Source: a virus | Reading direction: 5' to 3' (one strand) | IMG/VR virus record: IMGVR_UViG_3300011115_000949 | Coordinates: 1 to 64,000 of that record | DNA: 64,000 nt | Shown: positions 1 to 64,000 of the stretch, piece by piece | Layout of the letters: each line of letters opens with the position of its first letter | Numbering within the stretch: position 1 is the stretch's first letter | Made by a program: the position numbers and the translations under genes | Notes under the pieces: generated by a model | Databases searched by the model: none | What the model was told of the DNA's origin: nothing | Seen by the model: only the letters and a program-made list of their open reading frames with translations

Positions 1-749
1 ATATAATTAAGAGCCGTTTTATAATTAGATTCTATTGCTTCTTTTCTTGATTCATATATTGCTGAAGAGAGGTTATTTGACAAATAAATTAAGTCATCAA
101 CATTTCCAAATTTAAAAAAACCAGGCTCAAAAAAATAATCGTATATATTTGAACATCCCCAATAAATTGGAATAGTTTTCATTAAAAAACAATCTAATAT
201 TTTTTCACTAAAATATCCTCTGTGTGAAAAATTCTCAATTACTATTCCAAACATTGAATTACCAAATACTATTTCTTTACCAACACGAGCATCATCTTCA
301 TTATGTCTATCTCCTATGGTGTGATGAAAATTAATAGGGCATTTAAACTCAGATTGTCGTGCTAAAATTTCATGTCTCATTGAATGTCCATAACTTTTAT
401 TTAAAATACCACACAAATGAGCTACTTCAAACTTTTTACTATGTTCTTTTTCGTATTGTTCTGGTTTAAACCATGTTTGTCCAAATGGAAGAAATGTTGA
501 ATTAGGACAGTTATTTAATACTTTATCATCCCAAGTTAATATAGCTGAGAATAATTTTTGGTTTTGTATAGCCCAATCATGTAGCCCAAAATATTCATTT
601 GGTTCTGCTAATACTAAAATATTAATAGAAGATAATTCTTCTTGATTTTGGGGTAATTCATCTACAAATAAAGAAAAATCTAAATGTTTTAAATTAGGTA
701 ATTTTTCTTCAAATATTTTTGGGTTAAAAAATTTACTAAATGTTTTCAT
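1..749 (-). CDS. GT10-like (fucosyltransferase-type) glycosyltransferase, 3' end missing
   Basis: The frame starts with ATG at 749 and stays open for 249 codons to the window edge, so the C-terminus is missing. The C-terminal part reads IENFSHRGYFSEKILDCF followed by TIPIYWGCSNI. This matches the nucleotide-sugar binding signature of alpha-1,3-fucosyltransferase-type (GT10) enzymes (E-N-x-x-x-x-x-Y-x-x-E-K, then x-P-I-Y-x-G). The start overlaps the TGA of the upstream methyltransferase as ATGA, implying coupled translation. Its likely role is transfer of a deoxy-sugar or similar residue in the glycan block of this phage. The acceptor is unknown and could be virion protein, DNA or host polysaccharide. 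Confidence 0.72.
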   Translation of the reverse strand, partial: MKTFSKFFNPKIFEEKLPNLKHLDFSLFVDELPQNQEELSSINILVLAEPNEYFGLHDWAIQNQKLFSAILTWDDKVLNNCPNSTFLPFGQTWFKPEQYEKEHSKKFEVAHLCGILNKSYGHSMRHEILARQSEFKCPINFHHTIGDRHNEDDARVGKEIVFGNSMFGIVIENFSHRGYFSEKILDCFLMKTIPIYWGCSNIYDYFFEPGFFKFGNVDDLIYLSNNLSSAIYESRKEAIESNYKTALNY

Positions 750-1303
750 TCTTCTTCAGTAAAATAGGACCAACATCCTTCAGTTTCATAAATTGTTTTT
801 CCTTTAAAAAATTCGTTAACTGCTTTTTGAACATCAGCACACCACGTATAATCATGACCTGCTATTACCCCTCCTTTTTTTACTTTAGGAAACCATGCAT
901 TGATATCTTTTTTTACAGATTCATAATCATGAGCAGCATCAATAAAAACAAAATCTAGTGAATTGTCTTTATAAAACTCAGCTCCATCCCAAGATAACGC
1001 TTTGATAGGATTAATCTGATGTTTTACAGGTTTTATATTTTGTAAAAATATTTCATATAAATTATCAAACATGTGTAAAGGTATTTCTGTTTGTGAAGGA
1101 ACAAAATCCCAAGTATCTATACAATCAAATTTAATGTTTTTTCCTGAATTGATTATTTCTACAGCCATGTACGCTGCGCTCATTCCTTTCCATGTTCCTA
1201 CTTCAACAAAGTGGGAATCAGTTGGAAATTTATTTACCATGTAAGTATAGAGTTCAGGGTATGTAAACCATTCTTCTCCTAAATTTTTATAAAAATGTTC
1301 CAT
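746..1303 (-). CDS. Class I SAM-dependent methyltransferase (Methyltransf_24 type)
   Basis: The 185-residue protein has a Rossmann methyltransferase core. The SAM-binding motif I is VEVGTWKG (residues 33-40), the acidic strand-2 end is CIDTW (about 61-65), and FIDAAHDY (120-127) with GGVIAGHDY (144-152) are typical of the Methyltransf_24 family, which often methylates sugars or small molecules beside glycosyltransferases. It lies in a glycosyltransferase block and its stop overlaps the next start as ATGA. A role in methylating a sugar of the same glycan is inferred from this context. The substrate cannot be read from the sequence. Confidence 0.8.
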   Translation of the reverse strand: MEHFYKNLGEEWFTYPELYTYMVNKFPTDSHFVEVGTWKGMSAAYMAVEIINSGKNIKFDCIDTWDFVPSQTEIPLHMFDNLYEIFLQNIKPVKHQINPIKALSWDGAEFYKDNSLDFVFIDAAHDYESVKKDINAWFPKVKKGGVIAGHDYTWCADVQKAVNEFFKGKTIYETEGCWSYFTEEE

Positions 1304-1309
1304 ATTATT

Positions 1310-1831
1310 TTATTTCCAAGCTAATACGTTTAAACTCATTAATATTCCGTTTTCTTTATCCATGTGGGGTAAATAGGCTTTACTAAAATCATCAAACTCA
1401 TAGTACTCAGTATCCCATCCAGTCACTCTAGAATACCCTATATTTTTTAAATCATTAGTCAATGTAGTAAAGTCAAAAGTAATATAATGATAATTTTCAT
1501 CATAATCTTGTCCCCCGTAAAGTAAGCCAATTAATGATTTTAAATCATTAGTCTTATTATAATACTTACAGATAGCTTCAAAATTAGGTACCGCTAAACG
1601 AATATACCCTCCTGGTTTTAATATTTCAAACCAACGTTTAAGTACTTCTTTATATTCCCATCTACCAAAGTGTTCTAAAACATGACATGCATAAATTTCA
1701 TCTACTGAGTTTTCTTTATAGTTTCATAAAAAACGAATATTATTTACTTCATCTACTCCGGGTAAATATCTAATGTCAATATTAGTATATCCCTCAAGAT
1801 GTTTTGTTCCACAACCTAAATGTAATTTCAT
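1310..1831 (-). pseudogene. SAM methyltransferase interrupted by one in-frame TGA
   Basis: Reading from ATG at 1831 gives MKLHLGCGTKHLEGY, a class I methyltransferase start with SAM motif LGCGT. At codon 36 (1726..1724) there is a TGA. The same frame then continues open for 137 codons with the expected VDEIYACHVLEHF, LKPGGYIRLAVPNFE and C-terminal YLPHMDKENG motifs, ending with TAA at 1310. No frame change is needed, so this is a single nonsense codon in an otherwise intact gene of about 173 residues. TGA is an ordinary stop elsewhere in the window (for example the ends of the genes at 746 and 29794), so recoding as a sense codon is unlikely. The alternatives are a recent mutation, strain heterogeneity or a sequencing error. 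Confidence 0.8.
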
Positions 1832-2451
1832 AATGTATTATAATAATTATTTTGTTTTTCTTGACGTTTAATATCTTTAATATGCTCTAAACTCCATTCT
1901 GGTTCTATAGGTAAATGAGTGTATACTGCAAACCCATCTAAACGTTCATGAACTTTATTTATCCATTTTATTTTAGGAGAATTTTTATAAATTCGCCATT
2001 GTAAATCAGGCCAATTAATTCTATTCTTTTCATCTACTACCCACCCCCATTTGTTTATATGTTCTTGAGTAAGACCAGTAACATAATTTTCTCTTGGTGC
2101 TAGTAAAACATCTATTTCAGGATTCTCTTCTAGTAAGATAGGAAGATTTTCAATTAAAAATTTATTAGGAATTTCATCGGCATCAATCTGAAAGACATAA
2201 TCGCCATTGCATAAACTGGTTAGTTTATTTTTCCAATCAGCGAAATGCCTTTCAAATTTAGCTGCGTGCCACGTAAATTCCCCATTGATGGAATGGGATC
2301 GCAGGAACGCTTCGACTTCGGGATCACCATTTGCTTCATCGTATAGCACCACAATCTGATCTTCATGCCGTTTGTTTTGAAGCAAAAAGTATATCAAACG
2401 TTGAATTTCAATGAATTCATTGCAGACTGTAATTGCGTAACTAATTTTCAT
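1828..2451 (-). CDS. Family 2 glycosyltransferase (GT-A fold)
   Basis: The protein has 207 residues. The N-terminus MKISYAITVCNE is the usual GT2 start, and FQIDADEIP (87-95) supplies the D-x-D metal/nucleotide-sugar site. The sequence around it (NGDYVFQIDADE) resembles the WaaE/KdtX-like branch that adds sugars to lipopolysaccharide core. The C-terminal VHERL segment is also seen in that branch. The stop codon overlaps the start of the interrupted methyltransferase, so the two were translated as a pair. The acceptor is unknown; surface glycan or virion glycosylation are both possible. Confidence 0.82.
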   Translation of the reverse strand: MKISYAITVCNEFIEIQRLIYFLLQNKRHEDQIVVLYDEANGDPEVEAFLRSHSINGEFTWHAAKFERHFADWKNKLTSLCNGDYVFQIDADEIPNKFLIENLPILLEENPEIDVLLAPRENYVTGLTQEHINKWGWVVDEKNRINWPDLQWRIYKNSPKIKWINKVHERLDGFAVYTHLPIEPEWSLEHIKDIKRQEKQNNYYNTL

Positions 2452-2467
2452 AACCTAAATGTAAATT

Positions 2468-2923
2468 TTATTCTGGGAGGGCTCCAATGTAAGTTAAAGC
2501 ATCCATGAATTCTTTCATTTCATATGGTTTCATAGTTGACATGTCCATTCTGAATTCGTAGTATTTACCGGGTTGTCCTTTAATTGGGTATTTTTCTTTT
2601 TCTTCTTCTTTAACTTTAACGGCTTTTACAGCTGCCCATTTAGCATTGTCTTTACTTGTACCATTATAAAACACCATACCCTGAGTAGGGATGTTGATCA
2701 TTGTAGGCATCCACATTAATCCGTCCTCGTCTTTAAACATTACGTCTTTATGAAGATCGGGAAGTATTTCTAATTGTTGATTATAAAATTCTTCTCCTTC
2801 TTTCATTAAGGAATTAGTTGTAAATCCACAACCAAAACAAGAGTATGTTTTAATTACTGAGTTGTTTTCTAAAGCATAGCAAGCATCTGAGCCGCAATGT
2901 TTACATATTATTAAATTGTCCAT
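2468..2923 (-). CDS. Zinc-ribbon protein of unknown function
   Basis: The 151-residue protein carries two CxxC knuckles near the N-terminus (C7/C10 and C29/C32), which should form a zinc ribbon. The rest is acidic and lysine-rich with no recognised domain. Its ATG overlaps the last base of the upstream GT4 gene, so it belongs to the glycosyltransferase operon. Zinc ribbons of this kind can bind nucleic acid or partner proteins. No function is assigned. Confidence 0.65.
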   Translation of the reverse strand: MDNLIICKHCGSDACYALENNSVIKTYSCFGCGFTTNSLMKEGEEFYNQQLEILPDLHKDVMFKDEDGLMWMPTMINIPTQGMVFYNGTSKDNAKWAAVKAVKVKEEEKEKYPIKGQPGKYYEFRMDMSTMKPYEMKEFMDALTYIGALPE

Positions 2924-4227
2924 TACACTTTGTTTAATTTAGGTAATTCTATTTTTTTAAGCTGAGGTAATTTTAATTGAATTTGTTTAGGAAATTCAGG
3001 AATTTTAACTAATTGTTCTTTAATTACTTCCTTCATAGCATTAAAGCTAAATTTTTCTTTATTATACTCTCCTTGCTTACGAGCTCCAGGGAGATATTTG
3101 TCATAGTTTTTATAAACATCAGTTAGTGCTTCTCCTACCTCAGGTGGGTTAACACTAAACCAAGCACTTTCTTTAAGTAAAAATTGATTTGCTATTGATG
3201 GGTGAACTTGAGTTAAATTTCCTCCTAATAATACATTGTTTTTAACATGTAAAAAATCTATATGCCCACTCCAGTTAGATGCAATGATTGGTTTTTTAGT
3301 TAAACTAAATTCAAGTAGTGGGCGTCCAAATCCTTCACCCTTAGTCAAAGAAACCATTGCTTTTACTTTTGAATGATTATATAATTCATTCATTTCAATA
3401 TCTGTAAATTCACCATGAAGTAAATAGATGTTTGGTAAATTTGTACTATTTACTGTTTTTTTAATGCTATCAATATTTTTTAAAACAGCATCTCTATCCA
3501 TATAAGAACTAACAGCTCCTGACGTTTTTAAAATTAAAGCAGGTTTATTTTGTTTATTTTTAAATGTTTCATAAAAAGCTTTAATTAACAATGTAATGTT
3601 TTTTCTATCTTCGTTCATTGGAGAATTTAAATTAATCCAATGTCCTACAAACAAATATGCAAAGTCTTCTTTAACTGTGTCTAAATCAAATTTAACTTCT
3701 GTTTTATCTAAGGCTTTATACACATTAAGATTAGCTCCTTCAAATATTATTTCCATAGGTTTTTCTAATTGAAGAATTCCTAATGCCCTACCTTGTTGAT
3801 CTTTCTTTTCAAATTTAGTATCTTCAAATACTTTTTTAGAATGTTTAGAAGAAACCCAAGTAGTGCTCATTCGATTAACACCTTCTAGCCAGTCAGCAGG
3901 CACAATTGTTGTTTCAATACCTGCAGTAACTCCTATATTGTATTTTCCTACGGGTTGAAATTCATTTGGAACGGTGTGTTGTATCCAAATTTCAGGTTGA
4001 GCGGGAAGTTGAGGAAACAAAAACAAATATCTATTTAAAAATGACCATTCTTCAGAATGATCATTAATAAATCCCCAACTACATTCACCCCAACGTTGAG
4101 GTAAAATTTTAATATCCCATTCGTCCTTTTTTAATTCAATAATAGCTTTAACTAAATCACGAGCACGAGCTCCATAACCTGAATAAGTGTCTATAGGACA
4201 ACTTATTACACAAAGTGGTTTGTTCAT
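2923..4227 (-). CDS. Family 4 glycosyltransferase (GT-B fold)
   Basis: The protein has 434 residues. The GT4 signature E-x7-E is present as EGFGRPLLE (298-306), followed by KPIIASNWSGHIDFL, the usual nucleotide-sugar binding region of the C-terminal Rossmann domain. The N-terminal SGYGARARDL resembles the glycine-rich loop seen in GT4 proteins. The last 25 residues are a lysine/proline/leucine-rich tail with a repeated K-L-P-x-L pattern outside the catalytic fold. The gene sits next to a second GT4 gene and a zinc-ribbon gene. The sugar and acceptor are unknown. Confidence 0.85.
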   Translation of the reverse strand: MNKPLCVISCPIDTYSGYGARARDLVKAIIELKKDEWDIKILPQRWGECSWGFINDHSEEWSFLNRYLFLFPQLPAQPEIWIQHTVPNEFQPVGKYNIGVTAGIETTIVPADWLEGVNRMSTTWVSSKHSKKVFEDTKFEKKDQQGRALGILQLEKPMEIIFEGANLNVYKALDKTEVKFDLDTVKEDFAYLFVGHWINLNSPMNEDRKNITLLIKAFYETFKNKQNKPALILKTSGAVSSYMDRDAVLKNIDSIKKTVNSTNLPNIYLLHGEFTDIEMNELYNHSKVKAMVSLTKGEGFGRPLLEFSLTKKPIIASNWSGHIDFLHVKNNVLLGGNLTQVHPSIANQFLLKESAWFSVNPPEVGEALTDVYKNYDKYLPGARKQGEYNKEKFSFNAMKEVIKEQLVKIPEFPKQIQLKLPQLKKIELPKLNKV

Positions 4228-4237
4228 AGATTTTATT

Positions 4238-5689
4238 TTAATATATTAATTTATGTTTACGTGTTAAATCTGGTTTATGTGTATTGGTGTTGATAAGTTC
4301 GTATTTTTCTCTTGGTTTCCAAGTTGTAAATAAAGTACTGATGCTTTCAATAACACGTTTAGCTTGAGCTTGACTTGTAAATCCTGCTTCTTCACTTAAT
4401 GCCCATTCTCTACCTTTTAAACCATTTTGCTTTCTTATTTCGATATCTGTAGAGTATAATTTCATCATTTGAGCCGCAGCATCTTCAGGACTACACCTGT
4501 CAGATGAAATATATGGTGTTTGAGGTGATCCTTGAATTGAAATGTTTGATGGAAATACTGGGTATGCCCATATTCCATGTTTAGTATATTTACCTTTATG
4601 GTTGGTAGGAAAATCTAAACTAAAATCAATCCACTTTCCGCTTTCATCTTCAAAACGCATTTGGTCTTGCATCCCACCCTGTACATTAGCAATAATTGGC
4701 TTTCCGGCTAAAATAGCTTCAGTTAAGCTTAATCCCCAACCTTCATTATCTGTTAATAATACTTGACCATCTGAACAATTATATAGCCAATTCATTTGTT
4801 CTACTCCAACACTGTTAGGGTGGAATATAATAGCATTTGGATATTCATCAAATAAATAATCTTTAACAGCTATTAAATCAGTACCATGATCACTTATTAA
4901 CTCAGTATGAAGAAGTAAAGCACATTTATCTGCTTCTTCTTTAGGTAATTCATCTAAAAACATCCTAAATGCTAACATAGTATCTGGGATTTGTTTACGA
5001 CGAATATTTCTTGAGTTAAAGAATAAAACAAAATTATAATCTTTATCACCTAATGTTTGTTTTTTAAATTCTAAAAATTCTTTATATCGAGAATATTCAG
5101 GGGTAATAGGAAAATAATTTTCAGGGTTTAATCCGTGGGGAACATATTTTAATATTTTATTTTTAGCTTTATCACCTAAAACAACTTCATTTATGTTTTT
5201 AGTTTGTTTTGAAATAGCTAATAATAAATCACACGATTCATAAAATGGTTTATTCCATAAAGGATAAGGATATGGACTATCCCAAATGTTTAAATAAATA
5301 ATAGGAATGTTTTTACGAATTTCATTTTCAATATTAAATAACCAAGTAAAATACCTTGGGTCAGTAATCAAAAACAATGCATCTGGTTTTTCCATTTGAA
5401 TAAGACTTCTAAGAAACATTGTATCCCCATATCCGTTTATTGGATAAAGTATAACAGAAGAATCATTAAGCCCCATTATGTTATTTGTTTCTCCTGATAA
5501 ATCTAATTTTTTACCTTGATCAGGATGTTGAAGCGCTCCCGCAACATTAACCCAATTAAAATGTTGGGCTGTGTGCATTACTATTTCTTTAGCTACAGTA
5601 GCTACACCACTGTGTGCTCGAATGTCATCACATATTAGTAAAATTTTCTTCCTCTGATTTTGAGGTAAATAAGCAAAACTTGAATTCAT
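4238..5689 (-). CDS. Family 4 glycosyltransferase (GT-B fold)
   Basis: The protein has 483 residues. KILLICDD with HSGVATVAKEI (27-37) is a typical GT4 N-terminal nucleotide-fold start. NEGWGLSLTEAILAGKPII (315-333) is the E-x7-E catalytic/donor site. It lies 10 bases upstream of the other GT4 gene and just downstream of a ribbon-helix-helix gene. It probably builds the same glycan as its neighbours, an inference from context only. The two GT4 proteins look only distantly similar, so they are unlikely to be a recent duplication. Confidence 0.85.
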   Translation of the reverse strand: MNSSFAYLPQNQRKKILLICDDIRAHSGVATVAKEIVMHTAQHFNWVNVAGALQHPDQGKKLDLSGETNNIMGLNDSSVILYPINGYGDTMFLRSLIQMEKPDALFLITDPRYFTWLFNIENEIRKNIPIIYLNIWDSPYPYPLWNKPFYESCDLLLAISKQTKNINEVVLGDKAKNKILKYVPHGLNPENYFPITPEYSRYKEFLEFKKQTLGDKDYNFVLFFNSRNIRRKQIPDTMLAFRMFLDELPKEEADKCALLLHTELISDHGTDLIAVKDYLFDEYPNAIIFHPNSVGVEQMNWLYNCSDGQVLLTDNEGWGLSLTEAILAGKPIIANVQGGMQDQMRFEDESGKWIDFSLDFPTNHKGKYTKHGIWAYPVFPSNISIQGSPQTPYISSDRCSPEDAAAQMMKLYSTDIEIRKQNGLKGREWALSEEAGFTSQAQAKRVIESISTLFTTWKPREKYELINTNTHKPDLTRKHKLIY

Positions 5690-5695
5690 AAATTT

Positions 5696-5884
5696 TTATT
5701 CCGTAATTTTTAAATTGTAATTAGTAACTTGTTTTCTAAAACTTTCATCTTTAAGATATAAATCCATTGCTCGATTGACAAGTTTATTTAAAGAAAATTT
5801 TCGTCTAACGCATTCTACTTTAAATTCATCAAACAAATCTTTGTCTACTTTAACGGATGTTAATTGTGTTGTTGCATTTTCCAT
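5696..5884 (-). CDS. Small ribbon-helix-helix (Arc/MetJ-like) DNA-binding protein
   Basis: The 62-residue protein contains SVKVDKDLFDEFKVEC followed by FSLNKLVNRAMDLYLKD. This is the beta-strand/helix/helix pattern of ribbon-helix-helix repressors. It starts 11 bases downstream of a copy of the ATATTTATA motif and is the first gene of the glycosyltransferase block. It could therefore regulate this block or itself. The role is inferred from fold and position. Confidence 0.7.
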   Translation of the reverse strand: MENATTQLTSVKVDKDLFDEFKVECVRRKFSLNKLVNRAMDLYLKDESFRKQVTNYNLKITE

Positions 5885-5899
5885 AACATTATATTTGTA

Positions 5900-5908
5900 T
5901 ATAAATAT
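5900..5908 (-). promoter_or_regulatory. ATATTTATA motif upstream of the ribbon-helix-helix gene
   Basis: The coding strand reads ATATTTATATACAAA in the gap between the nuclease stop and the ATG at 5884. It belongs to the recurring set described in the findings. A promoter role is inferred from position only. Confidence 0.45.
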
Positions 5909-5916
5909 ATTTAAGA

Positions 5917-6864
5917 TTAAGAAAGCATTGCCTTATCACAAAGTTCTTTTTTAGAAGAATAAGGACAATACTTACATGTATATTTGTCGGGAGTTGGTTG
6001 GTGGTCTGTGGTATTATATGTGCCGTCTAAATTAAAAACAGCGCTTATAAATGCGGATAATGATTCGTTTGCCTTATTCATTTTCCCTTTACCATTCGCT
6101 GGTTTAAATTCCTGTATGCGTTTTTGCACAAATTCACTTTCCTCCCATATTTTACGTTTTACTATAAAAAATTCAACATCTATTTTATCTAATGGTACTC
6201 CAAACTGTTCACTAAAGAATTGTTTGTATAATAAAATTTGTTGTATTTTGGTTTCGTCTTTTTTCTCTCTATCACCCCAACCACGAGTGCTTGTTTTAAT
6301 GTCATAGATAGTAAACGAATCTAAGTTTTCATTGTACATTACTAAGTCTATAAATCCATTAAACAATATGTTGTTGTGGGTTTTATTTGGGGCAAGTACA
6401 ATAGGAATTTCAACTCCAACCAACCAATTGTTTCTAATACTAAAGTATTCGCCTCGTTTTTTCTTTAAAAATGTTAGGATAGCAACTCCATCATCATAAA
6501 ACTCCCTCATTTCAACTGGGTCGCTGAAGTGTGTTTTGTTATTGGATTGATATTCTCTCAAATAAGATTCCCTAAAACGTTCTTCAAAGTATTCCTCTAA
6601 ATTAATTTTATCAGCTGCTGCTCCACTTTCATTATAAATTGTGTTTATATAATGTTGAATTGTTTCGTGAATAGCAGTTCCAAATACTGTGTTAATGCTT
6701 GAAGTAAATACTTTATGTCCGTCCCTATATTGCAACGCCCATTTTTTAGGACAGGAAGAATACATTGACAATTGAGAATAAGAAATACTCTTTTGAAATG
6801 CATAATTGATTTCTTGAGTCTTATACTCTTGAATTTGTTTTATTAATTTAGGTGTTTTGGACAT
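5917..6864 (-). CDS. PD-(D/E)XK nuclease, RecB/Cas4-like, with probable Fe-S cluster
   Basis: The protein has 315 residues. It shows the RecB-family nuclease motifs in order: FGTAIHETI (61-69, motif I histidine), GFIDLVM (170-176), YDIKTS (187-192, the D-x-K pair), and QILLY (209-213, Q-x3-Y). A cysteine at 38 plus C297, C300 and C309 at the C-terminus (C-x2-C-x8-C) match the four-cysteine iron-sulphur clamp of Cas4 and AddB nucleases. No CRISPR genes or arrays are present, so a role in phage DNA recombination or end processing is more likely than spacer acquisition. It is the last gene of the replication block, following the clamp loader. Confidence 0.82.
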   Translation of the reverse strand: MSKTPKLIKQIQEYKTQEINYAFQKSISYSQLSMYSSCPKKWALQYRDGHKVFTSSINTVFGTAIHETIQHYINTIYNESGAAADKINLEEYFEERFRESYLREYQSNNKTHFSDPVEMREFYDDGVAILTFLKKKRGEYFSIRNNWLVGVEIPIVLAPNKTHNNILFNGFIDLVMYNENLDSFTIYDIKTSTRGWGDREKKDETKIQQILLYKQFFSEQFGVPLDKIDVEFFIVKRKIWEESEFVQKRIQEFKPANGKGKMNKANESLSAFISAVFNLDGTYNTTDHQPTPDKYTCKYCPYSSKKELCDKAMLS

Positions 6865-6865
6865 T

Positions 6866-7213
6866 TTATTTTTTCCACATTCCTTTTTCTACCAACTGAG
6901 CTATAATCCCATAATTGGTAATGTCTTGATATGTGTCTGTTAGTGCTTCGTTTTTGGTTTGTTGTTTAGTAATGATAATGTTTTTCCAACGGTTAACTTT
7001 ATCTGATAAACGGTACCACAATCCAGTTAATGCGAATTGTTTTTCTTCATCATTTGCTAATTGCGTACCAGCAGAGATGTTTGACATTCCATAGTCTAAA
7101 TGTTTTTTAGCAAACAATATGTATTGTTCTTTCATTATTTGCTTGTACCCTTGAGCAATTGTGGGGTATTCTTTTTCTAGTTGTTCAATTACAGACATTT
7201 CTTCTTTAGCCAT
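6866..7213 (-). CDS. DUF1599-like protein
   Basis: The 115-residue protein contains KKHLDYG and, further on, LSDKVNRWKN followed by DTYQDITNYGIIAQL. This arrangement is typical of the small all-helical DUF1599 family found in phages and Bacteroidetes. Family members are associated with nucleotide metabolism or modification, but the activity is not firmly established. The gene overlaps the upstream gp62-like gene by 8 bases and is followed directly by the nuclease gene. Confidence 0.55.
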   Translation of the reverse strand: MAKEEMSVIEQLEKEYPTIAQGYKQIMKEQYILFAKKHLDYGMSNISAGTQLANDEEKQFALTGLWYRLSDKVNRWKNIIITKQQTKNEALTDTYQDITNYGIIAQLVEKGMWKK

Positions 7214-7661
7214 TTTTTAATAGTTTTTTAGTTTCTTTTTCATTAAGACCCATTTTGTTCAAAATAACTTCTATATCTTGTTTTTCAAGAAACGAAACAT
7301 ATTCTTCTGCTTCGTTTAAGGAACATTCAAAATATTTTGAGATATGTTGCGCTACTTCGGGTTGTGATGTTTTGTTAGTTGATTTAATATATGGTGAATA
7401 TACATTCTTAGATTTTGGAAGCAAACCACAATATACTTCATATAAACGTTTACTGTCTTTAATGTTTAAACCCTGAACATAGTTCACCACATCAATGTAG
7501 TTTCTATTCATGCTTAGGAATTTATTAACCATGTATCCATTGAATTGCTTCTGTTGGTCAGGAGTAAACGATTCCCATTTAGGCTTAGTCTCAACTAGCG
7601 CTTTGATAAAATCAAATATTGAAAATTGTTTTGGTTTAGAGGTTTTTGTTGTACTCCTCAT
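7206..7661 (-). CDS. 62: Clamp loader small subunit, gp62-like
   Basis: The 151-residue protein is a likely counterpart of T4 gp62, the non-ATPase subunit that together with gp44 loads the sliding clamp. It contains FSIFDFIKAL, NGYMVNKFLSM and a C-terminal helical segment with conserved spacing reminiscent of the cyanophage gp62 group (F-D-x-x-K..., Y-x-V-N-x-x-L-S). It is shorter than T4 gp62 (187 residues). Position supports the call: it lies two genes after the gp44-like ATPase, in the order clamp, gp44, gp62 known from T4. The match is by pattern, not by strong identity. Confidence 0.72.
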   Translation of the reverse strand: MRSTTKTSKPKQFSIFDFIKALVETKPKWESFTPDQQKQFNGYMVNKFLSMNRNYIDVVNYVQGLNIKDSKRLYEVYCGLLPKSKNVYSPYIKSTNKTSQPEVAQHISKYFECSLNEAEEYVSFLEKQDIEVILNKMGLNEKETKKLLKNG

Positions 7662-7881
7662 ATTCTGTTCTTAGTTCTTTAGGAAGCATTTCAAGTAGTA
7701 TCTTTCCGGTTTTGATATCAATAAACACAGGAATAGGAATAATTCCATCTTCACTTGTACCAGTTAAAAATTTACTTACTTTCCTTAAAATTGTTGCTTC
7801 CTGAAATACTTGGTTTCCGTCTTCAGATTTGATAGGTGTAGACTGTGTAATGTCTACTTTCATTTGTGATTGGTTGTTCAT
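7636..7881 (-). CDS. Hypothetical protein between clamp loader subunits
   Basis: The 81-residue protein is not recognised. It contains FIDIKTGKILLEMLPKEL near the C-terminus and a polar N-terminus. It overlaps gp44 by 4 bases and the gp62-like gene by 26 bases, so it is translated as part of the clamp-loader unit. Confidence 0.6.
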   Translation of the reverse strand: MNNQSQMKVDITQSTPIKSEDGNQVFQEATILRKVSKFLTGTSEDGIIPIPVFIDIKTGKILLEMLPKELRTEYEEYNKNL

Positions 7882-8813
7882 ATTACTTTTTTAGTTGTTA
7901 TTGTTTCTAATATTTTAGAGATACAAGCCATAACATTGATCTCTTTATCTAACCTAAATGTAGCGTGGTACATATATTCTTCTAAATAACATACAATCAC
8001 ACCTTCATTACCTTTAGCATAATCACTTAGTTTTTCATATAAAAACGCATATAATGATTCGTAGTCATCTGTTTCTGCGTTTGCTATAATTTGTCTAATA
8101 ATGTTAAATGATTTGTTAGACGGTTTTTTAAGTTCATCTACTACTTGTTCTTTATAATTGTCTGATGCTTCGATTGAAGTGTCAAGTTTTAAAACGTTAT
8201 CAACAGTATATTTTTGACAGTTGTTGATAATTTTACGAAAATCAGGATAGAATTTTTTAACAATCGTAGCTACATCTTCAATTGTGTGTTCAATATTTTC
8301 TTTATTCAAGATGTTAACAATGTGTTGTGCTACAACTTTTTTAGATGGTGGTTGCAAATCAAATTCTTGACAACGACTTCTAAGTGGTTCAATTAATCGT
8401 TCTGGGTAGTTACCTGTAAGTATAAAACGAGTAGTTAAACTATATGTTTCCATCATGTTTAACAATATAACCTGTGATGCTTGAAGTATATGAGTTGCTT
8501 CATCTAAAATCACTATTTTAAGTGGCTTAAATGAACCCGCAGCAGCAAATGCTCCTACTTTATCTCTCATAACATCTATTGAACGTTCATCTGTAGCATT
8601 GATATACAAATAATCGCAGTCAATATTTTTAACTAATATTTTAGCAATTGTTGTTTTACCAGCACCTGGTTTACCTGCAAATAATAGATGAGGAATATCT
8701 TGTTGTTTGATAAATTCCTCAAATTTAGTTTTAATATCGTCTTGACAAATATAACCTTCTAGGGTATCAGGACGATACTTTTCGTTTAATATTGTGTGTA
8801 ACCTTTTTGACAT
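7878..8813 (-). CDS. 44: Clamp loader ATPase subunit, gp44-like (RFC/DnaX family)
   Basis: The protein has 311 residues, close to T4 gp44 (319). The AAA+ motifs are in place: Walker A GKPGAGKTT (47-55), Walker B VILDEA (101-106), sensor ILTGNY (131-136) and the SRC arginine-finger motif (146-148). It opens the sliding clamp with ATP and places it on primer-template DNA. The gene is followed by a small unknown gene and the gp62-like subunit and preceded by the chaperone genes. Confidence 0.93.
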   Translation of the reverse strand: MSKRLHTILNEKYRPDTLEGYICQDDIKTKFEEFIKQQDIPHLLFAGKPGAGKTTIAKILVKNIDCDYLYINATDERSIDVMRDKVGAFAAAGSFKPLKIVILDEATHILQASQVILLNMMETYSLTTRFILTGNYPERLIEPLRSRCQEFDLQPPSKKVVAQHIVNILNKENIEHTIEDVATIVKKFYPDFRKIINNCQKYTVDNVLKLDTSIEASDNYKEQVVDELKKPSNKSFNIIRQIIANAETDDYESLYAFLYEKLSDYAKGNEGVIVCYLEEYMYHATFRLDKEINVMACISKILETITTKKVI

Positions 8814-8827
8814 AACTTTTATTTGTT

Positions 8828-9073
8828 TTAGTAATCACCGTATAAATTAAATTTCTTAGGAGGTGGAGGTGCCACTTCTTCAGTATTGATAACGTACAAT
8901 TCTCCTTTTAAAGGAGCTAGTTTAAAATCACAAGGTTGTTGTACTTTTTGATAAAATGCTTCTAAAGCATCTGTTAATGAGTTGTGAACTACTCGTTTGT
9001 TGTCATCATTGAGCAACCAGCGATCTCCTGGGGGAACGCGAGTTGCTATTAGGCTATAAGTTTCTTGTATCAT
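8828..9073 (-). CDS. Hypothetical protein
   Basis: The 81-residue protein has a run of four prolines (APPPPKKF) near its C-terminus and no recognised domain. It begins 1 base after the GroEL stop codon, in the same operon as the chaperones and the clamp loader. Confidence 0.6.
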   Translation of the reverse strand: MIQETYSLIATRVPPGDRWLLNDDNKRVVHNSLTDALEAFYQKVQQPCDFKLAPLKGELYVINTEEVAPPPPKKFNLYGDY

Positions 9074-9074
9074 A

Positions 9075-10995
<1,921 letters not shown>

Positions 10996-11037
10996 AATTT
11001 TTATTTTTAATATAATAATAATTTATAAACAAAACAA

Positions 11038-11047
11038 ACTTTAGGGC
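11038..11047. repeat. Left arm of 10-bp inverted repeat flanking hsp20
   Basis: ACTTTAGGGC lies just downstream of the hsp20 stop codon. It is the perfect inverted copy of GCCCTAAAGT at 11534-11543 in the hsp20 leader. In the mRNA the two ends could pair. A role is not established. Confidence 0.6.
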
Positions 11048-11054
11048 GATTTTT

Positions 11055-11477
11055 TTACTTAATTTTCAAAAGCAAGGGTTTAGCAGCATCAGCATATGGT
11101 ATACTGAGCTTTAATAAACCGTTTTTCATTTCAGCTTCTGCTTTTGATAGGTCGTATTTTGAAGCGATTTTATAACCTAAACTAAACGAACGTCTAGCTA
11201 TTCCTTTATGAATGTAAGTATATTCTGTAATACTTTCATTATCGGTTTTATTGTATGAGATTTTTAAGACATCACCTTCAATACTGATGTTAATATCAGA
11301 TTTTTCTAGTCCAGTGCATGCAATCTCAAAATGCAAGCCTTTTTTATTTTCGTAGATGTCTACTGGGTGGTTGATTTTGGCTTCTATAGCCGGTGCGAAT
11401 TGTGCGTTTGATTCGTAAAGATTCCTGAATAGGATGTCAAACGGATGTAGTTGTTTTTCTAAAAATAGTGTACTCAT
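11055..11477 (-). CDS. Small heat shock protein Hsp20 (alpha-crystallin family)
   Basis: The protein has 140 residues. An alpha-crystallin domain occupies about residues 35-140: HPVDIYENKKGLHFEI, the ATP-independent holdase core strands, and GLLKLSIPY near the end (the family G-x-L motif). T4-like cyanophages commonly carry Hsp20, often thought to aid capsid or tail assembly. Here it heads the hsp20-groES-groEL run and has a long leader (about 85 bases) containing the ATATTTATA motif. The leader and trailer share a perfect 10-bp inverted repeat. Confidence 0.9.
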   Translation of the reverse strand: MSTLFLEKQLHPFDILFRNLYESNAQFAPAIEAKINHPVDIYENKKGLHFEIACTGLEKSDINISIEGDVLKISYNKTDNESITEYTYIHKGIARRSFSLGYKIASKYDLSKAEAEMKNGLLKLSIPYADAAKPLLLKIK

Positions 11478-11533
11478 ATCACTTTTACTTTGTGTTGGCC
11501 TAAGCTCAACGGGTTAAACATAAAACAAAACTT

Positions 11534-11543
11534 GCCCTAAAGT
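11534..11543. repeat. Right arm of 10-bp inverted repeat flanking hsp20
   Basis: GCCCTAAAGT lies in the hsp20 leader, the exact inverse of 11038-11047 about 490 bases away. See that entry. Confidence 0.6.
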
Positions 11544-11556
11544 CTGCTTTGTTGAT

Positions 11557-11565
11557 TATAAATAT
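11557..11565 (-). promoter_or_regulatory. ATATTTATA motif upstream of hsp20
   Basis: The coding strand reads ATATTTATAATCAACAAA, about 80 bases before the hsp20 ATG and touching the stop codon of the preceding gene. It is one of the recurring motif set. Confidence 0.5.
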
Positions 11566-11750
11566 CATACAAGTTGAACTTCTTCAACTTTTTCTAAAAA
11601 ATATAGTATTCCTTCTTTTCGTAATACCATATCTGCATTTAAATGTTCTTTCCATTCATCTACGATTGGGCGGTGTTCTTCCTTAACGGTGCGTAATACC
11701 TTATACATTACACCACTATACTCTAAATATACTTTTGAAATAGCAAACAT
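11565..11750 (-). CDS. Hypothetical protein
   Basis: The 61-residue protein is not recognised. Its ATG overlaps the clamp stop codon as TAATG, so translation is probably coupled to gp45. The start is MFAISKVYLEYSG and the sequence is mixed charged and hydrophobic. Confidence 0.6.
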   Translation of the reverse strand: MFAISKVYLEYSGVMYKVLRTVKEEHRPIVDEWKEHLNADMVLRKEGILYFLEKVEEVQLV

Positions 11751-12493
11751 TAAATATCTTTTTTAACAATATAATATGTGCTTTTAATTCCCTCACTGGT
11801 TAAAAACTCTAATTTCATTAGACCTTCTAAGTTAAGGGACATTTTAGTTTTAACTGAGTTGCGGTTTACTGTAAGTATTTCCTTAAGCAATTCAGAGCTA
11901 AACCCTAATCTAAAATCAGTTGATACATTATTTTGTTCAAAATTAGTTAAACAATAAGATACTTTATTTGCATATTCAATATCGCCACCAAACACTAATT
12001 CAACCTGAAAATCATTGTCTAAACTAAATGATTGTTGAAATATAACTATAGTACTTTCAGGTAACGCTGATTTTGCTTTAATAAGTGCTGTAATATGTTC
12101 TTCAGTTAATTCTGTTACTAAATTAAATTCGTCCGGGCCAGTATATGAACCTGCTTTAGGTATAGTTAAAATGTCTGCTAAAGCATAATCCACAGTGAAT
12201 TGTGTATCGGATATAATTAATTTAACAAATTGTTTATTGTTTTTAACATAACTAAGGAGCAATTCACTGCTGGTGATCCCTATTAATTTAAGTAATTGAG
12301 TTGTATTACTGATGCCTATTGCTGAGTCCTCTAATTTAAAATTGTCGCAACTAACTTCACCAATCATTTCGCGGGTGGGTGATGTAAATTTGATAGTTAG
12401 TGTTTTGTCCTTGATTTCCCATTTAACAGTTTCGTTTAAACCATTTAAATAGTACTTGTTAATAATAGACTGTAGGTCTAATTTTGGTATCAT
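11750..12493 (-). CDS. 45: Sliding clamp, gp45-like
   Basis: The 247-residue protein (T4 gp45 has 228) has the internal pattern of the trimeric phage clamp. There is an N-terminal half with FKLEDSAIGI, a linker with LTIPKAGSY, and a second half with NKVSYCLTNFE and a C-terminal MSLNLEGLMKLEF segment. The clamp encircles DNA and tethers the polymerase; in T4 it also activates late transcription. It lies between DNA polymerase and the clamp loader. The call rests on pattern and gene order. Confidence 0.8.
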   Translation of the reverse strand: MIPKLDLQSIINKYYLNGLNETVKWEIKDKTLTIKFTSPTREMIGEVSCDNFKLEDSAIGISNTTQLLKLIGITSSELLLSYVKNNKQFVKLIISDTQFTVDYALADILTIPKAGSYTGPDEFNLVTELTEEHITALIKAKSALPESTIVIFQQSFSLDNDFQVELVFGGDIEYANKVSYCLTNFEQNNVSTDFRLGFSSELLKEILTVNRNSVKTKMSLNLEGLMKLEFLTSEGIKSTYYIVKKDI

Positions 12494-12518
12494 AACTTTA
12501 ATTTATTTTAAATATAAT

Positions 12519-12542
12519 AAAAAAAGCTTGGTATTCCAAGCT
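12519..12542 (-). terminator. Intrinsic terminator after the 85-residue gene
   Basis: The coding strand reads AGCTTGG-AATA-CCAAGCT followed by TTTTTT, a perfect 7-bp stem with a U-tract. It lies between the 12580 stop codon and the clamp start, so the polymerase-side transcript can end here and the clamp operon begin anew. Confidence 0.8.
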
Positions 12543-12579
12543 CTTTATTTAAAAATTTATTTTATTTTAGTAAGGTACT

Positions 12580-12837
12580 TTATTTATACTCTGTTCCTAA
12601 TAGTTTTCTTAAAACATCCGTAGGAGTTGTATTCTTATAACCGCTTGGAATTGTACCACTTCCAGAATACCTATCACCAAATTGCTCTCCGTCTAAATAC
12701 ACTGAGTATAATTTATTACCAGCATCATCTGTTATATATCGTATCTCATATGTACCGGTTTTAGCTATATTATTTTCATTGTTAATAGCTTCTCGCACTT
12801 CTTCGCGGATTAGTTGTCTTAATTCTGATATTTTCAT
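12580..12837 (-). CDS. Unknown protein with an N-terminal amphipathic helix motif
   Basis: The 85-residue protein starts MKISELRQLIREEVREAI, a charged amphipathic helix that also begins the unrelated protein at 27162 (MKKSQLKQIIKEEINKVL). The remainder (TGTYEIRYITDDAGNKLYS and a glycine/serine stretch) is not recognised. The shared helix could be a targeting tag, such as a capsid-targeting sequence cut by a prohead protease, but that is speculation. The gene lies between DNA polymerase and a terminator. Confidence 0.6.
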   Translation of the reverse strand: MKISELRQLIREEVREAINNENNIAKTGTYEIRYITDDAGNKLYSVYLDGEQFGDRYSGSGTIPSGYKNTTPTDVLRKLLGTEYK

Positions 12838-12853
12838 TTTTATTAAGTTTTGT

Positions 12854-12862
12854 TATAAATAT
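12854..12862 (-). promoter_or_regulatory. ATATTTATA motif upstream of the 85-residue gene
   Basis: The coding strand reads ATATTTATAACAAAACTTAAT, 16 bases before the ATG at 12837. Confidence 0.5.
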
Positions 12863-12871
12863 GTATTTTTT

Positions 12872-15457
12872 TTAGAAAGCAAAGAACTTTTTAACATTTG
12901 CATTAAGAGGCGGAAATTCCCATTTAAGATCAACATATAAGTTTTTTAATTTATTTGCTAGCAACGATTCGAATATTTCCTCAATATCGATATATGTTTT
13001 AACAAATTCCTCGATTTCTGGTGGTGTTTTGGCGTTTGGTATTCCTATTGTGTCTATGTGGAATGGGTTTTGTTTTAGGTTAATTATAAACAATTTATCG
13101 CCCTCTATAATTGATTCGTATTTTTTATCTAGTTTTTTAAATTTAAGTAAGTCGTTATAACGAACAGCCGCTTTAGTGTTGCTAGGTGCTTTTAGTCTAA
13201 ATGAACTAAATATCTCTCCAGCACGAGCAGGTATGTGATATGCTTCTATTTGTTTAACTCCTGTAGGTTTACCTAATAACCTAAAATCTAATGTTTTAAG
13301 TGATTGATAAAAGTCAGTAATTGAATTGTCTATTTCTTCTTTTGATTTACCAAACAATACATTTTTGATTAGGTCTTCACCAAACTTTTTAAATAATTTA
13401 TTCATGTTGGACTTCATTAGTTCAAGTCCCTTCATGTCTAATTCTTCAACAGCAACACCTTCTTTGTTAGTAACATACATTGCATAGCGGCGTTTTCCGG
13501 TCGTAAGCACACCTGCACAAATTACCTCTTGTTTTAATTGGAAGTAGTGAGAACCAGGAGCAATGTTGAATAAACGTTTACTTAAACTGTCTAAATATTG
13601 GTTTGAGTATGTTTGTATTTCGTTTGCTATTTCAAGTATTTTATTGTTTTTATCGTCAGCAGACAATTTAGGATATCTATGTTTAATTAAATCCCCTAAA
13701 ACAATGTACATTGAATCTGTATCTGAAATGCAAATATATTGGTTGTCCGTTTGTAATTCGGTGTTAATGGTTTTATTTACGTTAACAATTGATTCCTGAG
13801 TTAGGCGTTGTCCTGTATTTGTAATAGCAGCACTACAAATCAAATGACCATCAGTATACCTCCACCCATTAATAGCATAAGTACCATACATTGCGTTCTG
13901 TAAGATCTTAAATGCATGTTGAAACAAATCGTATAATTTATAGTTGGTCCAATCCTCTGCTTTACCTGCTTTCTTCTTTAAACCACGATAGTGCTCTCGT
14001 TTTTCAAACCAGCCCTGTAATATTTTAGAACAAACACTTTGTTCATCCGTTTTAAACATAGCACCTGAAGCTGATATAGTAAAATTATTTTGTTCAACTA
14101 TGTTGATTAGGTCTTTAATTTTAACCTTAGCTGCTTTAAGTGTATAATTAGTTTTGTCTAGTTTTTCAACAATAACTTGTTCTTCAGGATCACGTTCTTT
14201 AAGTTTTTCTAATGAATGGTTTTGTTCATAAGTAGCATTGTGTTCTACTTTAATTCGACCAACCAATGTTTCAATACCTAAATTAAGTGATTTAATAATA
14301 CTAGGGTATAGTGAGGTAAAATCTAAATCAATTACGTCAAAATATAAACCAGGTATAGGTTCTAATAAATAACCACCAGCATAACTTTCCTTTATGTTTT
14401 TAAGTGGTGGGTTGTGTGTTGTGGGTTTGTTTGGTGAAACAATACCTTCACGTTTAAGGTACTTTAAAATAGCACCCTCATTCATTACTGTATTGTAGTA
14501 GATACTTTCGTATGGAATGTTACAAATGTGAGATATCATTATTGTTAATTCGATGAATTTAAGTTTTTCCTCTAATTTTTCAATAATTTCAACGTCACGT
14601 AAGTTATAGTCTATAAATCTGTTAATATCGCTTTTAAACAGTGTGTTTAAATTACCTTCATATTCTATCTTACCTAATTTAACATATTTCTCTCCAATGT
14701 CACCTAATTTATAGGACGGCTCTTCCTTCATAATATATTTTTTATGAAGCAACATATAATCTAAATGGTTAACTCCTCCTATAGTAAGCTGTACTTCACC
14801 AGCAAATTCTCTATAGTTAATTTTCTTGATTGGGGATAAACGTAATACTTCACTTTCACCCAATATTTGTTTAATTCTAAAGTATAGGTAAGGTATATCG
14901 AAGTATTCTGAGTTGTAACCACAAATGATTGTTGGGTCTAATTCTTCTAATTTATCAAGAAACCGTTTTGCTAATTCTTTTTCCGAACCACAAGGGATAA
15001 TATGTTTACCGTCTTGGTTTGTTTCTTTAATTTCCTTGCTTTTATCTATAATAAAACAAAAATATTGTTTTGTGGTCATATCCCTCATAGCAATTGAGGT
15101 AAGAGGCATAGGAGCTGATTTAATGTATTCTGGTGTTAGTGCTCCACCCATTTCAATCTCGATATCGAGATAAATTATGTTGTGCCACTCTGGTACTACA
15201 TCGTCATATTTGTAATATAATTCTCGTAATACAAGTAGTTCTTTAGATATATCCTTTTCTAATAAATTAGTATCGTCTTTATTAAATTTTTTAGTTGGTA
15301 CAGCCCAACCACCAGTTAGTATGGGTTGTGCTTTTTCACTCCATTCATCAACACGTTTCCAAAATGTAGGTTGGTATTGAAATTTATTCCAACCAGTTTT
15401 GTCATCACGTAGATAATAGGTGTGTTCTGAGAAATCGTAATAGATGCTTTGATACAT
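12872..15457 (-). CDS. 43: DNA polymerase, family B (gp43-like)
   Basis: The protein has 861 residues (T4 gp43 has 898). It carries the 3'-5' exonuclease site YLDIEIE (D98/E100) and the family-B motifs in order: DFTSLYPSI (379-387, motif A), LQNAMYGTYA (519-528, motif B) and SDTDSMYI (578-585, motif C with both catalytic aspartates). This is the main replicative polymerase, acting with the clamp and clamp loader encoded downstream. The gene is intact. A second, family-A-like polymerase is encoded at 35603. Confidence 0.97.
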   Translation of the reverse strand: MYQSIYYDFSEHTYYLRDDKTGWNKFQYQPTFWKRVDEWSEKAQPILTGGWAVPTKKFNKDDTNLLEKDISKELLVLRELYYKYDDVVPEWHNIIYLDIEIEMGGALTPEYIKSAPMPLTSIAMRDMTTKQYFCFIIDKSKEIKETNQDGKHIIPCGSEKELAKRFLDKLEELDPTIICGYNSEYFDIPYLYFRIKQILGESEVLRLSPIKKINYREFAGEVQLTIGGVNHLDYMLLHKKYIMKEEPSYKLGDIGEKYVKLGKIEYEGNLNTLFKSDINRFIDYNLRDVEIIEKLEEKLKFIELTIMISHICNIPYESIYYNTVMNEGAILKYLKREGIVSPNKPTTHNPPLKNIKESYAGGYLLEPIPGLYFDVIDLDFTSLYPSIIKSLNLGIETLVGRIKVEHNATYEQNHSLEKLKERDPEEQVIVEKLDKTNYTLKAAKVKIKDLINIVEQNNFTISASGAMFKTDEQSVCSKILQGWFEKREHYRGLKKKAGKAEDWTNYKLYDLFQHAFKILQNAMYGTYAINGWRYTDGHLICSAAITNTGQRLTQESIVNVNKTINTELQTDNQYICISDTDSMYIVLGDLIKHRYPKLSADDKNNKILEIANEIQTYSNQYLDSLSKRLFNIAPGSHYFQLKQEVICAGVLTTGKRRYAMYVTNKEGVAVEELDMKGLELMKSNMNKLFKKFGEDLIKNVLFGKSKEEIDNSITDFYQSLKTLDFRLLGKPTGVKQIEAYHIPARAGEIFSSFRLKAPSNTKAAVRYNDLLKFKKLDKKYESIIEGDKLFIINLKQNPFHIDTIGIPNAKTPPEIEEFVKTYIDIEEIFESLLANKLKNLYVDLKWEFPPLNANVKKFFAF

Positions 15458-15460
15458 AAC

Positions 15461-16093
15461 TTATTTCCAATTCATTTTTTGTGCGTGTATTCCAAAATGA
15501 CCATTACTGTCTAATAATGTTTCTTGAGGAAAGTGAGCAAAATTAATTTGTTTTTTAATTAACCATTCTGTTAAACCAAATGGTCCAACAGGTTCTAGTT
15601 TGTGGGGTATTAGTTCCTTTGTTTTGTGATAATGTTCACCGTCGTTTTTTAAATCGGTTCGGTTTAAACAATATTCAATACAATCTTTAAACATGTTAGG
15701 TTTACTAATGATGAATGGATCGTCCATTAAAGGACCAATTCCACTTTCATATACATAACTGTTTGACACTGATGTTAAGATAATATCTTTTTGGGGGAAG
15801 CCAAAGTCATACATTATCTTTTGAAAACGAACTTTCCACGTTATGTCAAAGTCAGTGTATATTCCTCCAAATTTATCTAATATAAGGTACTTTAAAAAAT
15901 TACACTTGTTTATAAATGTAAGTTTAGACCATTGCTCTACTAAATTGTAGTGCTCAAGTAGTTGTAAACAATCTTTATTTTTCCAAACTAAACAGTTAAA
16001 ATTTGAATTTAACCGAGCACATTTCTGATAATTAAGAACATAAGGTTGAGGGACTACTTCGTTATTTCCTATCCAAATAAAATGGACTGTCAC
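15461..16093 (-). CDS. GT32-like sugar transferase (DXD motif)
   Basis: The protein has 210 residues. HFIWIGNNEVVPQPY at the N-terminus and FGGIYTDFDITW (75-86) with the D-x-D at 81-83 are typical of the Gly_transf_sug/GT32 family. The start is GTG, overlapping the upstream TGA as GTGA. It stands apart from the main glycan block, together with a GT2 enzyme at 17560. The acceptor is unknown. Confidence 0.8.
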   Translation of the reverse strand: MTVHFIWIGNNEVVPQPYVLNYQKCARLNSNFNCLVWKNKDCLQLLEHYNLVEQWSKLTFINKCNFLKYLILDKFGGIYTDFDITWKVRFQKIMYDFGFPQKDIILTSVSNSYVYESGIGPLMDDPFIISKPNMFKDCIEYCLNRTDLKNDGEHYHKTKELIPHKLEPVGPFGLTEWLIKKQINFAHFPQETLLDSNGHFGIHAQKMNWK

Positions 16094-16572
16094 TCAAAAA
16101 ACTGTTTTAGGTTTGGTTTAAAGTAATTTATGTTCTTCATTACCTTACGATCCCTAGTTCTGTATACAATCCAGTAGTCGCCTATTTTTTCATAATGACA
16201 AGGTTCACCTTGTTCTTTACTTCGAACTTCCACAGTTTGTATAGCTTCTTCTTCAGTTGAACAAGCTTTAGACATGTTTGATGCTTGAACCTCTTGATAT
16301 GCTGGCCATATCTTATCTTTAAGGCCATGTAGCATAGCACCGTTCCCAAGGGAAACATAAGTAATATCACAAAGAGCATCCAAAACCTCCACGATGTTTC
16401 CTGTTTCGCAAGCGTGTTTATATTCCTCAAGTTCTTCAAGGATAAAATTGTATACAAACATCCATTCTTTTTCATTAGGAATGGTAGGTGTGTAGTTGTT
16501 TGGTTTGCCCATTGTGGCATTGAATGTCTCTACTTCGGAGACAAACGGTACGTAATTTTCTTTGTTTTCCAT
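16090..16572 (-). CDS. MazG-like nucleotide pyrophosphohydrolase
   Basis: The 160-residue protein has the all-alpha NTP pyrophosphatase metal site: EELEE (46-50) and EVLDALCD (62-69), the E-x-x-E...E-x-x-D pattern of the MazG/PRA-PH superfamily. The C-terminal 60 residues (YEKIGDYWIVYRTRDRKV) are an extra segment found in several phage members. Proposed roles are cleaning up or adjusting NTP pools; the substrate is unknown. It fits the nucleotide metabolism genes nearby. Confidence 0.72.
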   Translation of the reverse strand: MENKENYVPFVSEVETFNATMGKPNNYTPTIPNEKEWMFVYNFILEELEEYKHACETGNIVEVLDALCDITYVSLGNGAMLHGLKDKIWPAYQEVQASNMSKACSTEEEAIQTVEVRSKEQGEPCHYEKIGDYWIVYRTRDRKVMKNINYFKPNLKQFFE

Positions 16573-16575
16573 AAC

Positions 16576-16881
16576 TCATATATATTGTAATAATAAATAA
16601 GATAATTTATAACCTGTGAATGCTCCAAATGCTGATGCAAATGGAAATACCACTAGTTTACCTAGGTCAGTAACGTATTTAGGTCTATTAACTATCTTTC
16701 CCATAAACGAATAATAGATAATATAACCTAAAAAAACTGCTAAGTCCATTTTAGTTGCTATAAAAACAACTAAGATTGCTCCTAAAAACCCAAATATAAA
16801 ATTGTCCCTAATTCCTTCCCATACTTCTTGGGGAGTGGCTTCATTCCATTCTTTAATTATTTTTTTATACCTTTGGGACAT
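16576..16881 (-). CDS. Small membrane protein with about three transmembrane helices
   Basis: The 101-residue protein has hydrophobic stretches at about 28-45, 47-61 and 75-100 after a polar N-terminus (SQRYKKIIKEWNEAT). It overlaps the phosphoesterase gene by 17 bases. Size and topology would suit a holin-like or superinfection-related protein, but nothing in the sequence proves it. Confidence 0.6.
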   Translation of the reverse strand: MSQRYKKIIKEWNEATPQEVWEGIRDNFIFGFLGAILVVFIATKMDLAVFLGYIIYYSFMGKIVNRPKYVTDLGKLVVFPFASAFGAFTGYKLSYLLLQYI

Positions 16882-17563
16882 ATTGATGTAATGTTAAGTA
16901 TTTTTTATATATAATGTAACTATTGTTTTCTATCCAATCTCCACAATTAACATAATGTATACCATCTATGGTTTTCATTTCTGGGTGGTGGATATGACCA
17001 CAAATAACTCCTTTACAATTGCGTTTACGAGCTTGATATGCTAATTGTACTTCAAAATCTGTAATAAACTTAACAGCGTTTTTCACTTTTGACTTAGCCC
17101 ATTTACTTAATGATCGCTTGTAACCAAGACGTTTCATAAAACGGTCTATGTTAATTGCTAATTCGTACCCTACAGACCCTAACATGCCTAACCACCTTAA
17201 CTGTACAACTCCGTCATATAAATCTCCATGTGTAATGAAATAATCATTCCAAATATATTCATCACAAATGGTAATATTTTCTCCAAATTCACTAGGAGAG
17301 TAGTGTCTTAAAAATTCATCGTGATTTCCAGTAATGTAAACTACTTTAGTTCCTTTTTTAGTGTATGAAAGTACTTTACGAAGTACGTTAGTAAAATCTT
17401 GATTCCAGTAATGTCTTTTCTTTAATAGCCATCCATCAATAAAATCACCAACTATAAAAAGTGTTTCGGGGTTGTGGTTTTTTAGTACTTCCAACAAGTG
17501 TTTTGCATTGGAACCTCTACTCCCTAAATGCACATCTGAGATGAATAATGCTTCTACTTTCAT
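16865..17563 (-). CDS. LpxH-like metallophosphoesterase
   Basis: The protein has 232 residues. All calcineurin-like metal motifs are present: DVH (10-12), GDFID (39-43), GNHDE (79-83), THGD (111-114) and GHIHHP (189-194). The arrangement, with SDVHLGS and GNHDEF, is that of UDP-2,3-diacylglucosamine hydrolases (LpxH) and relatives. LpxH makes lipid X in lipid A synthesis; a phage copy could alter host lipid A or act on another phosphoester. It overlaps the GT2 gene upstream (ATGA) and a membrane protein gene downstream. Confidence 0.78.
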   Translation of the reverse strand: MKVEALFISDVHLGSRGSNAKHLLEVLKNHNPETLFIVGDFIDGWLLKKRHYWNQDFTNVLRKVLSYTKKGTKVVYITGNHDEFLRHYSPSEFGENITICDEYIWNDYFITHGDLYDGVVQLRWLGMLGSVGYELAINIDRFMKRLGYKRSLSKWAKSKVKNAVKFITDFEVQLAYQARKRNCKGVICGHIHHPEMKTIDGIHYVNCGDWIENNSYIIYKKYLTLHQYVPKV

Positions 17564-18276
17564 GACCAGTAATTAAAATCTTTTCTAAAATGGTTTATGT
17601 TATTTCTGTTAATGTAGTTAAGCAACAGAAATTTTAAAAATCCAAAGTAGCCCATTTTTTTAAATCTTCGGTTGTCTTGTCCTGCATACATATTCATTAC
17701 TCTAAATTGGCGTCTTTTGTATTTACGACTAAGTAGGTAGTCTTCGCTTTGCGTCACAGTCTCGTCAAATCCACCTAATTCATTAAATGTTTCTTTTGTA
17801 GTAAAGAAATATACTCCTGTGGAAAATGGTTTAATAAAAAAGAATTTTTGTAATACATTAAAACTACTAAAAAATAGTTTAGACATAAAGTCGTTGGATG
17901 TACTTTTAAGTTTACAAGTAATTAATCTATCACCACTTAACCCGTACCAAGCACTATAACTTAAAGTCATAGGATTGTCTAACGTAGTGTCAGCATCCAT
18001 AAATAATATAAATGGAGTAGTTGCTAATTTGGCCCCATTGTTTCGACCAACAGCTACAGGGCCACCAGGAATAATCTCTAAGTTTAAATTAAAATCTTGT
18101 TTTGCTTGGTTTATTTTTTCAACAGTTTTATCTGTTGAGTTAGCATCTGCTACATAAATTTTAACAGTGTTGATTTCAACATTCACTTGTTTTGAAATGG
18201 ATTCTAAAGTATTGTAAATATACTTTTCTTCATTCCTGCAAGGAATAATTATTGTAAGCCAATTATTCTTTTTCAT
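17560..18276 (-). CDS. Family 2 glycosyltransferase
   Basis: The start is taken at the ATG at 18276, giving MKKNNWLTIIIPCRNEEKY, the normal GT2 beginning. An upstream in-frame ATG at 18327 would add 17 residues unlike the family and overlap the 47-residue gene at 18263 more deeply. ADANSTD (43-49) and LFMDADTTLD (91-100) give the nucleotide-sugar and D-x-D sites. The hydrophobic stretch FSTGVYFFTTKETF suggests membrane association, and a role on a lipid-linked glycan is possible. The acceptor is unknown. Confidence 0.82.
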   Translation of the reverse strand: MKKNNWLTIIIPCRNEEKYIYNTLESISKQVNVEINTVKIYVADANSTDKTVEKINQAKQDFNLNLEIIPGGPVAVGRNNGAKLATTPFILFMDADTTLDNPMTLSYSAWYGLSGDRLITCKLKSTSNDFMSKLFFSSFNVLQKFFFIKPFSTGVYFFTTKETFNELGGFDETVTQSEDYLLSRKYKRRQFRVMNMYAGQDNRRFKKMGYFGFLKFLLLNYINRNNINHFRKDFNYWS

Positions 18277-18406
18277 TTTTGCTTTCACCAAATAAGTCTT
18301 CACCCTCATACTCAGAGTATTCTTCATGTGCTTCAGCTATTAAATTAGCCCATACTAAAGAAATTAGACTTGCAAGGACCACTGCCATTATTATTGCTGC
18401 TATCAT
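18263..18406 (-). CDS. 47-residue single-span membrane protein
   Basis: From ATG at 18406 the frame reads MIAAIIMAVVLASLISLVW, one transmembrane helix, followed by an acidic tail (EAHEEYSEYEGEDLFGE) and a TAA at 18263. It fills the gap between the 93-residue membrane gene (stop at 18409) and the GT2 start, with 2-base spacing and a short overlap, as expected for a real phage gene. Function is unknown; small single-span proteins in this position are often lysis- or membrane-related. Confidence 0.6.
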   Translation of the reverse strand: MIAAIIMAVVLASLISLVWANLIAEAHEEYSEYEGEDLFGESKNEKE

Positions 18407-18408
18407 AG

Positions 18409-18690
18409 TTATTGTGTTTTAGTTGTATCTATTATTTGTTTTGTTTCTTCTATTTTAATGGGTTCTACAGTAGATTGTACTGAGGCGATTTTAATTTTTT
18501 TAGATTTAGGTTTTTCTATAAACACTGTATCTCTAATAACTGTAGGTTGTTTTATTTCTATAGGTTCAGTGTATGTAGGTGTTTCGTTTAATTTATGTTT
18601 TACATACATTGTAATTATTATTGATATAATCACTATAAACACAGCTACAATAGCCATTCCTGTATAATATAATTTATCAAACTTGCTCAC
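18409..18690 (-). CDS. Single-span membrane protein with a periplasm-type tail
   Basis: The 93-residue protein has one N-terminal transmembrane segment (about residues 10-30, GMAIVAVFIVIISIIITMYV) and a lysine/threonine/proline-rich tail of about 60 residues. This is the topology of inner-membrane spanin subunits. It has a lipoprotein candidate at 19166, one gene away. No domain is recognised. Confidence 0.6.
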   Translation of the reverse strand: MSKFDKLYYTGMAIVAVFIVIISIIITMYVKHKLNETPTYTEPIEIKQPTVIRDTVFIEKPKSKKIKIASVQSTVEPIKIEETKQIIDTTKTQ

Positions 18691-19096
18691 GACGTATAGT
18701 TTTAAAAATGTTAGACAATGAATGCTTTACATTAGAACGTATTTCGTTTTCCATTGCTTCCCTACGTTTTTCTACTTCTACATCAAACATTTTAGTAAGA
18801 CGTTCCATGGGTTTACCCCATAAATCAATATGATAACTGTACTGGTGATTTACAATTGTGATTTGATTGTGTTCTATAATTATAAATAGTTGTTTATCGT
18901 CGCTTTCAATATAACGTTTGCCTGAGATAGGTGACATTAGCATAATGCTATTTTCCTGTCTAATTAGTGCTCTACAAATTGAAAAACATTCCCTTTCGTA
19001 TTCATGGGATGTTTTTACTTTACCAGTATAATTTGTCCAATAAATGCTTTTTAAAGCTACTCTTTGTAGAAATCGTTTGATTCTATGTTTGTTCAC
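18677..19096 (-). CDS. Hypothetical protein (GTG start)
   Basis: The 139-residue protein starts with GTG at 19096 (MNKHRIKRF). It is rich in charged residues and has no recognised domain. Its end overlaps the next gene by 14 bases. The ATATTTATA motif lies 17 bases upstream, which supports this start. Confidence 0.6.
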   Translation of the reverse strand: MNKHRIKRFLQRVALKSIYWTNYTGKVKTSHEYERECFSICRALIRQENSIMLMSPISGKRYIESDDKQLFIIIEHNQITIVNHQYSYHIDLWGKPMERLTKMFDVEVEKRREAMENEIRSNVKHSLSNIFKTIRREQV

Positions 19097-19112
19097 AACT
19101 TTTATTTTATAA

Positions 19113-19121
19113 TATAAATAT
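19113..19121 (-). promoter_or_regulatory. ATATTTATA motif upstream of the GTG-start gene
   Basis: The coding strand reads ATATTTATATTATAAAATAA, ending 17 bases before the start codon at 19096. Confidence 0.45.
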
Positions 19122-19130
19122 AAATTAAGA

Positions 19131-19143
19131 GGCTTTGAAAGCC
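19131..19143 (-). terminator. Hairpin at a gene junction, weak terminator candidate
   Basis: GGCTT-TCA-AAGCC on the coding strand forms a 5-bp stem between the lipoprotein stop and the ATATTTATA motif. There is no strong U-tract. The 17 bases TTGAAAGCCAAATTTTA on the plus strand recur exactly at the 26.1 kb junction. Confidence 0.35.
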
Positions 19144-19165
19144 AAATTTTATTTAATTTTTATAA

Positions 19166-19426
19166 CTATCTTGGAAGTGTTAACATTAATGTATCTCCTG
19201 AACTATATCTTCCAGTAGTATCAATAATTCGTAATCCACCACGTACCCTACTACCTTCAATTCCTTTTAACCAATAAGTACATTCACCATTATCTGAAGC
19301 TGCTGAGTATTTTATTACAAGTTTAAGTTGTTTTTTTCCATTAGTTGTAATGTATAATGGTCTTTTGTTTGGAAATGCAAGACAAGAAACTAATCCAATT
19401 GTAATTAGTGGTAGTAATTTTTTCAT
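19166..19426 (-). CDS. Predicted small lipoprotein
   Basis: The 86-residue protein starts with a lipoprotein signal, MKKLLPLITIGLVSC, with lipobox L-V-S-C at C15. The mature part of about 71 residues is not recognised. Small phage lipoproteins can block receptors (superinfection exclusion) or act as outer-membrane spanins; either is possible here. It sits between thymidylate synthase and a run of small membrane genes. Confidence 0.65.
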   Translation of the reverse strand: MKKLLPLITIGLVSCLAFPNKRPLYITTNGKKQLKLVIKYSAASDNGECTYWLKGIEGSRVRGGLRIIDTTGRYSSGDTLMLTLPR

Positions 19427-19429
19427 AAC

Positions 19430-20545
19430 TTAATTTGATAAAGGTGCTTTAATTGTTGGGTGTGATTGATAGTTTTCTAATGTAAATTGTTCAATATTAT
19501 ATTCAGAAATATCATCCATGTCTCCAATATAATGGTTTGTTTCATCAAAAATATCAATAATTAATTTAGGTAGTTCAAATGGTGTTCGTTCAATTTGTTC
19601 TTTAGCTTGTTCAATATGATTTGAATATAAATGTACATCACCTAAGTTCCCTATTAATTGGTCAGGAACCATGTTAACTTCTTTAGCAATGATTTCAAGT
19701 AGTAAACCATAAGAAGCAATATTAAATGGTAAACCTAAAAATGTATCTACTGAGCGTTGATTCCACATTAAAGAGATTGCTCTGGTTGGGATATTTAATT
19801 CGGTGAAATATTGATGTATATTAGGGACTTTAATATCAAGAGGAACCATAGTAGAGTCTAATCTTTCAATATACATCACATACCTTTCTTCAAAACTCAA
19901 CTCTCTTGTATAAACTTGAAATCCATAATGACAAGGTGGAAGAACCATTTGGTCTAATTCACCTACATTCCAAGCTGAAACCATTAATCTTCTACTATCG
20001 GGATTTGTTTTGAGTTCGTTGATTAGGTTTTGGATTTGGTCTATGTGACCATAGTAACTATATAAAGTTTCTTTTTTTCCTTGATACGCGTAATCTTCTC
20101 TTTTAATTGATTCCCATTTTCTCCATTGTTTACCGTATATCGGTCCTAATTCACCCCACTTCTTTGCAAACTCATCATCTGTTTTGATTTTGTTGATGAA
20201 TTCTTCTTTTGTTTTTGGTAAGTCAATTGCTGGAATAAGTTGTAAATTATTCGCAATTATTTTTTTTGAGTAGTTAGCCCAAGCATCACCATTCCAAATA
20301 TGACAACCATTATCAACTAAATACTTAATGTTAGTATCACCTCTTAAGAACCAAAGTAATTCAGTAACCATTGTTTTCCAAGCCATTTTTTTAGTTGTGA
20401 GTAATGGAAACCCATCTTTCATGTTATGACGGATTTGTCTTCCAAATACTGAAATAGTACCAGTACCAGTGCGGTCTTGTTTTGTAACTCCATTATCTAA
20501 AATGTCTTGTAGTAGTGCTTGATATTGTTTATCTAGGTTGTTCAT
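19430..20545 (-). CDS. thyA: Thymidylate synthase ThyA
   Basis: The protein has 371 residues, longer than the 264-residue E. coli enzyme because of an insertion at about 95-170. The catalytic cysteine is C205 in VLPPCHYGFQ, preceded by DSRRLMVSAWN and followed by the conserved LPFNIASYGLLL and GDVHLYSNH segments. It methylates dUMP to dTMP using methylene-tetrahydrofolate. It lies in the same operon as FolE and other nucleotide genes. Confidence 0.96.
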   Translation of the reverse strand: MNNLDKQYQALLQDILDNGVTKQDRTGTGTISVFGRQIRHNMKDGFPLLTTKKMAWKTMVTELLWFLRGDTNIKYLVDNGCHIWNGDAWANYSKKIIANNLQLIPAIDLPKTKEEFINKIKTDDEFAKKWGELGPIYGKQWRKWESIKREDYAYQGKKETLYSYYGHIDQIQNLINELKTNPDSRRLMVSAWNVGELDQMVLPPCHYGFQVYTRELSFEERYVMYIERLDSTMVPLDIKVPNIHQYFTELNIPTRAISLMWNQRSVDTFLGLPFNIASYGLLLEIIAKEVNMVPDQLIGNLGDVHLYSNHIEQAKEQIERTPFELPKLIIDIFDETNHYIGDMDDISEYNIEQFTLENYQSHPTIKAPLSN

Positions 20546-20547
20546 AT

Positions 20548-21024
20548 TTATTTTTTAGGTCGTCCTCTTTTACGACCAAGTTGTACATGTATTCTTTTAT
20601 AAAAATTTAATTTACAATAATTGTATAAATCCTCCAATGTACCTGTACATTTGTCTACAGCTTCATCATAATCCATATCGCCCATAATAAATTCATTTAT
20701 AAATGCTTGTTTAATAGCATTAAGGCGAGCGGTTTCGTCTTTTACAAAATCATCCCTTAAACGTTTTCTTCTTTCTACGTGTATTGTAGCATCATCTCCT
20801 TTTTTATAAATTTCATTCAGTTCCATTTCACAATGCTGCAACTGCCAGAAATAATGAGAAAAATCAAAGTCACCGTTTCGGATTTTGTCCCACAGTGGAT
20901 CGTCTTTATGAAGTGGTTTATTAATTAAATCCCATTTCCTCCACCAAAAAAACTGATTGTATTTTAGTGGTTTGAGCTTCAACATGTTCTGCTCTATGAT
21001 TTCTTTTGGATGTGTTTTTATCAT
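20548..21024 (-). CDS. Hypothetical protein ending in an AT-hook-like motif
   Basis: The 158-residue protein is helical and charged and ends in LGRKRGRPKK. The R-G-R-P core is the AT-hook used to bind the minor groove of A/T-rich DNA, which would suit this genome. No other domain is recognised. Confidence 0.6.
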   Translation of the reverse strand: MIKTHPKEIIEQNMLKLKPLKYNQFFWWRKWDLINKPLHKDDPLWDKIRNGDFDFSHYFWQLQHCEMELNEIYKKGDDATIHVERRKRLRDDFVKDETARLNAIKQAFINEFIMGDMDYDEAVDKCTGTLEDLYNYCKLNFYKRIHVQLGRKRGRPKK

Positions 21025-21065
21025 AACCTTTATTTACTATAAATGTACGAAAAAGAGTTTTGAAC

Positions 21066-21701
21066 TCAAAACTCCTTTCCATTCTTTGCTATAGCATGTA
21101 AAAATTCTTCTCTAATCATGTTGTTAGGTTCCATAAACACACCACTAAATTTATTAGTAGTCATAGTTGATGTAGGGTGTTTAATACCACGATTTGAACA
21201 ACACATATGTTTAGATGCAATACTAACCGCTACTGATCCACATTCTAATTTTCTTGCTAGAAAATCATGTATTTGTTGTGTAAGTGATTCTTGCATCTGA
21301 GGACGACGAGCAAACCAATCTACAACACGATTTAATTTGGATAATCCTACTACTTTATCTTTAGGTACGTATGCTACTGAGGCATAACCTGTAAATGGTA
21401 AGTTGTGGTGAGCACAAAGTGATACCACAGGGATACCTGTTTGAATAACTACACCTGTATAATTTTCTTCATTTGGAAATACAGTCATAGATGGTTCATC
21501 AGATATAGATCCTATAACCAAATCTTTTAACCATGCTTTTGCTACACGGCGGGGTGTATCAATTGTTTGAGGATCCTGTGTATAATCGAATCCCATTGAC
21601 TTTAAAAAATTACCGTAATGTTTAGATGCGGTTTTAATCATCTTTTCTACCTCTTTAGGTGTGCGAGGTTGGTTTTCGTTTGCTTTGTTTATGTAATTCA
21701 T
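21066..21701 (-). CDS. folE: GTP cyclohydrolase I FolE
   Basis: The protein has 211 residues. SLCAHHNLPF (95-103) and KHMCCSNRGI (164-173) supply the zinc ligands (C96, H99, C167) and the catalytic region. It converts GTP to dihydroneopterin triphosphate, the first step of both folate and 7-deazaguanine synthesis. With QueD, QueE, QueC and DpdA nearby, the second use is the likely one here. Confidence 0.95.
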   Translation of the reverse strand: MNYINKANENQPRTPKEVEKMIKTASKHYGNFLKSMGFDYTQDPQTIDTPRRVAKAWLKDLVIGSISDEPSMTVFPNEENYTGVVIQTGIPVVSLCAHHNLPFTGYASVAYVPKDKVVGLSKLNRVVDWFARRPQMQESLTQQIHDFLARKLECGSVAVSIASKHMCCSNRGIKHPTSTMTTNKFSGVFMEPNNMIREEFLHAIAKNGKEF

Positions 21702-21725
21702 ACTGTAAATGTAAAATTGTTTTTT

Positions 21726-22205
21726 CTATTCTTCAAGTGTAAATGGTAAATTTCGATTAAAGCCTTTAGAGTCATCTAAACCATAACCATATACAAAACT
21801 ACCCTCAGCTAATTCAATACCATAAATCAAATCGGGGTGATCTGATCCGATGCGTTTGAATAGTGCTACAGGAATAACTTTTTTAGGTTCATGTTTAGAT
21901 AAATGTTTGATTAGGTATTTTAATGTTTTACCTGAATCGTAAATATCATCTATTAGATATACTATTTTGTCTTTGATATCTATTTCAATATCTTTTGTTA
22001 ATTTAAGTTTACCCTGTCTAATTCCGTTATAGGATTTTACTCTGATAAAGTCTATTTTAGCTTCAACACAATCTATGTTTTTAATTAAGTCTGAAAAGAA
22101 CATAAATGCCCCATTCAATACACAAATAAAAACTGCGTGTTGTTGAAAACCTATTTCCTTAGAAATGTTTTTAATACTCTGTCCAAGCTGCTCCTGAGTC
22201 GTCAT
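21726..22205 (-). CDS. hpt: Hypoxanthine-type phosphoribosyltransferase
   Basis: The 159-residue protein shows the PRPP-binding loop YLIDDIYDSGKTL (83-94) and the upstream VLNGAFMFFSDL, typical of HPRT (hypoxanthine/guanine phosphoribosyltransferase). It would recycle purine bases released from degraded host DNA. It overlaps the thioredoxin gene by 35 bases. Confidence 0.85.
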   Translation of the reverse strand: MTTQEQLGQSIKNISKEIGFQQHAVFICVLNGAFMFFSDLIKNIDCVEAKIDFIRVKSYNGIRQGKLKLTKDIEIDIKDKIVYLIDDIYDSGKTLKYLIKHLSKHEPKKVIPVALFKRIGSDHPDLIYGIELAEGSFVYGYGLDDSKGFNRNLPFTLEE

Positions 22206-22446
22206 TGTCGTTTATGTATTCTTCTATTGATCTTCCACCAGATAATTTTTCTAGTATTTCTTCGTTTTCACCTACTATAATCATTGTGGGTAAAAATTCA
22301 ATATCTAATTTATCAAAAATGTCACTGTTTTCTTCATTGTCTTCCATCCAAATAACGTTGTTAGTTTTTTCAAAACGTTTAATTAATGGTTTTATTTGTT
22401 GACATGCACCACAATGGCTACCATAAAAAAATATAAAGTTTTTCAT
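22171..22446 (-). CDS. Thioredoxin-like protein (CGAC active site)
   Basis: The start chosen is ATG at 22446 (MKNFIFFYGSHCGACQQ). The upstream in-frame start at 22470 lies inside the preceding gene and adds residues unlike the family. C12-G-A-C15 is the redox site, FLPTMIIV provides the cis-proline. It could reduce the phage ribonucleotide reductase (C-terminal CISC) or other partners. Confidence 0.75.
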   Translation of the reverse strand: MKNFIFFYGSHCGACQQIKPLIKRFEKTNNVIWMEDNEENSDIFDKLDIEFLPTMIIVGENEEILEKLSGGRSIEEYINDNDDSGAAWTEY

Positions 22447-22447
22447 A

Positions 22448-23230
22448 TTATACTCCTCGTTTAGTATCAAATGCGATTATGTGTTCACGACCTGTAAAAT
22501 TGTATCCGTTTTCAGTACAAAAATCAATTACCATAGGATAAACTCGAACTAATTCATCTCTGTTATCTCCTGGAGGCATGATCCATGTTTTGTTTTTAGG
22601 GATATTCATTTCAATTCTAAATGCTTCTATTTCATCCCATATTTCGGGCATTTCAATAGGGTTACAAACAGGTTTAAAATGGTAGTCTTTGTGGTATGCT
22701 AAAGATTGTTTGATTGCTTCTTTATTTAAACGAAGTTTTTCGTGTTGAAGAATCATATCTTCACCTACAACAGAACCCTTAGGTGTAAGTATACCTAATT
22801 CAGGAATTGAATTTGAAAATTTAGGAGATAAAGATATTAAATCAATAGGATAATCTGTTTCAATAAAATGACTACCCTCAGTTTCAATTGTAATTACAAT
22901 GCCTCGTTCGTGAGCAAAGTGTGTTAATTCGTTTACTAGGTTAGGGTGCATTGTTGGACTACCACCTGTTAACATCATTTCTTTAATATCAGGTCTTTCA
23001 TCATACATTTTAATAATGTCATTAAATGAAAATCCTCCCTTTTCAGGGTGTATACTTGTGTACCAAGAATCACACCATCCACCTTCACCAAACCAGCACC
23101 TGTGAGTACAACCAGTTGTACGAATAGCTACTGTTGGGAATCCGTTACGAGATCCTTCACTCTGAACACAATAGTAGAGTTCTACAATTGGTAATTTTTT
23201 GTCGTAATCAGTTAGACGATTTGGTTTCAT
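22448..23230 (-). CDS. queE: 7-carboxy-7-deazaguanine synthase QueE
   Basis: The protein has 260 residues. It is a radical SAM enzyme: RTTGCTHRC then GGWCDSWYT places the cluster cysteines at C41, C45 and C53. The spacing is C-x3-C-x7-C, with five extra residues (FGEGG) before the last cysteine compared with the usual C-x3-C-x2-C. The SAM-binding GGEP is GGSP here (89-92). It turns 6-carboxytetrahydropterin into 7-carboxy-7-deazaguanine, between QueD and QueC in the pathway. Confidence 0.92.
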   Translation of the reverse strand: MKPNRLTDYDKKLPIVELYYCVQSEGSRNGFPTVAIRTTGCTHRCWFGEGGWCDSWYTSIHPEKGGFSFNDIIKMYDERPDIKEMMLTGGSPTMHPNLVNELTHFAHERGIVITIETEGSHFIETDYPIDLISLSPKFSNSIPELGILTPKGSVVGEDMILQHEKLRLNKEAIKQSLAYHKDYHFKPVCNPIEMPEIWDEIEAFRIEMNIPKNKTWIMPPGDNRDELVRVYPMVIDFCTENGYNFTGREHIIAFDTKRGV

Positions 23231-23280
23231 AACAATAATTTATTTTAATATTTCCGAATGTGGTAGTGTATGTCCAATAA

Positions 23281-23742
23281 TTATTCTCCATAGCTAGCAC
23301 TATTTCTTTCATGTTCATATACTTCTACTTTAGTAGCTTTAACTCTACCTTCAGTTTCTACTTTTAAAAAGTCATTAATAATTTTATACAAGTATTGAGC
23401 AAAACGTTCACACCCTGTAGCATCTAAAATTCGTAATTGAATTATACCATCTTCATCCATTTGTTTAAAGTGAGGTAAATATGGATCATCTTGAGCAACA
23501 ATTGTAGTATGATCTAAAAGATATGTAAAATAGTCTTTTGGGGACATACCTGCAATTTGAGTTTTAGCACGTTTCATACCTCCAAAATCCCAAACCCAAT
23601 TACGTTCATCAAGTTCACCTTCAAACCATACTCTAAATGATACAGCATAACCATGTAAAAACTTACAATGAGTACTTTCTGCTTTCCATTGACGGAAACA
23701 TGTACTGAATCCGTCAAATAATTTTGTTGATTGAAATTTCAT
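23281..23742 (-). CDS. queD: 6-carboxytetrahydropterin synthase QueD, altered metal site
   Basis: The start is ATG at 23742, overlapping the TGA of the 51-residue gene as ATGA. A longer frame to 23802 would cover that gene. The 153-residue protein keeps the catalytic CKFLHG region (C26, H30), LDHTTI (D77/H78) and the C-terminal E in EVYEHERN. The usual zinc triad H-x(n)-H-x-H is changed: the third ligand is Y32 (HGY instead of HGH), and the first position is within FSTCFRQW with no histidine. A QueD subfamily of this type may exist, so activity cannot be excluded. It converts dihydroneopterin triphosphate to 6-carboxytetrahydropterin. Confidence 0.85.
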   Translation of the reverse strand: MKFQSTKLFDGFSTCFRQWKAESTHCKFLHGYAVSFRVWFEGELDERNWVWDFGGMKRAKTQIAGMSPKDYFTYLLDHTTIVAQDDPYLPHFKQMDEDGIIQLRILDATGCERFAQYLYKIINDFLKVETEGRVKATKVEVYEHERNSASYGE

Positions 23743-23894
23743 ACTAATTCTTCTAATATTCCTATTGATTCGCTTAATGCAAGAACTATAACTGCTCCCC
23801 ATATGTTAAATGGTAACAATATATATCCCATAATACGAATTCCAGATTTAATTAAACTAACAATTAAATGTTTTTTGGGATCTGGGTGTTGCAT
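23739..23894 (-). CDS. 51-residue membrane protein in the que operon
   Basis: From ATG at 23894 the frame reads MQHPDPKKHLIVSLIKSGI, then RIMGYILLPFNIWGAVIVLAL and ESIGILEELV. It ends with TGA at 23739 overlapping the QueD ATG, and begins 1 base after the thioredoxin stop. The hydrophobic centre predicts one or two membrane passes. The tight spacing and start/stop overlap make it a real gene; its function is unknown. Confidence 0.7.
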   Translation of the reverse strand: MQHPDPKKHLIVSLIKSGIRIMGYILLPFNIWGAVIVLALSESIGILEELV

Positions 23895-23895
23895 A

Positions 23896-24147
23896 TTATC
23901 CTATTATTAATTCTTTAACTTTATTTTCAGGTTGAGAACCTACTAAACGTTTAATTTCGTTTCCGTTTTCTAATACAATTAAAGTGGGAACACTTTTAAC
24001 ATTGTATTGTTCTACTAAACTAACGTCATAATCAGTGTCAATATTTGCTAATTTAACACCAACTTGTTTGGATACAGATTCAACAACCGGTTTAAACGAT
24101 TGACATGCTGTACACCACTTTGCAGTAAAAAAGATTACTTGTTTCAT
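23896..24147 (-). CDS. Thioredoxin (WCTAC active site)
   Basis: The 83-residue protein is a compact thioredoxin: TAKWCTACQSF (C12, C15) and the cis-proline VKSVPTLIV. It differs from the second one at 22171 and both lie in the que operon. They may supply electrons to NrdAB or to steps of the deazaguanine pathway; this is inferred. Confidence 0.85.
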   Translation of the reverse strand: MKQVIFFTAKWCTACQSFKPVVESVSKQVGVKLANIDTDYDVSLVEQYNVKSVPTLIVLENGNEIKRLVGSQPENKVKELIIG

Positions 24148-24148
24148 A

Positions 24149-25051
24149 TTATTTATTTTTATGTTGTTCTAATATTCTATTTGTATGTTCTACTACTATT
24201 TCCCAACTAACGGGTCCTGTTTCGTTTGCATATTCTACTGGATCAGGACGACCTAGTTTTATAAATGCTTCTATACGTTCTACTGATGATGCTGATTTGT
24301 AATCTGAGTACCATTTGTAGTATCCTTGATTTATTAGTCCAACATTCTTTATTGTACCTCCATCATTAGGACCTACTTCAATACAAATTGGTTTGTATGA
24401 TGTGTTAGTACGTTTGTATACTTCATCAAAATCAACACCTAATGTTTCACAACATTTTAAACCATCTTCTAAAATAGAAAATTTATTTCCTTCCATATAT
24501 GGAGCATAAAAATCTACCTTTTCACTATTCCAATTTCCAATTTTAAAAGCATGTAAATCTGCTTGTCTAAATTCTTCAGTTGTGTCGGGGTAAATAGTAT
24601 GGTCACCACTATGCAGACCTAAAGCTATAATACATTCAGTATTCTTTTGTTCAGCAATTGATAAAGCTACTGCTTGAATAATAGAACTAAATATTTTATT
24701 ACGATTAGGTACTACTGTAGCTTTCATATTTTCTTCAGCGTAGTGACCTTCAGGAACTTCATCCCCACCTGTTACAAGTGCTGAATTAAGTAATTGGCTC
24801 AATCCATCAAGTTTAATTACTTGGTAAGTGATTGGGAAATATTTACCAAATTCATCCCCTCTGTGATTTGATTCACTATAATTACTATTCAAATAATTAA
24901 CTAATTCTTTAGCACGTTCTAATTCTACATTATGTTTTTGACCATAATCAAATGATAATGCTGTAACTTCATAGCCGTTGGCAAGTAGATGAAGCAATAA
25001 TGTGGAGCTGTCCATTCCTCCACTTAATGATAATACTGCTTGTTTGTTCAT
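24149..25051 (-). CDS. queC: 7-cyano-7-deazaguanine synthase QueC without its zinc site
   Basis: The protein has 300 residues (E. coli about 230). The ATP-pyrophosphatase loop SGGMDSS (10-16) and VVPNRNKIF (114-122) are intact, and the C-terminal block VERIEAFIKLGRPDP aligns with the family. All four zinc cysteines of QueC appear replaced. The S-C-Y position is T-S-Y (S219), and the C-x-x-C-x-x-C position reads DYKSASS (D251, S254, S257). About 30 extra residues separate the two parts. The family makes preQ0 from carboxy-deazaguanine via the amide ADG with two rounds of ATP and ammonia. The consequence of losing zinc is unknown; an enzyme that stops at ADG is one possibility. Confidence 0.85.
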   Translation of the reverse strand: MNKQAVLSLSGGMDSSTLLLHLLANGYEVTALSFDYGQKHNVELERAKELVNYLNSNYSESNHRGDEFGKYFPITYQVIKLDGLSQLLNSALVTGGDEVPEGHYAEENMKATVVPNRNKIFSSIIQAVALSIAEQKNTECIIALGLHSGDHTIYPDTTEEFRQADLHAFKIGNWNSEKVDFYAPYMEGNKFSILEDGLKCCETLGVDFDEVYKRTNTSYKPICIEVGPNDGGTIKNVGLINQGYYKWYSDYKSASSVERIEAFIKLGRPDPVEYANETGPVSWEIVVEHTNRILEQHKNK

Positions 25052-25052
25052 A

Positions 25053-25268
25053 TTATAATGGAAAATTGTCTATTGGTAATGAATTAAAATATTCCTGTAG
25101 GAATGATTTTTTATACAGGATAACTTTACCTGTATATTTTCGATTTGAGATATCTCTCAATTGGTACGGTTGGCTTCGAAGCTTACATGCTTCAAATACT
25201 TCTTTACCTAGGGTTGTACCTGCGGGTTTTCCTAGGTAGTCAAATAGTGATAAAAATTCTTCGTTCAT
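25053..25268 (-). CDS. Hypothetical protein between dpdA and queC
   Basis: The start is ATG at 25268 (MNEEFLSLFDYLGKPAG), since the extended frame to 25310 overlaps dpdA with unlikely residues. The 71-residue protein is not recognised. Position between the transglycosylase-like gene and queC suggests a link to the modification pathway, but nothing in the sequence shows it. Confidence 0.6.
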   Translation of the reverse strand: MNEEFLSLFDYLGKPAGTTLGKEVFEACKLRSQPYQLRDISNRKYTGKVILYKKSFLQEYFNSLPIDNFPL

Positions 25269-25281
25269 ATTGTAAATGTAA

Positions 25282-26097
25282 TTAATTTTCTTTTGGAGGC
25301 CAATTTTCATGTAAAAAGGCGTGGTTTATTTGTCTAAATTTTAAAATATTGTTGCTTAATCTTCCTTCTGTAAGATATTCTTTATGCATTACCTCGTCTA
25401 TTTTTACTGTAGGTTTATGTTTTAAACCATACATGTTGTAATGCGTTCCCTCAACTGTTGCCATGATTGGGTTAGACGTATCAATTGATTCAATGAAATG
25501 CATCCCATAATACCAGTTAAATTCTTGAGGTAAAGCACAACCTAATAAATGTACTCTATCAAATTTACTTATAATTCCTATGCTATGCATTTTGGTTATG
25601 GTTTGAATACGACCTAATGCTTTACCAAAATTAGGATTTGGATGAGGACATACGTCATTGTAATAAGATGCTCCATAACTGAATGCTATCTTTTTGTATC
25701 CTAAATCTTTGTATGTTTGATAACATTCTACTGCTTCATAGTAAGAAGCAGCTTGGACTACAGCTACTTTAGTTACTCCTTCAGGTAATTCTATTTTAGA
25801 CCATTCACGAGCATTTACTATTGATCTTGTTTTATCTTCCCAAACATCCGGGACAATAAATTCGTTTGGTTTTAATTCGTTAATCCAATACATCAAACGT
25901 TTAGTATCATAGGCGGTACCTAACTCGTGTAATGAGTTATCCATTATGATATAACGTCCTAATGCTTTAGATTTGTAGAAAAAATGTTTGTATTGTTCCT
26001 CTTTATCTAATAAATGAGGTAAACAATAATCGTAATCGTTAAATTCTATGCTTTTATTTAATAAAGCTAAAGGAACTTCATGTGAAACTTTTGTCAT
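25282..26097 (-). CDS. dpdA: DpdA-like DNA guanine transglycosylase (TGT superfamily)
   Basis: The protein has 271 residues. It has the tRNA-guanine transglycosylase fold signs: IIMDNSLHELG (D53, the DSGG-type aspartate), PDVWEDKTRS (83-92), VVQAASYYEAV (113-123), HLLGCALP (183-190) and the putative nucleophile D206 in IESIDTSNP. Phage members of this family (DpdA) exchange guanine in DNA for a 7-deazaguanine precursor. Together with FolE, QueD, QueE and QueC the window encodes the full route. The base inserted depends on what QueC releases. The assignment is by motif and context; sequence is too divergent for certainty. Confidence 0.78.
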   Translation of the reverse strand: MTKVSHEVPLALLNKSIEFNDYDYCLPHLLDKEEQYKHFFYKSKALGRYIIMDNSLHELGTAYDTKRLMYWINELKPNEFIVPDVWEDKTRSIVNAREWSKIELPEGVTKVAVVQAASYYEAVECYQTYKDLGYKKIAFSYGASYYNDVCPHPNPNFGKALGRIQTITKMHSIGIISKFDRVHLLGCALPQEFNWYYGMHFIESIDTSNPIMATVEGTHYNMYGLKHKPTVKIDEVMHKEYLTEGRLSNNILKFRQINHAFLHENWPPKEN

Positions 26098-26109
26098 AAC
26101 TGTGTTTAT

Positions 26110-26118
26110 AATAAATAT
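26110..26118 (-). promoter_or_regulatory. ATATTTATT variant upstream of dpdA
   Basis: The coding strand reads TATATTTATTATAAACAC, 12 bases before the dpdA ATG at 26097. It is a one-base variant of the recurring motif. Confidence 0.4.
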
Positions 26119-26124
26119 AATAAC

Positions 26125-26142
26125 TTTGACTTGAAAGCCAAA
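26125..26142 (-). terminator. Hairpin at the membrane-gene/dpdA junction, weak terminator candidate
   Basis: TTTGGCTT-TC-AAGTCAAA on the coding strand forms an 8-bp stem with one G-U pair. It lies between the 26145 stop and the motif before dpdA. No clear U-tract follows. It shares 17 bases with the 19.1 kb junction. Confidence 0.35.
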
Positions 26143-26144
26143 TT

Positions 26145-27155
26145 TTAGTTGTAAGTTATAGTATCATCATCTCTTTTTCTTCTAAAAATAGGAGGAACAA
26201 ATGAAAATGATTCTGTTGGGGGTGGGATAGGTTTTTCTTCTGGTTGACGAAGTGTAGTAACATCAGGAGGCAATGTTGGGTTTGGTCGTTCATTGTATAT
26301 AGGTTCTTCCTGAGGTACCACGTCAATAGGTTTTTCATTGTACATAGCTAGCTGCTCTGGTTTTCTGAGTTGAGCAAAAGCAAAGTTTGCTGCTATTACC
26401 AATGCAATAGCTAAAGGGTCAAATACAAATATAATGATTAATAAAAACCAATTAATAATTTTATCCATTGGATAACCAGTTAGTTTAGCAATGTATTTTA
26501 AAGGACCTAACTCGCCTGCTAATTCAGCGTTTGATTCTTTTTCTAATTTTTGTTCAGATAAAACAGCTATAGTAGAATCTAAAGTATTAATTTTGTTAGA
26601 TAATTTTTCTTCATCTTTAAGAGCATATTCAAGTTGTTTTTCATATGCTTTTCTATTTGCTGAAGACGTAGTGGTTAGGATATTTCCTTGTTTATCTTTA
26701 TATGTTTGGTTATTGTTTCCTAATGCTGAGCGAAGTTGAGATATACTTTGTTTTGTTTGTTGAAGTTGATCTGCTGTGAATGTTTTATCTTCAGTTTTAA
26801 GTTTAATTTTATTATCTATTAAAGCAATTTCTTTATCTACAACACCCGATTTATTTGCTGTATCTTGATAACCACTACTTAAGTAGCCATAAATACCTGC
26901 TGAGGTAATGACCATTAAAATTATAAGTGCTAGTGTTAGATAGAATCGTAATGCTATCCCTACTTTTTTCCAATATTGATAAAGTAAAGATGCTACTACT
27001 AGTTTAGCTACTTCAAGTGAAGATGCCATCCATATAACTGCTGTTTCTACACCTGCAAATAATTTTGCTAAACCAGTAACACTATAAAAGGCAGCTGCTG
27101 CACTAATAGACAGTGCAGACAGTGCTATAAATGTTGGTAATAAGTATTTTTTCAT
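26145..27155 (-). CDS. Polytopic membrane protein with central coiled coil
   Basis: The 336-residue protein has hydrophobic helices at about 5-25, 36-60, 72-92 and 234-258. A coiled-coil, glutamine/lysine-rich region at about 100-215 lies between helices 3 and 4 and probably faces one compartment. The C-terminal 70 residues are proline-rich. No family is recognised. It might be an envelope or superinfection protein; this is conjecture. Confidence 0.6.
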   Translation of the reverse strand: MKKYLLPTFIALSALSISAAAAFYSVTGLAKLFAGVETAVIWMASSLEVAKLVVASLLYQYWKKVGIALRFYLTLALIILMVITSAGIYGYLSSGYQDTANKSGVVDKEIALIDNKIKLKTEDKTFTADQLQQTKQSISQLRSALGNNNQTYKDKQGNILTTTSSANRKAYEKQLEYALKDEEKLSNKINTLDSTIAVLSEQKLEKESNAELAGELGPLKYIAKLTGYPMDKIINWFLLIIIFVFDPLAIALVIAANFAFAQLRKPEQLAMYNEKPIDVVPQEEPIYNERPNPTLPPDVTTLRQPEEKPIPPPTESFSFVPPIFRRKRDDDTITYN

Positions 27156-27161
27156 TTATTG

Positions 27162-28055
27162 TTAGGATAAAGCAGTTTTTACTGTATCTGTAAAATCTTT
27201 AAAGTCATCATCATCTGCTAACATAAATTTATATTTATCTGCTTCTTGTTTTGAGTATTTAAAATCCTCTCCTTCTTCACCATAATATACCCCATAAGTA
27301 AAATTAGTATATGGATCTTTATATTCACTTTCTTTTTCACCAGTTGATCCTTTAGAAACATATACTTTTAAATTGGAAAATATATCACGCATTGTTCCTC
27401 CATAAAACATTTTATCTGCATCAGCATCAAAATCCATATTAACACCCATGTCTTGCATTTTATTAGTATATTTGTCTCCTCCACTTTTAGTAGTTCTTTC
27501 AAAATCTTGCATACCTTGATATTCACTCCATAAAGCCCACATTAATTCAGGTTCAGTTTTTACACCTTCATCTAATCCCATGTCCCTTAATTGACTATTA
27601 CTTTGAACATAATAAATATTAAAAGGTAATATAACTGTATCTGGGTTATTTGATTTGGGTTGGTTAATTGGAGTTGATTTGCTTTCTATTACTTTAACAT
27701 CCCCGTCAGGAAGAAATGTGATAGTATATTCAAAATCATAATCTTTAGAAGGAGGAATAGTACTCCATTTATCTCTATTAGTAAAAAACCATTTTGAATA
27801 ATCAGGATCCATTTTTCCAAAATGTTTAACAAATATTTCAGATTGAAGAATTTGATTTTGTTCATCATTAATAGATTGAGGAATTTGATTCGTTTTAAAT
27901 TTAATTTTTCCTACAGGTTTATTATACACAGTTTGTTTAATAAAATTCGGAGCTATTTTAGAATCATCAGAATAAAAAGGACCTTTAGTTTGATTCTCAG
28001 TTAGTACCTTATTTATTTCCTCTTTAATAATTTGTTTGAGTTGAGATTTTTTCAT
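27162..28055 (-). CDS. Unknown protein with the N-terminal amphipathic helix motif
   Basis: The protein has 297 residues. Its first 18 residues (MKKSQLKQIIKEEINKVL) match the start of the 85-residue protein at 12580 (M-K-x-S-x-L-x-Q-I/L-I-x-E-E), followed by TEN, a possible L-x-E type prohead protease site. The remaining 270 residues are acidic, with no recognised domain. It precedes NrdA in the genome and has the ATATTTAT motif downstream of its stop region rather than upstream. A capsid-internal protein is a possibility. Confidence 0.55.
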   Translation of the reverse strand: MKKSQLKQIIKEEINKVLTENQTKGPFYSDDSKIAPNFIKQTVYNKPVGKIKFKTNQIPQSINDEQNQILQSEIFVKHFGKMDPDYSKWFFTNRDKWSTIPPSKDYDFEYTITFLPDGDVKVIESKSTPINQPKSNNPDTVILPFNIYYVQSNSQLRDMGLDEGVKTEPELMWALWSEYQGMQDFERTTKSGGDKYTNKMQDMGVNMDFDADADKMFYGGTMRDIFSNLKVYVSKGSTGEKESEYKDPYTNFTYGVYYGEEGEDFKYSKQEADKYKFMLADDDDFKDFTDTVKTALS

Positions 28056-28065
28056 GTTATTTTAT

Positions 28066-28074
28066 GATAAATAT
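28066..28074 (-). promoter_or_regulatory. ATATTTATC variant upstream of the 297-residue gene
   Basis: The coding strand reads AATATATTTATCATAAAATAAC directly before the ATG at 28055 (10-base gap). One-base variant of the recurring motif. Confidence 0.4.
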
Positions 28075-28075
28075 A

Positions 28076-29797
28076 TTAACCCTCACATGAAATGCACTCT
28101 GATAAACGTTGCAAATTATCGCCACGCAATACACTTTCAGTACGAAGATAATATAATGTTTTAATACCTTGCTTCCATGCTTCCTTATGTACCTGACTAA
28201 TCCACTTTGGTGTGTCATTAGGGTCAAAACATAAGTTTAATGAAATTGCTTGGTCAACGTATTTTTGTCTGATACCATTTTGTTTTACAATTTCTAATTG
28301 ATTAATTTCTTTAAATGTTAAAAATACTTCTTTTTCTTCATCTGAAAGAATATAATTAGGTAATCCATAAACAGAACCTTGATCTTTTAAAATTTGTTCC
28401 CAAACGCTATCAATGTTGTATCCTTTTTTCTCAAGTAATTCTTCTAGTATTTTATTTCGTTTAATAAAAACACCTTTTGCTGTTTTTAAATTATAAACGT
28501 TTGCAGGAATAGGTTCGATTGAAGGCGATACACCACCTGAAATGTGAGCGTTTGATACTGTAGGTGCAGGTGCTAAATGGTGGGTATGTCTTAAACCTGT
28601 ACCTTTACACCATTCAGGTTCGCCGTATAATTCTGCTTGTGCTTTAGATGCTTTTAAAGTTTCTTTTTCAATAAATTCAAACATTAATCTTGTATAAGCA
28701 TTTGCTTGAATACCCACAAATGGGATTCCTTTTGATTGTAAAAACGTATGCCAACCTAAAACACCTAACCCAATTGCTCTACCTTTAATAGCTGAGCGAA
28801 CTGTGTTTTCCATGAATTTAATGTTTTTAGCTCTATCTATAAATTCTTGAAGTACACCTTCTAGGAACCAACATGATAATTCAGGTAATGTCATTCCATT
28901 TTCAAATTTATATTCTTTCCATTCATCCCAACGAGCTAAGTTAAGTGAAGATAAACAACAAATAAATGAATGTAATTCATCTGTGTACAAAGCAATTTCA
29001 GTACAAATGTTAGTCATTGATACATGTAAATTGTTGTTTTTGTATGCTTGAGGACTTGCATTGTTAACATTGTCTTCAAACATAATATAGGGTTCACCTG
29101 TTTCAAGACGTGTTTTTAATATTTCACCCCACAATTTTAATGCTTTAGGATCTTTTTCTTCAAGTTTATTCATGAAAACATCATCTACAACTACACACTG
29201 GTGTAAGTTAAGACATTGACGGTTAACATCTCCTTTAGGACGACGGATACCTAAAAATTCTTCAATATCAGGATGGTGAATGCTTAAATTAACTGAAGCT
29301 GCTCCTCTACGTACTGAACCTTGGTTAGTAGCTAAAATAGTTGAATCATATATTTTACACCAAGGAACTACACCTTCAGATACACCATTGTCTCTAATTG
29401 CTTTTCCTCTTCCACGAATACGAGATACACCAATTCCTACTCCACCACCTTGAGATGATAGACGCATTAGTTCTGAGTTTGCATCTGCGATGCCTTCAAT
29501 ACTATCACCTACATCAATTCCAAAACATGAAATAGGCATTCCACGTTCAGTTCCCATGTTTGATAAAACAGGAGAAGCTAAACATAACCAGTTTTTAACT
29601 ATTGCTTCATAGAAAAACGGTTGTAAATCTTTTCTTCTTAAGCGGCGAGCAGCAAATTTGCTTACTCGTTTATAAGCATCAAAAACATCTTCATCAGGTA
29701 GTAAATACCCTTTTGAAATCATACTTACTGCGATGTCATCCATCCATTCAGGATATGACTTTCCTTTAATCCAATTTGTTGTGTCTACTGTGCTCAT
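28076..29797 (-). CDS. nrdA: Class I ribonucleotide reductase, large subunit
   Basis: The start is ATG at 29797, overlapping the NrdB TGA as ATGA; an alternative ATG at 29809 would add four residues inside nrdB. The 573-residue protein has the catalytic cysteine positions (PISCFGI, the N-x-C-x-E loop NICTEI, and ICCLSSLNL), the SQGGGVGIGVSRI and GSVRRGAASVNL segments, and the redox tail CISCEG. It is shorter than E. coli NrdA because the N-terminal ATP cone is missing, so allosteric shut-off by dATP is probably lost. This is common in phage enzymes and favours dNTP supply. Confidence 0.93.
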   Translation of the reverse strand: MSTVDTTNWIKGKSYPEWMDDIAVSMISKGYLLPDEDVFDAYKRVSKFAARRLRRKDLQPFFYEAIVKNWLCLASPVLSNMGTERGMPISCFGIDVGDSIEGIADANSELMRLSSQGGGVGIGVSRIRGRGKAIRDNGVSEGVVPWCKIYDSTILATNQGSVRRGAASVNLSIHHPDIEEFLGIRRPKGDVNRQCLNLHQCVVVDDVFMNKLEEKDPKALKLWGEILKTRLETGEPYIMFEDNVNNASPQAYKNNNLHVSMTNICTEIALYTDELHSFICCLSSLNLARWDEWKEYKFENGMTLPELSCWFLEGVLQEFIDRAKNIKFMENTVRSAIKGRAIGLGVLGWHTFLQSKGIPFVGIQANAYTRLMFEFIEKETLKASKAQAELYGEPEWCKGTGLRHTHHLAPAPTVSNAHISGGVSPSIEPIPANVYNLKTAKGVFIKRNKILEELLEKKGYNIDSVWEQILKDQGSVYGLPNYILSDEEKEVFLTFKEINQLEIVKQNGIRQKYVDQAISLNLCFDPNDTPKWISQVHKEAWKQGIKTLYYLRTESVLRGDNLQRLSECISCEG

Positions 29798-30744
29798 AAA
29801 TCTGACCAATCTGCTGTTGATTTTGCATAACTTGTTACTCTACCTGCAAAGAAATCTTGATGTGTTTTACCACTTGTTAAATGACCAAACCATTCCATTT
29901 GCTTTAATAAATTAGGATCAATGTCATTATAAATTGCTTGATATCCTAATTCAACTAACTTTTCGTTTGCTCTTGCTTTAATAAATGCTTTTAATTGTTC
30001 TTTATTTAAACCATCAATATCACCCATTTCAAATGCTTTTTCAATAAAATCAAATTCTAATTTTACTGATAATTCACATGCTTCAACTATTTTAGTTCTT
30101 AATGTTGGGGTGTTTAATTCAGGTTGTTCTTCTAATAATTTTCTAAATAACCAACATCCTGCTTTTGAATGTAATGATTCATCACGTACACTCCACTCAA
30201 CAATCTGACCTGTACCTTTCATTAAATTACGCAATTGAAAACTCATTAATACAGCAAATGATGAAAATAAATTTACACCTTCAGTAAATGCTGAAAATAT
30301 AGCTAATGATAGTGCTTTTTCTTCTATTGTAGTGCCAGGTACTTCAATTAAACGTTCTATTTTATTTTTAGATGTTTCATCTTCCATAAAAGCAGCAAAA
30401 TCATCTAAACCTAATTCTTCATTTAAACGAGCATATGCTTCAGCATGTATTGATTCAAAATCAGCAAATACACGAGCCATTGCTTGTACTTCTGGTTTTG
30501 GAAACCATACTGATACTTTTGTTGACCAATAGTCGTTAACATGTACTTCTGTTTGAGCAAATGATTTTAATATGTTTCCAATTAAATTCTTTTCAGGTTC
30601 GCTTAATTTTAATTTCCAATCGTTTAAATCAGAAGCTAATGGTACTTCATCTGCTAACCAATGTGCTCTGTGTTGGTCTTTGTAAAAATTAAACGCGTCT
30701 TGATATTCAAACGGTTTATAATAAATTCGTGGTTCGGTTATCAT
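29794..30744 (-). CDS. nrdB: Class I ribonucleotide reductase, small subunit
   Basis: The protein has 316 residues. Diiron ligands and the radical tyrosine are in place: E66 (AQTEVH, glutamate where E. coli has aspartate), ESIHAEAY (E97, H100, Y104), E155 (FTEGVN) and RDESLH (E189, H192). The C-terminus ending in WSDL is the peptide that docks on NrdA. It provides the tyrosyl radical for NrdA, directly downstream. Confidence 0.94.
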   Translation of the reverse strand: MITEPRIYYKPFEYQDAFNFYKDQHRAHWLADEVPLASDLNDWKLKLSEPEKNLIGNILKSFAQTEVHVNDYWSTKVSVWFPKPEVQAMARVFADFESIHAEAYARLNEELGLDDFAAFMEDETSKNKIERLIEVPGTTIEEKALSLAIFSAFTEGVNLFSSFAVLMSFQLRNLMKGTGQIVEWSVRDESLHSKAGCWLFRKLLEEQPELNTPTLRTKIVEACELSVKLEFDFIEKAFEMGDIDGLNKEQLKAFIKARANEKLVELGYQAIYNDIDPNLLKQMEWFGHLTSGKTHQDFFAGRVTSYAKSTADWSDL

Positions 30745-30750
30745 AAATTA

Positions 30751-32124
30751 CTATTTATTCAGTGCAAAAAATTGTTTAGCTAAATATTCCTTGTCTAAGT
30801 TATCTAATCCTATCTCTGTTTTAGACTGTTTGGGTCTAACGTTTTGTGCGTCTTCTTCCTCTTCAGTCATTTCATTTAATATATCTATATGTCCTGTAGA
30901 TGTATCTACCTTAGCATTAAAGGTCATTCCATCCATTCCATATCGGTTCTTCATAATATGAAACCTTCCAGTTCCGTTAACTTTATCCTTTTTCTGTCTT
31001 GATAAAGACATTGCAAAATCCGCGATCATAATTTTATCGTAGGATCCTGCAGCTTTATCGCCTTCTATAATATTATCTTTTGCGCCAGCTCTATTAACCT
31101 GTGACACGCTCCATACTGGAAGCTTAAGTTCACGAGCTAATCCCTTGGTACTAGTATAAATATCATCTATTTCCTCTTTACGTTCACCATTTCTTCTTTT
31201 TGATGAAAGAAGGTCAACATAATCTATAATAACTAAATCTGGTTTGAAATCTAAATCTATACACTTTTTAATGTGAGATTCTATGGTAGACATCGATGCT
31301 TTTCCCATTGGGTATTCTTTTACAATAAGTTGACCGGGAAGATCAGATGTAGCGTCTACTACTTTTTCTTTATTTACTTTTAATTTATCTACGGATATAC
31401 GAGTAAAGAAAGCATCATATCGTTTTCCCACGTATCCTTCACTTAATTCTAAAGTATAATGTATTACGTTATATCCTAAACTAACAGCATGTGCTCCTAA
31501 TGCAATAAGTGTCCAAGATTTACCCCCACCCGGATTTCCGAATATTAATCCAAAATCACCTTCACCTAATCCACCTTGTAACATTTCGTTAAACATCGGC
31601 CAAGGTGTAGGTACTGGAGAGCGGTCTTCGTCTCTATAACGAGATTCAATGTCTTTGTTGTATTCGTGGCCTATATTTTTGTCTTGACCTGAACGTAAAG
31701 CGCTGTCAATTAATAGTCTAATAGAATCGTAGTTACCTGCTTTAAGTAAATCTACCGAATTTAAAAGCGCTTTTTTTAATTGTTGGTTTTTACAAAAATT
31801 AGTAAACTCTTCTTTTACATAAGTTAAGTCAGTTTCGTCAGATGCTTTATAAGCTTCTTTTAGTTGTTCTTTAATTGAAACCTGAAGTACATCGTTTTCG
31901 ACTTTCTTCATTTCGGTTTTAAGAACATCCATAGTAGGATTGGTGTGGTATTTTATATAGTATTTTAATACCTCATTTACAATCCATTTGTGGGCTGTAT
32001 TACTAAAATATTCGTCTATAAGAATATCATTTACGTTTTGTAAAAATGGTTTATCTGTTAGTAATGCAGAAATAACCTTTGTTTGGAAACCAATTCCATA
32101 ATTTTCAATACTCTGTAATGTCAT
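30751..32124 (-). CDS. 41: Replicative DNA helicase, DnaB/gp41-like
   Basis: The protein has 457 residues, the size of T4 gp41 (475). Walker A GNPGGGKSW (196-204), Walker B DLVIIDYVDLLSS (about 297-309), and an N-terminal helical domain fit the DnaB/RecA hexameric helicases. It unwinds DNA at the fork and would recruit primase. No primase gene is seen in this window. It follows the 5' nuclease and precedes nrdB. Confidence 0.9.
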   Translation of the reverse strand: MTLQSIENYGIGFQTKVISALLTDKPFLQNVNDILIDEYFSNTAHKWIVNEVLKYYIKYHTNPTMDVLKTEMKKVENDVLQVSIKEQLKEAYKASDETDLTYVKEEFTNFCKNQQLKKALLNSVDLLKAGNYDSIRLLIDSALRSGQDKNIGHEYNKDIESRYRDEDRSPVPTPWPMFNEMLQGGLGEGDFGLIFGNPGGGKSWTLIALGAHAVSLGYNVIHYTLELSEGYVGKRYDAFFTRISVDKLKVNKEKVVDATSDLPGQLIVKEYPMGKASMSTIESHIKKCIDLDFKPDLVIIDYVDLLSSKRRNGERKEEIDDIYTSTKGLARELKLPVWSVSQVNRAGAKDNIIEGDKAAGSYDKIMIADFAMSLSRQKKDKVNGTGRFHIMKNRYGMDGMTFNAKVDTSTGHIDILNEMTEEEEDAQNVRPKQSKTEIGLDNLDKEYLAKQFFALNK

Positions 32125-32131
32125 AACTTAT

Positions 32132-33178
32132 TTATTTTGCTTTATTATATCTGTCTAATATTGTCCAATTGTTTCTAAGCCAAAATTCAATATCCTTTAA
32201 AATATTACCTAATCCATCTTCATGATACATTTTAACAAATGAAGGAATATCTAATTTGAATGGAGCTGCTTTCATATACTCTAATATATAAGCTTTTTCT
32301 GCTTCATCAAGCATAGGATTTTCTAAATCCATAACTTTTTTATTTCTTTCTATATTTTCAAAATCAAATATGATTCGAGAATATATAAGATGTTCTTTAT
32401 GTTTTGCTTCACAAATAGAAAATATCTTGTCTAATGTAATTTTTTCATCACCAAACAATTCAGGGAACATTTTAGGTAATTTTTTAGGACCTAAACCTTT
32501 TACCCCTGGTATTTTGTCTGATCCATCTCCAGTTAATGTTTTAAGCATTAAAAAATTGTATGGGTAAACACCATATTTGTCTTTAACTTTTTTAGGTGTA
32601 TAAAATTCTTTTTCTATAGCAGCATAAACAGTAATATTGTCGTCTACTAACTGTAGAAGATCTTTATCTGTAGATACAACGTATGCTTTTGTTTTGTTGT
32701 CTTTAGATATTTCCTTACTTAAAAATGCTATAATGTCGTCTGCTTCTACTTTATCTATAGATAAAACTTTAACTGGTAAGCATTGTAAGTAATGAATTAG
32801 TCTTCCTATTTGATCTGCTTTTGATTCGTTTTCTTCGTCTATGTCGTTAAATAACTCTTTAGTCATTTTAACAGCATTTCTACCTGATTTATATTCGGGG
32901 AGCAGGTTCTTCCTGTTTATGGTAGAACCCACTCCATCAAATATAACATGAATAGATGTTGGTTGTATTTGTTTAACCAGTGCACCTAACGATCTTAAAA
33001 ATCCACCTAAACCCCCAACATGCGTTCCTTGAGAATTTATATAATTTAAAACAGCAAAATTTCTAAAAAACAGATTTAATCCATCTATAAGCAAAATTCT
33101 ATTTTCTGCTTTAGGTGCAGTCTGTTTTCCATCCTCTTGAATGTTGTCAAGAAGTTTAAGTAGATCTTTATTGTTCAT
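32132..33178 (-). CDS. rnh: 5'-3' exonuclease / FEN-type nuclease (T4 RNase H-like)
   Basis: The protein has 348 residues. It has the FEN metal-site motifs LLIDGLNLFF (29-38, with D32), KVEADDIIAF and VSTDKDLLQL, in the usual order, and GDGSDKIPGVKGLGPKK, the helix-hairpin-helix-like DNA-binding turn. T4 RNase H removes RNA primers from lagging strands with the same fold. The gene overlaps uvsX by 11 bases. Confidence 0.9.
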   Translation of the reverse strand: MNNKDLLKLLDNIQEDGKQTAPKAENRILLIDGLNLFFRNFAVLNYINSQGTHVGGLGGFLRSLGALVKQIQPTSIHVIFDGVGSTINRKNLLPEYKSGRNAVKMTKELFNDIDEENESKADQIGRLIHYLQCLPVKVLSIDKVEADDIIAFLSKEISKDNKTKAYVVSTDKDLLQLVDDNITVYAAIEKEFYTPKKVKDKYGVYPYNFLMLKTLTGDGSDKIPGVKGLGPKKLPKMFPELFGDEKITLDKIFSICEAKHKEHLIYSRIIFDFENIERNKKVMDLENPMLDEAEKAYILEYMKAAPFKLDIPSFVKMYHEDGLGNILKDIEFWLRNNWTILDRYNKAK

Positions 33179-34253
33179 CTTCTAGTAAAGGTATGTCTTT
33201 AACGTTTTCTTCCCAATCTGTATTGTCTTCTACTAAGTCAAAATCCGCTGATCCTAATATTTGAGACCATTCATTTGAGTGATCTTTCTTATAATTGTCA
33301 ACTGCTGATTTTTCATCAGGTATAAAACCATGAACTGTCATTGTAATAGTACCTTTAGTAGTAATACCTGTAACGTGGTTTTTATCGCATGATACTTTAG
33401 TACGTTTAGCGAATTCTACCTCTTTACCGTTTTTAGTTGCTTTGATTTTACTAGTACCACTATTTGTAATATTACCAAATGTTAATACAATTGTTGAGTC
33501 TAAAAACATTGTCTCACCGTTTTTCATTTTCATTTTAGGTTGAGACATAATTGTTTCAGCAGGTGCAACCCAAATTTTATTGATTGCAACCATTGTATTT
33601 GTGTACTGTGAACTTTCTTTACGTGATAGTGGAAAACGTTGGTTAATAAAATTACCAAACTGTTGAGACATAGCTCCTGCATTCCACATAGGATTGTTTT
33701 TATTTGCTTCTATACTCATTTTACAAGGTATAGAACCAATGCTATCCCATAGGAAACACAAGTCATAAGGTAAATTACCTTTACGCTGTTCATCTAATAG
33801 GTCAGCAATGAATTCAGCTACATCTTCAATTGTGTTTAGTGTTCCTCTATCTGCGTATAAGAAGAATCCCTTATAGTTAGTAACCTCGCCTGTTTCTTTA
33901 TCAACAACAGGTTCGATTTGAAACCCCATTTGTTGAGCATGGTTCCAACTCCACTTCATTTCCGTAATAATAAAAACAGGTAAAATTCCCATTTTCTGAG
34001 CGTTTACCGCTAGCTCTAACAACGCTGTTGTTTTACCAGTGTCGGAATGACCTCTAAGTAAGGAAATATGTCCTATAGGCGCTCCAGGGATACTAAGTAT
34101 TTCCTGGAGTGCTTTAGAGAACGGGATCCATTTCTGTTCCTTAAACTTAACGTTGTTGTTAAGTCCTTTCTTTTCCTTGAACTTATCTAATTCAAAACCT
34201 GACTTTAACTGGGTACTAACAGCGGCTGTCAACGAGGTTGATTTCTTTGCCAT
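33168..34253 (-). CDS. uvsX: RecA-like recombinase UvsX
   Basis: The protein has 361 residues (T4 UvsX 391). Walker A GHSDTGKTT (68-76), CFLWDSIGSIP (Walker B region) and the loop with GNFINQRFPLSR fit RecA-fold recombinases. It forms filaments on single-stranded DNA and starts recombination-dependent replication. It follows gp32 directly. Confidence 0.9.
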   Translation of the reverse strand: MAKKSTSLTAAVSTQLKSGFELDKFKEKKGLNNNVKFKEQKWIPFSKALQEILSIPGAPIGHISLLRGHSDTGKTTALLELAVNAQKMGILPVFIITEMKWSWNHAQQMGFQIEPVVDKETGEVTNYKGFFLYADRGTLNTIEDVAEFIADLLDEQRKGNLPYDLCFLWDSIGSIPCKMSIEANKNNPMWNAGAMSQQFGNFINQRFPLSRKESSQYTNTMVAINKIWVAPAETIMSQPKMKMKNGETMFLDSTIVLTFGNITNSGTSKIKATKNGKEVEFAKRTKVSCDKNHVTGITTKGTITMTVHGFIPDEKSAVDNYKKDHSNEWSQILGSADFDLVEDNTDWEENVKDIPLLEDEQ

Positions 34254-34255
34254 AA

Positions 34256-35080
34256 TTAGTCTTCGTCTTCAAATAATTTATCAAATTTGTCTGCTTTAGA
34301 TTCTTTAGTTTTTAATTTATAATTAGTATCCTTTTTAGGTTCATCTATTACAAATGGTGCTTCTTCAGTCTCTTCTTCATCATCTACATCACTTGCATCT
34401 TCAGCATCTGGGTTTAACCAGTTTTGAAGTGTTTCTTTTAATTTGTCAAAAGACATTTTATATGTAGATTGAATTTCAAGAATGTTGGGTTGTTCTTCTA
34501 AAAATTTCTCTATATCCGCTTTGTTTGTACTGAGTGGAGATACTTTTGGTTTAATACGAATTGATGATTTTAAACCTTGACGACCACCAATATCACCTGT
34601 TATGGTTTCAACTGTAAAGTCACGACCATCTTGGATGTCTGTGTAGTCACCATAGTCTTCATCATCTGCAATACCTAATAATTGCATATAAATTTCTTTA
34701 CCAAATTCCCAAAGGCGTACACCTTTATCTTCTTCGCCACGTACAATAACGGGAGCGAATATACGCATTTTAGGTTCTAATTTTTTAGCTAACTTCCAGT
34801 TTTCTTTGTCGTTGCTTTGACGTAACTGTTTAGCAAATTCTACAATTGGATCTTTTTCACCCCAGTTAGTTAATGCATAAATAGGAAACTTAGAGAATCC
34901 ATAATGCAAAAATACTTCTTTAAACGGGTTGTTTTTGTCAAGTTTAGATGGAACGATCCTAATCTGATACTTGCCCTCTTGTTTTGGCTTCCAAAGGTAC
35001 TTACTGTAGTCTACCTTTTCTTTTTTCTGCCCTGATGTTTGTAAGGCGTTGAGTTTGTTTTTGATTGATTTTAAATCCAT
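34256..35080 (-). CDS. 32: Single-stranded DNA-binding protein, gp32-like
   Basis: The protein has 274 residues. The core has KYLWKPKQEGKYQIRIVPSK near residue 30 and KMRIFAPVIVRGEED, the usual OB-fold start of phage gp32 proteins. The C-terminal 70 residues are very acidic (DDEEETEEAP and a final LFEDED), the tail that recruits partners. The Zn-binding cysteines of T4 gp32 are absent. It is placed first in the gp32-uvsX-nuclease-helicase run and has a junction motif upstream. Confidence 0.87.
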   Translation of the reverse strand: MDLKSIKNKLNALQTSGQKKEKVDYSKYLWKPKQEGKYQIRIVPSKLDKNNPFKEVFLHYGFSKFPIYALTNWGEKDPIVEFAKQLRQSNDKENWKLAKKLEPKMRIFAPVIVRGEEDKGVRLWEFGKEIYMQLLGIADDEDYGDYTDIQDGRDFTVETITGDIGGRQGLKSSIRIKPKVSPLSTNKADIEKFLEEQPNILEIQSTYKMSFDKLKETLQNWLNPDAEDASDVDDEEETEEAPFVIDEPKKDTNYKLKTKESKADKFDKLFEDED

Positions 35081-35107
35081 AAAATATAACTTTTAATTGT
35101 TTGTAAC

Positions 35108-35116
35108 TATAAATGT
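35108..35116 (-). promoter_or_regulatory. ACATTTATA variant upstream of gp32
   Basis: The coding strand reads ACATTTATAGTTACAAAC about 27 bases before the gp32 ATG; a two-base variant of the recurring motif. Confidence 0.35.
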
Positions 35117-35123
35117 ATAGAAC

Positions 35124-35147
35124 CTTTACTTGGACGCCAAGTTAAAG
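35124..35147 (-). terminator. Hairpin at the 152-residue gene/gp32 junction
   Basis: The coding strand has CTTTAACTTGG-CGT-CCAAGTAAAG, a stem of about 10 bp with one bulge, overlapping the TAA of the upstream gene. There is only a weak U-tract. It separates the polymerase-like operon from gp32. Confidence 0.45.
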
Positions 35148-35600
35148 CTCTACAATTTTATAAATTTTGGTATTTAACTGTTTCACTTCCCCGTGTTGAG
35201 TAAGTAATATACAATTTTTATAATGTTGCCAGTTAATTTTGTACGTTGGATCAACTACGCCCCCGTTTAGTTTTTTAATCAAATCGTTTAGGGCGTTGAT
35301 GGTATATAATGTATTTGATTCTTTTTTACGATGTACTAATATTGTGTTTGAAGGAATGCTGTCTACATTACCCTGTTCAACATTGTAAGTGATGACATAT
35401 TCATTAGTGCTCTTAACAAAAAGCACAAACATCTTATTGTACATTATACTATAAGTAGATGACAATGTCTTAATCAAGTCATCTAAATAGTTTTGCTGAG
35501 TGAAGGTAGCAAATAACCTGTTATTCATAGAATCAGTTTCGTTAATAAAATCGTACTGATTATAAATATTGGGTAGGGTTTCAAACGCGACGGGTTCCAT
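35142..35600 (-). CDS. Unknown protein following the polymerase-like gene
   Basis: The 152-residue protein has no recognised domain. Segments such as NRLFATFTQQNYLDDLI and NWQHYKNCILL suggest a compact fold. It begins 2 bases after the family-A-like polymerase gene and may be a partner of it. Function unknown. Confidence 0.6.
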   Translation of the reverse strand: MEPVAFETLPNIYNQYDFINETDSMNNRLFATFTQQNYLDDLIKTLSSTYSIMYNKMFVLFVKSTNEYVITYNVEQGNVDSIPSNTILVHRKKESNTLYTINALNDLIKKLNGGVVDPTYKINWQHYKNCILLTQHGEVKQLNTKIYKIVEL

Positions 35601-35602
35601 AA

Positions 35603-36886
35603 TTAGTTTAATGACTGCATAGAGCCATAATTTCTTCCAATTGTTAGTTTAACTTTTAAATTTTTATTATTAAATATGTGTTTTATCGAATCAATTAACT
35701 CTTCGTCTTCATCATAGTCGATTAAAATCGAATCATATGTGTAAAGTACGATTTGAGTTGACTTACCCTTCAAAAGCTTCATTATTTCCCATAATATAAG
35801 AACATTATTTGAGGTCTCCAAGTTTTGAAGCATATAATTAAAAAGCTTTTGAGGATTGATATCTTTTATATCTGTAGTGAATTTATGGCCCGAAATTGGA
35901 CATTCTATAAATCTATCGTTTGTGAACTTCGCCCACAACTCATTTACATAAGATTCAATTAATTCAAAAAATTCAATGTATTTGTATTCATTGTATATAC
36001 CTCCATACAACTGTTTAAACATTAATGTTTTAGCTTCTATTAAAGGAATATCTGCTTCACGAGCAAAGTATTGATACGGTGTTTCGTTTTTAAAATCGTA
36101 TCCAATTAGCTGAGCTGCTAATGTTGGGTGGTAAGCACTTACATCCAGTTCAATAAACTGTCCGTTTTTAGGCACAAATGCTGCTCTACATCCATTATCT
36201 TTAGTTAGCGCAGCAAAATTAATCCCATTAAAACTATTGGATGGTCTTCCAGTTGTGGTGTAGAGGTTATACTGAGTGTAAATCTTACTATTTTGTATAG
36301 AATATTGTTCATGGTTCAATTCGAAATATTTGTTAAAAATGCTCTCATTTAATTTAATGCCGTTTTTCTCAATGCCTAGGAAAACGTTAGTTAAACGGTT
36401 ATAATACTTGATATTCGCGGGTTTAATACAGTATTGTTTAATTTGGTTGTATATAAGTTCACAACGTTCATAATGTTTAACTAATGGTATGACTGTGTTG
36501 AGGTCTAATTGATCTCCAAATCGTTGATAAAAGAATTCATGTGTTGGGGTTGTTGGTTCAGGTAGTTCAGGAGATAAAAATGATACATCAATTATGTTTT
36601 TTAGTTGAAACGAATATAAAAACGATTTTCTATCTCTAACATATAATTCTTCAAATGAATTAAGTAATGAATTTACTGCTGTTTTATTAAGTGATAGTGC
36701 TTCGTTATGTTTAAGGCATAAAACATAACCTTTGTTATCGTCTGTGGGTTTAACATACAATAATGATAACTCATTTATTGCTGGGTGGGCATAGTCGTTG
36801 TAGTATATTGGTTCAACAAAAGCACGACTGTATCCGGTGTGGATAAATTCATTTAATTGTTCTGTTGTTTCAACAATATAAAACAT
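35603..36886 (-). CDS. Divergent family-A-like DNA polymerase
   Basis: The protein has 427 residues, shorter than Klenow fragments (about 600). It shows the polymerase-A palm in order: GIEKNGIKL (171-179), TTTGRPSN (210-217, cf. TGRLSS), motif A ELDVSAYHP (D248), motif B K286-x3-F290-x3-YG (294-295), LQNLETSNN (353-361, cf. the Q-G-T-A-A-D region) and motif C TYDSIL (D385). Both catalytic aspartates are kept. The usual H-D-E of motif C is Y-D-S here. The first 140 residues could be a worn-down exonuclease domain: AFVEPIYYND in place of the D-x-E site. It lies directly before gp32. Its job beside the family-B polymerase is unknown. Confidence 0.72.
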   Translation of the reverse strand: MFYIVETTEQLNEFIHTGYSRAFVEPIYYNDYAHPAINELSLLYVKPTDDNKGYVLCLKHNEALSLNKTAVNSLLNSFEELYVRDRKSFLYSFQLKNIIDVSFLSPELPEPTTPTHEFFYQRFGDQLDLNTVIPLVKHYERCELIYNQIKQYCIKPANIKYYNRLTNVFLGIEKNGIKLNESIFNKYFELNHEQYSIQNSKIYTQYNLYTTTGRPSNSFNGINFAALTKDNGCRAAFVPKNGQFIELDVSAYHPTLAAQLIGYDFKNETPYQYFAREADIPLIEAKTLMFKQLYGGIYNEYKYIEFFELIESYVNELWAKFTNDRFIECPISGHKFTTDIKDINPQKLFNYMLQNLETSNNVLILWEIMKLLKGKSTQIVLYTYDSILIDYDEDEELIDSIKHIFNNKNLKVKLTIGRNYGSMQSLN

Positions 36887-36911
36887 AACCTTTTACCTGA
36901 ATGTAATAACC

Positions 36912-37604
36912 TTAGTTAGGTTTCCAAAATCTAAGATAATTTTCGTTAAGAAATTTATTTAAAAAAGGTAATTTAAAAGTATCCATCATGTGTTTTGTTA
37001 CATTTTTATTTATTTTAAATACTTCTTTTTCTTCTCCAGATATTATCCATTGGTATTTAATAGGAATAAATAATTCCCAAACATAAGAAGGATCTTTTTG
37101 GCTTAAACCATTATATGTATCTTTATTTATTTCTATATAATTAATTTCATTTGTTTTTTTACAAAAATATCTTGTAAATTCTCCTAATTTATAATCATCT
37201 GGGGTAGGTTTAGGGTTATAACTTGCAGGATATTTTTGTTTGGGTGGATTACTAATGTCAATATTTTTTAGTTGAAGATAATTAGATATTACTTTAACAT
37301 CTGATATATTATAATGGCCAAATGCTTCTCTATCTAAAGGGTTAGAAGCAATCGCTTCTACATCTGTTGGATAGTATGCTATTTCTACTTCATTTAAAGG
37401 AATACCATTGATAGGTGAGGATTGCTTATTAAATTTTATTAATTCTACACTAGTAGCATCTTGGGGTCCTTCCCCTGTAAAAAATTTACCGTCTGATGTA
37501 CTCCAATACTTACCAGCATACTGGTTTCCTGTTGATTTTATAATAAATTCTTGATCATTTATTGTAAACAGATTTATTTTTATTTGAGATAATGGATAAT
37601 ACAT
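36912..37604 (-). CDS. Unknown protein, probably virion-related
   Basis: The 230-residue protein has many aromatic and polar residues, with PKPTPDDYKLGEFTRYF in the centre and no recognised domain. It lies between the polymerase-like gene and the hub/amidase gene, so a structural role is suggested by position. It may belong with the baseplate set or be a separate function. Confidence 0.55.
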   Translation of the reverse strand: MYYPLSQIKINLFTINDQEFIIKSTGNQYAGKYWSTSDGKFFTGEGPQDATSVELIKFNKQSSPINGIPLNEVEIAYYPTDVEAIASNPLDREAFGHYNISDVKVISNYLQLKNIDISNPPKQKYPASYNPKPTPDDYKLGEFTRYFCKKTNEINYIEINKDTYNGLSQKDPSYVWELFIPIKYQWIISGEEKEVFKINKNVTKHMMDTFKLPFLNKFLNENYLRFWKPN

Positions 37605-37606
37605 AT

Positions 37607-40600
37607 TTATTTTCTACCAACTCTTATTAATAATTTTACTAATTCTAATGTAGGCATAGAATCATTTTTAATATTTGCCCAACATCTATGAGTTATTATA
37701 CTAAGATTTTTTTCGTAATTTGGTTGTATAGGGAATACTCGTCTAAAAGTATTTTCTCCTTCCCATACAAAAGGTTTCATTCCATGTTTTTGAAACATTT
37801 CATGTATCCATGCTTCTAAAGCTTTAATTTGAGCAGGACTATATTCTTGAGCATAACCGGTTTCTCTACCCGCTGAGTCTTTACAATATGTTGAATTTTT
37901 GTAGTCTTTTCTATCACAAAGAGGCTTTAAATTCCAATCTGTCATAGCACTAATCCCATCTCCTAATGATACCATTCTGTTATTCCACCCTTTATTCATA
38001 AAATATTTTTTGGGCCCCTCAGCATCTTCTATATATTGACCTATTCCATAACTATAATGTTTAAAAACTCCTTTAACATTATCTCTTCTCAAAGCCCCAA
38101 CATTATCAATTTCAATTCCTATTCCAAATGCGTTTGCATCTCCTCCTGTAGTATTATATGAGGCTTTATCATTTGGCATTCTAAGTATTTCTCCTAACCC
38201 ATTTAAAACATATGGTGCGCCAGGAGCCCATCTAAAATTAGGTTTTCCATTTATTGGAGTTCCGTTTACAGCACACCACCCCCACCATCCCACTCCACCA
38301 AATTCACCAGAATATTGGGGAGAGTATTTAGCCCAACCTGCAGTATGATGAATTACTACTGAAGTTTTTTTATATTCTGAGGTGGTAAAAGATTTATTAG
38401 GTTGACAAATATCATAATTTGTTGCTTTTAACCAGCGTATGGGGGTACCTTGCGTATCTATTTCTGTAAACCCAGGAGATCTTTTAAGATATGATTTACA
38501 ATCAGTATTATTAACATATGTGTTTGCAGTATTAGTAGTGTTTCTACCTTGTGGTCTACTTTCTGCTGTGTTTGTTGATGGTGAAGGAGCTGTTTGAGTT
38601 GGAGTTGGGATACCAGTCGCAGTCACATTCCCCCTACCAACATCAGATGTAACATCTGTAGCTTCAATTTTTGGAACAGATACAGTTTCTATTGTAGTGT
38701 TCCATGTGTTATTTTCTATTTTATGAGTTACTCCTTTAATAATAAAATCTAAAACATCAGGATAATTTGATGGTAAAAATGAAGCATCTATTTTTAATTT
38801 TTGATATATTTTTACACCCGCTAATCCATCCATAGTTACAGATACATTTAATGGAAAAAATCCTTTACTACTAGTAGGGTTAACAGGTTTTTTCTTATTT
38901 TGTATTTCTTTTTGCAAGGTTTCATATTGTATAACTAATTGCAAATATTTTGAATACATCTCAGATGAAGAATCTCCTTCATTTAAATTATAATTATCAA
39001 AACTATCTTTCCACTTTACTTCTTCACTAAACCATTTAAAAAATCTATTTATTAAAGGTTCATTTTCTTTAAATAATGTATCTAAATCTTGTGGTTTGGG
39101 AGGAAAATCATTACTGTTTGTTTCAGTTGGATATTGTAGTTTTTCTTTAATTATAGGTTCTAAACCTTCATTCCATTTAGAAAATGCTGTAGCATCTTCT
39201 CCTACTATTGATCCATTTGCTGTTGCTCCTATAGTAATTAATGATGCTAATTGATTAGATATTTCTGTTTTTATAGATATATCTTTTATGAATCCAGCTT
39301 GAGTACCATTATCGTAATACCCCTGAACTAATAATGCTGGGGAATTATCATACTTATTTTCTTCATCAGGGTATACTCCTTTAGGAAGAGGAGTTTCATC
39401 TACAAATTGTAATTCATTAGTATTTTCAATTATATTAACACTTAAAGTGTTTATTCCTCCTAAAGCTGAGTTTATACTATCTAGTATAGTTTGAATTAAA
39501 TCAATTAATGTTAATTCATTTTTTTCATTTTTTAATTCACTCATTTTTTTTAAAACAAACCCCATATTTACATAAACATTATTTAAATTTCCTATAAGAG
39601 TTTTATTATCTTGAGCAAGATATTTAAATGAAGTTGTTGAATCATTAAGAAAAGGATAAATTTCAAGAGGTGCTTTATCTGGGTTAAGTTTATTATCAAA
39701 AAATGGATGTGGAGCTATATTAAATCCTCCTACTAGGCATATTCTTAAATCTCCTGATAATTGAGAATTATGAGTATACATAGGGATTGGTTCGTCTAAA
39801 TCTATTTTATTATCTTTATTAAATTTTACAATTTTTAAAACTGGTTCTCTAGTTTTTGAATCTATTGGGACTATGTTTTGGAGTAAAAATCTTAGCCACC
39901 CAAATTTAACGTAATATACTTGAGTTTGATCGGTTGAAAGGCTTAAATAACGCCCGGCTTTATTAAGTCTAAACCCATTATCTGTAATAAGACCTACAAT
40001 TGTTGCATATATAGTTTTTGTAAGTTGAAATCCATCTCCGTCATATCGACTTGAATTTGCTAAAAAATCAACGTTACCATCTAATTCTTGATAGTATTTA
40101 AAAAATTCATTCCCAATATAGTGACTATATCTATGTGCTGTTATCCATTCCCAATCATTATTTAATTCTTCTTCAGTAGATTTTGAAGTATCCTCAGTTG
40201 GATTTTCTTTTGTTCCAACTTTTACATTTGCTTTAAGAGATTCTACGACAGCTCCTATGCTTATTAATTTTAAATCAACATCATATGATCCATCTTTATT
40301 GTATGAAAAACTAAAGTTTTGAACTCTACCATACATTCCATCATAATTACCTCCAGATTCTTCTCTTTTTTTTTCTAATGCTTTTAATACATCATTATCT
40401 TTTTGATATGCTCTTTTTGAAAATTCTGAAGATATACTATAGTTAGGGTTTGCATTAACATTTCCAGATGAATCAATTACAATTGAATGTCCCCATTCAA
40501 GTAGCATAGGGAACCCTAATCTTAAATAAAGTATATCAATAATTTCTAATTGTTTTCTATTCCATACTTTAATATTTACACTACCATCTCTAATAGCACC

Positions 40601-41020
40601 TCTATTTCTAAATTTAGTTTCAGCAGAAGTAATACCGGGCATTGGTCTATATCCTTGTTCTAGTCCTCCTAATCCATATGCGTTTGTATTTAAAACACTG
40701 TCCCCTGTTGATAATCCTTCAAACATTTTTTTACCGTAAGTAGCAGAGTCTTGATACGTTCCTCCAAATAATACAAAACGAGAATTTAACCCATCTGCCC
40801 CTGTTAAACCGGGACCCGATATTCCTAATTTATTTAATCGTTTTTGACCTTCTGAATTTACTATTACTCCAGAAGTAAGTTTAACCCAACCTGTTTTAGA
40901 ATTTAAATAATTTAGTTGACTTTGAGTTCTATTAAACGAACCGTGAAGTTTTTGTCGGGCGGTTATTTGATTATATACATAATCATCAAATGGTTCTCCG
41001 ACTATATTTCCTTGTGCCAT
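37607..41020 (-). CDS. Baseplate hub-like protein with C-terminal N-acetylmuramoyl-L-alanine amidase
   Basis: The protein has 1137 residues. The first 800 contain VKVWNRKQLEIIDIL and GFPMLLEWGHS and are similar in layout to large tail/baseplate hub proteins. The last 240 residues form a peptidoglycan amidase (Amidase_2/PGRP): VVIHHTAGW (around 890), GWCAVNG, and FGIGIEIDN. The amide bond between N-acetylmuramic acid and L-alanine is the likely target. T4 gp5 carries a lysozyme in an equivalent place; here an amidase does the job. A threonine/proline-rich linker (PTPTQTAPSPSTNTAESRP) separates the parts. Confidence 0.78.
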   Translation of the reverse strand: MAQGNIVGEPFDDYVYNQITARQKLHGSFNRTQSQLNYLNSKTGWVKLTSGVIVNSEGQKRLNKLGISGPGLTGADGLNSRFVLFGGTYQDSATYGKKMFEGLSTGDSVLNTNAYGLGGLEQGYRPMPGITSAETKFRNRGAIRDGSVNIKVWNRKQLEIIDILYLRLGFPMLLEWGHSIVIDSSGNVNANPNYSISSEFSKRAYQKDNDVLKALEKKREESGGNYDGMYGRVQNFSFSYNKDGSYDVDLKLISIGAVVESLKANVKVGTKENPTEDTSKSTEEELNNDWEWITAHRYSHYIGNEFFKYYQELDGNVDFLANSSRYDGDGFQLTKTIYATIVGLITDNGFRLNKAGRYLSLSTDQTQVYYVKFGWLRFLLQNIVPIDSKTREPVLKIVKFNKDNKIDLDEPIPMYTHNSQLSGDLRICLVGGFNIAPHPFFDNKLNPDKAPLEIYPFLNDSTTSFKYLAQDNKTLIGNLNNVYVNMGFVLKKMSELKNEKNELTLIDLIQTILDSINSALGGINTLSVNIIENTNELQFVDETPLPKGVYPDEENKYDNSPALLVQGYYDNGTQAGFIKDISIKTEISNQLASLITIGATANGSIVGEDATAFSKWNEGLEPIIKEKLQYPTETNSNDFPPKPQDLDTLFKENEPLINRFFKWFSEEVKWKDSFDNYNLNEGDSSSEMYSKYLQLVIQYETLQKEIQNKKKPVNPTSSKGFFPLNVSVTMDGLAGVKIYQKLKIDASFLPSNYPDVLDFIIKGVTHKIENNTWNTTIETVSVPKIEATDVTSDVGRGNVTATGIPTPTQTAPSPSTNTAESRPQGRNTTNTANTYVNNTDCKSYLKRSPGFTEIDTQGTPIRWLKATNYDICQPNKSFTTSEYKKTSVVIHHTAGWAKYSPQYSGEFGGVGWWGWCAVNGTPINGKPNFRWAPGAPYVLNGLGEILRMPNDKASYNTTGGDANAFGIGIEIDNVGALRRDNVKGVFKHYSYGIGQYIEDAEGPKKYFMNKGWNNRMVSLGDGISAMTDWNLKPLCDRKDYKNSTYCKDSAGRETGYAQEYSPAQIKALEAWIHEMFQKHGMKPFVWEGENTFRRVFPIQPNYEKNLSIITHRCWANIKNDSMPTLELVKLLIRVGRK

Positions 41021-41025
41021 AACAT

Positions 41026-41322
41026 TTATGAATTTAATTTATTAAAATTACTTACTATAATATTAGCATTATCAGGTATTCTAATTTGTATTCCTTCTGG
41101 TATTACTAATGAATTTTGGGGCAAAAAATTATTTGCTGTAGATATAATCCACCACAATGATTGATCTTGATAATATTGGTTTGCTAAAATATCAAATCTA
41201 TCTCCTTGAACTGTTGTAACATAAATATCATTCTCATTTAATGGAATTTCAGGATATTTAACTGTCCTATAAACAGGTTTATTATTTATTTTTATTGTTG
41301 GTATGTTTAAATAACGGTTCAC
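41026..41322 (-). CDS. 53: Small LysM-type baseplate protein (gp53-like)
   Basis: The 98-residue protein has a LysM-like fold: VTTVQGDRFDILANQYYQDQ, then LWWIISTANN and VIPEGIQIRIP. This is the gp53/tail protein X pattern. LysM-like parts here mediate protein contacts inside the baseplate rather than cell-wall binding. It is shorter than T4 gp53 (196 residues). It is placed between the 1039-residue protein and the hub. Confidence 0.7.
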   Translation of the reverse strand: MNRYLNIPTIKINNKPVYRTVKYPEIPLNENDIYVTTVQGDRFDILANQYYQDQSLWWIISTANNFLPQNSLVIPEGIQIRIPDNANIIVSNFNKLNS

Positions 41323-41329
41323 AATTTAA

Positions 41330-44300
41330 TTATTTTTTAGCTTTAATTTTAAATAATTCTTCTTTTTTAGGAATAATTGGAGTAACTCCAGGAATGCCTG
41401 TAAATGATTTTTGTGGGCCAAATTTATTATTTATTGCATTAAGTTCGGCTGTAGAAAGAGTTTTAGCATACGGACTTGATATATATGTTGTGCCTGTAGT
41501 TTTGTCTGTAACAATAACATTTGATCTATCTGATTGTAGAGGTTTTGGTAAAAAATCTTTATTATTTATTCCTTTAGGAACAGGTGTATCTTTAGGAGGA
41601 ACAGGTGTGTCTCTATCACCTCCATTGTTAGTTTCTATTGGAGGCCTTGGTGGTAGAGGTGGGTATGTGGGATCAATAACTTTAATTGTTGGTTTAATTG
41701 TTATTGGGTCGGGTGTTGAAGATTTAATTTTAATTGGGTCTATTTTTTCAAGTTTAGATTCTTCAGTTTGTACAATTGGATCACCACATGCTTCTGATGT
41801 TTGATCTTCTCCTTTAAAATTATCATATCCACTATATGCCCCATCTGTAAGACTAATAAATGGTGTGTTTTTTAAATTATTCCATTGAGCTTTTCTAGGA
41901 ACAAAATCATGAATTGGGGTAAAGCTAAATCCTGTAACTTTTATAATGTGGGCTAATTCTTTAACTGATTTATCTTTGTCTCCTTTTGCATCAATTCCTA
42001 TCTCCCAAGGAGTATTTTCATCCATTTCAAATGATAATCCAGTTATAAATCCAACTTGTTCATAAAAATATCCACCAATTGTTAGTGAAACTAAAGGACC
42101 TCGCATATAACCGTATCCACTATAATCCGGGGCTAAATTTGAAGCTAAATAATTTAGTTTTCTATACATTACCATTAATTCTTTTTTAGATTGAGCGGCT
42201 ACTGTAAACGATAATGAAACTTTTCTATCAAATCCCTTATAAGTATAAAAATTTTCACCTCTTCCCACATACTGCATAGAATCCCAATTTCCAGTGTAAT
42301 TATCTGTTATACTTCCTAAAAATGCTCTAAAATGCATATATACTTTATTACTACTTCCTCCACTATCAATAGCCGCTATTCTAAATTGAATTAAATCATT
42401 TGTAGGTTTATTTATATCGTCAGGACCACTACTGTTATATAATTCTAAAGCATTTATTTTATCATAAGAAGTAGAAGAAGCAGCTCCAGAACCATTATAA
42501 CCATAACTATAATTTTTTATATTTCTATCTGATGGATAAAATCCTGGGTCTCCTAAATTTACTCTCTTTTCAAGATAATATTCATCATAATCTGGGGAAG
42601 TTGAAAGTACGTTAAAAGCCGTTTTCTTTTGAATTGGATCATCTAATAATTTAGCTCTTGCTCTTATTTTACATCTAAAATCAAAAGGACGTACTCCATT
42701 ATATTTAGTAATAGGATTAAATTTTTCAAGTGAAAGTGTAGTTGTTTCATTTAAATCTTCTTGATACCAAGTATAAGCATTTCCTACTACAGCTATTGAA
42801 TCTCCTCCAACCCCTACTTCAAGTACTGTTCCCCATTTACTGCCAAAAGAATAAACCTTTGGTTGTTCATTTCCTTGATAATAATTGTTATAAGATGTAC
42901 TAAACAATGATGCTTTCCAGTTTACGTCTTTAATAGCGTTCATCATGTCTTCTACATCTAAATTTTTATTAGAGCCAAAGTAAGCAGCATATGTAGTTGT
43001 TAAATTAATAGGTAATACGCGGGATGGGTATACATTTCCTGTTATTTCATTATTTCTATGAAATACACCAGACTCTAATTTTATTTTATTAAATGTTTGT
43101 GATATAGCATTACCATTATCATCAAAAGAAGTAATTAATACACGAGGGTCAATATCATTAGAAGGTTGATGAAGTGGAGGTTGTTCTGGCAAAGTGTCAC
43201 CATCATCTATTACTCCTCTAAATAATAATCCTGTTCTACTTAAAAAAGTTTTTTTAGGATTTTTTCTAAATGAAGGAAGAAATCCTTCAGCCGGAGATCC
43301 GTTTTCATTTCTATAAACACTAGGGTTAAATTTGAATATAGTAGAAGAGTCTCCAGATAAATTATATCCATCTTCACCTTCAGGAAATAATAAATTAGGA
43401 TTACTGTCGTCAGATATTATTTTTGAATAAACACTACTTAATGTATTTCCATTTAATATTCTTCCACCTTCAAGAAATACAGATGGACGAGTAAAGGTAC
43501 TAAAATCTCCTACTCCTGATTCTTTAAAACCAGCATAATATAAAGGTAAACTAGGGTTATTAATTCCTGTTCTTAATGGAGCCGCTCCAAAACTGTCAGT
43601 AGCAAATTTAATTCGAGTTTGACCTATTCCTAAAATAGACCCAGGACCACCAGTATATGTAATAATATCTGGGGCCATTGATGTATTGTACTGTTTAAAA
43701 TACCAAAGATTAAGTAGTCTATTTGTAAATTTGCCTGGTACTTGAACAGTTGTTGGGGGTAAATACTGGGGTATTCCTTGCTCTTCTGGGGTTTGAGGAG
43801 GGTTAAAATTTATTGGATCATTTGTTACATCAAGTCCTTCTACTTTTCTAGTATATGTTTCTAAATTATAATTATCTACAGATTGCTGAGCACTTAAATA
43901 TGCAGGATTTACTTCTGGATAATTTACATATGAGTTAGGGAATTTATTGTTGTTATTAAAATTTAAAGGGGAGTTATATGTCCCCATTACTTCTTGATAT
44001 GTCTTTATAGAACCTCTTAAACCAGGAATTGGGTTTAATCCCTGTTTATTAAAATGAAAACCAAATGCATTAACACCTGCTTGAGCTAATGTAGATAGAG
44101 GTGTATAAACGCCTTCATTTAATATTTTACCACTAGCTTCTGTTCTTGGGGCTAATCTAGAAAGTAAATTTTGTTTTAATGTAAATGCTATTCCATTAAA
44201 AGACTTTACATCAGCAAAATACTTACCTAACCTAATTACATCTGTTACAGATGATATAGGAGCACCTACTACTCCACCACGTAGTAAAAAATCATTGCTT

Positions 44301-44449
44301 AAAAAATTTAAAGCTGGGGGTAAATTAACATTAAAGGGTTTTTTAATATAAGGTTGATTACTAGAACTTCCCCCTTCCCTGTCGTGTCCGTATTTTAAAC
44401 TTTTTAAGCCGGTATCAGGTAATATATCTCCTAATGATATAAAAGCCAT
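41330..44449 (-). CDS. Large structural protein, probable baseplate component
   Basis: The 1039-residue protein has no recognised domain. It is rich in glycine, serine, asparagine and aromatic residues, with a proline-rich segment (DPTYPPLPPRPPIET) near residue 945. The start, MAFISLGDILPDTGL, overlaps the stop of the small 84-residue gene. Position after the tape measure and before the LysM and hub proteins suggests a baseplate role. It has no evident enzyme motif. Confidence 0.6.
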   Translation of the reverse strand: MAFISLGDILPDTGLKSLKYGHDREGGSSSNQPYIKKPFNVNLPPALNFLSNDFLLRGGVVGAPISSVTDVIRLGKYFADVKSFNGIAFTLKQNLLSRLAPRTEASGKILNEGVYTPLSTLAQAGVNAFGFHFNKQGLNPIPGLRGSIKTYQEVMGTYNSPLNFNNNNKFPNSYVNYPEVNPAYLSAQQSVDNYNLETYTRKVEGLDVTNDPINFNPPQTPEEQGIPQYLPPTTVQVPGKFTNRLLNLWYFKQYNTSMAPDIITYTGGPGSILGIGQTRIKFATDSFGAAPLRTGINNPSLPLYYAGFKESGVGDFSTFTRPSVFLEGGRILNGNTLSSVYSKIISDDSNPNLLFPEGEDGYNLSGDSSTIFKFNPSVYRNENGSPAEGFLPSFRKNPKKTFLSRTGLLFRGVIDDGDTLPEQPPLHQPSNDIDPRVLITSFDDNGNAISQTFNKIKLESGVFHRNNEITGNVYPSRVLPINLTTTYAAYFGSNKNLDVEDMMNAIKDVNWKASLFSTSYNNYYQGNEQPKVYSFGSKWGTVLEVGVGGDSIAVVGNAYTWYQEDLNETTTLSLEKFNPITKYNGVRPFDFRCKIRARAKLLDDPIQKKTAFNVLSTSPDYDEYYLEKRVNLGDPGFYPSDRNIKNYSYGYNGSGAASSTSYDKINALELYNSSGPDDINKPTNDLIQFRIAAIDSGGSSNKVYMHFRAFLGSITDNYTGNWDSMQYVGRGENFYTYKGFDRKVSLSFTVAAQSKKELMVMYRKLNYLASNLAPDYSGYGYMRGPLVSLTIGGYFYEQVGFITGLSFEMDENTPWEIGIDAKGDKDKSVKELAHIIKVTGFSFTPIHDFVPRKAQWNNLKNTPFISLTDGAYSGYDNFKGEDQTSEACGDPIVQTEESKLEKIDPIKIKSSTPDPITIKPTIKVIDPTYPPLPPRPPIETNNGGDRDTPVPPKDTPVPKGINNKDFLPKPLQSDRSNVIVTDKTTGTTYISSPYAKTLSTAELNAINNKFGPQKSFTGIPGVTPIIPKKEELFKIKAKK

Positions 44450-44703
44450 TATTGTGGCAAGTTATTAATATACTGTGTTGGAGTTAAACCATTCAAATCT
44501 AACTGTGATGGAGCAGGTAAAATATTAGCAGCTCCGTCAATATATTGCTGATATTGAGCGTTTACAGTTTGAGCATTAGCTCCATTAAGTGAATACTCTT
44601 GTAATTCAGATTGAGGAGTAGATAATGGATTTATTGCTACTGATCCACCATTTGCTATAGATAGTGTAGATCCTTGAAGTGTTAGTTTGTTTAATAATCC
44701 CAT
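44449..44703 (-). CDS. Small virion-type protein
   Basis: The 84-residue protein is rich in alanine, asparagine, leucine and glutamine (ANAQTVNAQYQQYIDGAAN) and has no recognised domain. It lies between the tape measure and the 1039-residue protein, is preceded by a motif copy, and overlaps the next gene by 1 base. It could be a baseplate or tail-tip component. Confidence 0.55.
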   Translation of the reverse strand: MGLLNKLTLQGSTLSIANGGSVAINPLSTPQSELQEYSLNGANAQTVNAQYQQYIDGAANILPAPSQLDLNGLTPTQYINNLPQ

Positions 44704-44727
44704 AATATTATGTTTTTAATTGTTTGT

Positions 44728-44736
44728 TATAAATAT
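44728..44736 (-). promoter_or_regulatory. ATATTTATA motif downstream of the tape measure
   Basis: The coding strand reads ATATTTATAACAAACAATT, 24 bases before the ATG at 44703. Confidence 0.5.
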
Positions 44737-44737
44737 A

Positions 44738-47700
44738 TTATAATTTAGAAGTATTTACCTTAGTACCAGTACCTATATCTGTAGCTTGGTTAGATACTGC
44801 TGTTACTACATTTTTAGCTAACACTTCTTTATTTAATTGAAGTGTGCTGTTTACTGTTAAAGGTGCGCCTTTAAGAGCGGTGGCCACTGCTGCTCCTATA
44901 GCATTGTAATCAATAGATATTGATGTTTTTTCGGTTTTAGATTTAATTGACCCGGCAGGTTTAATTTCCATAGCCTTTCCAGCCATTGATTTTACATCAT
45001 CTCCTTTTTTAAAGGATATATCATTTGTTGTAGCTACAACATTATCATTATTGTTTAATTCTATAGCACCTTCAGGTGCAAGTAAAGTACGTTTTCCATA
45101 TCCTCCTCCACCTTGTGCTGGCGAGAATACGTCATTACCTTTAAATTTATTATATAATGCCATACCTCCAGCAATTGCAGCTGCTGCTGCTCCAAACGCT
45201 AAAATAGGACCAATAATAGGAATACCTGCTACTGCACTTGCTGCTTTTAAAGCCCATTTACCTACATCTACTAACATTCCCGGAAGAGATTTTAATCTTG
45301 TTAATACAGATGCTTTTCCTACAGCCCCTTCAGCGGCTGCTGTTCTTAATTTTGCAGATGCTCTAAATTGTTCTGTGGCTAGTGATATTTTATCTTTAAC
45401 TGCTCCTAAAGCTTTTTGAGCATTTTCTTTTATAACATAACCTAATCCTTGTTTTTTAGCTAAGTTTTTTGCTTTTTCATTTACAATATAATCTTTTTGC
45501 AACATGTTATTAGCATATTGCGCTTTATTAGCTTGTTGATCTGTGATGAATCCTAATTTTTTAGATATATTAATTCTACCCTGAGTAGTAAATATAGAAA
45601 ACATACTCTTAAGTATCTTGCCCATACCTTTACCTATACTTCCCGTTAATAATTTCCATGTAACCATTAAACCAATTACTGGAGATAAAAAGTTAGATAA
45701 TCTACCTAAAAGACTAGCTATCATTCCAACAGGTTTTAATATAAGCATAAAAATGTCTAAAACTGGTAGTAAAGGTGTAACTAAAGAAACAAATACTTCT
45801 TTTAATTTTTCAATAGTTTGATTAAAACGCTCTTGAACACTTTGAGAATTCATCATGTCTTTAAGTTGACCTTTTCTTACTTCTTCTTGAGCTTTTTCTA
45901 AACCAACAGCTTTAACTCTAGCTTCAAAAGCACGTTTAGCTGCTTCAGATTGGTCTTTACCCATTGTTTTTAAAGCTTGTTCTTGAACTAAAGTAGCGGC
46001 TAATTCTTCTCTACTCATTCCAACTGATTTAGCTATAGCTTCTTGTTGAATACGGTTCATTTTAGAAAACTCATTTATATCACCATATTGTTTTCTAATT
46101 TCTTTTGCTAAAGTAACTTGATCATTATTTAATGCTGCTAAACGAGCTCTTTCTAAGTTTATATTTTTACCAGTTAATAATTCTGCTTCTAATTCAGCTC
46201 CTATTGAATCTTCAAATTGTAATAAATGACCTGCAACTTTGTCTAATTGCTCCATTGTCATACCTAATGCTTTAGCAGTAGCTACTGCTTCACCCAATTT
46301 ATTAGGCATACCAGCATACGATGCAAGTGTAGCTTTAGATAATTTAGATATATCATCTAAAACTTCTCGTTCATTTAACATTACCCCGAGTTGATTGCCA
46401 GTTATTTTAGCACTAGCCATCATAGTAGTTACATTTTTTTCTAAATTACCACCTGTAGCAGATGTTAATACTTGTAATTTGGATAATGTTTCTTGAGATA
46501 CTCCCGCTATGTCTCTAAATTTAGCCATCGCTACAGCATCTTTTTCATTAAGTATAGCGTTTGTACCTAATTGTTTACCTATAGCTTGATAAGATTCCAT
46601 TATGCCTTTAGTAGTAACACCTATTGTATTACTTTTATTAGCTATAATGTTTGCTTGATTAGCTATGCCTGCTGCTGCAGAATAACTCATGTTCATGTTT
46701 TTAGCAAATTCTCCTGTTTTAGCATCTATCATTTTAAATGCATCTACAATTCCTTTTACTAAAAACCCTATTATAAAAAGAGGATCTTTTAAATTTTTAA
46801 CTAAATTACCACCTAAATCTTTTACATATGTATTTAATACTTGAGTTCTTTGATTAATTAAAGATTGATTTTTAAGTGCTTCTTGAGATTGTTTTATTTG
46901 TTCTTTATTAAGATCTAATGATTTCTTCTGAGCCCCTATTGCTTCGTTTAATTTTTTTAATTTATCTTCCTCTAATTTAAGTTGTTCTTTTTCTTGGGCA
47001 TTTTGAGATTTTAAAAAATCTAATTTTAATTGTTGTCTTTTTAAGATATCTCCACCTTTGCCTTCTCTAATATCTTCAACACTTAAATTTTTAGTATTTA
47101 AATCTTTTATTTCTTTTTCAAGTTGTAATTCTTTTTGAAGTTGTTTTTCAATATCAGGAAAACTAGCTTTAATTTTACTAATAGCTTGTTCTGAGTCTAT
47201 TTGTTCTTTTAAATTTTTATTAATGTTTTCCTCTAGACTTAAATTTTGATCTGTTAAATCTTTTACAATTTTTTCATTTTTAATTTTATTTTGTAACAAT
47301 TCATCTGCTTTTTCTTGAGCAGCTTTTAATGCTTTATCTAAACCTAAAGTTTCTCCTAATCTTCCTAAACCTAAATTATTAAGTGTGGATTTAAGACCTT
47401 CAGCAGTTGCTCCAGTTAAACCCATTATTTTATCAAATTGTTTAGATTGGTTTACTGAGTTTTCTAGTGATTTGTTTAATTCTTTAAGAGATATATCTTG
47501 TTGAGTTAGTAGATTTTCTACTGTGCTGTATTTACTTGATAATCTATCAGTGCCAACTATTTGTTTTTCTAATTGTGCATTTATTTCTTTTAATGCATCT
47601 TTAGCTTGTTGGTTATTAGCATTAGATTTTAATTGTTGTTGTAAATTTCTTTGTTTTAGTTCTAGTTGTTTTTCTACAGCTTTTGAATATGCTATTTCTT

Positions 47701-48118
47701 CTTCTAATAATGCTTTAGCTCTAAATAATCTATCACTTTCTATTTTAGCCTTTACCTGTAGTTTTTCTATTTCTTGGGTAGACATTCTATTATACCCAGC
47801 TTGATGAGAAGATAATTGTTGAGCGATACTACTTAAATTTTTAAATGCTAAAGTAGTTTGTTGTGCTCCTGCACTAGTATTTTTGACTTCTCCAACTAAA
47901 CGTTGGAAATTACTAACTAAATAATCGGTTTCAGTACTAGCTGATCTAAGCCTATCACCAAATGTTTTAGAAAGAGCATTAATTGCATTTTGGTCCTCTT
48001 TAATAGGTTTAAGATGCCCCGCAATTTTATCAAAATCTTCACCTAATGAAGATAGAGTTTTTCTAAGTTCATCTAGTTGTTTTTTTAATTCATTTGCTTC
48101 TTCTGGGGTAGTTGCCAT
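44738..48118 (-). CDS. 29: Tail tape measure protein
   Basis: The protein has 1126 residues. It begins with long coiled-coil stretches (residues about 1-440, many E/K/Q heptads), then a middle helical region, and hydrophobic segments typical of the membrane-active end: LVTPLLPVLDIFMLILKPVG (about 795-815) and AAAIAGGMALYN (about 1000). The overall layout and position after the sheath/tube/chaperone genes match tape measures, which set tail length and pass into the host. The function equals T4 gp29, though similarity by sequence cannot be judged here. Confidence 0.88.
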   Translation of the reverse strand: MATTPEEANELKKQLDELRKTLSSLGEDFDKIAGHLKPIKEDQNAINALSKTFGDRLRSASTETDYLVSNFQRLVGEVKNTSAGAQQTTLAFKNLSSIAQQLSSHQAGYNRMSTQEIEKLQVKAKIESDRLFRAKALLEEEIAYSKAVEKQLELKQRNLQQQLKSNANNQQAKDALKEINAQLEKQIVGTDRLSSKYSTVENLLTQQDISLKELNKSLENSVNQSKQFDKIMGLTGATAEGLKSTLNNLGLGRLGETLGLDKALKAAQEKADELLQNKIKNEKIVKDLTDQNLSLEENINKNLKEQIDSEQAISKIKASFPDIEKQLQKELQLEKEIKDLNTKNLSVEDIREGKGGDILKRQQLKLDFLKSQNAQEKEQLKLEEDKLKKLNEAIGAQKKSLDLNKEQIKQSQEALKNQSLINQRTQVLNTYVKDLGGNLVKNLKDPLFIIGFLVKGIVDAFKMIDAKTGEFAKNMNMSYSAAAGIANQANIIANKSNTIGVTTKGIMESYQAIGKQLGTNAILNEKDAVAMAKFRDIAGVSQETLSKLQVLTSATGGNLEKNVTTMMASAKITGNQLGVMLNEREVLDDISKLSKATLASYAGMPNKLGEAVATAKALGMTMEQLDKVAGHLLQFEDSIGAELEAELLTGKNINLERARLAALNNDQVTLAKEIRKQYGDINEFSKMNRIQQEAIAKSVGMSREELAATLVQEQALKTMGKDQSEAAKRAFEARVKAVGLEKAQEEVRKGQLKDMMNSQSVQERFNQTIEKLKEVFVSLVTPLLPVLDIFMLILKPVGMIASLLGRLSNFLSPVIGLMVTWKLLTGSIGKGMGKILKSMFSIFTTQGRINISKKLGFITDQQANKAQYANNMLQKDYIVNEKAKNLAKKQGLGYVIKENAQKALGAVKDKISLATEQFRASAKLRTAAAEGAVGKASVLTRLKSLPGMLVDVGKWALKAASAVAGIPIIGPILAFGAAAAAIAGGMALYNKFKGNDVFSPAQGGGGYGKRTLLAPEGAIELNNNDNVVATTNDISFKKGDDVKSMAGKAMEIKPAGSIKSKTEKTSISIDYNAIGAAVATALKGAPLTVNSTLQLNKEVLAKNVVTAVSNQATDIGTGTKVNTSKL

Positions 48119-48131
48119 CTAAATATTTTGT

Positions 48132-48140
48132 TATAAATAT
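48132..48140 (-). promoter_or_regulatory. ATATTTATA motif upstream of the tape measure
   Basis: The coding strand reads AATATTTATAACAAAATATT, 13 bases before the tape measure ATG at 48118. Confidence 0.5.
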
Positions 48141-48155
48141 TAAAATTTTATAACT

Positions 48156-48518
48156 TTATTTATATTTTGCAGGTTTTTTAGGTAAAACACCAGGTTTAGA
48201 TGTTGGAGGAGTTGGTTGATTTTGAAATAGACTACGGTTTTTAACTAATCCATCAGTACCTATAGCTACATTTTCTTGATTGTTTGTGGATTTGTCATAT
48301 TCTTCACGTTCTTTATCATAATGTTCTTTAATTTGATTAAATGTAAATAATCTTAACCAAACTGGCATGTTATATATAGTATGCCAATCATATCCACCAT
48401 TACCGTGAAATACAATTTGATGTATTTGTGAAAATAAATTTAATCTAAATTCAGCTGCGTTAGATAGCGTCAGGCCAAAAAAAGTTAAGTCCAATTGGAA
48501 TGTCAACGGATTTTTCAC
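48156..48518 (-). CDS. Second frame following gp26-like gene; possible recoded extension
   Basis: The frame of 120 codons would have to start with GTG at 48518; there is no ATG before about residue 51. It overlaps the end of the gp26-like gene by 59 bases in the +1 frame. Family-like content begins after the overlap: EFRLNLFSQIHQIVFHGNGG and YNMPVWLRLFTF. It may therefore be reached by frameshifting from the upstream gene at a run of seven T (site at 48475-48486), as in tail assembly chaperones that lie before the tape measure. Alternatives: a true GTG-start gene, or a one-base homopolymer error. No fold is recognised. Confidence 0.65.
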   Translation of the reverse strand: MKNPLTFQLDLTFFGLTLSNAAEFRLNLFSQIHQIVFHGNGGYDWHTIYNMPVWLRLFTFNQIKEHYDKEREEYDKSTNNQENVAIGTDGLVKNRSLFQNQPTPPTSKPGVLPKKPAKYK

Positions 48519-49215
48519 TCCCGTCGGGAAAAAAAGTTAGATTAATATCTGGTTGTACTTTTCTAACATAATCTCGTAATGCTCGAGAATCCATAGCTAA
48601 TAAATTATTATCCACAAATTCCCTAATGGTTTTAACCATTCTGTCTCCGTTTACAGATGTTATAAGATATTTTAATCTTGTTGATATTTCAGGGGAAGCG
48701 TCTTTTTTAATTTTTTTCAAACCTTCTAATTCTTCTGATATTTTTCTTTCATCAGCGTGAGTTAAAATTTTAAATGTAATGTTTGTATTTGACGTAGGTA
48801 ATACGTATGTAAATTCATTTACATTAGGAGTAATCAAAGACATATCTAATGGTTTATTGTCTAATTTAGATAAATCTATTACTTCTTCTACTCCGTTATA
48901 AGTAAAACTATAATTAGCTCCATATCCTAATACACGAGCTGCTACCATGATTGCATTTTTATCTCCAACAATTAAATCATCATAATTAATAGGAGACACG
49001 ATTAATTCTTTCATTAATCTATCAAGTACTGTTCCTTTTTGAATATATGTTTGGTTTGATAAAATATCTTCATGAGCGGCGGTCATATAACGAATTTCAA
49101 CATAACCACTAGATAATGGATTTTCCTTAGGATAAAATAAACCCTTTGAAGGCAATTCAATTGTTTCTGTTGGAAAATTAAACTTTGGTGTTTCTTGATT
49201 TGCAACTTGTTCCAT
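48460..49215 (-). CDS. 26: T4 gp26-like baseplate/tail assembly protein
   Basis: The 251-residue protein has ETIELPSKGLFYPKENPL, followed by GYVEIRYMTAAHEDIL and TYIQKGTVLDRLMKELI. This is the signature of T4 base plate protein family members (gp26-like, Pfam T4_baseplate). T4 gp26 is an assembly protein of the baseplate hub. The end overlaps the 120-codon frame in a different frame. Its position two genes before the tape measure is also that of tail assembly chaperones in other phages. Confidence 0.78.
   Translation of the reverse strand: MEQVANQETPKFNFPTETIELPSKGLFYPKENPLSSGYVEIRYMTAAHEDILSNQTYIQKGTVLDRLMKELIVSPINYDDLIVGDKNAIMVAARVLGYGANYSFTYNGVEEVIDLSKLDNKPLDMSLITPNVNEFTYVLPTSNTNITFKILTHADERKISEELEGLKKIKKDASPEISTRLKYLITSVNGDRMVKTIREFVDNNLLAMDSRALRDYVRKVQPDINLTFFPDGSEKSVDIPIGLNFFWPDAI
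48475..48486 (-). promoter_or_regulatory. T7 slippery run at the end of the gp26-like frame
   Basis: Coding strand AAC-TTT-TTT-TGG in the gp26-like frame; a forward slip of one base gives TTT-TTT-GGC and enters the 120-codon frame. A second run of seven T lies at 48529-48535. Deleting one T would fuse both frames. The site is a candidate, not proven. Confidence 0.4.
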
Positions 49216-49245
49216 AATTTTTATTTAGTGTAACTTTTTGTTTAT

Positions 49246-49254
49246 TATAAATAT
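49246..49254 (-). promoter_or_regulatory. ATATTTATA motif upstream of the gp26-like gene
   Basis: The coding strand reads ATATTTATAATAAACAAAAA, 30 bases before the ATG at 49215. Confidence 0.5.
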
Positions 49255-49290
49255 ATAAAAATTTAAAAATTTATCAAGTTTAAATTAAAT

Positions 49291-49803
49291 TTATTGTAAA
49301 TAAGGTTGAATAGCTGATAAATATGTGTTTTCGTTATTAAACTGTCCATTAAATTTCATAGCAGCTTTTCCAGGTATTGTAGAAAATCCTGTAGTTGTTG
49401 GAGAAGAACCTTGTGAACTTGGAGGATAAATAGTAGGATCATTTACATCTTTATAATTAGAGCCAGCATCGGGGTCAGTATTATCTAAAGATGTAATACG
49501 TAGTATGCCTGGGGTTTCCGCGTTACTAGACAATAAACTGTGATTTACTAATCTCCCGTCTACATTATCTAAATAGGTGCTAGTTGGAGTATATCTAGGG
49601 ATAAAACGGATTGTTGGGCCCGGGTTTGCTCTTAATGTAGGAGTACCTGTAGTTGTTGCAGGGTACTGAGTTTGTAAATCTTTATTTGGACCACCTAATT
49701 TATTAGGGTTTTCTAAATCTAAGTCTGTTTTATCAAATGAATTAATTAATCCTCGTTTATCTGGAGGGAGGACAGGACTTAATGGATTAGGTTGAGCTGC
49801 CAT
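49291..49803 (-). CDS. Unknown proline/threonine-rich virion protein
   Basis: The 170-residue protein is low-complexity, with many P, T, N, S and G residues (PATTTGTPTLRANPGPT) and a C-terminal helical segment. No domain is recognised. It lies between the tail tube and gp26-like genes, preceded by a motif copy and a terminator, so it is probably expressed as its own unit in the tail gene set. Confidence 0.6.
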   Translation of the reverse strand: MAAQPNPLSPVLPPDKRGLINSFDKTDLDLENPNKLGGPNKDLQTQYPATTTGTPTLRANPGPTIRFIPRYTPTSTYLDNVDGRLVNHSLLSSNAETPGILRITSLDNTDPDAGSNYKDVNDPTIYPPSSQGSSPTTTGFSTIPGKAAMKFNGQFNNENTYLSAIQPYLQ

Positions 49804-49811
49804 ATTTTGAT

Positions 49812-49820
49812 TATAAATAT
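49812..49820 (-). promoter_or_regulatory. ATATTTATA motif upstream of the 170-residue gene
   Basis: The coding strand reads ATATTTATAATCAAAATATG, with the ATG at 49803 only 8 bases after the core. Confidence 0.5.
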
Positions 49821-49827
49821 TGTAAAC

Positions 49828-49853
49828 AAAAAAAGCTCGCCGTGTGGCAAGCT
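49828..49853 (-). terminator. Intrinsic terminator after the tail tube gene
   Basis: Coding strand AGCTTGCC-ACAC-GGCGAGCT followed by TTTTTT: 8-bp stem with one G-U pair and a U-tract, 25 bases after the tube stop. Confidence 0.8.
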
Positions 49854-49876
49854 TTAATTGTAAATTTAAATATTAA

Positions 49877-50365
49877 TTAGTAGTTTAGGATACAATAGTC
49901 CATACCAAGTGTTACTTGGATATTAATTGCTGCTGCTTCAGTATCCCAATTGTATTCACCAAAGTTTGCAGATTTAATAAATGCTCCTTTAATAATCCAT
50001 TCACTTACTATATCACCTACAGGACCCAATACGTTGATAGTTACATCTTTCTTATAGAAATCAGAATAACCATCACGGCCTGTTACTGATTCATGATGTA
50101 AACGTACCCATTCCATTACTGCTTGAGCACCAGAAGGAGTGATTGGATCAAATAAAGTCATTTGCATGTCTGCCCATTTAGCTTTACCTTTAATTTTACG
50201 GTAAACGTTAATGTGGTTCAATTGGATTTCTCCCATTTCTACACTTACAGCAGCAATTTGCTTAATAGTGTAAGAAGGAATTCCATCTACATACATTATA
50301 AACCTGTTTGCTACTTTAGGTTCAAATGCTGTAAAAAATATTTCGTTAGGTGATAATACTGCCAT
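49877..50365 (-). CDS. 19: Tail tube protein, gp19-like
   Basis: The 162-residue protein (T4 gp19 has 163) has the T4_gp19 tube pattern: FEPKVANRFIMYVDGIPSY (residues about 14-32), INVYRKIKGKAKW, MQMTLFDPI, AVMEWVRLHHE and a C-terminal GAFIKSANFGEYNW, EAAAINIQVTLGMDY. It forms the inner tube of the contractile tail. It follows the sheath gene, the usual order. Confidence 0.93.
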   Translation of the reverse strand: MAVLSPNEIFFTAFEPKVANRFIMYVDGIPSYTIKQIAAVSVEMGEIQLNHINVYRKIKGKAKWADMQMTLFDPITPSGAQAVMEWVRLHHESVTGRDGYSDFYKKDVTINVLGPVGDIVSEWIIKGAFIKSANFGEYNWDTEAAAINIQVTLGMDYCILNY

Positions 50366-50390
50366 TTTGTTTTTGTTTTAGTTTCTGTTG

Positions 50391-50404
50391 TTTATTATAC
50401 GTAT
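50391..50404 (-). promoter_or_regulatory. Degenerate motif upstream of the tail tube
   Basis: The coding strand reads ATACGTATAATAAACAAC, keeping the TATAATAAAC end of the recurring motif, 25 bases before the tube ATG. Weak match. Confidence 0.3.
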
Positions 50405-50413
50405 TTTCATTTT

Positions 50414-50440
50414 AAAAAATCTTCCCCTTTTCAGGGGAAG
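50414..50440 (-). terminator. Intrinsic terminator after the sheath gene
   Basis: Coding strand CTTCCCC-TGAAAA-GGGGAAG followed by ATTTTTT: 7-bp stem with a U-tract, 11 bases after the sheath stop and before the tube leader. Confidence 0.82.
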
Positions 50441-50451
50441 AATTTAAATTA

Positions 50452-52167
50452 TTATGCTGGGAAAGTTGCGCCAGTTGGAGTAACGATGAAATCTAAGTAA
50501 ATAAATTCAGCAGTTTTAGTAGGCTGAACATATATTTGACCTATTAATTGATTTCTATCAATTACGTCTGCTGTATTGTTTGTATCATCCATTACAACTT
50601 TAAATGCATACAAACCTTGTCTTTGTTGTACTGAAGATAAGTATGGATTAACTTGGCTTAAGAATATATTTCTTGTAGCAATTGTATTTTGTTCAAACAC
50701 TAATGTGTTAGCTACTTGAGAAATATATGATTTAAGAGCAATTAACAAACGACGAACATTTACACGATCAAGAGCAGATGGTTTTTGTTGTAAGGTTTTC
50801 TGACCATATACTACAATACCTTGACCAGGGAAAGTAGCTATTGGATTAACTTTACCATTGTAAAGAGTATCACGAGTTGATTGATTTAATTTTTGTTCAA
50901 CACGAATTACAGTTCCTAAACCACCACGATTAATACCTGCTGGTGCAAACCAAGGTTCAGCTACTGAGTCGTTATAAGCATATACACCTATAATCATAGT
51001 AGATGCTGGAACCCAAACGTTTTTACCAGTTCCTGGGTCAAGAATTTGACACCATGGCCAGTATTCAGCAGCATATGAAGTATCACGTGATGCTGCTTGG
51101 CTAACTACTGAAGTATAAGTTGATCCGTATCCTACTGGGTCAAGTACAAAAATACTATCACCACGTTGTAAAGTATTAGATATAATTGTAGATACTGTAC
51201 TAGTATGGTTAGCAAAAGCATCAATTAAACCTGGAGTTATTAGTATATTAAATCTGTAATCATCTTTATTAGATAACAAATTAACCATGTTAGAATAGTT
51301 AGCTGCTACTAAACCTTGAGTATTACCTGCGTTGTTGATATTATTCCAAAAATTAGCTCCACCTTTTACATCACCAGTAGCACCACTAAATGAACCGCTA
51401 GCTGCTGAAGGAATAGAAGAAGTATATTGGTTTTTAGCTACACCATTATTATCTAAATAATCTGGGGTTAATAAACCAACAGAATCAACATAAACATAAG
51501 ATGAGTTATTTCTAAAGCTACCAGTTAATTCAATTTGATTAGTACTAGGATTATAATTATAAACATAATCACCAATTACTTTAGATACGAAATTATTTGA
51601 TTTTGGGTCTAATGATAAACCTGTAAATTGTTCTAATACAATTTTACTGTTAGTTATATCATCACCTCTTCTAATTAATAAATCAAAAGTACCAGAAGAA
51701 GTACTTGGATTAACAATTTCCCAACGGATATTATTGCTTGAACCACTTACTAAAGCACCTGCAGAATCTAGTGCTCCAGAACTGTTCATAATAATACCTT
51801 TAGATATTGTTTTAAGAACAAAAGCAGGTTGAGAAGAAGCTTGAGTACTAGCGCTAATAGCAGTACTTGTAGCTGAGGTATATGAACCAGATACTACACG
51901 AGCTACTAATAACGAGTCTCCACCATTATTAAAATAGTTGTAAGCCGCTATTGAAGTGAAATACGAATAAGTATCACTACCACTAACTAATACATCACCA
52001 AATTTATTTACATAATCTGTGTATGATGATACTAATGTAGGTAATTCTACGGGACCTTTTACAGTAGGGCCTATAATTGCTGCGCCTACAGTTACTGGTT
52101 GAGCTGATACTTGTGAGCGGTCGATTTCTCTAGCAAGTACACCAGGGGATATTAAAGTTTCTGCCAT
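50452..52167 (-). CDS. 18: Tail sheath protein, gp18-like
   Basis: The protein has 571 residues (T4 gp18 has 659). It starts ETLISPGVLAREIDRSQ, the usual contractile sheath beginning, with a variable central region and a C-terminal domain with SALDRVNVRRLLIALKSYI and a last segment (EFIYLDFIVTPTGATFPA). It forms the outer contractile layer, driving the tube into the host. A terminator follows it and a motif copy precedes it. Confidence 0.95.
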   Translation of the reverse strand: MAETLISPGVLAREIDRSQVSAQPVTVGAAIIGPTVKGPVELPTLVSSYTDYVNKFGDVLVSGSDTYSYFTSIAAYNYFNNGGDSLLVARVVSGSYTSATSTAISASTQASSQPAFVLKTISKGIIMNSSGALDSAGALVSGSSNNIRWEIVNPSTSSGTFDLLIRRGDDITNSKIVLEQFTGLSLDPKSNNFVSKVIGDYVYNYNPSTNQIELTGSFRNNSSYVYVDSVGLLTPDYLDNNGVAKNQYTSSIPSAASGSFSGATGDVKGGANFWNNINNAGNTQGLVAANYSNMVNLLSNKDDYRFNILITPGLIDAFANHTSTVSTIISNTLQRGDSIFVLDPVGYGSTYTSVVSQAASRDTSYAAEYWPWCQILDPGTGKNVWVPASTMIIGVYAYNDSVAEPWFAPAGINRGGLGTVIRVEQKLNQSTRDTLYNGKVNPIATFPGQGIVVYGQKTLQQKPSALDRVNVRRLLIALKSYISQVANTLVFEQNTIATRNIFLSQVNPYLSSVQQRQGLYAFKVVMDDTNNTADVIDRNQLIGQIYVQPTKTAEFIYLDFIVTPTGATFPA

Positions 52168-52198
52168 GTTTTTAGATATTTAATTTGTTTTTGTTGAT

Positions 52199-52207
52199 TA
52201 TAAATAT
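52199..52207 (-). promoter_or_regulatory. ATATTTATA motif upstream of the sheath gene
   Basis: The coding strand reads ATATTTATAATCAACAAAAA, 31 bases before the sheath ATG. Confidence 0.5.
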
Positions 52208-52225
52208 CCAAAAAGGGCTCAAAAA

Positions 52226-52549
52226 CTAGCCTAGCTGTGTAATTTCTCCTGTTTCTGTGTTGATGTTTACCGTTCCGTATTTACTTTTTATAGATTGAAG
52301 AAATTTTTCTTCTTCTATGCGTAACGTTTCAAATTCTTTAAGTAACTCTTGTTTATAAGTTTCTAAGATTTGTTTTTGGTATTCATTTTGGCCAAATTTA
52401 AAAATTAAATTTTGAGATGATGAACTAAGTGATTTTAAAATGTTCATTTCTTCTTGAGCCAAATATTTACTGTTTGGGTTTTGAGAAGAAGTCCCAGGAC
52501 CATATTGAGAAGTTTGGTTTTCTAATGATTTATTTTTTTCTACAAACAT
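52226..52549 (-). CDS. Unknown coiled-coil protein
   Basis: The 107-residue protein has a polar, glutamine/serine-rich N-terminus and a likely coiled coil (residues about 50-92, YQKQILETYKQELLKEFETL). It lies between gp15-like and sheath genes. No family is recognised. Confidence 0.55.
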   Translation of the reverse strand: MFVEKNKSLENQTSQYGPGTSSQNPNSKYLAQEEMNILKSLSSSSQNLIFKFGQNEYQKQILETYKQELLKEFETLRIEEEKFLQSIKSKYGTVNINTETGEITQLG

Positions 52550-52593
52550 AATTTTTATTTTTAAATATAATAAACTATTTTAATTATACAAGT

Positions 52594-53481
52594 TTAATTT
52601 GTATTTGTTTTATTAGGTAATTGATTAACGTTAGATACAACTTCTGTGGTAAATGTTACACTAGTAATATCTGGTAATTTTTTAACAGCGCTTACATCTT
52701 TTTGTATTGCATCCGGGATAATATATCCGTTTAGTTTAATGTTAAAATTACTTTTAACTGCTCGGTCTTTACCATCATCTACTTCTATAACAGTAGTAAA
52801 CGAATCAATTCTAGCATTAAATTTAAACCTTGCAGGATCACCCCAATATGAATCTGAGGCATAGTTAATTGCCTCAACAATTTTATTCATTTGTTCTATA
52901 TAATAAGTATAAATAACACAACTATAAGTTATTGTAACATAATCAGGTATTACTATAGCATGTTGTTCTCTTTCAGGTTTAATATTGTTTAGTACATCAA
53001 ATGGAGTATAAAAATTTCTTGAAGAATAATTTTTTACAAAAGTATTATATAAATTTGGATGATTTGCATCTAGCTTATTTCCTATATTTCTAACTTTAGC
53101 TAAATCGTCTCTTTTAAAAACTAAAAGTGGTGACATTATTTTACCACTTTTGTCTCTATAATAACCATCTTTTTGCAACATTTTCCATTTTTCAGGATTA
53201 CCATAAACTACGGGTACTGCTATTCGTTGGCCATTTTGTATAACAAATGGTCTTATTACTTCAGTAAAATAATAATAAATAGTTTCATCAATATCTTGGA
53301 TACCTAAAGTAAATGGTTTAGCTGTATCATTTTTAAGACTTAATTGTTCACCTCTATTAATTTCTCCATTATTGTTAGGATTTCCTACGGGTTGAAAACC
53401 CGGTCCTCCTTGTTGATAGGGTTCCTGTTGAGAAATGCTAATTTCTCTTTGGGTTTTAGGTGTAGGTTTTCTATTTGCCAT
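52594..53481 (-). CDS. 15: Tail completion/sheath stabiliser protein, gp15-like
   Basis: The 295-residue protein (T4 gp15 272) has TIYYYFTEVIRPFVIQNGQR, AVPVVYGNPEKW, SPLLVFKRDDLAKV and ITYSCVIYTYYIEQMNKIVE, matching the pattern of T4 gp15 (IRVP-Y-S-KE-like, then IYELSIFTRYED). gp15 caps the tail after the sheath has assembled and joins it to the head. Its order after gp13 and gp14 fits T4. The first 45 residues are an extra glutamine/glycine/proline-rich leader. Confidence 0.7.
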   Translation of the reverse strand: MANRKPTPKTQREISISQQEPYQQGGPGFQPVGNPNNNGEINRGEQLSLKNDTAKPFTLGIQDIDETIYYYFTEVIRPFVIQNGQRIAVPVVYGNPEKWKMLQKDGYYRDKSGKIMSPLLVFKRDDLAKVRNIGNKLDANHPNLYNTFVKNYSSRNFYTPFDVLNNIKPEREQHAIVIPDYVTITYSCVIYTYYIEQMNKIVEAINYASDSYWGDPARFKFNARIDSFTTVIEVDDGKDRAVKSNFNIKLNGYIIPDAIQKDVSAVKKLPDITSVTFTTEVVSNVNQLPNKTNTN

Positions 53482-53990
53482 TACGGTCTTTCTTTAGTTA
53501 AGTTTACTTTATCTGCAGGTATGTAATGAGCCACACAATTTATAGATACGTTATATCCAAAATTTTCTAAGCCGGGGTTAAGTGGGTTAACAGCATATGG
53601 ATAATCTGGGTCTTTACCTACAAATAATTGGTTATTAAAAGATTGTTCTATTTCATAGTAATCTTCATAATACATAACTATATCTCCTAATTCTGGGTTA
53701 ACATTAGCTTCTACCAAATCATCTCTTAAAAACCCAAATGTAAGAGTTCTTACATAATCTCTACCTATGTCTGTATTTTGAAATGCTGGGTCTGTTCTTG
53801 TAATTCTACAATTTAAAATAGTAGGTTCAGTATAATATCTGTAACCTGTAGATTCACCATAAATGTTAGAGACTGTTTTTTCTAAATTAACTTTATAAAG
53901 CACGCATTGTTGAGACATTACGTTGCCTAACAGTTCTCTGTTAACTTTTCTTATTACAGAAACATCTCTAGATGATCCAAATAGTGCCAT
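53481..53990 (-). CDS. 14: Neck protein, gp14-like
   Basis: The 169-residue protein shares the layout of T4-like gp14 (256 residues): an N-terminal basic segment (RKVNRELLGNVMSQQ), an intermediate YGESTGYRYY/PTILNCRI region and NPELGDIVMYYEDYYEIEQ. It lies between the gp13- and gp15-like genes, the T4 order. Length is shorter than T4; the assignment is mainly by order and pattern. Confidence 0.55.
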   Translation of the reverse strand: MALFGSSRDVSVIRKVNRELLGNVMSQQCVLYKVNLEKTVSNIYGESTGYRYYTEPTILNCRITRTDPAFQNTDIGRDYVRTLTFGFLRDDLVEANVNPELGDIVMYYEDYYEIEQSFNNQLFVGKDPDYPYAVNPLNPGLENFGYNVSINCVAHYIPADKVNLTKERP

Positions 53991-53991
53991 A

Positions 53992-55137
53992 TTATCCTAT
54001 ATAAATAGTCATTGGTGCTTGACCTAATTCACTTTGACGAGCTACAGTTTCAGCTTGTTTTCTTTCTAACATTTTTTGGTTTGATGTTTCATCTAAAAAT
54101 GTTCTTAATCTTTCAAGTAAAGCTGTTTTTTCAGCTGTAGCAGCAGATATTAAATCACTTTGGTTTAAAGTAACTTCAGCTCCTGGAATAGGTACTTGTG
54201 TGTATTTTCCACGAACGTATCCTAATATTTCTTTACATAATGATAAAGTGTATTCAAATATCCATTGACGACCAATAGAATTTATTCTTGAATAAACTGG
54301 GTTTTGGAAGCCGGCGTTTGATGGGTTTGTAACGACAGCAGCTGAACCTGTATTTACAATTGAGTCTAGTCTGTCTTGTAATTTTATATATTGAAAATAA
54401 ATATTAACTCCACTTTGATCTGGAATTGGAAATATTCTTAATTTATTGTTTATAAGTTCAAATGAGTATGCTGATTTTCTAATTGTATCATTAAATTCAA
54501 TTGCTTGAATTACCTGCATGTCATAATTTACAGGCATTAAAACAAAGTTAACAGATGGAGAATAGGCTCCAAAACCAAAACTGTCCATTAAGTTTTGAGC
54601 ACCTAAACCTGTACCAGCATATGGATCGTAAAAACGAGTTACTGCTGGGGGGCCGTAATGAAATATTCTTTTAACTTCAATTCCACCCGAAATGCTATTT
54701 GCTGTTGCCCATCCTGCTAAATCGTAATCTTGAATACTTGCTGTAGTGGCAAATGAACCACTATACCAAGTAACATTTCCACCCACACCTGCTTCAACTC
54801 CATATTGTTGAGACATTCTAACAATATTTGCTAAACTAGGAGTAATAAGAGCAGTATTAAGATTAGAAGATGTTGGAGTGTTTATAACGTTTATTAAATT
54901 ATCTCTTAATTGAAATGCATATAATTCATTTCCGTAAGTAGTAATTGCTTCTTCAAAAGCAGCATAAAAGTTGATATCTTGCAATTCAACTTCCATAATA
55001 GGATATCCTAAACGTCTAGCACAAAAAGTAGCAACTTTATCAGCATCTACTTGAAAGTCGTAATCGTTGTCATAAAATCCAAATGGAGTATTTCCAGGAA
55101 AAAATGAACTTGAACCAGGATATATAGGGATATTCAT
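53992..55137 (-). CDS. 13: Neck protein, gp13-like
   Basis: The 381-residue protein has DNDYDFQVDADKVATFCARR, GYPIMEVELQDINFYAAFEEA and ITTYGNELYAFQLRDN near the N-terminus, a pattern typical of gp13-like head-tail connector proteins. gp13 and gp14 close the head after DNA packaging and receive the tail. Its position before gp14 and gp15 fits. Confidence 0.65.
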   Translation of the reverse strand: MNIPIYPGSSSFFPGNTPFGFYDNDYDFQVDADKVATFCARRLGYPIMEVELQDINFYAAFEEAITTYGNELYAFQLRDNLINVINTPTSSNLNTALITPSLANIVRMSQQYGVEAGVGGNVTWYSGSFATTASIQDYDLAGWATANSISGGIEVKRIFHYGPPAVTRFYDPYAGTGLGAQNLMDSFGFGAYSPSVNFVLMPVNYDMQVIQAIEFNDTIRKSAYSFELINNKLRIFPIPDQSGVNIYFQYIKLQDRLDSIVNTGSAAVVTNPSNAGFQNPVYSRINSIGRQWIFEYTLSLCKEILGYVRGKYTQVPIPGAEVTLNQSDLISAATAEKTALLERLRTFLDETSNQKMLERKQAETVARQSELGQAPMTIYIG

Positions 55138-55150
55138 GTAATATTTTTAT

Positions 55151-55159
55151 TATAAATAT
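55151..55159 (-). promoter_or_regulatory. ATATTTATA motif upstream of the gp13-like gene
   Basis: The coding strand reads CATATTTATAATAAAAATAT, 13 bases before the ATG at 55137. Confidence 0.5.
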
Positions 55160-55160
55160 G

Positions 55161-58100
55161 TTAAGCTAGTAAACCTAACTGCCTTAGAGCCTTAACTACT
55201 TGAGCTATTGTATACCCGTCGTAAGTATCAGCATCGTTAAGAGCTACACCAGGGTTGCTAGTAAATGTTGAACTTGCACCAGCTGTTGTAGGTTGTGTAA
55301 CAGTTGTTGCTCCAAAAAATCCTATACTTTGATTATCTTTGCATTGAATCGTTTTAGCGGCTGATGAATTTTCAACTTGAAATGTTGTAGTTGCTGACGT
55401 AGATCCGGCTCCCATAACAATTAGTCTTGCAGCCGTAGAAGGGCCACCTACACCTACTTCTCCAGTATATGAAATAGTAAATCTTTCACGAGCTGCTGTA
55501 GTTTCATAGATACTAAGCTGACCATTATACATTTTGTATATTAACCAATTACTATTAACACCTGCACTAGTAGTACCAAGTGATATACCTGCATAAACAG
55601 GTTTTACAATAGCTATACCGTTTGTACCACCTAAATAACTGCTAGGAGAGGTAGTACCTATACCAACATCATTACTATTATTAACATATAGTAAATTTGA
55701 TCCAACTTGAAGTTGAGTAGCGTTTGAACTTGAAACTGTAAGTGAACCGGTAATTAAAACATTTTGATTAAGTGGGTTTACAAATGAAGCGGTTGAAGCA
55801 AATGAAGATGTAAGAGCAGTTGTTGCGTATGATGCTGTTCCTAAGAGTGAGCCTGTAAATGAACCAGTAAATGAACTACCTGTTATGCCTAAAGTAGTAT
55901 TTAACGAACCTGTTACTAAAACACTACCTGAAACGTTAAGTGAACCTGTAACAGTATGTACATCTGTAATAACGTTTCCTATTTTTACCCCTGTAGGTAA
56001 AACTTGAAATTCAATTGCACTACCAGTAAATACTGTAAACGAACCCGTAACTACAGAGCTACCTGATACTAAGAGTGAACCAGTTATTAAAGCACTACCT
56101 GTTATATCTAATTTAGCGTTTGGAGCTGATGATTTTCCAATAGCTAAACTAGAACTATTCATTATAATTCTTTGGTTTTGACCTAAATAAGCGTGAAATG
56201 CTTCATTGCCCGTAAGATTATCTTTCATTATAACTTCTCCACCACTAGGATCACCGTATCCTGAGTAGCCTACAAAGGTAAAATTATATCCACTATATGT
56301 TTTCCAACTTGTAGCAACTGAAGGGTTAAAAGTAAGAGAAGTATTTAAAGTATTAAAATTAATAGAATCATAGGCATCAATGTTTAATCCTGCTACCGCT
56401 CCTCCTGAATTTCCTGAGAATCTACCTATTCTGCCTCCATTGGTATGAAATAATTCCACTATACCTCCTACAGTAGAACTACCAGTAACTCTAAAATAAG
56501 TAGTGTTACCTACATTAGCCATTAAACTACCTGTACCTACATTAAATGTAGCATTTCCATTGTCTGCTATAGTTAAGATAGAGGTACCTGCACTATTTTC
56601 TACAAGCATAGTGTTTGTAGCAGATGTAGTACCTGAACCTTTAACTCTTAGTGAATTTGAAGCAGAGCCGGTTATTGTAACATTTTGGTTTAATGGGTTT
56701 ACAAATGAAGCGGTTGATGCGAATGAAGCTGTAAGAGCGGTTGTTGCATATGATGCTGTACCTGTTAAGGGACCAATGTGTGATCCTGAAAACGAGCTAG
56801 CAGTGATGTCTGATTTAAAATAAGCAGAACCACTAGCTGTAATTTTAGCTACTACTTCAGTACCTCCTGAGTTTTGCCATTCTGTAATGCTACCTGTGCC
56901 TGCTTGGCCTGAGGCTGCTCTAACCATTAAATTAACCCCAGTTGTATCTGGGTTTTTAATTAACATGGAGTAATTATTAGGGTATGCAGGTTGAGAACCT
57001 CCATACGGGTATGTATATATATTTACGTTAGATACAGTACCAGCAGCATTATATACCCCAAAGCATACATTATAATTTCCTCCATTTAAAAATAATGGTC
57101 CTCCATATGCTTGTATAATGTGAGAAGTACCACCAATAGCATTAAATTCTAATTTAGGAGAATAATAATCTGTTGGGGCCTTTAATATTATACCTGTACC
57201 TGCACCTGTAGCTTGATTTATAGTTAAAGAACCAGTGTTTACAGTTACATTACCATTATCTGCTACAGCAAATGTGTTTATATTACTACTATTTTCAAGA
57301 TAAAGAGTATTTGTAGCTGAAGTAGCTCCTGAGCCTTTGACCCTTAAAGAATTTGAAGCAGAGCCTGTAATTAAAACGTTTTGATTAAGCGGATTTACAT
57401 ACGATGCGGTTGATGCAAATGAAGAACTTACTGCATTTAAAACGTAAGATGCAGTATTTGCATTTGAGGCAGTTAATGCTTGAGTAGCATAGGATGCTGT
57501 ACCTAAAAATGAACCAGTTATACCTGCACTTACTTCTAATGACCCTGTAATAACTTGACTTCCTATAATATCTAAAGTAGCATTTAAAGAAGAAGATTTT
57601 GCTATACCAATTCTACCTGAACTAGAAATAAATAGTCTAGTAAGATTAGAGGCACCAGACTGAAGATAATGGTCTCCAGCTGATCGTAATAACATATATC
57701 CTCTACTGCTACCAAATTCTATCATATAGCCTGTATTAGCTATTTGCATAATATTTCCACTAGTTTGGTAACCTTGGAATGTTGTACTTGCTATTGTAAG
57801 AGTAGGATAATAATAGGTTGGTGGATATATAGGAAGATTTATTGAATTGTTTGGCCCATATACTATAAGCGAACCTGTGATTGTAGTATTACCATTTACA
57901 TGTAAAGTTGTACTTGGTGTTGTAGTATTTATACCTACTCTAGCATCATCTCTAACAACTAAAGAAGCAGTGTTTCCACTGTTTTCTATATAAAGAGTAT
58001 TTGTTGCTGACGTAGCTCCTGATCCTTTAACTCTTAATGAGTTTGAAGCTGATCCTGTTATTTCAACGTTTTGATTAAGTGGATTTACGTACGATGCAGT

Positions 58101-59849
58101 TGATGCAAATGAAGCACTTACTGCATTTAAAACGTAAGATGCTGTTTGAGCTGTAGCTACATAAGAAGCTGTTACAGCATAAGATGCAGTTGTAGCTGTT
58201 GCTGCATTTCCTGAAATAGAACCTGAGAAAAAGGATGAATTTTCCCATTTTAAGGCTGTTGAATCATATATTAAAGCCTGGCCATCAGTTGGTCCTGATA
58301 TGTTAACATCAGATAGACCGGATAAAGTTGTTGTTACAGTAGAACCTCCACCACCTGATCCTCCTACGCTTCTAAATAGACCTCCTGGGATTATTTTATA
58401 TGAGTTACTATCTGTAAAGGTAGCATTGTTTCTTAAAATCAAAGAGCCTAAGTAAAGTGCTTGAGCAGCTGTATTAGGAGCTTCAGTAAATGATTCTATA
58501 TTTATATTTGCTATAGCATCTAAATCAGTTGGATACTGATTATTACCATAGTAAACATAAATACCTTTTGTAACACTATTAGGAAACCAATACACCCTTT
58601 GAATTGACCATCCTCTAATAGCACCACTTCCTGTTACAGGAGTTAAAACACCATTATTTGAATATTGTGTTGGATCTATTGTTGGATACCCGGCACCCCC
58701 ATTAGTATCATATACCCAAGCTGCTGATCCGGATTGGCGGTATCTAAATATTTTAGATACTGTGGTTCCTGCATCTGTAATATAAGATGGATTATTTGGA
58801 TCAATTGTATAATTTCTACCATCCGACCAAGCAGTACCTGATGCTACTACTAAGCTACCAGTTGAAGAACCACTTGCAGATAAAGTAAATCCTGATAACT
58901 TTAATGGACCAAATGCTCTAATAAAATCAGAAGATCTTTGTTTCCAACCATAAGCAAGTGAAGCAAATGTTTGAGTACCATTGATTGTAGAACGGTTTTG
59001 ATGAACTACAACACCAATAGGAATTGTAGTATTAAACTGCCCATCATTATATGGAGTACCTTGAGTAAATATATTACTTGTATTATCAATTGCAACAAAT
59101 GTTTGATCATAAGATGCACTTAAAGGAGCAATACTGGCTGATAAATTAGGCCAGTTAAGATATTGTACTGTAGGATAAGGATTATCGTTAAACGATGCGT
59201 TTAAATTTACAATAACACCACTACCACTACTTACTTGATAAACAGTAGATGATTGAGTTGTAATTAAACCACCATTTAATAGCCCAGTATATAAATTACC
59301 TTCTATCCAACGAAGACGAGTTGTATTACTATATCCATTACCATTTTGAGAAAAGTATAAATCGTTTGTAGAACCACTTACATAAATGTAAGATGCTGAT
59401 ATTGTTGTATCTATGTTTGTAGTTACAGGATCAAATCTATGATAGCCAGATTGTCTTATATCTCCGTATATTTGAACTGAAGCAGTTGCAGCACCTGGGC
59501 TTGTAGATCCTGAAATTATAATACTGCCGGATAGCGTAGTATTTCCTAAAAGAGTATTGTTACCAACTTGTAAAGTAGAACCACTTACATTTAAGCTACC
59601 AGTTAATGTAGTAGAGCCTATTAATGTGTTTGAACCAGTAGTAAATAAACTGCCTGTTATTATTTGGTTGCCTACAAATGTATTTGAGCCAGTGGTTGCA
59701 AATACAGTACTGTCTTTACCATCTAATAAGTCTGCGTTTAAAGCATATGAAGCGGTTCCTAAAAGTGAACCTGTTACACCGGCGGTAACATTTAATGAGT
59801 TTAGACTGGCGTCAGAGCCAGATACTATGACTTTTTTCCAATTTGGCAT
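55161..59849 (-). CDS. Long repeat-rich tail fibre protein
   Basis: The protein has 1562 residues. It starts MPNWKKVIVSGSDASLNSL, nearly the same as the 440-residue protein at 60408 (MATWKKVIVSGSQ). It is full of T-G-S/S-G-S turns. Modules with SFASTASYVNPLNQNV, ITGSASNSLRVKGSG and TSATNT occur four times. The C-terminus ends TYDGYTIAQVVKALRQLG, a compact helical end often found at the tips of such fibres. It is likely to form trimeric beta-rich fibres and bind the host. The leader (106 bases) is the longest among the structural genes. Confidence 0.82.
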   Translation of the reverse strand: MPNWKKVIVSGSDASLNSLNVTAGVTGSLLGTASYALNADLLDGKDSTVFATTGSNTFVGNQIITGSLFTTGSNTLIGSTTLTGSLNVSGSTLQVGNNTLLGNTTLSGSIIISGSTSPGAATASVQIYGDIRQSGYHRFDPVTTNIDTTISASYIYVSGSTNDLYFSQNGNGYSNTTRLRWIEGNLYTGLLNGGLITTQSSTVYQVSSGSGVIVNLNASFNDNPYPTVQYLNWPNLSASIAPLSASYDQTFVAIDNTSNIFTQGTPYNDGQFNTTIPIGVVVHQNRSTINGTQTFASLAYGWKQRSSDFIRAFGPLKLSGFTLSASGSSTGSLVVASGTAWSDGRNYTIDPNNPSYITDAGTTVSKIFRYRQSGSAAWVYDTNGGAGYPTIDPTQYSNNGVLTPVTGSGAIRGWSIQRVYWFPNSVTKGIYVYYGNNQYPTDLDAIANINIESFTEAPNTAAQALYLGSLILRNNATFTDSNSYKIIPGGLFRSVGGSGGGGSTVTTTLSGLSDVNISGPTDGQALIYDSTALKWENSSFFSGSISGNAATATTASYAVTASYVATAQTASYVLNAVSASFASTASYVNPLNQNVEITGSASNSLRVKGSGATSATNTLYIENSGNTASLVVRDDARVGINTTTPSTTLHVNGNTTITGSLIVYGPNNSINLPIYPPTYYYPTLTIASTTFQGYQTSGNIMQIANTGYMIEFGSSRGYMLLRSAGDHYLQSGASNLTRLFISSSGRIGIAKSSSLNATLDIIGSQVITGSLEVSAGITGSFLGTASYATQALTASNANTASYVLNAVSSSFASTASYVNPLNQNVLITGSASNSLRVKGSGATSATNTLYLENSSNINTFAVADNGNVTVNTGSLTINQATGAGTGIILKAPTDYYSPKLEFNAIGGTSHIIQAYGGPLFLNGGNYNVCFGVYNAAGTVSNVNIYTYPYGGSQPAYPNNYSMLIKNPDTTGVNLMVRAASGQAGTGSITEWQNSGGTEVVAKITASGSAYFKSDITASSFSGSHIGPLTGTASYATTALTASFASTASFVNPLNQNVTITGSASNSLRVKGSGTTSATNTMLVENSAGTSILTIADNGNATFNVGTGSLMANVGNTTYFRVTGSSTVGGIVELFHTNGGRIGRFSGNSGGAVAGLNIDAYDSINFNTLNTSLTFNPSVATSWKTYSGYNFTFVGYSGYGDPSGGEVIMKDNLTGNEAFHAYLGQNQRIIMNSSSLAIGKSSAPNAKLDITGSALITGSLLVSGSSVVTGSFTVFTGSAIEFQVLPTGVKIGNVITDVHTVTGSLNVSGSVLVTGSLNTTLGITGSSFTGSFTGSLLGTASYATTALTSSFASTASFVNPLNQNVLITGSLTVSSSNATQLQVGSNLLYVNNSNDVGIGTTSPSSYLGGTNGIAIVKPVYAGISLGTTSAGVNSNWLIYKMYNGQLSIYETTAARERFTISYTGEVGVGGPSTAARLIVMGAGSTSATTTFQVENSSAAKTIQCKDNQSIGFFGATTVTQPTTAGASSTFTSNPGVALNDADTYDGYTIAQVVKALRQLGLLA
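55741..55860 (-). repeat. Fibre module, copy 1
   Basis: Encodes the SFASTASFVNPLNQNVLITGS-type segment. Near-identical bases occur at about 56600-56760, 57290-57450 and 57980-58150, in the same orientation and frame. Edges are approximate. Confidence 0.6.
56600..56760 (-). repeat. Fibre module, copy 2
   Basis: Encodes ASFVNPLNQNVTITGSAS and the flanking SLRVKGSG and T-S-A-T-N-T run. Compare copies 1, 3 and 4. Edges are approximate. Confidence 0.6.
57290..57450 (-). repeat. Fibre module, copy 3
   Basis: Encodes SFASTASYVNPLNQNVLITG and SNSLRVKGSGATSATNTLYL. Best match is copy 4 at 57980-58150. Edges are approximate. Confidence 0.65.
57980..58150 (-). repeat. Fibre module, copy 4
   Basis: Encodes SFASTASYVNPLNQNVEITG and SNSLRVKGSGATSATNTLYI. 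Best match is copy 3. Edges are approximate. Confidence 0.65.
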
Positions 59850-59933
59850 CGTACATTTAGTTTATATTGTGGTTAGATACATACACTATGCCGTGTATAT
59901 GCCTACTTCCTTTGCAGGCCAACAATATTCTAT

Positions 59934-59942
59934 AATAAATAT
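59934..59942 (-). promoter_or_regulatory. ATATTTATT variant in the fibre gene leader
   Basis: The coding strand reads TATATTTATTATAGAATATT about 84 bases before the fibre ATG. The rest of the leader can form a hairpin (59884-59905) around ATATACAC and GTGTATGT. One-base variant of the recurring motif. Confidence 0.4.
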
Positions 59943-59955
59943 AGTAAAATAACTG

Positions 59956-60183
59956 TTATTTTTTAGCTTTTTTATCTTCTCTAGCTAATGTTTCTTGTAA
60001 TTCTTGTTGCTTTTTAGTTTCTTCTTGTTTAAGCATTTCTTGAATTTGTGCAAATTCCTGTTCTAATTTAACTTGTAAATTTGCTACAAATTTAGCATCT
60101 TTACCACTAATAGTAATAGTATCTAGTGATTGACGAAGACATTGAATTTCTCCAGGAGTTAAATCTATTGAAAAAATATTCAT
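59956..60183 (-). CDS. Small helical protein, paralogue of the next gene upstream
   Basis: The 75-residue protein contains LTPGEIQCLRQSLDTI and LQVKLEQEF with a lysine/glutamate-rich tail. It aligns with the 72-residue protein at 60190 (LTLEEIQLILQLI...LKLQNQY), suggesting tandem duplication. Both lie between the two fibre genes. Function unknown; a fibre chaperone is one guess. Confidence 0.6.
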   Translation of the reverse strand: MNIFSIDLTPGEIQCLRQSLDTITISGKDAKFVANLQVKLEQEFAQIQEMLKQEETKKQQELQETLAREDKKAKK

Positions 60184-60189
60184 AAACTT

Positions 60190-60408
60190 TTATTTTTTTA
60201 TTTGTTGTAACGTTTTATATTGGTTTTGTAATTTTAATGCTGTGTTATATATAATTTCTACGTGTTCGCCTTTAAAAGTGCTACTACGTATTAATTGTAA
60301 TATAAGTTGAATTTCTTCAAGTGTCAAGCTATTTTGATCACTTGACCCTACCTTTTCAGGTGTTTTATAATTTCCAGCATTAAGAGCCATAACTAATTTT
60401 TTAAACAT
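60190..60408 (-). CDS. Small helical protein, paralogue of the gene at 59956
   Basis: The 72-residue protein has LTLEEIQLILQLIRSSTFKG and ALKLQNQYKTL. It overlaps the upstream fibre gene by 1 base and aligns end to end with the 75-residue neighbour. Function unknown. Confidence 0.6.
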   Translation of the reverse strand: MFKKLVMALNAGNYKTPEKVGSSDQNSLTLEEIQLILQLIRSSTFKGEHVEIIYNTALKLQNQYKTLQQIKK

Positions 60409-61730
60409 TACGAGTAGATGAATATATCTCCCGTACTACTATTTACATATATATTACCGTATCCGTTTGATGTACCACCCCAAGTTGGGTTTGTTGCAGG
60501 AGCACCAGCAGCCGTTTTAGCTGTTACTACAAATTCGTCTGCTGTTAAAGCTGTTACTGTACCTACAGCATCGTATGCTACTGCAAAACGACCATATGTT
60601 CCAGTTGAACCAGCTGAACCAGCTTCTAAATAAAATGCTGAACCTGAACCTGCTGTATTATATTGGGTAATCCAACCTGAGTCTGCTAATGCAGACGAAC
60701 CACTATTAATTAAGATAAACTTATCTCTAATAGTTAAGTTATCTACGTTTGTAAATGAAGCTGTACCTGCTACTGTTAAGTCACCAGTTACAGTTGCATT
60801 ACCAGTTACTGCTAATGTAGTACCGTCAAATGTTAAATTACTTTCACCGTTTATAGTTCCAGCACCTGTTGCAGTTAATATTCTATTATCTGTATTATTG
60901 GTAATAGCGTTTGTAATGTTATTTACGTTAGCAGCGTAAGATGAACTTACAGCTACTGAAGAACTTAAAGCATATGATGCTGTTGTAGCAAATGAAGAGC
61001 TTATAGAATTTAAAACATAAGATGCAGTTGAAGCAAAAGATGCACTTACACCTTGTAAAACATAAGATGCAGTTGAAGCAAATGAACTACTTAAAGCGTA
61101 AGATGCACTTACTGCAACAGACGAACTTAAAGCGTAAGATGAACTGTTAGCATTATTAGCATATGAAGCAGTTGCAGGTACATTAGCTGCGTATGAAGCT
61201 GTAGTAGCAAATGATGAACTAAGTGAATATGATGAACTTACAGCAACAGATGAACTTAAAGCGTAAGAAGCACTATTTGCTTGGGAAGCATAAGAAGCAG
61301 TACCAGTTAAAGTACCAACATGAGAACCAGTAAATGAAGCAGTAATTGAAGTAGCAGTAATAGAGGTAATACCTGTAATAGTAGAAGCTAAAGTTAAACT
61401 ATCACTTGACTCTACTGCTAAATTAGTACCAGCTAAATCTGTTAATAAGTCACCATATGTAATGTATTGGTTACTACTTTGGCTAACAAAGAATTTATCT
61501 GTACTAGTAATGTTGCTTACTTGGGAAGTAGGGAATATTGCAGTTGCAGTAACACCAGTTAAATTACTACCGTCACCTTTAAATGAACCAGTAAATGAAC
61601 CAGTTAAAAACGTTCCCGCTTGTGTTGTTGTTATTGATTGATTAGTACCTACTAATACGCCTAAACTAGAAGTTACTGCTGCTAATTCAGCTTGCGATCC
61701 CGATACTATGACTTTTTTCCAAGTTGCCAT
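60408..61730 (-). CDS. Second, shorter repeat-rich fibre protein
   Basis: The protein has 440 residues. It starts MATWKKVIVSGSQAELAAV, shared with the long fibre. Residues about 135-270 form a run of SYALSSS, SVAVSSSY and SFA(S/T)TASY repeats. The C-terminal 130 residues are a different, beta-rich domain ending in YGNIYVNSSTGDIFIYS. The repeats are probably a beta-rich shaft. It may be a fibre, or a base that carries the long fibre. Confidence 0.75.
   Translation of the reverse strand: MATWKKVIVSGSQAELAAVTSSLGVLVGTNQSITTTQAGTFLTGSFTGSFKGDGSNLTGVTATAIFPTSQVSNITSTDKFFVSQSSNQYITYGDLLTDLAGTNLAVESSDSLTLASTITGITSITATSITASFTGSHVGTLTGTASYASQANSASYALSSSVAVSSSYSLSSSFATTASYAANVPATASYANNANSSSYALSSSVAVSASYALSSSFASTASYVLQGVSASFASTASYVLNSISSSFATTASYALSSSVAVSSSYAANVNNITNAITNNTDNRILTATGAGTINGESNLTFDGTTLAVTGNATVTGDLTVAGTASFTNVDNLTIRDKFILINSGSSALADSGWITQYNTAGSGSAFYLEAGSAGSTGTYGRFAVAYDAVGTVTALTADEFVVTAKTAAGAPATNPTWGGTSNGYGNIYVNSSTGDIFIYS
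61021..61100 (-). repeat. 45-bp tandem repeat in the short fibre gene
   Basis: GATGCAGTTGAAGCAAA starts at 61021 and again at 61066, spacing 45 bases (15 residues). The units encode SFASTASYVLxxV/I. Further decayed units lie on both sides (about 60930-61300). Confidence 0.6.
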
Positions 61731-61754
61731 TATGTTCTAAATTGAATTGTTGTT

Positions 61755-61763
61755 TATAAATAT
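61755..61763 (-). promoter_or_regulatory. ATATTTATA motif upstream of the short fibre
   Basis: The coding strand reads CATATTTATAAACAACAATT, 24 bases before the ATG at 61730. Confidence 0.5.
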
Positions 61764-61771
61764 GTTAAGTT

Positions 61772-62365
61772 TTAATCTAGTCCTACAAAAAATGATGATG
61801 ATGTAAAGTAAATCCCACCATTTGGTGCAGAACCTGTTAGTAATGCTGACTGAGTTGCTACTACTATTATACCACTTTGGCTAACAGTAAATATAGGTAT
61901 ATTATTGTTTTTAATTAAAAATATGTCGTCAACTACAGTTACACTTCCTGACAACACTGTGGGTCCTACATTTATAAATGTGTTAGAGCCACTAACTACA
62001 AAACTACCTGTTATGTATAAATTTGCATTTGAATTCCAACTTCCACTACCTAAAAATGTAAACGGAGCTGATAAGCCACTTGCGCCTACAGGACCAGTTA
62101 AAACTTCTATAACTGTAGTAGACGGTTGAGTAACGAAAACCTCGTTTATAGCAGGATCTGCTGTTAAAACGTTTATTACATTTGGATTATTACCTAATGT
62201 TAATACGGAAACATCCTGAGTTATGTTTGTACTATTTGCAGTTTCTGTAGTTGAGGTAACCTGACTTTTGTCAGTGTTTTGAATTATAGTAATAGAGGTA
62301 CTACTCGGTTCAATAACCGTTACAATGTTTTCTTCAGTGGTTATGTTAACTGAGTTTTGGGCCAT
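61772..62365 (-). CDS. Fibre-associated structural protein
   Basis: The 197-residue protein is threonine/serine/valine-rich, with a collagen-like step (GPVGASGLSAP) near residue 95 and the same T-G-S/S-G-S style as the fibres (ITGSFVVSGSNTFINVG). No enzyme motif is present. It lies in the fibre cluster and probably joins the fibre or base. Confidence 0.6.
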   Translation of the reverse strand: MAQNSVNITTEENIVTVIEPSSTSITIIQNTDKSQVTSTTETANSTNITQDVSVLTLGNNPNVINVLTADPAINEVFVTQPSTTVIEVLTGPVGASGLSAPFTFLGSGSWNSNANLYITGSFVVSGSNTFINVGPTVLSGSVTVVDDIFLIKNNNIPIFTVSQSGIIVVATQSALLTGSAPNGGIYFTSSSFFVGLD

Positions 62366-62380
62366 TTATAGTGAACCCAA

Positions 62381-62797
62381 TTATTGAGGGTTTACTCCTG
62401 TTACTTGTTTACTTAATTTTACTTGACCTTCTAGTAATCTAATTCTATCTGCTCCTGATGTTAATTCTAAATCATAATAAGCAGTATCTGTAAATGTTAA
62501 CGCGTCTGTTGATGCCCAACCTATATAAACACCTATACTACCTGAAACTAAAGAGGTAGTTAAATTACTTCCGGACATGCTTAAAAAAGCACTACCACTA
62601 GTTTTAGTATAAGTGTCTCCTATACTTGAAGTTAAAGTTAAATATGTTGTTCCACTTCCGCTATATGTTGAGCGAATTTGCATAGCTCCTTCGTAACCAC
62701 TTAAATCGATTGGAACTCCTGCTGCTGTTTTGTATTGGAGTTCGAAACTTAGTGTAGAGCCTTGTTCAATAGTGAATGAGTATTTTCCAGCTGCCAT
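62381..62797 (-). CDS. Small beta-rich structural protein
   Basis: The 138-residue protein has FTIEQGSTLSFELQYKTAAG, DLSGYEGAMQIRS and a final YDLELTSGADRIRLLEGQVK. This is the pattern of beta-sandwich tail/fibre base proteins (BppU N-terminal-like). Function as a fibre attachment or base protein is inferred. Confidence 0.6.
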   Translation of the reverse strand: MAAGKYSFTIEQGSTLSFELQYKTAAGVPIDLSGYEGAMQIRSTYSGSGTTYLTLTSSIGDTYTKTSGSAFLSMSGSNLTTSLVSGSIGVYIGWASTDALTFTDTAYYDLELTSGADRIRLLEGQVKLSKQVTGVNPQ

Positions 62798-62809
62798 TTA
62801 TATTTTTAT

Positions 62810-62818
62810 TATAAATAT
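62810..62818 (-). promoter_or_regulatory. ATATTTATA motif upstream of the small beta-rich gene
   Basis: The coding strand reads CATATTTATAATAAAAATAT, 12 bases before the ATG at 62797; nearly identical to the copy at 55151. Confidence 0.5.
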
Positions 62819-62824
62819 GAAGAG

Positions 62825-63508
62825 CTAGTGAATATCTCTAAATTCTGAGTATACTTTTAGTACTTCTTCTACAATTTCGTGGCGGTGATTAGTTTTTAAT
62901 GTTACAATTCGCACACCTTTTATTTGTTCTTCTAGTCTAGTGAAGAAACTAATACCAGAATCTTTTTTAGATTTTAAATCTACTTGAGTTAAATCGCCAC
63001 AAAATACCATTTTTCCACCTTTACCCAAACGACCTAACATCATTTCAGTTTGTTGGTGAGTAATGTTTTGACATTCGTCTACAATAACAAAACAATTAGG
63101 AAATGTTCTACCTCGCATAAATGCAAATGGTACAATTTCAATATTGTTTTCCGAAACCATTTTGTCTATTTTTTCTTTATCATAAAGTAAATATAAATTA
63201 GAATAAATAGGAGCTAACCAAGGATCCATTTTTTCTTTTAAATCGCCTGGTAAAAATCCTATATCTTCTTTAGCTACGGTTGGGCGAGTAATAATAATCT
63301 TCTCCATTTCTCGCTTAAATACCATATCTAAAGCTATTTGACAGGCAAGTAAGGTTTTACCACTACCAGCCATACCTTTAAGTAAAACAACAGGATTATC
63401 TAAAATTATTTGTTTTGCTTCTTTTTGCTCTTCATTTAAGGATAATTTAAACTTAATTTCACCTTTTGGTTTACGTTTTTCCTTAAAAACCTCTTCATTA
63501 TTTTCCAT
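62825..63508 (-). CDS. phoH: PhoH-like ATPase
   Basis: The 227-residue protein has Walker A LLKGMAGSGKTLLA (42-55), ITRPTVAKEDIGFLPGD, CFVIVDECQN (Walker B) and VFCGDLTQVD. These are the signatures of PhoH proteins, P-loop enzymes related to RNA helicases that are frequent in marine phages. Its role in infection is unknown. It follows the capsid gene. Confidence 0.93.
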   Translation of the reverse strand: MENNEEVFKEKRKPKGEIKFKLSLNEEQKEAKQIILDNPVVLLKGMAGSGKTLLACQIALDMVFKREMEKIIITRPTVAKEDIGFLPGDLKEKMDPWLAPIYSNLYLLYDKEKIDKMVSENNIEIVPFAFMRGRTFPNCFVIVDECQNITHQQTEMMLGRLGKGGKMVFCGDLTQVDLKSKKDSGISFFTRLEEQIKGVRIVTLKTNHRHEIVEEVLKVYSEFRDIH

Positions 63509-63520
63509 AGAACGTTTGTT

Positions 63521-63529
63521 GATAAATAT
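63521..63529 (-). promoter_or_regulatory. ATATTTATC variant upstream of phoH
   Basis: The coding strand reads CATATTTATCAACAAACGTT, 12 bases before the ATG at 63508, right after the capsid-gene terminator. One-base variant. Confidence 0.45.
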
Positions 63530-63530
63530 G

Positions 63531-63561
63531 AAAAAAGAAGCCGAGCTTACGGGCTCGGCTT
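63531..63561 (-). terminator. Intrinsic terminator after the major capsid gene
   Basis: Coding strand AAGCCGAGC-CCGTAA-GCTCGGCTT followed by CTTTTTT: a perfect 9-bp GC-rich stem with a U-tract, 23 bases after the capsid stop. Confidence 0.9.
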
Positions 63562-63584
63562 ACTTTTATTGATTAAAATTTATA

Positions 63585-64000
63585 TTAAAGGGTATTTAAA
63601 CCGCTAACATAAATCTTACCATAGAATTCAGGACGTAACATCTTCTTAGCGTAACGAGTCATTAAACCTTTACGTGGAGTGAAGGTATTTGGATCGTACA
63701 CTAGAGGAGTCATGATCAACGGAATATATGGAGCGAATACAGCACCAGATTCAAGGAACTGTTTACCGCGGAAGCCCATCAATATAACGTTTTCAGTCAT
63801 ATATGGATTCTTATAAACGGTATAACGGTTGTTGATAGTACCGGTTTTCTGAACACCAAAAGCATATTCCATGTTAGTTACATCACCGTTGCTGTTAGAA
63901 GCAAATCCTGGGATTGATTCAAGAACAGTAGCAACTGTTGGAGAACATACCAAGAAATTAGCTCCACCGCGAAGGGTTAACTGGTGGATTTTGTTAGATA
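63585..64000 (-). CDS. 23: Major capsid protein, gp23-like, C-terminal part
   Basis: The frame is open to the window edge; the visible part is 137 codons and the start lies beyond 64000. LRGGANFLVCSPTVATVLES, the strands with NVILMGFRGKQF, FAPYIPLIMTPLVYD and FTPRKGLMTRYAKK and the end FYGKIYVSGLNTL match the C-terminal part of T4-like gp23 capsid proteins. It forms the head shell. The terminator at 63531 follows it. Confidence 0.92.
   Translation of the reverse strand, partial: SNKIHQLTLRGGANFLVCSPTVATVLESIPGFASNSNGDVTNMEYAFGVQKTGTINNRYTVYKNPYMTENVILMGFRGKQFLESGAVFAPYIPLIMTPLVYDPNTFTPRKGLMTRYAKKMLRPEFYGKIYVSGLNTL

Follow-up and report, generated by a model that had tools for sequence, protein, structure and literature searches.

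FolE, QueD, QueE and QueC lead to preQ0 by way of CDG and ADG, whereupon DpdA puts the modified base in the place of guanine in DNA; such guanine replacement is a known way for phage DNA to hide from host enzymes. The described systems closest to the locus reported here are found in the Firehammervirus phages and in Flavobacterium phage vB_FspM_immuto. The Firehammervirus phages CP220 and CPt10, in which 100% of dG is replaced by dADG (PMC8306585), resemble our phage in being T4-like, in carrying QueD, QueE and QueC genes and in possessing a homologous transglycosylase (CPT_0056, 36–37% identity). Unlike in our phage, their genes are scattered, their QueC keeps all zinc cysteines and the cysteine layout of their QueE differs. 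Immuto is the closest named phage (DpdA 35.5%, QueE 66%, QueC 59%) and likewise possesses a phosphoribosyltransferase, a MazG and the 71-residue protein that we call U71. It differs in that queC and U71 lie ~15 kb from dpdA, in that its phosphoribosyltransferase is of another type, and in its QueF-like gene and formyltransferase, which were not found in our record.

Composition of the operon

The window analyzed is the 64,000-nucleotide stretch at positions 1 to 64,000 of IMG/VR record IMGVR_UViG_3300011115_000949, a 99,848-base virus contig that is a fragment of a genome. Because the contigs of several relatives span 150–166 kb, the record may lack a third of the genome or more, together with any genes located there. 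The gp23 capsid protein (E=4e-75), gp32 (E=5e-14), UvsX, the tail sheath and the DNA polymerase identify a T4-like phage, as had been proposed. Family and PHROG matches, and for the transglycosylase its fold, bear out the original prediction that FolE, QueD, QueE, QueC and a transglycosylase-like gene all reside on one strand at 21066–26097; its gene list omitted an HGPRT-like gene (21726–22205) and a second thioredoxin-like ORF (about 22171–22446; PF00085, E=7e-10). In the direction of transcription, which on this minus strand leads from 26097 down to 21066, the order is DpdA-like transglycosylase, U71, QueC, thioredoxin, 51-residue membrane protein, QueD, QueE, second thioredoxin-like ORF, HGPRT-like phosphoribosyltransferase and FolE. 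Adjacent genes overlap or are separated by gaps within ~50 bases, making up one tight operon; candidate promoters and terminators were no more frequent than in shuffled sequences. The cluster is not a chance assembly, because dozens of IMG/VR contigs show a similar gene order. A single scan retrieved 155 relatives from uncultured T4-like phages, and the predicted class of guanine-replacing phages is thereby extended over many of these. Relatives were termed complete when each of FolE, QueE, QueD and QueC fell within range, as at 37 loci from 26 lineages, and broader lineage counts, for U71 and the membrane protein, were taken over 51 lineages.

Taken together, these genes point to a biosynthetic route that ends in base exchange. 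FolE (GTP cyclohydrolase I, 21066–21701, minus strand; PF01227, E=5e-51; phrog_2197, E=1e-62), a QueD-like carboxytetrahydropterin synthase (23281–23742, minus strand; phrog_2389, E=3e-40; PF01242, E=4e-15; likely start at residue 21 of a 173-residue ORF) and the radical SAM 7-carboxy-7-deazaguanine synthase QueE (22448–23230, minus strand; phrog_2076, E=5e-49) would convert GTP to 7-carboxy-7-deazaguanine. The CX3CX7C cluster motif of QueE recurs in almost every aligned relative, three of which have one residue more. QueC would then furnish the 7-amido (ADG) and/or 7-cyano (preQ0) deazaguanine, and the DpdA-like enzyme would excise guanine from DNA via a covalent Asp intermediate and insert the new base, which could be preQ0 or ADG. 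We place a probability of roughly 0.85 on the reading that the operon synthesizes a 7-deazaguanine base and exchanges it for guanine in phage DNA, so that the phage would modify its own genome. The core of this system is already known; what is new is the loss of customary zinc ligands from QueC and QueD, a probable guanine-recycling enzyme and a small, adaptor-like protein family with an SSB-like tail.

Accessory genes and the 71-residue protein

The product of 21726–22205 (minus strand) matches phosphoribosyltransferases (PF00156, E=2e-19) and possesses the PRPP-loop motif DDIYDSGKT. Its PDB matches are HGPRTs (for example 4qri_A, E=1e-23), and a match to TIGR01203 (E=7e-31) falls below the cut-off of that model. 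A phosphoribosyltransferase of one of two types occurs in 15 of the 26 complete relatives. The enzyme would turn the guanine ejected from DNA into GMP for re-use, a role for which we regard the odds as about even. A MazG/PRA-PH-like nucleotide pyrophosphohydrolase is found inside the module in 18 of 26 complete relatives and is displaced in the window (16090–16572, minus strand; PF01503, E=9e-9; phrog_671, E=4e-26). The idea that the interleaved small genes are accessory parts held for the 83-residue thioredoxin (23896–24147, minus strand; PF00085, E=3e-18), which is present within the module in 26/26 complete relatives, and for U71. It held less well for the 51-residue membrane protein (23739–23894, minus strand), recognized by alignment and by its conservation among lineages, which occurs in 16 of 51 lineages and in only about two fifths of the complete modules (11/26).

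U71 (71 residues, 25053–25268, minus strand) shows conserved linkage; it is present in 36 of 51 lineages, mostly directly downstream of dpdA, and in 21 of the 26 complete modules. Nothing convincing was matched in Pfam or PHROGs, and judged by its sequence U71 is a new family; a fold search returned no confident relative (best E=0.4), with winged-helix proteins among several weak matches. A reciprocal scan started from U71 found 78 further loci, 62 of which carry module genes within their flanks, a proportion biased upward by a seed alignment built from module loci; some of these contigs overlap earlier ones. Some U71-bearing contigs are without dpdA.

Most U71 relatives end in DDLPF or a similar, SSB-like sequence. 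An [ILVF]PF ending terminates 42 of 54 U71 ORFs as compared to 70 of 10,109 ORFs overall, many of the loci being related and hence not independent events. The SSB proteins of two Flavobacteriales MAGs end in DDLPF and DDFPF, and the E. coli SSB hexapeptide DDDIPF engages partner proteins (PMC5872125). No Pfam match to the SSB OB-fold was detected among U71 relatives; the record holds no bacterial SSB (PF00436) and possesses a gp32-like SSB without an LPF tail. U71 could aid the access of the transglycosylase to DNA, possibly at replication sites via the SSB-like tail, and we consider recruitment of the enzyme by U71 a doubtful proposal. The tail is not essential in every member, because the window copy ends in DNFPL, a degraded tail, and the immuto copy, which lies near queC rather than dpdA, has none. 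Both of these copies, and the U71 contigs without dpdA, were also counted against the overall reading.

Of the alternatives, the one that survives best concerns these accessory genes: the phosphoribosyltransferase, thioredoxin and U71 could serve nucleotide metabolism and merely share an operon with the base exchange genes. Ribonucleotide reductase genes (28076–30744) and ThyA (19430–20545) flank the cluster, and thioredoxin is a normal partner of ribonucleotide reductase, which the thioredoxin here may simply serve. The constancy of thioredoxin and the frequency of U71 in the complete lineages, together with the module genes surrounding most loci retrieved with U71, argue against this alternative, and we judge it a real possibility that is nonetheless outweighed by a role of these genes in base exchange.

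A transglycosylase related to those of Firehammervirus

The 271-residue product of 25282–26097 (minus strand) found no match in Pfam or NCBIfam, and its PHROG matches are all of unknown function (phrog_19058, ‘unknown function’, E=5e-40). An AlphaFold (AF2) model derived from a 46-row alignment (pLDDT 90, pTM 0.88) revealed a TGT-fold TIM barrel. When the model was queried against the PDB using Foldseek, all 50 matches listed were TGTs or 7ui4, the solved structure of the DNA preQ0 insertase DpdA (best E=6e-9, probability 1.00, query TM 0.53–0.63). The closest named homologue is annotated as DpdA, and the DpdA-like assignment made from the sequence at the outset is thus corroborated. A profile search recovered a weak match to 7ui4 over the HLLG...SID stretch (E=0.048), with the region around D206 aligned to the SID of 7ui4. 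None of the residues D53, D84, Q115 and D206 varies across the 46-row alignment, and the immuto and CP220 proteins have all four. Mapped by motif order, they reproduce the Asp, Asp, Gln, Asp succession of the TGT active site, presumably corresponding to D102, D156, Q203 and D280 in TGT numbering.

Among annotated phages, the first search from the transglycosylase retrieved only the immuto group and 14 Campylobacter records; a search started from the CP220 protein added CC_R7 and, weakly, Bacillus phages. A remote relative, phiST gp042, was detected by hhalign (97.4%) and possesses counterparts of all four residues. Cui et al. 2023 (NAR) reportedly named the DpdA3 subfamily, which is said to permit complete guanine replacement; the window enzyme likely belongs to it, as judged indirectly by its homology to proteins of 100% dADG phages, and given this subfamily the Firehammervirus link is probably not new. 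The presence of a DpdA-type enzyme in Firehammervirus is independently supported here, contrary to the listing by Hutinet et al. 2019 of Campylobacter phages as being without DpdA (PMC6884629). Fletchervirus NCTC12673, representing phages that use deoxyinosine (PMC8306585), was present in the searched collection and was not matched.

By homology with the Firehammervirus enzymes, most or all guanines would be replaced, and we regard near-total replacement as probable; at 36–37% identity, the total replacement seen in Firehammervirus may not carry over. It could instead be that only a small share of guanines is modified, as in most DpdA1 and DpdA2 phages, and many 7-deazaguanine phages do have low levels, for instance 0.13% of G in MED16 (PMC8306585). 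This alternative we consider unlikely: the transglycosylase groups with proteins of phages that replace all of their dG, hhalign found no match between it and those of phiSM and Sonali (Prob 0.1; like that to the KVP40 protein, a comparison of single sequences and hence weak), and a guanine-recycling phosphoribosyltransferase would make most sense at high turnover. That the cluster instead raises queuosine in host tRNA, with preQ0 supplied and the transglycosylase acting on tRNA like TGT, draws on a fold common to tRNA-guanine transglycosylase and on the likeness of phage Que enzymes to those of queuosine-making cells, and is very improbable given that the TGT family model (PF01702) matched nothing in the record or six relatives and matched 14/14 control genomes, that no immuto-type QueF was found in the record or the six relatives in a search run without a positive control, and that homologues of the transglycosylase sit in phages with modified DNA.

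Loss of zinc ligands from QueC and QueD

Canonical QueC (cluster 1 of PF06508) is recognized by SGGxDS, YxQxHxxE, VPxRN, YPDC and the zinc motif C(x)8CxxCxxC, with Tyr189 being essential and zinc reported to be necessary (PMC13329287). The window QueC (300 residues, 24149–25051, minus strand; PF06508, E=5e-36) and its clade share SGGxDS, YxQxHxxE, VPxRN and a TSY tyrosine at the Tyr189 position, which are kept in 47/47 sequences. They differ in the zinc motif, which is present in none of the 47; all four zinc cysteines are lost, with CGxCxxC becoming DYKSASS in a stretch replaced by SDYKSASSVER. The zinc cysteines are kept in the QueC of CP220, phiSM, CAjan, KVP40, Sonali and HCTV-1. YPDC is found in 43/47 clade sequences, and the window copy reads YPDT. 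This substitution and the zinc requirement of canonical QueC (PMC13329287) were counted against the core reading.

QueD, which matches the PTPS family, is altered in a similar manner. HGY replaces HGH in 63/63 sequences of the clade, and two of the three expected zinc histidines are replaced, the first aligning with a non-histidine residue and the third with tyrosine; we take the zinc-binding histidines of E. coli QueD to be H16, H31 and H33. HGY-type QueD likewise occurs in immuto, phiSM and phiST. By their missing ligands, both enzymes may be metal-free.

A bolder model would join these features in a replication-coupled exchange across the whole genome, with U71 as a DNA-binding adaptor whose SSB-mimicking tail would guide the transglycosylase to single-stranded or newly made DNA, a closed guanine cycle and a zinc-free QueC and QueD. 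If true, the phosphoribosyltransferase would feed ejected guanine through GMP and GTP back into FolE, and the absence of zinc sites in QueC and QueD would let the pathway run without zinc. We consider the model in its entirety speculative and improbable.

A scan of prokaryote genomes detected zinc-less QueC in Cysteiniphilum, Facilibium, two Thiotrichales and marine group II archaea. Seven Cysteiniphilum-type bacterial genomes, all of them drafts, possess zinc-less QueC as the only full-length QueC found and the HGY form as the only full-length QueD, together with QueF and QueA. Because these are the sole full-length copies in genomes with QueF and QueA, the variant enzymes probably still make preQ0, and living bacteria apparently depend on them for queuosine. 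Two explanations of the zinc loss were rejected: i) that it is a phage invention, given the same form in these seven cellular genomes, and ii) that it marks a switch to ADG-only synthesis, which is contradicted by CP220, a real ADG phage that keeps its zinc cysteines, and again by the seven genomes. In a tree, the bacterial sequences are nested inside the phage clade; with the conclusion being tentative given the rooting and long outgroup branches, this placement suggests that they passed from phage to cell.

Phage-type QueC in cellular genomes

A scan of prokaryote genomes for the phage-like form of QueC, which lacks the Zn ligands, returned loci numbered with the prefix L. At L099–L109 (Cysteiniphilum, Facilibium and Thiotrichales), a phage-like queC resides in cellular genomes and is adjoined by queE and queD. 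A phylogenetic tree placed these cellular queC sequences within the phage QueC clade, a pattern that would fit a bacterial queuosine pathway having been supplanted from a phage source. The phage-type modification module was also present on the bacterial-binned contigs L095, L097 (Pelagibacter MAG), and L098 and L106 (Flavobacteriales MAGs), which are probably misbinned phage contigs. In marine group II archaea (L114, L115, L116 and further loci), an MsrB-like sequence (DSGCGWPAF) continues the QueC reading frame; a QueC-MsrB fusion is possible.

Enzymes and neighbors of the modification module

The QueE encoded at window 22448–23230 possesses a CX3CX7C motif in place of the CX3CX2C usual for radical SAM enzymes, and an alignment of relatives showed that this motif is kept in the clade. 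The window also encodes a MazG/PRA-PH-like pyrophosphohydrolase (16090–16572), the gene for which lies within the modification module of relatives, the Flavobacterium phage immuto and phage phiST, with folE usually close by. Immediately upstream of dpdA, the DpdA-like transglycosylase gene, are two proteins of 336 and 297 aa (window 26145–28055), neither of which was matched in a Pfam search. The first is membrane-anchored in appearance, and 20 of 51 lineages encode a protein resembling it on the upstream side of dpdA. A phage-encoded GroEL-like chaperonin is present at window 9075–10709 (phrog_5725, E=2e-146).

Remote transglycosylase-like proteins in other phages

Campylobacter phage CC_R7 encodes a far more divergent (27%) transglycosylase-like protein, annotated as hypothetical (PQ092953.1, 103396–104115), its gene positioned shortly behind that of QueC. 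Bacillus phages BSTP5/8/10/12 and BSP7 possess remote matches (27–28%), with unrelated annotations, to the homologous transglycosylase of CP220.
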